Part shown: in pieces, positions 1 through 25,828 of the stretch
Layout: the number at the start of each line of letters is the position of its first letter
Numbering within the stretch: position 1 is the stretch's first letter
DNA from: a virus
Strand: one strand, 5' to 3'
Virus record (IMG/VR): IMGVR_UViG_3300021131_000468
Location: 1 to 25,828 of that record
Length of the DNA: 25,828 bases
Notes under the pieces: model-generated
Told to the model about the DNA's origin: nothing
What the model saw: the letters and a program-made list of their open reading frames with translations, nothing else
Databases searched by the model: none
Made by a program: the position numbers and the translations under genes

Positions 1-2
1 TG

Positions 3-32
3 ACGGGAGCACTCTACAGGGGGAGTTCCCGT
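3..32. other. Nested inverted repeat (hairpin) at window start
   Basis: ACGGGA (3-8) pairs with TCCCGT (27-32), and inside it ACTC (11-14) pairs with GAGT (23-26). No T-run follows, so it is not a standard intrinsic terminator. It could be the 3' part of an RNA element or an upstream gene end lying outside the window. No gene is recognised in 1-316; the stretch holds this hairpin, the direct repeats at 119-162 and the promoter at 234-262. Confidence 0.4.
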
Positions 33-118
33 AGAAGCTCATTAAGGGTGACTAAGCCCACCGTCAACGACATTGGCGATTATAGCACAACAACTCGTTG
101 AAGTTTGTAACTGCGATT

Positions 119-162
119 GTTGAGGGTATCTCGGTTGAGTTTTGCGCCTGTTGAGGGTATCT
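119..162 (+). repeat. Direct repeat pair, GTTGAGGGTATCT
   Basis: GTTGAGGGTATCT occurs at 119-131 and again at 150-162, a 31-bp period (about three helical turns). A partial GTTGAG lies between them at 134-139. The pair sits about 70 bp upstream of the clamp-operon promoter. Same-face spacing fits a dimeric regulator or iteron-type binding, but no cognate protein is identified here. Confidence 0.6.
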
Positions 163-233
163 GAGTTTAAGATTTTACAGATCGTGCGGTTTGCGTACTA
201 CCTGGTCACGCTATAAATTTTTTAAGAATTGAC

Positions 234-262
234 TTGACAAGCTCGCGCGTTTATGGAATACT
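234..262 (+). promoter_or_regulatory. Sigma70-like promoter of clamp operon
   Basis: A consensus -35 TTGACA (234-239), a 17-bp spacer and AATACT (257-262) as -10. The block TTGACAAG-NN-CGCGCG is repeated at the second promoter (1929-1957), and both are followed by an A-rich leader and an AAGGGAGA ribosome-binding site. Start site by spacing is about 269, giving a leader of about 48 nt before the ATG at 317. Confidence 0.7.
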
Positions 263-316
263 TGTTTTTATCTAGTTAGACTGACTAGGTAATAAATAAA
301 CAAGGGAGAATTACTA

Positions 317-922
317 ATGACTTACACGATTAAATTAGAAGGCCAAGATTACTTAGACCTTGCAAGCGCGGCTAATTTTGCTGCAAGCGATAAGGCTAGG
401 CCAATACTAACAGCAGTGAAACTACACCTATTGGGCGATACACTTAGCGCGGTTGCTACTGATAGCTACAAGCTAGTAACGATCAAGCGAGACATTACCG
501 AGCTAGCTGGAGATTACGCCACTATGGGTGAATTGCTGGTGCCAGGCGTAACGCTACTGAAGGCGGCTAAGTCCGTGAAGGCAGTGCGCCGAGAGTTGCC
601 AAGCGTACTAATGACATTCAACGAGGATGGAAGTTTCACCATTAGCTGCGCTGGTGACATTGTAGGCGGCGAACTAATCACGGGCAATTACCCTAAACTA
701 GACACCGTAATACCTGGGGCCAATGGCATTAGCGAGACTGAAGCCATAGCCTTTGATCCATCACAGCTTGCGCAGTTTGCGAAGGTTGCACCATTCAACG
801 CCAAGACCGTAGGCAGTAACACCATGGTGATTAGGACTATTACCGATAAGAATCGGCCTATGCGCGTAGAATCGACTGATGGCCGCACCGTGGGCGTACT
901 TATGCCAGTAAGGATGAACTAA
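317..922 (+). CDS. DnaN-like sliding clamp, short (201 aa)
   Basis: Probable DNA polymerase processivity clamp related to bacterial DnaN. Residues 25-53, ending in ATDSYKL (47-53), resemble the start of beta-clamp domain 2 (E. coli VATDGHRL). GNYPKLDTVIP (123-133) matches the DGRFPDYRRVLP motif. The C-terminus LMPVRM (195-200) matches the family ending VMPMRL, which borders the partner-peptide pocket. At 201 aa it is about half the usual 366-380 aa and aligns to the domain 2-3 portion, with no domain 1 equivalent. The start ATG has AAGGGAGA (303-310) upstream. It is first in a four-gene operon, and its stop overlaps the next ATG. The homology is from motif reading only; how many protomers would close a ring is unknown. 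It would act in phage replication, with polymerase genes outside this window. Confidence 0.75.
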   Translation: MTYTIKLEGQDYLDLASAANFAASDKARPILTAVKLHLLGDTLSAVATDSYKLVTIKRDITELAGDYATMGELLVPGVTLLKAAKSVKAVRRELPSVLMTFNEDGSFTISCAGDIVGGELITGNYPKLDTVIPGANGISETEAIAFDPSQLAQFAKVAPFNAKTVGSNTMVIRTITDKNRPMRVESTDGRTVGVLMPVRMN

Positions 923-1218
923 TGACTACGCCTAATTCAATACTTGTTGAAGTCCGAGAATGGCACGATAAGACCTATGGCAACACCTATTGGTCCTCGC
1001 GTGTTTGGGTGGATGGTGAAGTGTTGTTTGCTTTGCCATTCCAGTACGGTTATGGAGACCACAGTCTCTACACGTCGATCAGAGAGCTAGTGAAGCGCGA
1101 AGTGTTGACATTGGAGTGCGAACTCTTGTCTATGCGCCAGATAAGGGATTTGGGAATTGATTTTTACTACACCAAGTCGCAAGCCCTTAAGCGTGAGATG
1201 TTTAAGGAGATGAACTAA
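922..1218 (+). CDS. Small phage protein, unknown function (98 aa)
   Basis: Not assigned a function. The N-terminal half reads as alternating hydrophobic/aromatic beta strands (ILVEVREWHDKTYGNTYW, 7-24, then PFQYGYGDHSL, 39-49). The GNTY...PF-YGYGD pattern is seen in small accessory proteins of diverse phages and is the reason to believe this gene is real. The C-terminal half is helical and charged. No signal peptide or membrane segment. It overlaps the clamp by TAATG and the next gene by the same TAATG, with its ribosome-binding site inside the end of the clamp gene (AAGGATGAACTAATG). Operon position suggests an early or replication-phase role, which is inference only. Confidence 0.75.
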   Translation: MTTPNSILVEVREWHDKTYGNTYWSSRVWVDGEVLFALPFQYGYGDHSLYTSIRELVKREVLTLECELLSMRQIRDLGIDFYYTKSQALKREMFKEMN

Positions 1219-1628
1219 TGGGTGCTGACTTTGTTTATGCAATTTGCAAGATACCTACCAACACAGAAGGCGAGTTTGTAGATTTTGGCGAAGCCTTAGA
1301 TCGTGCAATAGTAAAGCGGTTTCGTAATGTGGCACTCAATAAAGACCTACTACTGGAGACAGTCGAGGATTGCGGAATTTACGTCACGGAGAGCCAAGAG
1401 GAAGATTACGAGAGCTTTGTTAGTGATTTGGCTACCAATGTTGCGGCGTTTGTTAGTACTGCTTGGCAGTCTCGCGACATCTCTAGCATTAAGATAGACG
1501 GGAAATACTACTGGATTACTGGCGGCATGAGCTGGGGAGACTCACCCACCGACAGTTACGACATAGTGAACCTGATCGACTTGCTAGGCATTACCAAAGA
1601 GCCATTTACAGTAGAGGAGTTGAACTAA
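1218..1628 (+). CDS. Acidic phage protein, unknown function (136 aa)
   Basis: Acidic soluble protein with no recognised catalytic motif. The C-terminal section contains YYWITGGMSWGDSPTDSYD (about residues 98-116). A similar 'TGGMSWGDxPT' string is familiar from small phage and mobile-element proteins of unknown function. The middle (residues 40-75) is Glu/Asp rich (ETVEDC, ESQEEDYESF). Start ATG is preceded by AAGGAGATGAACTA within the upstream gene, so translation is coupled to it. It ends in the coupling cassette GAGGAGTTGAACTAATG that starts the next gene. Expression together with the clamp is likely. Confidence 0.75.
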   Translation: MGADFVYAICKIPTNTEGEFVDFGEALDRAIVKRFRNVALNKDLLLETVEDCGIYVTESQEEDYESFVSDLATNVAAFVSTAWQSRDISSIKIDGKYYWITGGMSWGDSPTDSYDIVNLIDLLGITKEPFTVEELN

Positions 1629-1822
1629 TGAGGCTACGAAACTACGCCGCAGGTATCATGGCACCAGTAACCGCCTACCTACTAGCGGACCTATTTAAGA
1701 ACCATGAGGGCCCGTTTGCTTGTAGTTCGCAGGTATGCGGCCCTGATGATCTGCCAGGATGGCTATTTATTGCCGTATGGGTACTAATCTACTGGGGGTA
1801 TTCCAAGCTACGCGATCACTAA
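1628..1822 (+). CDS. Small membrane protein (64 aa)
   Basis: A 64-residue peptide with one clear C-terminal membrane segment (about residues 44-59, GWLFIAVWVLIYWGY) and a weaker N-terminal hydrophobic stretch (about 8-22). Between them is a loop with two cysteines, CSSQVC (32-37), which could form a disulfide if extracytoplasmic. It ends in basic residues (KLRDH). Last gene of the clamp operon; the terminator hairpin begins 15 bp after its stop. It could be a membrane anchor, a superinfection-exclusion-type peptide or a lysis accessory; the sequence does not decide. It is too far from lysis genes to be called a holin. Confidence 0.65.
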   Translation: MRLRNYAAGIMAPVTAYLLADLFKNHEGPFACSSQVCGPDDLPGWLFIAVWVLIYWGYSKLRDH

Positions 1823-1837
1823 GTAACCTGAAACAAT

Positions 1838-1876
1838 AAAGACCAGTCCTGGGGTAATTCCTGGGGCTGGTCTTTT
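1838..1876 (+). terminator. Intrinsic terminator after clamp operon
   Basis: AAAGACCAGTCC (1838-1849) pairs with GGGCTGGTCTTT (1864-1875) as a 12-bp stem with one G-T wobble, ending in a short T-run. The flanking A and T runs make it potentially bidirectional. Confidence 0.8.
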
Positions 1877-1928
1877 GCCTGATCGGCAGCTCTGGATTTT
1901 GCGAATTTACAACTATTTTGTTATTGGC

Positions 1929-1957
1929 TTGACAAGGCCGCGCGGCTCTGGTACTGT
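1929..1957 (+). promoter_or_regulatory. Second TTGACA promoter, similar to 234-262
   Basis: TTGACA (1929-1934), 17-bp spacer, TACTGT (1952-1957, of the TANNNT type). It shares TTGACAAG-NN-CGCGCG with the clamp promoter, as well as the downstream layout of A-rich leader and AAGGGAGA. The two are probably used at the same time by the same regulator or sigma factor. Confidence 0.65.
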
Positions 1958-1999
1958 TTAGATAGCGGCAGACTACCGCACTAAATAAGGGAGATTACA

Positions 2000-2164
2000 A
2001 TGAAACAGATTTTAAACTGTAAAGAATGCGAAACATTGATGGAGAAGATCGACTGTTTCCCTGGGGGGCTATGCTTGGACTGTTACGCGGCCAAGCCTGA
2101 GAATAGAATTATCCCGTCCGCAGAAGAAATGACTAAGCTCTGGGGCGGTAAGTTACTGAACTAA
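2000..2164 (+). CDS. Small Cys-rich zinc-ribbon-like protein (54 aa)
   Basis: ATG at 2000 behind AAGGGAGA (1987-1994), 54 codons, stop TAA 2162-2164. Two cysteine pairs, CKEC (7-10) and CLDC after CFPGG (C19; C25 and C28), are arranged like a small zinc ribbon; the C-terminal half is helical and charged. It forms a complete monocistronic unit with its own promoter (1929-1957) and terminator (2187-2217), strong support that so short a frame is a gene. The end CTGAACTAA matches the ends of the clamp-operon genes. Many phages encode such peptides as host-takeover or nucleic-acid-binding factors; a role here is inference. Confidence 0.75.
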   Translation: MKQILNCKECETLMEKIDCFPGGLCLDCYAAKPENRIIPSAEEMTKLWGGKLLN

Positions 2165-2183
2165 CAAGAGCTACACCCAAGCA

Positions 2184-2426
2184 TTAGGCCAGTCCGCAAG
2201 GGCTGGTCTTTTGTTTTGCCTTGTGAGATTTCTTCAGATCGTCCAATTTCAGAGCTGCTGCCTGGTCTTGTTTCGTAGTTACGTAAAGAGTTAAGCCTAT
2301 CCGTTCCAATCCCTCTACCCTCTTACATCTATCACCAGTCCCTAGCCACGAGCAGTCTTTGACCCGTAGTATGCCGAGGGGGGGCGCGTTAATAGTTAGT
2401 TTATCCCACTTACGGTGAACTGTCAT
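2184..2426 (-). CDS. Possible minus-strand gene (80 aa), weak
   Basis: The only minus-strand frame in the window with some coding character. From the ATG at 2426 it gives an 80-aa protein with a CSWLGTGDRC motif (cysteine pair followed by KR), then a Lys-rich tail. A longer form opens at a TTG at 2558. The cysteine pair with G-x-R-C-K-R recalls small zinc-binding phage proteins. Against it: no clear ribosome-binding site, its 3' end runs through the stem of the terminator at 2187-2217, and it would be convergent with every other gene. It may simply be an open frame in non-coding DNA. No competing plus-strand gene is convincing in 2218-2640. Confidence 0.25.
   Translation of the reverse strand: MTVHRKWDKLTINAPPLGILRVKDCSWLGTGDRCKRVEGLERIGLTLYVTTKQDQAAALKLDDLKKSHKAKQKTSPCGLA
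2187..2217 (+). terminator. Intrinsic terminator after 54-aa gene
   Basis: GGCCAGTCC (2187-2195), tetraloop GCAA, GGGCTGGTC (2200-2208), then TTTTGTTTT. The stem core is nearly the same as that of the terminator at 1838-1876, so the two are paralogous or homogenised. Confidence 0.85.
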
Positions 2427-2683
2427 TCCCGTTTTTTCCAAGTAAACAAAGAAGAATGTGCAGCTTTGCAGGGTGCTTTCGCTTCGATCTGGCAGGTTCA
2501 GTTTTGTTCGGATTAGTTGGCCAGAAGAGAGAAAAGAATCAGTCAAAAGTGGTATCAAAAATCAAGGCATAAACGGTGTCAGGCGGCCTCGCAGGGTATG
2601 GACTCAGGTCGCATACGGGTGTAGCCTAACTTGGTCTATTGATGCTTAGAAAAAACTCACCCTACGATCCCAAATCCGGAAAA

Positions 2684-2695
2684 ACCGTATACGGT
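2684..2695. promoter_or_regulatory. 12-bp perfect palindrome ACCGTATACGGT
   Basis: A perfect 12-bp inverted repeat 30 bp upstream of the extended -10 at 2725-2733, in a gene-free stretch. This is the size and placement expected for an operator bound by a dimeric repressor. A related half-site, AACGGTGTC, lies near 2572. No cognate protein is known from this window. Confidence 0.4.
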
Positions 2696-2724
2696 ATTCT
2701 CCAGACCCTCACACCTGTCCGAGT

Positions 2725-2733
2725 TGTTATAGT
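2725..2733 (+). promoter_or_regulatory. Extended -10 promoter candidate (TGTTATAGT)
   Basis: TG-N-TATAGT (TATAGT at 2728-2733) fits an extended -10 that needs no -35; none is seen. Predicted start is about 2740. Downstream are serial hairpins rather than a gene: GTCTA/TAGAC, GTACT/AGTAC, CTTCTTC/GAAGAAG and the folds at 2797-2865 and 2914-2985. TATAGT is also the -10 of the promoter at 3014-3042. Confidence 0.4.
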
Positions 2734-2796
2734 CTAATCTAGTAGACGCGAGTACTGTACCAAGTACCTTCTTCATTCAATCGCATAAGAAGAAGC

Positions 2797-2865
2797 TGTC
2801 GCGAGGCCTGACTGTGGCAAAGGTACTGCCTTGTCTATTCTCCAGGGTGATCTCTGGGCGCGACA
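2797..2865 (+). ncRNA. tRNA-shaped four-arm fold, non-canonical
   Basis: A 7-bp closing stem, TGTCGCG (2797-2803) with CGCGACA (2859-2865), encloses three hairpins in cloverleaf order. After a 2-nt linker: GCC/GGC with a 7-nt loop (2806-2818). After a 1-nt linker: AAGG/CCTT with a 5-nt loop (2820-2832). Then an 8-nt spacer and TCCAG/CTGGG with an 8-nt loop (2841-2858) abutting the closing stem. Total length is 69 nt. It lacks the TTCRANN T-loop, the GG of the D-loop, a normal 7-nt anticodon loop and an encoded CCA, so it is not called a tRNA. It may be a tRNA-like RNA, a decayed tRNA or chance. Confidence 0.3.
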
Positions 2866-2913
2866 AACCGAATACCGCTCTAACCGGCTAACTACGGCGA
2901 GTATCTATAAAGA

Positions 2914-2985
2914 CTCACACTCCGCGGCGACTTACACGCACGACCACTCCCATTGGTGGTATCCCAAGTGTAGCACTTAAGTGAG
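2914..2985. other. Three nested helices in gene-free region
   Basis: CTCAC (2914-2918) pairs with GTGAG (2981-2985); inside it TTACAC (2932-2937) pairs with GTGTAG (2968-2973, one wobble); inside that ACCAC (2943-2947) pairs with GTGGT (2956-2960). An alternative local palindrome, CACTTAAGTG (2974-2983), competes with the outer helix. Just upstream, ATACCGC (2872-2878) can pair with GCG-A-GTAT (2897-2904). It could be a structured RNA or a DNA site such as a packaging or replication signal. The stretch 2218-3130 otherwise holds no convincing gene. Confidence 0.3.
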
Positions 2986-3013
2986 CTCGGCGCAACGCTT
3001 TTGCGTAACATAC

Positions 3014-3042
3014 TTGACTGGTGCATACCTGGTGTGTATAGT
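3014..3042 (+). promoter_or_regulatory. Strong sigma70-like promoter for small RNA
   Basis: TTGACT (3014-3019), exactly 17 bp, TATAGT (3037-3042): 5/6 matches to each consensus hexamer. Spacing predicts initiation at about 3049, a G that is also the first base of a perfect hairpin. Confidence 0.7.
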
Positions 3043-3048
3043 GGGAAT

Positions 3049-3129
3049 GTAGGAAAATCCTACTGTAGTACTGGACTTCCGAATCCAAGACTGGCATTAA
3101 GCCCCCCACCCGAAACTGGGGGGTTTTTT
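3049..3129 (+). ncRNA. Candidate phage small RNA, about 80 nt
   Basis: A complete small transcription unit: promoter (3014-3042), predicted 5' end at 3049, 5' hairpin GTAGGA-AAA-TCCTAC (3049-3063), a middle stem TGGA/TCCA exposing CTTCCGAA, and a strong intrinsic terminator (3102-3129). No start codon with a ribosome-binding site lies inside. The exposed pyrimidine/purine loop could base-pair with a target or bind a protein. It resembles a regulatory or decoy sRNA in build; no match to a known family was recognised. A degenerate tRNA was considered and rejected because the T-loop does not fit. Confidence 0.55.
3102..3129 (+). terminator. Strong intrinsic terminator of the small RNA
   Basis: CCCCCCA (3102-3108) pairs with TGGGGGG (3117-3123) across an 8-nt loop, followed by six T (3124-3129). 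The G/C-only stem plus T-run is the best terminator in the window. Confidence 0.9.
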
Positions 3130-3138
3130 GCTGTGTGG

Positions 3139-3144
3139 TATTAT
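3139..3144 (+). promoter_or_regulatory. -10 TATTAT placed for a leaderless start
   Basis: TGGTATTAT-N6-ATG: the -10 hexamer ends exactly 6 nt before the ATG at 3151, so transcription would begin at or next to the A of the start codon. No ribosome-binding site exists between. The same TGGTATYAT-N6-ATG layout recurs at 3363-3375. No clear -35. Confidence 0.55.
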
Positions 3145-3150
3145 TTGTGT

Positions 3151-3294
3151 ATGTGTAACACTTGTGGATGTGGCGAATTTTCTAATGCTCACGGTATGCC
3201 AACCGTTGAAGCTGCCAACGTTAAGTTTGAGACTACGGACAACTTGGCTACTAAGCCAGTAGCGCAGTCTCCAGAAGTACTCGCTAAAAAGTAA
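3151..3294 (+). CDS. Leaderless Cys-rich peptide (47 aa)
   Basis: A 47-aa protein starting MCNTCGCGEF, then a polar Thr/Ala/Lys-rich tail (TVEAANVKFETTDNLATK). The cluster of three cysteines in the first seven residues (C2, C5, C7) suggests metal or redox binding. MCxxCGCG-type N-termini are familiar in short actinobacterial and phage peptides, of unknown role. The frame is open upstream to 3001, but the upstream part runs through the sRNA and terminator, so the ATG at 3151 is chosen. This fits a leaderless start from the -10 at 3139-3144. A hairpin begins 2 bp after the stop. Confidence 0.6.
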   Translation: MCNTCGCGEFSNAHGMPTVEAANVKFETTDNLATKPVAQSPEVLAKK

Positions 3295-3296
3295 AA

Positions 3297-3318
3297 CCCT
3301 ACCGCTAGGGTAGGGCTT
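3297..3318 (+). terminator. Hairpin between 47-aa gene and Ntn hydrolase
   Basis: CCCTACC (3297-3303) and GGTAGGG (3309-3315) form a 7-bp stem with a 5-nt loop, preceded by AAAA and followed by only CTT, so it is a weak terminator. More inverted sequence follows (GTTAAGGG/CCCCGTAAC, around 3328-3347). Confidence 0.5.
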
Positions 3319-3362
3319 CACTACGGAGTTAAGGGTACCCCGTAACTACAACTATAGCATGG

Positions 3363-3368
3363 TATCAT
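3363..3368 (+). promoter_or_regulatory. -10 TATCAT placed for a leaderless start
   Basis: TGGTATCAT-N6-ATG: the hexamer ends 6 nt before the ATG at 3375, the same geometry as at 3139-3151, again with no ribosome-binding site. Predicted initiation at the start codon. Confidence 0.55.
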
Positions 3369-3374
3369 TACAAC

Positions 3375-3863
3375 ATGACAGCGATCCTAGCGGTACATTC
3401 TGATACGAGTTATGCTATCGGCGGAGACGCTGGCGCCTTTGATGAAGGTGGCACGTTAATAGCAACGTCGGCTGAACCGAAGGTCTTTAAGTTTGGCAAT
3501 ACCTTAGTGGGCGTAGCCGGTTCGTTCCGGATCATGGAGCTAGTAGCCAAGTCCAACATCTCTGACCCATACAAATTGCGCGACCACCTCATGCAGATAC
3601 TAGGTCAAGGCAACGATACGTGGAGTGTCCTGCTTGTGAATAAAGATGGTATCTACGAGCTGGGTGAAGATTACTCGGTCATCAAGTTCAAAGAACCCTA
3701 TGCGGCTGTTGGCGCTGCGTGTGATATTGCCACAGGTGCGCTGGCTGCTCTTTCGTCCTTCTCTTTGGAGCCTATAGACATGGTCAAGACCGCCATGGAT
3801 GTAACGGAGCACCACTCTACTATGTGTGTTCGACCTTTCCGTTTTTTTTATAAAATTTTTTAA
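3375..3863 (+). CDS. HslV/proteasome-like Ntn-hydrolase (162 aa)
   Basis: Probable N-terminal-nucleophile peptidase of the HslV/20S proteasome beta fold. After Met removal Thr2 would be residue 1. GGD places Asp18 at position 17, exactly where HslV has its catalytic-site Asp17. Lys36 in AEPKVFKF aligns with HslV Lys33 in VKKVRRL, allowing a two-residue insertion. GNTLVGVAGS (41-50) matches the HslV core strand, and AAVGAACDIATGALAAL resembles AIGSGG-YA-AAARALL. The length is close to HslV (about 175 aa). No ATPase partner such as HslU or Mpa is visible, nor an obvious capsid protease elsewhere in the window, so a maturation or host-takeover role is possible but unproven. The T/A-rich C-terminal codons (8 T at 3842-3849) may allow slippage into the next frame. 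A non-proteolytic family member cannot be excluded. Confidence 0.8.
   Translation: MTAILAVHSDTSYAIGGDAGAFDEGGTLIATSAEPKVFKFGNTLVGVAGSFRIMELVAKSNISDPYKLRDHLMQILGQGNDTWSVLLVNKDGIYELGEDYSVIKFKEPYAAVGAACDIATGALAALSSFSLEPIDMVKTAMDVTEHHSTMCVRPFRFFYKIF
3842..3849 (+). other. T8 homopolymer, possible slippage site
   Basis: Eight T near the end of the Ntn-hydrolase frame, with a second run of six at 3856-3861. The frame that encodes the next gene is open across both runs. A +1 shift here would skip the stop at 3861-3863 and fuse the hydrolase to the Cys/His-rich peptide, giving about 210 aa. A sequencing-length error would look the same. Confidence 0.3.
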
Positions 3864-3867
3864 GGAC

Positions 3868-4011
3868 ATGCACACACACCAATGGATAATTTTAGTCAAT
3901 ACAAAAGTTTGGATTTATTGCCATTGTGGTATAAGATTTCAGATACCACAGGAAGCCACGGGACACAAGTATTCGGGGCCGGTACCAGAAAAATACAAGG
4001 GAGAACAATGA
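3868..4011 (+). CDS. Small Cys/His-rich protein (47 aa)
   Basis: A 47-aa frame from the ATG at 3868. The pattern MHTHQW (2-6), YCHCG (17-21) and a later His (33) recalls the short H-x-W...C-x-C-G zinc-binding peptides common in phages. AAGGA lies only one base from the ATG, too close for normal initiation. It is therefore probably made by reinitiation after the stop at 3863 or by a frameshift fusion. Its stop overlaps the next ATG as ATGA (4008-4011). Function unknown. Confidence 0.55.
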   Translation: MHTHQWIILVNTKVWIYCHCGIRFQIPQEATGHKYSGPVPEKYKGEQ

Positions 4012-4301
4012 GCGCATTTTTAGATGTGATAGAAGAACTAACACTTCTTCACAATAAGAAGCAAAGTGACTATGGCCGTGCGGTTGACCCGTTTGCCAAC
4101 GTACGCGCTAGTGAAGATTTTGGTGTAGAAGCTTGGATTGGTTGTGCTATTCGCATGAACGACAAGATGCGCCGACTACAGACTGCAGCCCAAGGATCGA
4201 CTCTAGCCAATGAAGGCATTGAGGACTCATTCATGGACATGGCAGTGTATAGTATTATCGGTTTAATTCTTTATAGACAACAATATGGTAAGGTAGAATA
4301 A
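4008..4301 (+). CDS. DUF1599/Nmad1-like protein (97 aa)
   Basis: Helical protein resembling the DUF1599 (nucleotide-modification-associated domain 1) family. It has KKQSDYG (17-23), RMNDKMRRL (49-57) and the acidic helix NEGIEDSFMDMAVY (68-81), whose E-x-x-D...D-x-A-x-Y spacing is the family signature and is reminiscent of MazG-type all-alpha NTP-pyrophosphohydrolases. The family is linked to phage base-modification or nucleotide-pool pathways; the substrate is unknown. The start chosen is ATG 4008 with AAGGGAG just upstream (about 3997-4003), although the frame is open from 3882. It overlaps both neighbours (ATGA and TAATG). Confidence 0.7.
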   Translation: MSAFLDVIEELTLLHNKKQSDYGRAVDPFANVRASEDFGVEAWIGCAIRMNDKMRRLQTAAQGSTLANEGIEDSFMDMAVYSIIGLILYRQQYGKVE

Positions 4302-4561
4302 TGAAACTTAATGTAATCTCAGCACACGTATCAGCATTTATCGCTACAGCGGTATCGGTGTTTACGGTTGTTCACCCAGGCTTCCATGTACCAACGTCGG
4401 TACAGGTAGTGCTCCCATCAGTCTGCGTCATCATTGCAGGAATCATTGAGGGATACCACCTACTTACACACCGTCAGTTGCAGTTGCACACTGCTATTGC
4501 ACTTGCTTCACAGGTTGCACAGCAAGCTGAAGCGGCTAAGCCAAGTGCCACTAAGTCCTGA
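4301..4561 (+). CDS. Two-TM small protein, holin-like (86 aa)
   Basis: Two hydrophobic segments, about residues 7-25 (SAHVSAFIATAVSVFTVV) and 33-50 (VQVVLPSVCVIIAGIIEG), separated by a short turn with Pro/Gly. A His/Gln-rich then Ala/Lys helical tail follows, ending KPSATKS. Size, two membrane helices and a charged C-terminus fit a class II holin. The absence of an adjacent endolysin weakens that, and it could be another inner-membrane phage protein. Starts by TAATG overlap with the upstream gene. Confidence 0.5.
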   Translation: MKLNVISAHVSAFIATAVSVFTVVHPGFHVPTSVQVVLPSVCVIIAGIIEGYHLLTHRQLQLHTAIALASQVAQQAEAAKPSATKS

Positions 4562-4805
4562 CGAGTCAAGTCTTTCTTTGTCACTTAGACAATGGCTAGA
4601 ACTGAACCTTACACGTTTTTTAACGAATCTGGAACTTCCACAAGATGAATCGTGGGAGATGCCAGTTGTTGAGGATTTTGTTTTAGTCGTTGCCGCTAAA
4701 GATTATAAAGATGGTGGTGTAGGAGTGTTTTCTATTTCGCCACCTGATTCTTCTTCGTATCGGATACAAGGCTTACTAGCCACGGCACTCAGCAATGGCA
4801 GTTAG
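4545..4805 (+). CDS. Acidic small protein before terminase (86 aa)
   Basis: Starts probably at GTG 4545, overlapping the two-TM gene by 17 bp; the frame is open further upstream, but that part is antiphase to the membrane protein. From about residue 38 it reads as a beta-rich module: WEMPVVEDFVLVVAAKDY, then GGVGVFSISPPDSSSYRIQG and a final helix GLLATAL. The 'DWxLV...YxR..S..xxxYRxxGLL..AL' pattern is familiar in small actinophage proteins of unknown role. It runs 11 bp into the terminase gene. No ribosome-binding site is obvious, so translational coupling is likely. Confidence 0.65.
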   Translation: MPLSPDESSLSLSLRQWLELNLTRFLTNLELPQDESWEMPVVEDFVLVVAAKDYKDGGVGVFSISPPDSSSYRIQGLLATALSNGS

Positions 4806-6723
4806 CGCAGTACAACGCAAGAAATACTTTGAGGCACGTTCCGCAGGACTTTCGATTGCAGAAGCCTCACGTAAGGCTCGGTTCTCTGAATCGACGGGAC
4901 ACCGTGTTGAGAAGGCTGCCCAAACACTTCGCATTAGCGACGATGTGGACACGTCGGCACGTAACTACCGTGAACTCAAGACAGAAGCGAAACTAGAAGG
5001 TCCTAAGCCTTACGACAAACTAAGCGAAGATGCCCAACGTGCCCTAGAGGACTTTGGCTATTTTCGTCAGCGTTACTTTGGACGTATCTCTACACCGTGG
5101 CAGGAAGAAGCCGGTATCGCACTGGTATCACTTCTTGAGTCTGAAGAAAAAGAATACGTGGTTATGAACATGCCACCTGGTTCTGGTAAGACTACGTTGC
5201 TACACGACATTACCTGTTGGATCATTTGTCGTAACCGCAGTATCCGTTTGTTGACTGGTTCTGCGACTATGAGCCTTGCCAAGCGAAACTTGATGCGAGT
5301 AAGGCGTTCACTAGAACGTGTTATTCCTGAACTGGCTGACGATGCACTTAAAGCACGTGGTCTAGCCGTTGACGCTGAAACAACTATGGCACTGGACTTT
5401 GGTCGCTTTAAGCCACTGGAAAAAGAACTTTGGACTAACGAAGCATTTATCGTTATGCAACCAGAGGACTCAGGTGCTATTTCAGAAAAGGAGCCAACAG
5501 TAAGTGCCTACGGTATGGATAGTGGTTTCATCGGAGGACGCTTCGATGGCTGTTTCTGGGACGACCTTGTGGACCCTCGCAAGATTCGTAGTGCAGAACA
5601 ACGAGAAGCCATGGAAGATTGGTACCAAGACGTTGCAGAATCTCGACTTGAACCTGCAGGTATGCTTGCTCTTATTGGCCAGCGCCTCGCTGCTGACGAC
5701 CTTTATCGATTCGCTCTAGACATGGAGCAACCTCTGGAAGATGAGGAAGAACTACTAGATGAAGGAATGACTGAAGATGAAGTTGAGAAACTTAGGACAA
5801 ACAAGAAATATAAGCACTTGCTTTACAAGGCTCACTATGATGAGCTTTGTAATCCGAGTCACCACAAGAGAACTTCTGATCCGTACCCTACCGGATGCTT
5901 ATTGGACCCACGGCGCCTATCTTGGCGAGACATCTCCAACCTCATGTCAAACCGTGGTGAGCGCTTTGCGGTGGTCTATCAGCAAGAGGACTTGGACCCG
6001 TCAGAAGTCTTAGTACGCCACGAGTGGGTATTTGGTCAGGGTGACAACCCAGGGTGCATGGACAAAGACCGAGACATCTGGCAGATACCCCGTGGCATCT
6101 CAGCCAGCGAGTGCCTGATGGTTGCTACCGCTGACCCTAGTCCGACTAACTACTGGGCTATCCAGTGCTGGCTGTACCACCCAGAGTCCCAGCAACGTTT
6201 CCTGATTGACCTGATTCGCCAAAAGATGGAAGCCAGTAAGTTCTTGGATTACAACATCCATGACGGTAAATACACTGGGGTTATGGAAGAATGGCAGAAC
6301 TTGTCTGAGTCCATGGGATACCCAATTCAGTACTGGATTGTGGAATCTAACGCAGCTCAGCGGTTCATGCTCCAGTACGATTATGTCAAGCAATGGCGCC
6401 AAATGCGGTCTGTGGAGATTATTCCTCACAACACAAATGGCATCAATAAATCGGACGAAGCACTGGGTGTGACGGTGTTACAACCCCACTACCGCTTCGG
6501 TCGTGTAAGATTACCTGGTAGGGGTGAAGGAAAAGTTCGCTCTATGAAACTAATTGATGAGGTTACAAAGTACCCTAATGGGTCACGCACAGATGACTGT
6601 GTTATGGCTCAATGGTTTCTAGAGTGGAACATTCCCAACCTCTACATGCCGAAATCGGCAACAGCCCCAGCGTGGCGCCCATCATGGGTGAAGTCGTCCA
6701 CCCCTAAGACATTGAGGTTATAA
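4795..6723 (+). CDS. Terminase large subunit with N-terminal HTH
   Basis: DNA-packaging motor, ATPase plus nuclease. Residues 18-40 (GLSIAEASRKARFSE...) read as a helix-turn-helix, normally a property of the separate small subunit TerS; no other TerS is visible. Walker A is MPPGSGKT (126-133). Walker B is CFWDD (253-257). ALIGQR (292-297) is the likely coupling motif. The C-terminal RNase-H-like nuclease has ADPS (D447), IVESNA (E517) and RTDD (D600/D601) as the acidic triad. At 642 aa it is longer than many TerL proteins (450-550), partly because of the HTH and a charged insert (about 311-345). The stop is followed at once by the portal GTG. Family is clear; cos versus headful mode is not readable. 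Confidence 0.95.
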   Translation: MAVSAVQRKKYFEARSAGLSIAEASRKARFSESTGHRVEKAAQTLRISDDVDTSARNYRELKTEAKLEGPKPYDKLSEDAQRALEDFGYFRQRYFGRISTPWQEEAGIALVSLLESEEKEYVVMNMPPGSGKTTLLHDITCWIICRNRSIRLLTGSATMSLAKRNLMRVRRSLERVIPELADDALKARGLAVDAETTMALDFGRFKPLEKELWTNEAFIVMQPEDSGAISEKEPTVSAYGMDSGFIGGRFDGCFWDDLVDPRKIRSAEQREAMEDWYQDVAESRLEPAGMLALIGQRLAADDLYRFALDMEQPLEDEEELLDEGMTEDEVEKLRTNKKYKHLLYKAHYDELCNPSHHKRTSDPYPTGCLLDPRRLSWRDISNLMSNRGERFAVVYQQEDLDPSEVLVRHEWVFGQGDNPGCMDKDRDIWQIPRGISASECLMVATADPSPTNYWAIQCWLYHPESQQRFLIDLIRQKMEASKFLDYNIHDGKYTGVMEEWQNLSESMGYPIQYWIVESNAAQRFMLQYDYVKQWRQMRSVEIIPHNTNGINKSDEALGVTVLQPHYRFGRVRLPGRGEGKVRSMKLIDEVTKYPNGSRTDDCVMAQWFLEWNIPNLYMPKSATAPAWRPSWVKSSTPKTLRL

Positions 6724-8610
6724 GTGGCTCTCTCGTTCGATAATGACAAGGCTGCGGCACAGGTCGTAACCATGTACCAGGAGCGCCGCAAAGACCGCGG
6801 TGGACTCTTTAGCAAGATGGAAGATATCCGTCGTCACTACAACGGCGACATTATTATTCCACTGCCTGAGTTAGATGACATGGAAAAGCCTGCCATTCCG
6901 AACTTGATTGCTCAAGGTATTGACCAGTTCGCTATGCGCGTGGCTTCAGTCATCCCAGACATCTCGTACATGCCAGTACGCCCAGGTATTCAGGTATCTG
7001 AAAACCGTGCCCGTGACCGTCGTCTAGCCAACCTTGGTTGGTGGGACATGAACAAGATGGGTACCAAGTTACGTCGCCGTGCACGTCACCTTACTGCTTA
7101 CGGTATGAGTGCTGTAACTATCTCACCAGTTTCGGTCTACCACGACGACCAGCGTGACATTCCTCACTGGCGCGTGCGTAACCCACTTTCTACGTACCCT
7201 GCACCAATGCTTGATCCAGACTCAATGGAGCCAGCAGACTGCATCTTCGTTGACCGCCGACCACTTGGCTGGTTGAAGGAAAACTACCCAGCACAGATGG
7301 CTATCTTGTACCGTGGTGAAAAGGGCGACCACGACATGTTTGAAGTGTTGGAGTACATGGACGCTAACGAAACTGTGCTTATTGCCGTTGGTGCTGAAAA
7401 GCCAAAGGCAAGTGCATACAGCACTGAGACAGGCAAGGGAATCGCTACGCACATTATCTTGGAGCGCATCCCTAACCGTGCAGAGGTAAGCCCAGTAGTT
7501 ATTGCTGGACGTATCACACTAGACCGCCTACAGGGTCAGTTTGACCAGATGCTTGGAACCTACCAGCGCATGGCTAAACTGGATGCACTGGACATGATTG
7601 CTCGTTTCCGCAACGTGTTTCCAGATGAGTGGATTGTCAGCACAAGCAACTCTCCATCATCACCTCGTATTATTCAAGAAGCTAATGGTAAAGAAGGAAT
7701 CCGTGGAGTCGTTGACAAGGGACAAGTACAGATCACACACTTGCAGCCAGGTTCAACCACAAACGACGCACTTGACCGGATGGAACGCGCTCAGCGACTC
7801 ACAGGTGGAATCCCTGCAGAGTTTGGTGGGGAATCACCAAGCAACGTCCGTACAGCTCGTAGAGGTGAAATGGTCATGTCGAACACCGTTGACATGCCTA
7901 TTCAAGAATATCAGGAAATCTTCGCTAACTCACTAGAAGCAGAGAACCGTCGTGCGGTAAAGATTATGAAGGCTTACTACGGTAAGAAGCCAAGCATGTT
8001 CTTCTTTGGTAACGACGGTAAGATTACTCACCCTGACTACACGCCAAACGAAACATTCGAAACGGATTTGTCATACGTCAAGTACTCAATGCCTGGTTCA
8101 GACGTAAATGGCATGGTAGTCGCCATTGGTCAACGTGTCGGAACTGGTATTATGTCTACACAGACAGCCCGTGAGATGGACCCAGCGATTGAGGACCCGA
8201 TTCGTGAACGTGATCAAGTTGAAATTGAAGGACTACGCAAGGCGCTTCTTGCTGGCCTTGAACAACAGGCGTCGCAGGGAAGTCTTGACCCCAACGTTAT
8301 TGCTGAAATCGCAATGGCTAAGGCAGAGCGACACGTCACTCTTGAAGCCGCGGTTGCTAAAGTCCACAAAGAAATGCAAGCGAAGCAAGCCGAGCAAGCA
8401 AACCAGCAACAGCAAATGCAACAGCAAATGCAGCAAGGTGGACAGCCACCAGAAGTTCAGGCAGAGTCACAGCCTGGTATCGGCGTATCGCCAGACAACC
8501 CTGCTGGAACGCCTATCGCACCACCACCAGCCGGAGCACAGAACTTGAGTGCTATGTTGTCAACTTTGAAGCGTCCACCAGCTCCAGCCGGTGCCGCACC
8601 AGGGATGTAA
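6724..8610 (+). CDS. Portal protein (628 aa)
   Basis: Dodecameric ring at the capsid vertex through which DNA enters and leaves. Position directly after TerL, size and motif style support the call. An N-terminal Tyr/Arg-rich region (YQERRKDRGGLFSKMEDIRRHYNG) precedes a beta/alpha core with the helix TGGIPAEFGGESPSNVRTAR (about 359-378), the usual 'P..fgg...vrTa' segment of portals. The tail (about 540-628) is Gln then Pro/Ala rich (NQQQQMQQQMQQGG) and likely disordered. Starts with GTG immediately after the TerL stop, with GAGG 6 nt upstream. Confidence 0.9.
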   Translation: MALSFDNDKAAAQVVTMYQERRKDRGGLFSKMEDIRRHYNGDIIIPLPELDDMEKPAIPNLIAQGIDQFAMRVASVIPDISYMPVRPGIQVSENRARDRRLANLGWWDMNKMGTKLRRRARHLTAYGMSAVTISPVSVYHDDQRDIPHWRVRNPLSTYPAPMLDPDSMEPADCIFVDRRPLGWLKENYPAQMAILYRGEKGDHDMFEVLEYMDANETVLIAVGAEKPKASAYSTETGKGIATHIILERIPNRAEVSPVVIAGRITLDRLQGQFDQMLGTYQRMAKLDALDMIARFRNVFPDEWIVSTSNSPSSPRIIQEANGKEGIRGVVDKGQVQITHLQPGSTTNDALDRMERAQRLTGGIPAEFGGESPSNVRTARRGEMVMSNTVDMPIQEYQEIFANSLEAENRRAVKIMKAYYGKKPSMFFFGNDGKITHPDYTPNETFETDLSYVKYSMPGSDVNGMVVAIGQRVGTGIMSTQTAREMDPAIEDPIRERDQVEIEGLRKALLAGLEQQASQGSLDPNVIAEIAMAKAERHVTLEAAVAKVHKEMQAKQAEQANQQQQMQQQMQQGGQPPEVQAESQPGIGVSPDNPAGTPIAPPPAGAQNLSAMLSTLKRPPAPAGAAPGM

Positions 8611-8613
8611 TAG

Positions 8614-9081
8614 ATGCCACGTACAGGTAGAGGTGGCGCCCGTGAGGGAACGCCAGGAACAGCATACGGAAACCGTACTGACCTTAACGCAGCAATGCCA
8701 GTCCAGGCCGCTACTGGTCAAGGCTACGGAGAAGCAGGTGCACAACAGGCTGCTCAACGTGCAATACCCGTAGCACCACAACAGGTATCGGTTGCGCCAG
8801 CGCAAGCACCAGCACAAGCAGCGCCAGCACAACCAACAACGATTACTGGTCAGATGCCATCATTGCCATCTTACCCAGGTGAATTAAAATTTGACCATCC
8901 TACTGATCGACCAGATGAACCAATTACAGCAGGATTGCCTATTGGCGATGGTGCTGGTCCAGAAGCAATGCACACATTTACTCCTACAGTTGGAAGAAGT
9001 TTAGACATGATGGCCAGTGCTCCAGGTGCTTCAGCAATGTTAATGGACTTAGCACGGGCGGCTAGAAACATAGGTCTATAA
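8614..9081 (+). CDS. Pro/Ala/Gln-rich virion-associated protein (155 aa)
   Basis: No domain recognised. The basic N-terminus (MPRTGRGGAREGTPGTAYGN) resembles that of short proteins following portal genes in metagenomic actinophages. Residues 50-80 are a low-complexity Ala/Pro/Gln linker. The C-terminal part (90-155) holds GELKFDHPTDRPDEPI and a small helix AMLMDLARAARNIGL. It begins 3 bp after the portal stop and overlaps the giant gene by TAATG. Base composition changes inside this gene, near 8875, from GC-rich to AT-rich codons. Probably a head or portal accessory, by location only. Confidence 0.7.
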   Translation: MPRTGRGGAREGTPGTAYGNRTDLNAAMPVQAATGQGYGEAGAQQAAQRAIPVAPQQVSVAPAQAPAQAAPAQPTTITGQMPSLPSYPGELKFDHPTDRPDEPITAGLPIGDGAGPEAMHTFTPTVGRSLDMMASAPGASAMLMDLARAARNIGL

Positions 9082-12000
9082 TGCCTTACGGACTTGGTTC
9101 AGCAACAGGAGCTAATGATTATCTCTCTAATGTTAATAACCCTAATTGGTACATTGATAATCTTGTTAAAAACAATCCTACGTTAAAAGCAGACCCGTAT
9201 TTAGTCACGTCTTTAACGCAACAATTCAAAGATTCTACTAACCCTCAGCAACTTGCACATTCAACTTTGATGGCTAAGTATTTGCACGGTACTGCAGATC
9301 AAATTGGTCTTTCTAATTTGTATCCAAGACCCGACACAGTTAATGATGCTCCTGCATACCGAGCACCTGACAAAGCATGGCAAAGGGCTAACAGTACAGG
9401 TAATTGGTTTTCACAACTTCTGCAACCAGTAGGCAATGTTTTAGGTAGCGCCATTGGTGGTTTTGTTGGTGCAATTTCAACTCCTGAAGCTGGAAAGCAA
9501 GTAGGTAATTTTTGGAGAGCAGCACCTAGTGATATTGCAGGTGGGCTTGCTACCAATGTTGCCAAACTTGGAATTACTGCTAACCGTGTTGTTGGAGGAA
9601 ACCTTAATGCTATTAACGCTGGCAAGGGGGGATTACCTGCATGGCAATGGCAAGACCCATTGTATTTGGGTCAAGCAATTCATCAAACATTAAGCGACGT
9701 TGGTAAATTGCCTTTTATCGCTGATGCATACATGACTAATTTGAAATCTCAAATTAACAAAAATGGTATTGGTACTGCATTGGCTCAACAATATGGCAAT
9801 CTTCTTAGCGGTTATCTTGTTGGTGGTGCTTTGGGCGCTGCTGGTGGAGAAGGCGGAACAGTACTTGACGCTGCCGCTCAAGCAGGAGAAACCGCTTCTG
9901 CTCAAGACGCTCAAATAATTGAATCTTTGACACAAAAATTAAAAACAGAAGGTTCTCTCACGCCAGAAGAACAGGCTGCTTTAGAAAAAACCAAACAAGA
10001 CCTTTTGACTCGCGACCCAAATGCGCTTCACAAATCTGCATATCAAAATGGCATAAATGAATTTAAGACTCAGTACCCAACAGAGCATGGCATCCTTGAA
10101 CAAGACTTGGCTCGTGGTTCAATTACTCAACAAGAATATGATCAGGCTATTGCCAAAGGCATTTCTAGTGAATCACAGCCAGCCTTTAATGCTGCTTCAG
10201 AAGCAATTAATAGTGAACAAGCAGTTACTAGCGCCGCTCAAGATGCTATTCAAGCAAGCAAATTAAACGCTTCGCGATCTACGTTTAACAAAGTTGTTGA
10301 ACTAGCAAGTTACCCAATCACAGTTCCAATAGCAGGTATTGCAAAAATTATTCGCGCTCTTGGAAGCACGCCAGCACAAATAACGTATCTTCTTGGTGCA
10401 CTTCAAGCACAAAACAATCCGGAAGATGCTTACATCTGGCAGTTGGCTGAACAGGGCAAAGTGCTTAACGCTGATGGCACAACACAAGACCTTGGCATTG
10501 AAATTGCTAACTCACTTGGCATTGACGGTATGTGGGGTACGTCTGTACGTGACCTTGTAGACGTTGGTCTTAAATGGATTGTTGATGATCCTATTGCTGC
10601 TTTTTCTCGTATTGTAAAAGAATCCCGTGGCGTTTACGGTATGACTGGCGTACTTAATAAATGGTTTAGTGGTACTGGTATTAGAGAAGTAGGCGACGTA
10701 GAACGTGCTTACGCACAATATTCCAGCGTTCGACGTGCCGTTAGTTGGATTGCTACACATGGAGCTGCGGCAATTAATCAACGATTTGGTGCTTTGTTTC
10801 TAGGTCCAAAACTTATTGAAAAATTAGCAGCAGCACAAACGGATTCTCAAGTTCTTGCAGTTCTTGAAGAAGCATCACAAGCAATTAACATGGTTGACCG
10901 CGTTACCACTATGCCATCTATGAGTTGGTACACTTTGGCTAAGACTGGCTTAACAGGAGAAGTTGGAAAAGAATTTTCTACTATTGCCGATGCTCTTGCT
11001 TCGCCGATTATGCCAACTGACAAAATGATTGAAGCCATTGAAAAAGAAACTGGCGTTGATATTACTCCTCACGATGTTGGTTACGCCGCCGGTGGTGTTG
11101 CCGAACGAGCAAAGATTCTTTTAAGTCAACGCCTTCGCCGTCAATTTTCAATGAAACAAATGATTATTGAAGGTGGTCGTGTTACTGACCGTGAATTAGT
11201 TGTTGGCTCAGTACGCAGCGCCGAGGGTATTCGTAAGTTTTTAGTTAATAACTTTATGAGTCACGATTTTGCAAACATGGTTACTGATCAATTAATTCGA
11301 TACGGTGATGACCCTGTTAAATGGAATAACATTTACAACAATGCTATGCGTATTTCTCTTTACCGTCGCATGCTTGCTTCAACTGCTCATTCTGATTTTG
11401 GAATCTTTGCTGATGTCATGGGACCAGAAATTGATGACAAAATTTATCAGTACACAGGTGTAACTGGTGGTGGGACTTCGCTGGATGAAGCTTTGGTTGC
11501 TGACCCCAACACAGCATCAGACCGTACCATTGACCCTGAAACTGGTAAGATGCATAATTCTGCAGTAGACGATAAACAACTTGGTAGACGCATGCTTCCT
11601 AACGAACGAAACATGAGGATGCTTTCACGAGAGATTGCTAAAGTTGCTCAAAACGTTAATAAATCTGGTGGAGATGATTTACTTCGTAGTGCAGAAAAAG
11701 ACTTTGAAGTTTACCGTCAGTTGGCTCACACTGCCAACGTTGAAGCAGAAACGTACCTTAAGAATTTTGTACCCGAAGATCGTTCTGAATTTGCAACTAT
11801 AGAAGAAAAAGTAACGGAAACTTTACCAACTGAAATACCTAAGTCTGAGTTTTACCACGGATCATCTACTGAAATAAGTGGTGTTCTTGGAGATGGCATT
11901 GGAGAAGGACGTGCCGCACAAAATCTTTTTGGTCCTGGTTTTTATACTACAGATAATCCTGAAATTGCTCGCAGTTACACGGGTAAGGGTGCAAAGGGAG

Positions 12001-15000
12001 CAGAAAGAGAAGGAAAACTTAACAAAACTGTTCATGGTATTCGTTGGACAGGTGAAACCCCACCTAACCTTGTTGACCTTGAACAAGCGGCACCAAAAGA
12101 ATTTCGAGATTCCTTTAATCAATATCTTAATGAAAATAATTGGCCTAGCAATTCAGAATTAGATACAAAATATTTAGAAGATTTCAAACAATTATTGAAT
12201 GACCCAACTACAACAGGTTCTAAAATTTATTCTGAATTTAGAAGCCTTCTTGCTGATGCTCATTTGCCAATGAATGATGCAGACGAAATATTACAAGACA
12301 TTGCATACAGCATGAACGAAAAAGGTATTGATGGATTGCGTTACCAAGGTGGTAAATATGCTGCTAAAGGTAACGGCATACTTCACGAAGCTCGCATTTT
12401 CTTTGACACAGATAAACTTTCTATTGAATCCTCAACGCCAGCAAATAAAACGTTTGAAAAAACTGTTACAAAAAATCCACCTGCTTTAGATGGATACATG
12501 GCTAAATCTAAAGAAATACTTGATCGTGCCAATCAAATGCTTAAAGGCGATGAATTAAAGGGGATGACTAAAGCCGAGCGTTACGCTACGGTTGTTAAAT
12601 ACCTTGATGGTGAATTAATCAAAGCTCGTGATGCTTACGTTACCGCGTCTAAAAAGTTTGACGAATTAGCAATGATGAAGGCTGAATCAGAAAAACTATA
12701 CCAAATTTTTGGTACTACAAATGTCTTGCCTTTTCTTCAACACTTGCGCGGTGAGATGTTAGCAGTTCAAGACCTTGGCGCTGAAATGAAGGCTGCTATT
12801 TCTTCATCATACTCTAGCGAAGAAAACATTGCTAAACAAGCAAATTACATTGCTTCAACTGCCACCACCAAAGAAGCCGGTGAAGAATACAAACGTTTAT
12901 TCAACGAAGAATGGTCAACTCGCTCAAGTAGACAAGTTGGAGAAAAACTTGGCATTGGAAAACTTAACGCTGCTAAAGCCTATGAATTATGGGCAAAGAA
13001 TACTGGTATAAAACTTAAGTCTCTTGGTGATCGTGGCATGCGCAACAACTTTGATGTTGCTGTTGACTTAATGCAAGGATACCTAAACGGTTGGTTCAAA
13101 CTTCTTACTCTTGCTTCTCCTGCTTGGGCTGAACGTGTCATTGTTTCTGAAGTTATGTTGAACTCATTACGTATCGGTGGACATAATTTTACTGAAGCAA
13201 AACTCGTTCAATCTATTGCTAGACACGAAGCATACTTAGGTAAAGTTGCTATGGGTGATGTTGAGCGTAAAGCACTTCGTTCAGCAATCAGTAACATTAT
13301 TCTTGGGTTTGACACTGCATTAATCAAAACGCTTTCTGGTAAAAAGTTTGATGACTTTCTAAATTTTGCTACCAATCTTTACCTTGAAACAGATAGTCAC
13401 ATGCTTGGCGGAGTTCACTCTCAAGGCGACCTTATGGCTGAAGATGGTTTCAAGCACAATGTAGTTAATCAAGTAGTTGGCATTGAGGGCAAGGGTGCTG
13501 AAGCAAAAATCAAAACATCCAACAAAGTACTTGGTGAAACTTATACTAAGTACATGGCTGGTGATTCTTATGCCGGAGCTGCACTATACGAAAACATTAC
13601 TCGTGCTAGCCGAGGAACTATTTTCAAAGAAAACGCTCGTTGGTACGAAGAACAAATTGTTAAAGAAGGTCAGCGAATTTTTGATGGCAATCCTGAATTT
13701 TACATGGAGCAAGCCAAGGAAGATGCAACTAAAGTTCTTCAAGACCTTGGCAAAAAATTAACTGAAAATAATTTCAAAGTTCAATTAAAAAAATCACTTG
13801 ACGAGAAAATTCGTGAATTGGGAGGAAGGTCGTTTTCTAATCCTTCTGAACTTGCACGGTTACGTCGAGAATCTGATTATCACATGGAAGGTTTTATTTC
13901 TAGTCAACCTGCTGCATGGAGAGCAGACTTTAGGCGTGACCGTGAAGCATCGGCTAAATACCCTAATGAAAGCCCTCACACTGGTTGGGCAAAAACTTCA
14001 ACCGATCACACCATGGGTCTTTCAACTAACATTAATTCCGCTAGTGGCGTAGCAAGCGTTATTCACCCTGAGATTATTCACCAAATTGCTTCTGGCGATT
14101 TTTGGTCACAAGAACAACTGGCTAAATGGATGCGCGAACATTGGGAAAAGGATGATGCTCCTTCAGCGTTCCCTGCACACGAATACGTTGGACTTATGTC
14201 TGCTGGCAATCTAAACATTGTACGCAAATATTCTGATTGGCTACATCGAGCTTTGCTTGGAAAGATGGTTAATACTGCTAGTCGTGATCCACTTTTTGTG
14301 TGGGAAGCGTGGCAACAGTATCAGAAATTATTGCCACTTGTTGAAAAGGGCTACATGACAACGGGCGAAGCAATGGCTAAATGTCAATCTGAAGCACTTA
14401 TCAACATGAGCAAATTTGTGCACAACCCAATGGACAAAACTATTTGGGAAGAAAACATGCGTGTAGTTACTCCGTATTACTTTGCGAAGAACCAGGCTAT
14501 GCGTCGTGCCCTCCGTATGGCCGGTGACAATTTTGCAGCATTTGAAAAGTACATGAAGATTAACCTTGCCGTTACTGACTATGTTGCTCTTGCTTACAAT
14601 CAAAGTGGCATTGGTTCATTTACGTTTCCAGGTTCACAAGTAATTACAGGATTTACTAACGGTATCGTCAATAGTTGGCTTGCCGCACAGGGACTTCCAA
14701 ATTACGGCGCTGGTCAACACATGGGTCTTGAATCATCACCTGCTTCCCCAGACAGCATAATTATTACAGGGCAGACACCTGGTATTGGTGGATTTCTTGA
14801 AAACGTTATTTCAATGCCGTTTGGACCTATCGTTACCATTCCTGCTAAATACGTTTACGAACAAATGCAATACCGTATTCCTTTTATTGGCGACATAATC
14901 AAATGGGTCATTGGTCCAAACTCTATGCAGTCATCCATTGCAAGCGACTTATTCCCTAACAGCACACTCCAAAATGTCTACAAGGGCGTTTACGGACACA

Positions 15001-16142
15001 TGAATCAAAACCAAGTCAGTTCCTATCTTTCCAGTGAGCTGTATTCAATCGGTAACGAAGGTTCAAATATTTTAACCAAATACCGCAATGAAACTATTGA
15101 CACGCTTTTGAAAAATGGTCAAATTAACAAACAAAACATTAATTCTGGCGCGGCTCAACAATTAATTAATTACTACACTGCACGTAAAGTTTCTTTGTTT
15201 TTAGAAAACCCAAACAACAGAACCGATCTGCAGTCAGAAGCAAATTGGGCGACTACTTCTCTCTACGCGGCTAAGACATTAACCTCACTTGCCACACCGC
15301 TTTCTTCGGTCATTGCGTCAGACATACACGTACAAAAACAACTAGATGCTATTGCTTTAGAAAAAGACAAGAATGGCGATTTTAAGTTCCCTTCTTACAC
15401 TTTGCAAGTTGCAGAACTTCTACGTAGGTTCCCTACTGAATTGTTTAATACAGTTGCTCACACCAAAAGCCCATTTTCTACTTACTTAGAAACTATTGGA
15501 ACGGTTAAGTATGTTGAAAATCACCCACAACTTGTAAAAGAATTTCCATTTCTTTCTGCTTTTATGTCTAGTCAACAAGGTGCAGATGCAAAGTATGATC
15601 CTGTAGCATCACAGATTCTTGGTGAGTTTGCACTTCGACAAAAGGAAACCCCAACTGAATACACACAAGCAATGCGAGTTGCTGTAGGAAACTACATGTA
15701 TTACGACGTGATGCTTCCTGGCTTTCAAAAATTATATCCAGGTACATATCAAGACGGTTTAAGTTCCGCTGGTTATTACGCATGGACAGCAGCAGGGAAA
15801 TCATACGGTCAATCAATGAACAGCGCTTGGTTGTCAGAACACCTAGGTGGTAATACTTACACCGTTGCTGCTCAATCTTATACTGAATTGCAGTCTTTTA
15901 TGAAAAACCCAAGTCATGTTGCTACTTTGACTCCAGCACAAAAACAATACATTCCATTATTGTTAGATGCACGTTCAGCATGGGAAAAACAATATAAAGC
16001 AGCAGCAGGTAATACATCAGAGCAAAGTCGCTTACGTAAAAAATGGCGCGATAATTGTACTGCCGCAACAACGCTTCCTGGCTGGAAAGATGTTTCAACA
16101 ATTATTACAGGCGTATTTCGTCCACTACCCCCACCACAATAA
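9081..16142 (+). CDS. Giant virion protein with ART-like domain
   Basis: A 2353-aa protein between portal and scaffold. Residues about 920-1130 look like an ADP-ribosyltransferase domain of the polyvalent-protein type: YHGSS (925-929, His926), FGPGFYTT (950-957, Tyr955) followed by DNPEIARSYTG, and HEARIF (Glu1103), giving an H-Y-E order. Gly/Ala-rich amphipathic segments (about 112-135, 242-258) precede it, and long helical regions follow. The C-terminal third has TPYYFAKNQAMRRALRMAGD and a hydrophobic stretch near 1900-1960. Phage ART domains modify host proteins, usually after injection. Size and placement suggest an internal or ejection protein carrying an effector. T7-like RNA polymerase motifs of N4-type virion polymerase were sought and not seen. 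The base composition is AT-rich compared with portal and capsid genes. Virion location is inference. Confidence 0.8.
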   Translation: MPYGLGSATGANDYLSNVNNPNWYIDNLVKNNPTLKADPYLVTSLTQQFKDSTNPQQLAHSTLMAKYLHGTADQIGLSNLYPRPDTVNDAPAYRAPDKAWQRANSTGNWFSQLLQPVGNVLGSAIGGFVGAISTPEAGKQVGNFWRAAPSDIAGGLATNVAKLGITANRVVGGNLNAINAGKGGLPAWQWQDPLYLGQAIHQTLSDVGKLPFIADAYMTNLKSQINKNGIGTALAQQYGNLLSGYLVGGALGAAGGEGGTVLDAAAQAGETASAQDAQIIESLTQKLKTEGSLTPEEQAALEKTKQDLLTRDPNALHKSAYQNGINEFKTQYPTEHGILEQDLARGSITQQEYDQAIAKGISSESQPAFNAASEAINSEQAVTSAAQDAIQASKLNASRSTFNKVVELASYPITVPIAGIAKIIRALGSTPAQITYLLGALQAQNNPEDAYIWQLAEQGKVLNADGTTQDLGIEIANSLGIDGMWGTSVRDLVDVGLKWIVDDPIAAFSRIVKESRGVYGMTGVLNKWFSGTGIREVGDVERAYAQYSSVRRAVSWIATHGAAAINQRFGALFLGPKLIEKLAAAQTDSQVLAVLEEASQAINMVDRVTTMPSMSWYTLAKTGLTGEVGKEFSTIADALASPIMPTDKMIEAIEKETGVDITPHDVGYAAGGVAERAKILLSQRLRRQFSMKQMIIEGGRVTDRELVVGSVRSAEGIRKFLVNNFMSHDFANMVTDQLIRYGDDPVKWNNIYNNAMRISLYRRMLASTAHSDFGIFADVMGPEIDDKIYQYTGVTGGGTSLDEALVADPNTASDRTIDPETGKMHNSAVDDKQLGRRMLPNERNMRMLSREIAKVAQNVNKSGGDDLLRSAEKDFEVYRQLAHTANVEAETYLKNFVPEDRSEFATIEEKVTETLPTEIPKSEFYHGSSTEISGVLGDGIGEGRAAQNLFGPGFYTTDNPEIARSYTGKGAKGAEREGKLNKTVHGIRWTGETPPNLVDLEQAAPKEFRDSFNQYLNENNWPSNSELDTKYLEDFKQLLNDPTTTGSKIYSEFRSLLADAHLPMNDADEILQDIAYSMNEKGIDGLRYQGGKYAAKGNGILHEARIFFDTDKLSIESSTPANKTFEKTVTKNPPALDGYMAKSKEILDRANQMLKGDELKGMTKAERYATVVKYLDGELIKARDAYVTASKKFDELAMMKAESEKLYQIFGTTNVLPFLQHLRGEMLAVQDLGAEMKAAISSSYSSEENIAKQANYIASTATTKEAGEEYKRLFNEEWSTRSSRQVGEKLGIGKLNAAKAYELWAKNTGIKLKSLGDRGMRNNFDVAVDLMQGYLNGWFKLLTLASPAWAERVIVSEVMLNSLRIGGHNFTEAKLVQSIARHEAYLGKVAMGDVERKALRSAISNIILGFDTALIKTLSGKKFDDFLNFATNLYLETDSHMLGGVHSQGDLMAEDGFKHNVVNQVVGIEGKGAEAKIKTSNKVLGETYTKYMAGDSYAGAALYENITRASRGTIFKENARWYEEQIVKEGQRIFDGNPEFYMEQAKEDATKVLQDLGKKLTENNFKVQLKKSLDEKIRELGGRSFSNPSELARLRRESDYHMEGFISSQPAAWRADFRRDREASAKYPNESPHTGWAKTSTDHTMGLSTNINSASGVASVIHPEIIHQIASGDFWSQEQLAKWMREHWEKDDAPSAFPAHEYVGLMSAGNLNIVRKYSDWLHRALLGKMVNTASRDPLFVWEAWQQYQKLLPLVEKGYMTTGEAMAKCQSEALINMSKFVHNPMDKTIWEENMRVVTPYYFAKNQAMRRALRMAGDNFAAFEKYMKINLAVTDYVALAYNQSGIGSFTFPGSQVITGFTNGIVNSWLAAQGLPNYGAGQHMGLESSPASPDSIIITGQTPGIGGFLENVISMPFGPIVTIPAKYVYEQMQYRIPFIGDIIKWVIGPNSMQSSIASDLFPNSTLQNVYKGVYGHMNQNQVSSYLSSELYSIGNEGSNILTKYRNETIDTLLKNGQINKQNINSGAAQQLINYYTARKVSLFLENPNNRTDLQSEANWATTSLYAAKTLTSLATPLSSVIASDIHVQKQLDAIALEKDKNGDFKFPSYTLQVAELLRRFPTELFNTVAHTKSPFSTYLETIGTVKYVENHPQLVKEFPFLSAFMSSQQGADAKYDPVASQILGEFALRQKETPTEYTQAMRVAVGNYMYYDVMLPGFQKLYPGTYQDGLSSAGYYAWTAAGKSYGQSMNSAWLSEHLGGNTYTVAAQSYTELQSFMKNPSHVATLTPAQKQYIPLLLDARSAWEKQYKAAAGNTSEQSRLRKKWRDNCTAATTLPGWKDVSTIITGVFRPLPPPQ

Positions 16143-16151
16143 GGAATAATC

Positions 16152-16754
16152 ATGGCAGACAAACCATTAGCAGAAGAAGCTCAAAAGCCTGAAACAAAAT
16201 CAATGTCGGTTCCCGACATGAAACAACTGGCTCATGACTACGCCGTTCCCATGTCGGACGGCACTCTTAAGTCCATAGCTGAGGACATGACACCAGCCAA
16301 GGCCAGCGCATTTGAGGATTATCTTAAGACAACAGCCAAGGGTCTTTATCCTACGCTTGCTCCGCAAATTGATGCTGGCATCAAGACCGCTTACCTACTT
16401 GACCCATACCGTCAGGTTGCTAAGCAGATGTTGGGTGAGGATCAAGAACCTAACTTTATGACTGACCCTAAATCTTCAGCCGCTCTTAGCGGTGGTCGTG
16501 ACCCTAAAACTGGACGCCCAGTTCCAATGAGCCTTGACGAATGGAAAGGACACATTCAGTCTCACCCAGGTTTTGGTTGGGATAAGACCCCAGCCGCACA
16601 GGAAAAGGTTGCTTCACTTATTCAAGGAATTCAACAAGAGATGGCCGGTGGTCAACAAGCACAAGCAGCCGCTCCATCACAACAGCCAATGCCTTCTCCA
16701 GCACAAGCTGAACCAAGCATGGCTGCACCTATGCCACAAGGGGGCGCACAGTAA
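16152..16754 (+). CDS. Probable virion protein, unknown (200 aa)
   Basis: Soluble helical protein. The N-terminus is acidic and polar; the middle has helix MKQLAHDYAVPMSD and DPYRQVAKQML (about 84-94). A section with DEWKGHIQSHPGFGWDKT (128-145) recalls the 'W...i...p..gw..T..A' repeats seen in internal virion proteins of related phages. The tail (165-200) is Gln/Ala/Pro/Met low complexity. AAGGA precedes the ATG, 9 bp after the giant gene's stop; its own stop overlaps the next start (TAATG). Expression with the giant gene and the 531-aa gene suggests one assembly. No enzymatic motif seen. Confidence 0.7.
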   Translation: MADKPLAEEAQKPETKSMSVPDMKQLAHDYAVPMSDGTLKSIAEDMTPAKASAFEDYLKTTAKGLYPTLAPQIDAGIKTAYLLDPYRQVAKQMLGEDQEPNFMTDPKSSAALSGGRDPKTGRPVPMSLDEWKGHIQSHPGFGWDKTPAAQEKVASLIQGIQQEMAGGQQAQAAAPSQQPMPSPAQAEPSMAAPMPQGGAQ

Positions 16755-18349
16755 TGGCAACGTATACTGCAACATATTATGATTCCACCGCTAAAAAAAC
16801 AGTAACCGTTACAGGTTCTACTCAAGCTGCGGCTAATGCTGCTGCGGCGGCTGGCGCAAAAAAATCTGCTGCACCAGTAACTACAACTACAATTCCTAAT
16901 CCTTTTGGTGGCGGTGGTGCTGGTCAGCAACAATCTATTATTTACCCTGCTGGTCCAGCAGGTATTAAATCAATAACTTCTGCGCTTGTTAAAAGTGGAG
17001 CCGATGCTGTCGCCGCCGCTACATTAGCAAAGCAACTTGCTGGTACACCAATTTTGCCTTCTTCTGCGTATCTAGATTCTAAAGGAAACATTACCAGTTC
17101 TGGATTAGATGCCATTACAAATCAAATTCTTTTTCAAGGTGGCCCTGCTCTTTTTGAAGCAGTGTTTGGAAACGTACCTGGCTTTAATGCTAATGAATAC
17201 ATAACCAGTGGTACAAAAATTCAAGGTTCTTTGAATTCTGGACTTATCAAGGCACTTAATTATGCAGGTAGTAAAACTGGTGGTGATTTATCTAAATTGC
17301 CTCCAGGCGTTGATTACGGCCCTGGTCTTACCGCCGCTCAACAAGCCAGTCGAGACACAATAACTGAAGCAGTCACCATTGCTGGTCAGATGACTACACA
17401 GATTGCCAATGCTACGGCTTCAGCAAATTTAAAAAACAGTTCTTATCAAACACTTGACCAATGGCTTCAAAGTGTTGATCTTGGAGCTATTACACCAGAA
17501 GTTTACAAATGGACAATGCAAGACAACATTACTAACCCTAAAGAGTTAATGAACATGGTTCGTTCAACACCTCAATACAAAAGCACGTTTGCTGGTCTTA
17601 TTGCTCAACAGGCAGAAGCGGCCAAGAACGGTACGAAACCACTTACTGAATCAACGTACCTTACTTTGGTAAATTCTTATCAGGCAACTGCTCAGGCTGC
17701 TGGGCTTCCTGCTGGGTTCCTTACTACCCCAGACCCTAAAACAAAAAAGACTCCTATTGAGAACCTTGTCGCAGGTAACGTATCTGCTTCTGAGTTTAGT
17801 CAACGCATTGCTATGGGGTATCAAGCGGTAAATGCGTTGCCTCAAAGTGTTCAACAACAGTTTATGCAACAACACAATATTGGAACTGGTGGCCTTGTCG
17901 CATATTTCCTTAATCCAACCGCTGCTGCTCCAGTTCTTGAACGCCAAGCACTTGCAGCCAACTTACAGAACACAGCCCGAACTGCTGGACTTCAAGACTT
18001 CTCCTCTAACCAGGCTTCACAATTAGGTGAAATGGTTAGGGTTGCTGGAATGACGGGTGGCGCTTCTGACCCTTACAGCCAATTTACCCTAGGCAAAGCA
18101 CAGACAGCGCTTCAAACGGCCTCTAAGGACGTTAATTTGACCAAGGCGCTCCCTGGAGCCACTGCACCTACCGTGGACACCAATACTTTGATTGGAAGCC
18201 AAATAGCCGGTTTTGGAGGCACTACACAGCCAGTAGCCCAAAGACAGGTACAGTTGGCCGAAGAAGCCAAGGCCGCTCCCTTTGAAAAGGGTGGTGGATA
18301 TGCCGAAACTGCTAAGGGTGTTACGGGTCTTGGTTCTGCACGTACATAA
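16754..18349 (+). CDS. Probable internal virion protein (531 aa)
   Basis: Not recognised by function. The N-terminus (1-60) is Ala/Thr/Gly low complexity (TQAAANAAAAAGAKK, PFGGGGAG). From about 75 to 460 it is predominantly helical and Ala/Gln-rich, with KELMNMVRSTPQYKSTFAGL (about 257-276) and LTESTYLTLVNSYQ as the most distinctive motifs. This phrase style (helix, S-T-P-x-Y, then a long helix with Gln/Ala) occurs in internal or ejection-type proteins. No transmembrane helix or catalytic motif. It shares the AT-rich codon use of the giant upstream gene, turning more GC-rich toward its end. It is last before the scaffold leader and could be injected or be a portal-proximal core protein. Confidence 0.7.
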   Translation: MATYTATYYDSTAKKTVTVTGSTQAAANAAAAAGAKKSAAPVTTTTIPNPFGGGGAGQQQSIIYPAGPAGIKSITSALVKSGADAVAAATLAKQLAGTPILPSSAYLDSKGNITSSGLDAITNQILFQGGPALFEAVFGNVPGFNANEYITSGTKIQGSLNSGLIKALNYAGSKTGGDLSKLPPGVDYGPGLTAAQQASRDTITEAVTIAGQMTTQIANATASANLKNSSYQTLDQWLQSVDLGAITPEVYKWTMQDNITNPKELMNMVRSTPQYKSTFAGLIAQQAEAAKNGTKPLTESTYLTLVNSYQATAQAAGLPAGFLTTPDPKTKKTPIENLVAGNVSASEFSQRIAMGYQAVNALPQSVQQQFMQQHNIGTGGLVAYFLNPTAAAPVLERQALAANLQNTARTAGLQDFSSNQASQLGEMVRVAGMTGGASDPYSQFTLGKAQTALQTASKDVNLTKALPGATAPTVDTNTLIGSQIAGFGGTTQPVAQRQVQLAEEAKAAPFEKGGGYAETAKGVTGLGSART

Positions 18350-18351
18350 TG

Positions 18352-18360
18352 TGCTACAAT
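18352..18360 (+). promoter_or_regulatory. Extended -10 promoter before capsid genes
   Basis: TG-C-TACAAT (TACAAT at 18355-18360), an extended -10, lies just after the 531-aa gene's stop. No good -35 is present. It would give a leader of about 145 nt before scaffold. A second -10-like TATAGT lies at 18441-18446. Confidence 0.5.
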
Positions 18361-18510
18361 TACGTTAGGTGTTTGGCCCCATTGATCGTGGGCGAGCTGG
18401 ACAACTAAACCGCTTGGTGGGGAGCACGTCCCCAAGTGCGTATAGTGCAAACAAATTTATCCGTTTTATTTACCTCTGAATAAAGCGCGTACCTAGAAGG
18501 AGCGATCAAC
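18361..18510 (+). promoter_or_regulatory. Structured leader of scaffold/capsid operon
   Basis: A 150-bp gene-free leader. It contains TGGGGA-GCACG-TCCCCA (18418-18434), a 6-bp stem with a 5-nt loop, with an alternative outer pairing CTTGG/CCAAG. There is also a weaker CCCA/TGGG hairpin near 18377-18391. No T-run follows, so it is not a terminator. It may stabilise the abundant capsid mRNA. A strong AGAAGGAG ribosome-binding site (18495-18502) sets the scaffold start. Confidence 0.45.
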
Positions 18511-19002
18511 ATGTCCGAATTCGACAACGAACTTGACGAGCAAGAAATCAACAGTCAGCCACTAGACCCTAACATTAGGCGTCAGTTGCGTGAAGGTGAC
18601 AAAGCCCGTAAGGAACTTGAAGCAGCAAAGGCAGAACTGGAAAAGCAAAAGCTTGAATTCCAATTCACCAAGGCTGGAATCCCAGAGACAGGTGCAGGTG
18701 CATTACTTCGTAAGGCATACGATGGAGAAGCGTCAGTAGACGCAATCCGGAAGATGGCTGAAGAATACGGCATCCTTTCATCTAATCAGGAAACCACCGA
18801 AGCCGCTGCTAACGATCCGGAACTTGAGGCTTTACGTCGTGCCCAAGGCGCGACTATTGGTACGTCAGGCGTAGGACCAGACTTAGGTCAGGAATTTCTA
18901 GCCCGTATTCAAGAGGCATCAAGTCCCGAAGAAGCCATGAAGATCGTACAAGAACAACAGTTTGAAAAACTGGGTGTTTGGACTTCTAGGAACGTGCGTT
19001 AA
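18511..19002 (+). CDS. Capsid scaffolding protein (163 aa)
   Basis: Internal scaffold for procapsid assembly, recognised by build and position directly before the MCP. It has an acidic N-terminus (SEFDNELDEQEI), a coiled coil at about residues 23-53 (RQLREGDKARKELEAAKAEL...), then the 'FTKAGIP-TGAG-LLRKAYDGEASVDAIRKMAEEYGIL' arrangement (about 53-90) that is typical of actinophage scaffolds, and a helical, basic-ended C-terminus (EKLGVWTSRNVR) that would contact the MCP. No protease motif is present. Strong ribosome-binding site 8 nt upstream. Confidence 0.85.
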   Translation: MSEFDNELDEQEINSQPLDPNIRRQLREGDKARKELEAAKAELEKQKLEFQFTKAGIPETGAGALLRKAYDGEASVDAIRKMAEEYGILSSNQETTEAAANDPELEALRRAQGATIGTSGVGPDLGQEFLARIQEASSPEEAMKIVQEQQFEKLGVWTSRNVR

Positions 19003-19034
19003 TCAAAACACACTAACTAGAAAAGGAGTTTGAA

Positions 19035-20105
19035 ATGGCTATTGATGGCTACTCAGACAACCCAACGGGACAGTCAACCCTTGACTTCTCGAAGGCCGCT
19101 TATGACCGTATGGCGTACTTCGCTCTACGTCCAGAGCTTTACTTTGACGCTGTAGCAGACGTTCAGCCTACTGCACAGTCAATGCCAGGTGCTTCGGTAC
19201 AGTTCACAATCGTGAACGACCTGCCGATTTCAACCACGGCACTTACAGAAACAACAGACATCACAACCGTAGCAATGTCAGACTCAACCGTTGCGTTGAC
19301 TCTTGCTGAATACGGTAACGGTGTTCTTACCACTGCCAAGTTGCGCGGAACATCATTCGTGGACATTGACCCAATTGTTGCCAACGTAGTTGGATACAAC
19401 GCTGGTGTTTCAATCGACACGATTGCTCGTGCTGCTTTGGACGTTGGAACAAACGTACAGTACGCATCAGGACTCGGAGCAACAACACTCCAGACTTCTG
19501 TAACTACTCGTGCCGGTGTAGCAGCAGCAAACACATTGTCATCACTTGACATCCGTGTTGCTCGTGCTCGTCTCCGTGCTCAGAACGTTCCAACATTCGG
19601 CGGTATGTACGTTGGTTACATCCACCCAGACCTCGTTGCAGACCTTCAGGGCGAATCTATCTCAGGTTCAAACGTACAGGGATGGCGTGCACCACACGTC
19701 TACGCACAGCCAGGTGAAATCTGGAACGGTGAGCTCGGTGCTTACGAAGGTGTTCGTTGGATCGAAACTCCACGTGCTCCTGTATTCCAGGGTGCTGGTG
19801 CATCTTCAACAAACGTTTACGGAACTCTCATCGTTGGTCGCCAGGCTCTTGCCAAGGCTCACTCATACGTTGACGGTAACGGAGCGTTCCCACACGTTGT
19901 ACCTGGTCCAGTAACTGACCGTCTACGCCGTTTCGTCCCAATGGGATGGTACTGGCTTGGTGCTTACGGAATCTTCCGTCAGGCTTCAGTTATCCGTATT
20001 GAGTCAAGTTCACTTCTAGGCGCTGACATCAGCACTACACCTGGAACTGGAACTGCTTACGAACCAGCAGTAGACCTCGGTGAGTCCGGCTCACCACTGG
20101 CTTAG
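19035..20105 (+). CDS. Major capsid protein, HK97-fold type (356 aa)
   Basis: Shell subunit. Position after scaffold, size and a beta-rich, Ala/Thr/Val-rich composition all fit. The stretch FGGMYVGYIHPDLVADLQ (about 191-208) followed by YEGVRWIETPRAPVF (238-252) and YGTLIVGRQALA (262-273) is the pattern of the phage coat proteins grouped with N4 gp56, of HK97 fold. It ends MGWYWLGAYGIFRQASVIRI, a typical closing strand. AAAAGGAG lies 6 nt upstream of the ATG. Codons are GC-rich and regular (for example Lys as AAG), as expected of a highly expressed gene. No cleaved prodomain is evident. Confidence 0.9.
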   Translation: MAIDGYSDNPTGQSTLDFSKAAYDRMAYFALRPELYFDAVADVQPTAQSMPGASVQFTIVNDLPISTTALTETTDITTVAMSDSTVALTLAEYGNGVLTTAKLRGTSFVDIDPIVANVVGYNAGVSIDTIARAALDVGTNVQYASGLGATTLQTSVTTRAGVAAANTLSSLDIRVARARLRAQNVPTFGGMYVGYIHPDLVADLQGESISGSNVQGWRAPHVYAQPGEIWNGELGAYEGVRWIETPRAPVFQGAGASSTNVYGTLIVGRQALAKAHSYVDGNGAFPHVVPGPVTDRLRRFVPMGWYWLGAYGIFRQASVIRIESSSLLGADISTTPGTGTAYEPAVDLGESGSPLA

Positions 20106-20138
20106 TCCAGTTAACTAGGTAATTGAGAGGAACGAGAG

Positions 20139-20294
20139 TTGCCGTGGCCAAGGGCTTGTAAGAACTGCGGAAGCAGGGACGTACAAGCAGGAATAGATGA
20201 GATTTATTGTCTCATCTGTGGAAGGCTTACCGACAAGGACGGCAACCTCGTTTCTCTCAAGGACCAACACACTAGCGAGGAAAAACTCTCATGA
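20139..20294 (+). CDS. Zinc-ribbon protein after MCP (51 aa)
   Basis: Starts at TTG 20139 behind GAGAGGA (20124-20130) and encodes CKNC (7-10) and CLIC (24-27), two Cys pairs spaced as in a small zinc ribbon, then a polar C-terminus (KDQHTSEEKLS). The GTG five bases downstream is in another frame that stops at once, so TTG is the best start. Small CxxC-CxxC proteins next to the capsid gene recur in actinophages; a role in head completion or regulation is unknown. Its stop overlaps the next ATG (ATGA). Confidence 0.7.
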   Translation: MPWPRACKNCGSRDVQAGIDEIYCLICGRLTDKDGNLVSLKDQHTSEEKLS

Positions 20295-20470
20295 CAGTAC
20301 CTACAGGACTTGGCTTGGTACGCGGCGTAGAATCCGCAGACCCAGCAGGAACACCCCTACCAAACCGCGCAGTACGCGCAGCTCGTAACGACGCTACAGC
20401 AATTAACGGCGAAACATCAGACCCTTGCTACTGTGGCCAGTGCGACATGACAGATGCGAGATTTGAATAA
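20291..20470 (+). CDS. Small Cys-containing protein (59 aa)
   Basis: Frame from the ATG at 20291, overlapping the zinc-ribbon stop as ATGA and ending in TAATG with the next gene. It has a Gly/Pro/Ala/Arg-rich N-terminal half (TGLGLVRGVESADPAGTPLP) and ends with CYCGQC (46-51), a three-cysteine cluster. Unknown function. The tight overlaps on both sides and purposeful spacing argue that it is real despite its length. Confidence 0.65.
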   Translation: MTVPTGLGLVRGVESADPAGTPLPNRAVRAARNDATAINGETSDPCYCGQCDMTDARFE

Positions 20471-20748
20471 TGGCTGGTTACATTAGTCCACAATCACAAG
20501 CACAAATTACTACTTTTGCTCGTGGTGCAGAAAATCACGCTGGTTCAACACCAAATACTCCAAATCAACATGGAGTTTCGCCAGCACCTAACGCAGGACC
20601 CACAACTCAAAAGCATGTTGCTTCTCCAAGTAGTTCACCTGGCTCTGACCTTTGGCACCCTGTTGCAGGAGGTAACTTAAATGAAGTTGGACGAGTTAAC
20701 GAAGCAACAGATCGTGCTCGTGGCGTTGACCCTAACAAATACCACTAA
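20470..20748 (+). CDS. Ser/Pro/Asn-rich small protein (92 aa)
   Basis: No recognised domain. Low-complexity polar composition (NAGPTTQKHVASPSSSPGSD), no cysteine and no membrane helix, ending GVDPNKYH. It lies between MCP and the head-completion-like proteins in a run of overlapping genes (TAATG upstream; 12-bp gap with AAAGGAAA to the next ATG). Probably a virion decoration or structural linker, inferred from context only. Confidence 0.65.
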   Translation: MAGYISPQSQAQITTFARGAENHAGSTPNTPNQHGVSPAPNAGPTTQKHVASPSSSPGSDLWHPVAGGNLNEVGRVNEATDRARGVDPNKYH

Positions 20749-20760
20749 TAAAGGAAAATA

Positions 20761-21018
20761 ATGGAATCACGCGCATCATTCCCAACAGTATCGGCTGAGT
20801 TCCTTCGTGGAACCACAGCCAACACTATTGACACAGGATACATCCCAACACCTGTAACTTCTACTGAGACAAGTGGACCTGCTAACCGTGGCGTTGAAAC
20901 AAACACCGCTCGTGGCGTTAAGGGCACACCAATCATCGGTGGCATTACAAAGTTGGAGTACGGCTCAAACGCTGACGCTCCAGAAGTAGTTGGCTACAAG
21001 ACATACGGAGACATGTAA
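20761..21018 (+). CDS. Small probable structural protein (85 aa)
   Basis: ATG preceded by AAAGGAAAATA. Thr/Gly/Val-rich beta-type sequence with an N-terminal SFPTVSAEFLRGTTANTID and the closing motif GITKLEYGSNADAPEVVGYK. No catalytic residues, no membrane segments. It overlaps the next gene by TAATG. The position between capsid and fibre suggests a head-completion or decoration protein; not identified. Confidence 0.65.
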   Translation: MESRASFPTVSAEFLRGTTANTIDTGYIPTPVTSTETSGPANRGVETNTARGVKGTPIIGGITKLEYGSNADAPEVVGYKTYGDM

Positions 21019-21266
21019 TGCCTAGTCGTTTTAGCGAAGAATTTAGCACTGACGTAAAGAAAAGCGCAATAGTTACGCCTATTGACTTTCGTGCAGCAAC
21101 ACTTCTTGAGGAAAGCCTTGACGGTGGTTACACTCGTGTAACTAAGCCAGTTGGTCAACCTACTTCAGCTCCGGCTGAGAACCAGACAACTGGTGGCGCT
21201 CGTATGGGTGATGCTATTGATGCTGCTCGCATTGGTGCTCTCGGACGTAAGAACCAGATTAAGTAG
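21018..21266 (+). CDS. Small hypothetical structural-block protein (82 aa)
   Basis: Soluble protein with a basic/acidic N-terminal segment (MPSRFSEEFSTDVKKSAIV), a central TRVTKPVGQPTSAPAENQTT linker and an Ala/Arg-rich end (GDAIDAARIGALGRKNQIK). No family recognised. Starts by TAATG overlap with the preceding gene; the following gene begins 7 bp later. Position in the head-assembly block is its only functional clue. Confidence 0.65.
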   Translation: MPSRFSEEFSTDVKKSAIVTPIDFRAATLLEESLDGGYTRVTKPVGQPTSAPAENQTTGGARMGDAIDAARIGALGRKNQIK

Positions 21267-21272
21267 GCTTTC

Positions 21273-21659
21273 ATGCCTACTTTTACACCACCAAAGGTAA
21301 AGGACAACCCACCGATCCTGCCCGACTCAAAGGGCTTGGAGCGTAGGTTATGGCGTTACTTCCCTAACAGGCCACGTTACGTCTTAGTCTTTAAGTTATC
21401 GGACGGTACGTTCGTTCAGGACACGGCTACGCCGGAGAACTCCAACACGAACATTCCGTACCCATACAACCCGTGGAACCCAGAAGCACCATACTCCACG
21501 TCGTACTTTGTCAACTACGAAGTCAACCCACCTGTGCCTACATCTGTTACAGTAAGCCAGAACCCTTATGTGGTTAAAGTGTATATGAACGTATGTCAAG
21601 TTACTACGGCAGAAGCTACGGCATTGACTAACGCAGGATACGGAGCCTTGATTTCATGA
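21273..21659 (+). CDS. Actinophage-type structural-block protein (128 aa)
   Basis: The aromatic/proline-rich core LERRLWRYFPNRPRYVLVFK (about 23-42) and the ending VCQVTTAEATALTNAGYGAL (107-126) match the familiar arrangement '(R)YxPxRPRxxxV(Y/F)xLxDGxx...V...TxxEAxxLTxAGYG' of a small protein seen next to structural genes in many actinobacteriophages. Function unknown. This is one of the better clues to an actinobacterial host. The ATG is 7 bp after the upstream stop; its stop overlaps the next start as ATGA. No membrane segments. Confidence 0.75.
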   Translation: MPTFTPPKVKDNPPILPDSKGLERRLWRYFPNRPRYVLVFKLSDGTFVQDTATPENSNTNIPYPYNPWNPEAPYSTSYFVNYEVNPPVPTSVTVSQNPYVVKVYMNVCQVTTAEATALTNAGYGALIS

Positions 21660-21994
21660 CCGCAACACCACACAACGTTGGACTTCACCCAGAGGACTGT
21701 TTCGGCTGTAAGGCCGCTTCTATCTCTATTGCTCCGTCTGCAATGGAGACACGTTCTAATGCCGGTGTTATTGACATGGACACAAAGAAGATGCACAAAG
21801 ACGTGGATGCTTACAGGCGTCTACGCAAAGACGGTGTGCAACCAAAGACGGTTAAAGGTTCTGCTTCGCTAGAACAACGAGCCGGATCAAAGTGGGAAAT
21901 TGAAACAGGCATGAACCTTGGTGGCGACGCCAAGGTAGGTGCTCGATACGATGCAGCTCAGGCTGCAATAAGCGCAGGAGCAACTGCTGAATGA
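21656..21994 (+). CDS. Small protein before fibre (112 aa)
   Basis: N-terminus with CFGC (15-18) and upstream His (H6, H11), a possible metal site. Then a charged helix MDTKKMHKDVDAYRRLRKDG (about 41-60), a KWEIETGMNLGG segment, and an Ala-rich end (YDAAQAAISAGATAE). No domain recognised. It overlaps both neighbours by ATGA, the second being the fibre gene, so it is expressed together with it. It might assist assembly or attachment of the fibre, but that rests on location only. Confidence 0.65.
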   Translation: MTATPHNVGLHPEDCFGCKAASISIAPSAMETRSNAGVIDMDTKKMHKDVDAYRRLRKDGVQPKTVKGSASLEQRAGSKWEIETGMNLGGDAKVGARYDAAQAAISAGATAE

Positions 21995-24900
21995 CAAATT
22001 ACCTGCTTTCAGGAACCGTTGCAGGACCTTCGGGATTCCTTAACGGCGCTGGTGTCTACGCGTACAAGGCATCTCTATTCACTTCTCCACCTACAGCAGG
22101 TCAACCTGCACCTACTGGTCTTACTCTCGGAACTGACTACTTCGGACCTGCCACTACCGGAACTCAATGGGGTGGTCCAGGGCAATGGGAACTTACCGTA
22201 ACTGCTGCGGTTAACTACTACATCGGTGTCCAATACCCAATCGGTTCTACAACCGCACAATGGTACTGGTCATTTGACGATTCGCTGACTCAAATCAAGG
22301 GAGACACTGGAACACAGGGCCCACAGGGTTATCAAGGTAATCAGGGTTATCAGGGCACACAAGGGAACCAAGGTACACAGGGTGTACAAGGTACACGTGG
22401 ATACCAAGGTTATCAAGGATACCAAGGATTTACTGGTTCACAAGGTACCCAAGGCCCACAGGGTCTTACTGGTTCACAAGGCTCACAGGGCGTTACAGGT
22501 GCCACTGGTGCGCAGGGGAACCAAGGCTACCAGGGTAACCAAGGTAACCAAGGTCTAACTGGCTCACAGGGCACACAGGGTTATCAGGGCACAACAGGTT
22601 CTACCGGTGCTCAGGGAGCTACCGGATCGACTGGAGCACAGGGAAGTACTGGTGCACAAGGTTCACAAGGTAATCAGGGCACACAGGGCAATCAAGGATT
22701 CCAAGGTAGTCAAGGTTTTCAAGGTGTACAGGGCAGTCAGGGAACCACTGGTTCTACTGGTGCCACTGGTGCACAAGGTTCAACCGGCTCGCAAGGGGCA
22801 CAGGGATACCAAGGAACTCAGGGCAACCAAGGTAACCAAGGATACCAAGGTTCTACTGGTGCCACAGGTGCACAGGGCAATCAGGGTTTTCAAGGCGTAC
22901 AAGGTAATCAAGGCTTCCAAGGTTTCCAAGGCACAACAGGCTCTACTGGCTCACAAGGTAATCAAGGATACCAAGGTAACCAAGGTTACCAAGGTTACCA
23001 AGGTTACCAAGGTGTAGTCGGAAGCATTGGACCTCAAGGTGCTGGTGGAACGTCTGCTTACTACGGTTCGTACTATTCAACATCAACACAAACATTATCC
23101 ACTGCCAACACTGGTCAAGCCATTACGTTTAATGGAACATACCAGCAAGCAGGTATTTCTGTTGCTTCTAGTTCTCGTATTACGTTTGCTTATGCCGGTC
23201 AGTACGGTATTAACTTCTCTGCTCAATTAACGCAAACAGACAATTCAAATGACCAAGTTCTTATTTGGCTACGAAAGAACGGTTCTGACGTTTCTCAGTC
23301 CAACACTGATGTGACTATGGACAAGCAAAACTCAGACAAAGTTGCTGCGTGGGAATGGCAAGTTACCGCTGCGGCTAACGATTACTTTGAAATTTACTGG
23401 ACATCTAATTCAACGTCAGTAACGCTTCTTGCCATCTCATCTCCTACCACTGGCCCAGCAATACCATCTGTAATTGCTAATGCTTACCTCATTACCGCTG
23501 CTGGTGCTACTGGTGCTCAAGGAGCACAAGGCTCACAGGGTGTTCAGGGTTATCAAGGTAATCAAGGATTCCAAGGTGTTGCCGGAACACAAGGTATTAA
23601 CGGTACGCAGGGACCACAGGGTACACAGGGCAATCAGGGTAACCAAGGATTCCAAGGTGCTAACGGTTCTAACGGTGCACAAGGATCACAAGGAGCTACA
23701 GGCTCACAGGGCAACCAAGGTTTCCAGGGAACTACCGGAGCACAGGGTTCAACAGGTGCTCAGGGAACAACTGGTGCACAAGGCTCTACAGGTGCGCAGG
23801 GTTCTACTGGAGCGCAAGGTTCTACTGGTGCTCAAGGTAACCAAGGCTTTCAAGGTGTTCAGGGTTCTACAGGTTCGCAGGGTTCTACTGGTGCACAGGG
23901 AACTCAGGGTTTCCAAGGTGCAACTGGGTCTACTGGTGCACAAGGTAGCCAAGGTTCACAAGGAGCCACCGGAGCCACTGGTGCTCAGGGTAACCAAGGG
24001 TTTCAAGGTTTCCAGGGCACGCAGGGCAACCAAGGTGCTACTGGAACTACAGGCTCGCAAGGTTCACAGGGATACCAGGGTTACCAAGGCGTACAAGGTT
24101 CACAAGGATACCAAGGTAGTCAGGGTTCAACTGGTTCACAGGGATCACAAGGTACTTCGGTTGCCCTCGCTACCGTCAGCCTCACCGCTCAGTCCGCAGC
24201 TCAAGCAGCCACAACGCTCTACACCCCTGCCTCTGACGGTCTCTTTACTATTAACTATTACGCCAAAGTCACCACCGCAGCAACGACTTCTTCAACGCTT
24301 GGTGTGTTCTCGGTCATCTCTACCGATACCGACTCCAACGTAGTTACCTCAGTTGGTCAATCAACTCAGCAGAACTCTTTGACTACTGGGTTTATCTCCG
24401 GCTCAATTACCGTCTACGCCAAAGCCTCAACCCCAATCCAATACTCACTCGCCTACGCCTCATCTGGGGCTACCGCTATGCAGTACGAATTGCGAGTTGT
24501 GGTGGCTGGAACTACTGCTCCGTCATCTACTGGCACAGTCTCATCATTCAATGGTCGTACTGGTGCGGTTACTCCGGCAAGTGGTGATTACGGCGCTGCG
24601 ACTGGTGTTATGCCTACCACTTCTTATCTTGGTGGAAAGAACTGGGTAATTAACGGTGGTATGGACATTTGGCAACGAGCAACGACATACTCAACTGCTG
24701 GTTCTGGTTACTTTACGGCTGACCGTTGGAACATAAACTTGGCTGGAACAACTACGTTCTCCCAATCAACAGACGTTCCTACCGCAATAGCAACTTCTTA
24801 TTCTTTGCAGTGGGTGACTGGTGCTTCATCTTCCTATGGTCAGTATTATCAAGCATTAGAAAACGCCAACGTAATACCGCTTCGTGGTCAAACAATGACT

Positions 24901-25566
24901 TTAAGCGCTTATGTAAAAACAGCCGGTTCTTACGCTGGCAACATTTTGTTTGGCGTAACTTATTCAACAAGCACAGATGCATCGGGTTCGGTGACAACGC
25001 CACTTGCTTCAAGCACATACGCAGGTTCTTCATACACTTCATGGGGATTAGTAACTTGCACCTTTACCGTTCCATCAAACGCTTACGGATTAAAAGTCAA
25101 TGTATTGCCCGATACCGCACAGGCTTCTGGCGTAACAATGAAGATGACCGGAGTCCAACTTGAAATCGGTTCTACGGCCACAGCCTTCTCACGTGCTGGT
25201 GGAACTATTCAAGGTGAGTTAGCAGCTTGTCAGAGGTACTACTACCGTTGGACTGCAAATGCAACTTACTCTCGTTATCCAGTATTAGGTCTTGCGGCTA
25301 ACACCACACAAGTTTTCTTTCCATCCATTACTCCAGTTACTTTGCGAGCAGTACCTACTGCACTTGAAAGCAGTTCAAACTGGCGTGTCTTTGATGGAGC
25401 AAATGTTGTAACTGGCGCAACTCTTTCAATGATTGTTTCAACAGAAGCAGAACTGCAACCATATTTAATTGCAACAGTATCAAGCGGATTAACTCAATAC
25501 AGGCCGTATATGGTTACAGCCAATAATGATGCTTCGGCCTACATCGGACTAAGTGCGGAACTCTAA
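21991..25566 (+). CDS. Collagen-like/C1q-like tail fibre (1191 aa)
   Basis: Probable receptor-binding fibre. An N-terminal module (1-102) is followed by Gly-X-Y block 1 (about 103-350), a beta-sandwich (about 351-504; YAGQYGINFSAQL...VLIWLRKNGSDV) like C1q/TNF domains, Gly-X-Y block 2 (505-722), a second beta-sandwich (723-845), and SFNGRTGAVT (about 850), a motif common near phage fibre tips. The C-terminal part has NWVINGGMDIWQR, a carbohydrate-binding-like section with YSLQWVTGASS and LSAYVKTAG, then VQLEIGSTATAF...CQRYYYRW, typical of fibre ends. The collagen blocks use Gln or Thr in most Y positions and almost no charged residues (K103, D105 and one Arg). The triple-stranded fibre would display sugar-binding tips. 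Last large gene before the window end; ATGA overlap upstream, TAATG overlap downstream. Confidence 0.9.
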   Translation: MTNYLLSGTVAGPSGFLNGAGVYAYKASLFTSPPTAGQPAPTGLTLGTDYFGPATTGTQWGGPGQWELTVTAAVNYYIGVQYPIGSTTAQWYWSFDDSLTQIKGDTGTQGPQGYQGNQGYQGTQGNQGTQGVQGTRGYQGYQGYQGFTGSQGTQGPQGLTGSQGSQGVTGATGAQGNQGYQGNQGNQGLTGSQGTQGYQGTTGSTGAQGATGSTGAQGSTGAQGSQGNQGTQGNQGFQGSQGFQGVQGSQGTTGSTGATGAQGSTGSQGAQGYQGTQGNQGNQGYQGSTGATGAQGNQGFQGVQGNQGFQGFQGTTGSTGSQGNQGYQGNQGYQGYQGYQGVVGSIGPQGAGGTSAYYGSYYSTSTQTLSTANTGQAITFNGTYQQAGISVASSSRITFAYAGQYGINFSAQLTQTDNSNDQVLIWLRKNGSDVSQSNTDVTMDKQNSDKVAAWEWQVTAAANDYFEIYWTSNSTSVTLLAISSPTTGPAIPSVIANAYLITAAGATGAQGAQGSQGVQGYQGNQGFQGVAGTQGINGTQGPQGTQGNQGNQGFQGANGSNGAQGSQGATGSQGNQGFQGTTGAQGSTGAQGTTGAQGSTGAQGSTGAQGSTGAQGNQGFQGVQGSTGSQGSTGAQGTQGFQGATGSTGAQGSQGSQGATGATGAQGNQGFQGFQGTQGNQGATGTTGSQGSQGYQGYQGVQGSQGYQGSQGSTGSQGSQGTSVALATVSLTAQSAAQAATTLYTPASDGLFTINYYAKVTTAATTSSTLGVFSVISTDTDSNVVTSVGQSTQQNSLTTGFISGSITVYAKASTPIQYSLAYASSGATAMQYELRVVVAGTTAPSSTGTVSSFNGRTGAVTPASGDYGAATGVMPTTSYLGGKNWVINGGMDIWQRATTYSTAGSGYFTADRWNINLAGTTTFSQSTDVPTAIATSYSLQWVTGASSSYGQYYQALENANVIPLRGQTMTLSAYVKTAGSYAGNILFGVTYSTSTDASGSVTTPLASSTYAGSSYTSWGLVTCTFTVPSNAYGLKVNVLPDTAQASGVTMKMTGVQLEIGSTATAFSRAGGTIQGELAACQRYYYRWTANATYSRYPVLGLAANTTQVFFPSITPVTLRAVPTALESSSNWRVFDGANVVTGATLSMIVSTEAELQPYLIATVSSGLTQYRPYMVTANNDASAYIGLSAEL
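22297..23040 (+). repeat. Collagen-coding repeat block 1
   Basis: Imperfect 9-bp (Gly-X-Gln) and 18-bp repeats within the fibre gene, for example GGTTACCAA in tandem near 22984-23012. Synonymous codons vary from unit to unit, so the protein repeat is much better conserved than the DNA. Confidence 0.9.
23503..24156 (+). repeat. Collagen-coding repeat block 2
   Basis: The second run of Gly-X-Y coding units, separated from block 1 by the first C1q-like module. It is richer in GSTGAQ and GTTGAQ units (a near-tandem run at about 23754-23835) than block 1, which favours GYQ and GNQ. No charged codons occur in the block. Prone to length change by recombination. Confidence 0.9.
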
Positions 25567-25706
25567 TGAACATTGAAAACTTTATTCAAACAGACTGGGA
25601 TGGCAATACCGTTGATATGTTCAGAACAGATGATGGCAACGGCAACTTGGTTGTAATGACTAAAGCCACCTACGACGCACAACTAGCCTCTCAGGAGAAT
25701 AACTAA
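25566..25706 (+). CDS. Small protein after fibre (46 aa)
   Basis: ATG at 25566 overlaps the fibre stop (TAATG); stop TAA at 25704-25706. An acidic 46-aa peptide (NFIQTDWDGNTVDMFRTDDG, then a helix TKATYDAQLAS). No domain recognised. It ends in the coupling cassette CAGGAGAATAACTAATG that begins the next gene, the same design as in the clamp operon. Could be a fibre chaperone or assembly factor by position only. Confidence 0.65.
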   Translation: MNIENFIQTDWDGNTVDMFRTDDGNGNLVVMTKATYDAQLASQENN

Positions 25707-25828
25707 TGGCTCAGTCCATCTCACAAGAAGCAATCGGCGCTACCGGACTCCCTGGGGCTACGGCTGCATCACGTCACGCCGGAGCTACAACTTCGGGCGC
25801 ACCTACGTCAGGTACGTTTGCGGTGGGC
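25706..25828 (+). CDS. Truncated structural gene (3' beyond window)
   Basis: ATG at 25706, frame open for 41 codons to the window edge. The visible part is Ala/Gly/Thr/Ser-rich and ends SGAPTSGTFAVG, a phrase often seen at the start of phage structural or fibre-associated modules ('SGTFAVGD...'). Only the N-terminus is present, so the product cannot be named. Ribosome-binding site CAGGAG is supplied by the end of the upstream gene. Confidence 0.6.
   Translation, partial: MAQSISQEAIGATGLPGATAASRHAGATTSGAPTSGTFAVG

Follow-up and report, generated by a model that had tools for sequence, protein, structure and literature searches.

Results

A Predicted sRNA Unit Lies Upstream of the Head Genes

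A unit at positions 3014–3129 (+ strand) of the window, by which we mean the whole 25,828-nt stretch of viral DNA analyzed, is probably (about 0.7) an autonomous phage sRNA gene, or cassette, whose RNA would most likely act in trans. The product is very probably a genuine small regulatory RNA whose general kind is known; the unit is ordinary in kind and new as a family. The following features were recognized:

3014–3042, +, sigma-70-type promoter TTGACT-17-TATAGT; the −10 is kept in all close relatives
3049–3063, +, 5′ hairpin at the predicted first base, GTAGGA (3049–3054), AAA loop, TCCTAC (3058–3063); pairing kept despite sequence change in L010, L029, and L074
3072–3087, +, weak middle hairpin, TGGA (3072–3075), loop CTTCCGAA (3076–3083), TCCA (3084–3087); absent from some relatives
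3077–3082, +, exposed UUCCGA, putative seed or binding site; invariant in this unit class and enriched vs. shuffles
3099–3129, +, intrinsic terminator, stem 3099–3108/3117–3126 with six G-C core pairs, loop CCCGAAAC, T-run 3124–3129

The initial annotation, made from this sequence by itself, had described a near-consensus promoter with a 17-bp spacer, a perfect 6-bp hairpin opening at the predicted first base, a middle loop and an RNA of about 80 nt with no evident coding content, and all of these were recovered. The −35 (3014–3019) and −10 (3037–3042) elements match the consensus at 10 of 12 positions, and the predicted +1 (3049) lies six bases past the −10, the same N6 spacing as at the leaderless genes of these phages. 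The predicted RNA (3049–3129) is 81 nt long, with a minimum folding energy of −31 kcal/mol (z −3.5), and its middle loop is exposed. The terminator, previously called GC-only, is present with its G-C core, but the stem is extended by A-U and G-U pairs.

The only ATG near the start (3047) runs straight into TAG, and no ATG, GTG, or TTG is found between 3049 and the terminator, so that the predicted RNA contains no usable start codon. An open frame from 3001 through the RNA into the downstream Cys-motif gene was rejected as not conserved, because L009 differs by 14 nt within the RNA, which shifts the frame. The unit overlaps no convincing gene on the opposite strand. Judged by sequence only, it thus has its own promoter, its own intrinsic terminator and no coding content, as an independently transcribed sRNA should. 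Promoters matching at least 10 of 12 positions are not rare (5 in the window); such a promoter with a terminator of at least 8 pairs in the next 110 nt occurs at a single place in the window, and none of 200 dinucleotide-preserving shuffles contained one. No Rfam family reached its gathering threshold in the window. The Phe_leader attenuator (RF01859) was rejected, with 22.6 bits vs. the 55 required (E 0.62) and no leader ORF.

The window covers part of the genome of an uncultivated phage, with a beta-clamp-like gene (317–919), an HslV-like peptidase (3375), terminase (4795), portal (6724), and major head protein (19035); no tRNA was found in it. Eighty IMG/VR loci encoding terminase relatives were kept as its relatives (L numbers). 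The closest named phage records are Streptomyces phages, with about 31% identity over part of the terminase. Given contig names that point to lake metagenomes, the Streptomyces-phage terminases and the leaderless genes, we infer a freshwater phage group with an actinobacterial host. Assigning the host from the terminase match was rejected: the only relative on a genome contig is a Gammaproteobacteria MAG contig, and its 49% identity is insufficient. Three other genes were noted in passing. The 317–919 product is a short DNA polymerase beta-clamp-like protein (201 aa) with a Pfam match to the central domain only. A single 2353-codon ORF (9081–16142) lies between head genes, and its stretch YHGSSTEISG...GPGFYTTDNPEIARSYTG looks by eye like an ADP-ribosyltransferase-type domain. 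The long protein encoded at 21991–25566, with many collagen-like G-x-Q/T-G repeats, is probably a tail or head fiber.

The 5′ Hairpin, Terminator, and UUCCGA Are Kept in Relatives

The same RNA is recognizable in L001, L002, L003, L006, L008, L009, L027, L042/L044, and L035/L038, with the 5′ hairpin, UUCCGA and the terminator with loop ACCCGAAAC retained. Across ten aligned relatives, 97.7% of the cells in the 5′ hairpin and terminator are paired, and the terminator carries one compensatory change (C-G to U-A). None of 13 aligned homologues in this class departs from the exposed UUCCGA. More distant units keep the 5′ hairpin with other sequence (GTGGGAAAATCCCAC in L010, GTGCCAAAGTGGCAC in L029, GTACCAAGTTGGTAC in L074). 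L006, L009, and L035 have lost the middle hairpin by deletion; therefore UUCCGA, and not its stem, is the conserved part. As to whether homologues break the hairpins, which the initial annotation had named as one way to refute the unit, the 5′ hairpin and terminator are kept but the middle hairpin is lost in some, and within the closest class the comparison says little because most pairs there do not vary.

In this class the terminator loop ACCCGAAAC is as invariant as the middle UUCCGA, which is unusual for a terminator loop and would fit a decoy whose CCGAA-type loops (middle and terminator) sequester a host or phage RNA-binding protein. The terminator loop differs, however, in other classes that still carry UUCCG, and no known protein motif was recognized. 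We consider such a decoy unlikely; it would still be an autonomous sRNA, and overlaps the preferred reading in all except the pairing step.

The −35 element is missing in L001, L002, L003, L006, and L027, in which the −10 with a TG-rich upstream remains; expression may therefore be weak in these five close relatives. A complete TTGACA-17-TATAGT is found in L022, L029, L035, L053, and L057. Loss of the −35 in some relatives could indicate a passive start-stop element, or a relic without RNA function, but the RNA body has hardly changed in several of the relatives concerned (L001, L002, L003) and the UUCCG motif recurs in otherwise different bodies, and we consider either reading very unlikely.

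Two further groups of homologues were distinguished. In L022, L047, L053, L055, L057, and L068 the hairpins and terminator are others and A-x-UUCCGA is unchanged; in L018, L029, and L074, and also in L034, the 5′ hairpin is joined to another body. The sRNA-like body in this slot was located in L018 (4428–4530), L029 (862–965), L034 (about 880–985), and L074 (2934–3040), and comprises a 5′ hairpin, a GGGA..CCC hairpin and a conserved GCCTC-AC-CTTGATA-like stretch. A model built from the unit class of the window matches other promoter–terminator units with E 0.003–0.02 (L043, L028, L078, L010, L012).

Cassettes Recur Between the Same Landmarks

At least one promoter/short-RNA/terminator unit was found, by script and by eye, between the same landmarks in about 42 of 46 related regions. 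The census covered 46 distinct ncRNA-to-terminase regions; a script found units in 35 of them, and inspection by eye added seven (L001, L002, L003, L013, L022, L047, L053). Between the two landmarks a unit is absent from L045 and L050, and none was found in L064. A second cassette class combines a CCUUCCG-like stretch with a 5′ hairpin and a terminator and is placed ∼540 nt before the terminase in the following loci:

L025, L031, L033, L039, L043, L046, L055, L063, L073, L074, L075

The same flanks hold a cassette of the second class in some phages and none in others (L055 has one, L042 is without), and both kinds co-occur in some phages. The unit also moves relative to the small genes, standing after the Cys-motif gene in L034 and L074. 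Several second-class terminator loops have an AACTGG-like sequence in common.

Of 28 cassette bodies, 13 contain UUCCG, where shuffles gave an expectation of 0.57; after near-duplicates were collapsed, 8 of 19 contain it (0.42 expected). The bodies were delimited by hand and are partly related by descent, and so not independent. When GTAGGAAAATCCTAC was used as bait for other phages, the matches read outside this phage group lay in unrelated contexts, and it was discarded as a probe.

We read these patterns as relatives that carry, swap, move, or lack such cassettes, in the manner of an “RNA moron.” Such gain, loss, and movement of cassettes point to a trans-acting role.

The Next Gene Has Its Own Leaderless Promoter

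The gene that follows the unit is a small Cys-motif ORF (3151–3294) in a leaderless arrangement, with its ATG at 3151:

3133–3151, +, extended −10 promoter of the next gene, TGG TATTAT TTGTGT ATG; TGn-TAnnnT-N6-ATG in most relatives here

This arrangement stands directly past the sRNA terminator in most relatives, and the small gene behind it is another one in L003 and L027. The very regular TGn-TAnnnT-N6-ATG was also noted at the starts of Cys-motif and holin-like genes in relatives, often right at the end of the sRNA terminator.

The lambda pR′–tR′ late leader (“6S RNA”) likewise consists of a promoter, a short RNA and a terminator just ahead of the late genes. By analogy, the promoter of the unit could drive the downstream genes, with the terminator as an attenuator overcome by an antiterminator. 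The unit precedes the head genes and points the same way, and many relatives have a second such unit ∼540 nt ahead of the terminase, which would suit a late-operon leader. Unlike in lambda, a leaderless promoter serving the following gene stands right past the terminator, as it does in most relatives; moreover, the unit shifts relative to the small genes (past the Cys-motif gene in L034 and L074), and L045 and L050 do without it. With a promoter of its own ahead of the next gene, the sRNA is insulated as a unit, which lowers the likelihood of an antitermination-leader role; we judge that role improbable.

A Large Structured ncRNA Adjoins the sRNA Unit

On the other side of the unit, non-coding blocks at 2358–2448 and 2853–2972 show much wider conservation than the DNA around them (BLAST vs. 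relatives). They fall within or overlap:

about 2345–2961, −, large structured ncRNA, adjoining the sRNA unit and no part of it
2961–2973, −, −10 element TACACT and predicted ncRNA start (2961); T, A and the final T of TAnnnT invariant in 25 sequences

The A at the predicted start is also invariant. The 5′ domain covaries strongly: it has 22 consensus pairs with 99.8% of cells paired, and nine pairs show two-sided changes (58 such cells); none of these three values was reached in 500 shuffles. The minus strand is favored because G-U pairs fit that orientation and the folding energy is lower on this strand in 21 of 23 sequences. No local covariation was found in the conserved block 2345–2450, about 400 nt farther downstream. 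The predicted size is roughly 430–620 nt, with an approximate 3′ end.

The ncRNA is found in L009, L010, L013, L018, L022, L025, L031, L042, L046, L057, L074, L075, and other relatives, and its core pattern in 55 viral stretches, many on contigs already among the relatives. No Rfam match at gathering was obtained in the window or in 11 relatives, and none that was relevant with a permissive search; covariance models of GOLLD, ROOL, and other large Rfam RNAs did not match it. It resembles GOLLD and ROOL solely in being a large phage RNA (PMC12286853). On this comparative evidence it is a structured RNA that nearly all phages of the group have conserved and that Rfam lacks.

The predicted starts of the two RNAs are adjacent and divergent, about 90 nt apart, which raises the question of whether the sRNA is a partner or antisense of the ncRNA that regulates by base-pairing. 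The two transcripts do not overlap, however, and predicted cognate pairing was no better than with shuffled RNA or with the ncRNA of other phages in most of 12 phages, L053 giving the only clear excess. Pairing between the two was rejected as a candidate, and a partnership appears extremely unlikely.

Discussion

The preferred reading remains that of an autonomous sRNA cassette. We infer that the unit is transcribed and that its RNA acts in trans. In the proposed mechanism, host RNA polymerase would start at 3049 and stop at 3129, yielding an ∼80-nt non-coding RNA from a cassette lodged between the large ncRNA, which is divergent, on one side and the leaderless gene on the other. The ends of this RNA would be shielded by the 5′ hairpin and the terminator, which would leave (C)UUCCG(A) displayed as a single strand; this stretch may contact another RNA or a protein. 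It might pair with purine-rich sites, e.g., the Shine-Dalgarno sequences of host (or competing-phage) mRNAs, and so block their translation; pairing of the UUCCG stretch with Shine-Dalgarno-like sites is our guess. CUUCC can pair with GGAAG, or with GGGAG using one wobble. The full loop complement, UUCGGAA, does not occur on the + strand of the window. In one relative's cassette AUCACCUCC matches what we take to be the 3′ tail of 16S rRNA, as presumably does ATCACCTCC in the L074 cassette body. A more specific version, in which the phage group as a whole would bear interchangeable cassettes that share an anti-Shine-Dalgarno-like seed (CUUCC/UUCCG) and dampen Shine-Dalgarno-led host mRNAs while several leaderless phage genes escape, is speculative and quite unlikely.

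Gram-positive C-rich-motif sRNAs target Shine-Dalgarno sites. The unit has a similar exposed C/U-rich stretch between hairpins and terminator, but its motif is UUCCG(A) and a Shine-Dalgarno target is only guessed. The E. coli O157 prophage sRNAs EcOnc01/AgvB and EcOnc02/AsxR, located in moron sites, are 51–60 nt long, bind Hfq and have a conserved ∼42-nt 3′ region (PMC4104026). Like them, the units described here would be short phage sRNAs with starts of their own, at conserved places of the late region, in versions that are related but not identical from one phage to another; unlike them, the unit is ∼80 nt long and the common part is a short exposed UUCCG, so that the likeness is drawn with no claim of sequence relation. 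Lambda OOP RNA is also a small phage RNA from its own promoter and acts as antisense to cII, and there is precedent for other phage sRNAs (review PMC12197685); in contrast to OOP, no convincing opposite-strand gene is overlapped here. Our literature search returned general phage-sRNA precedents only, and no description of this unit.

The neighboring ncRNA is more surprising than the sRNA and a better candidate for new biology; of all features at this locus it may be the most novel. Most known phage sRNAs come from E. coli prophages and a handful of model phages, and an sRNA cassette family that shares a recurrent motif, as in these uncultivated lake phages, would offer a testable set of natural variants.
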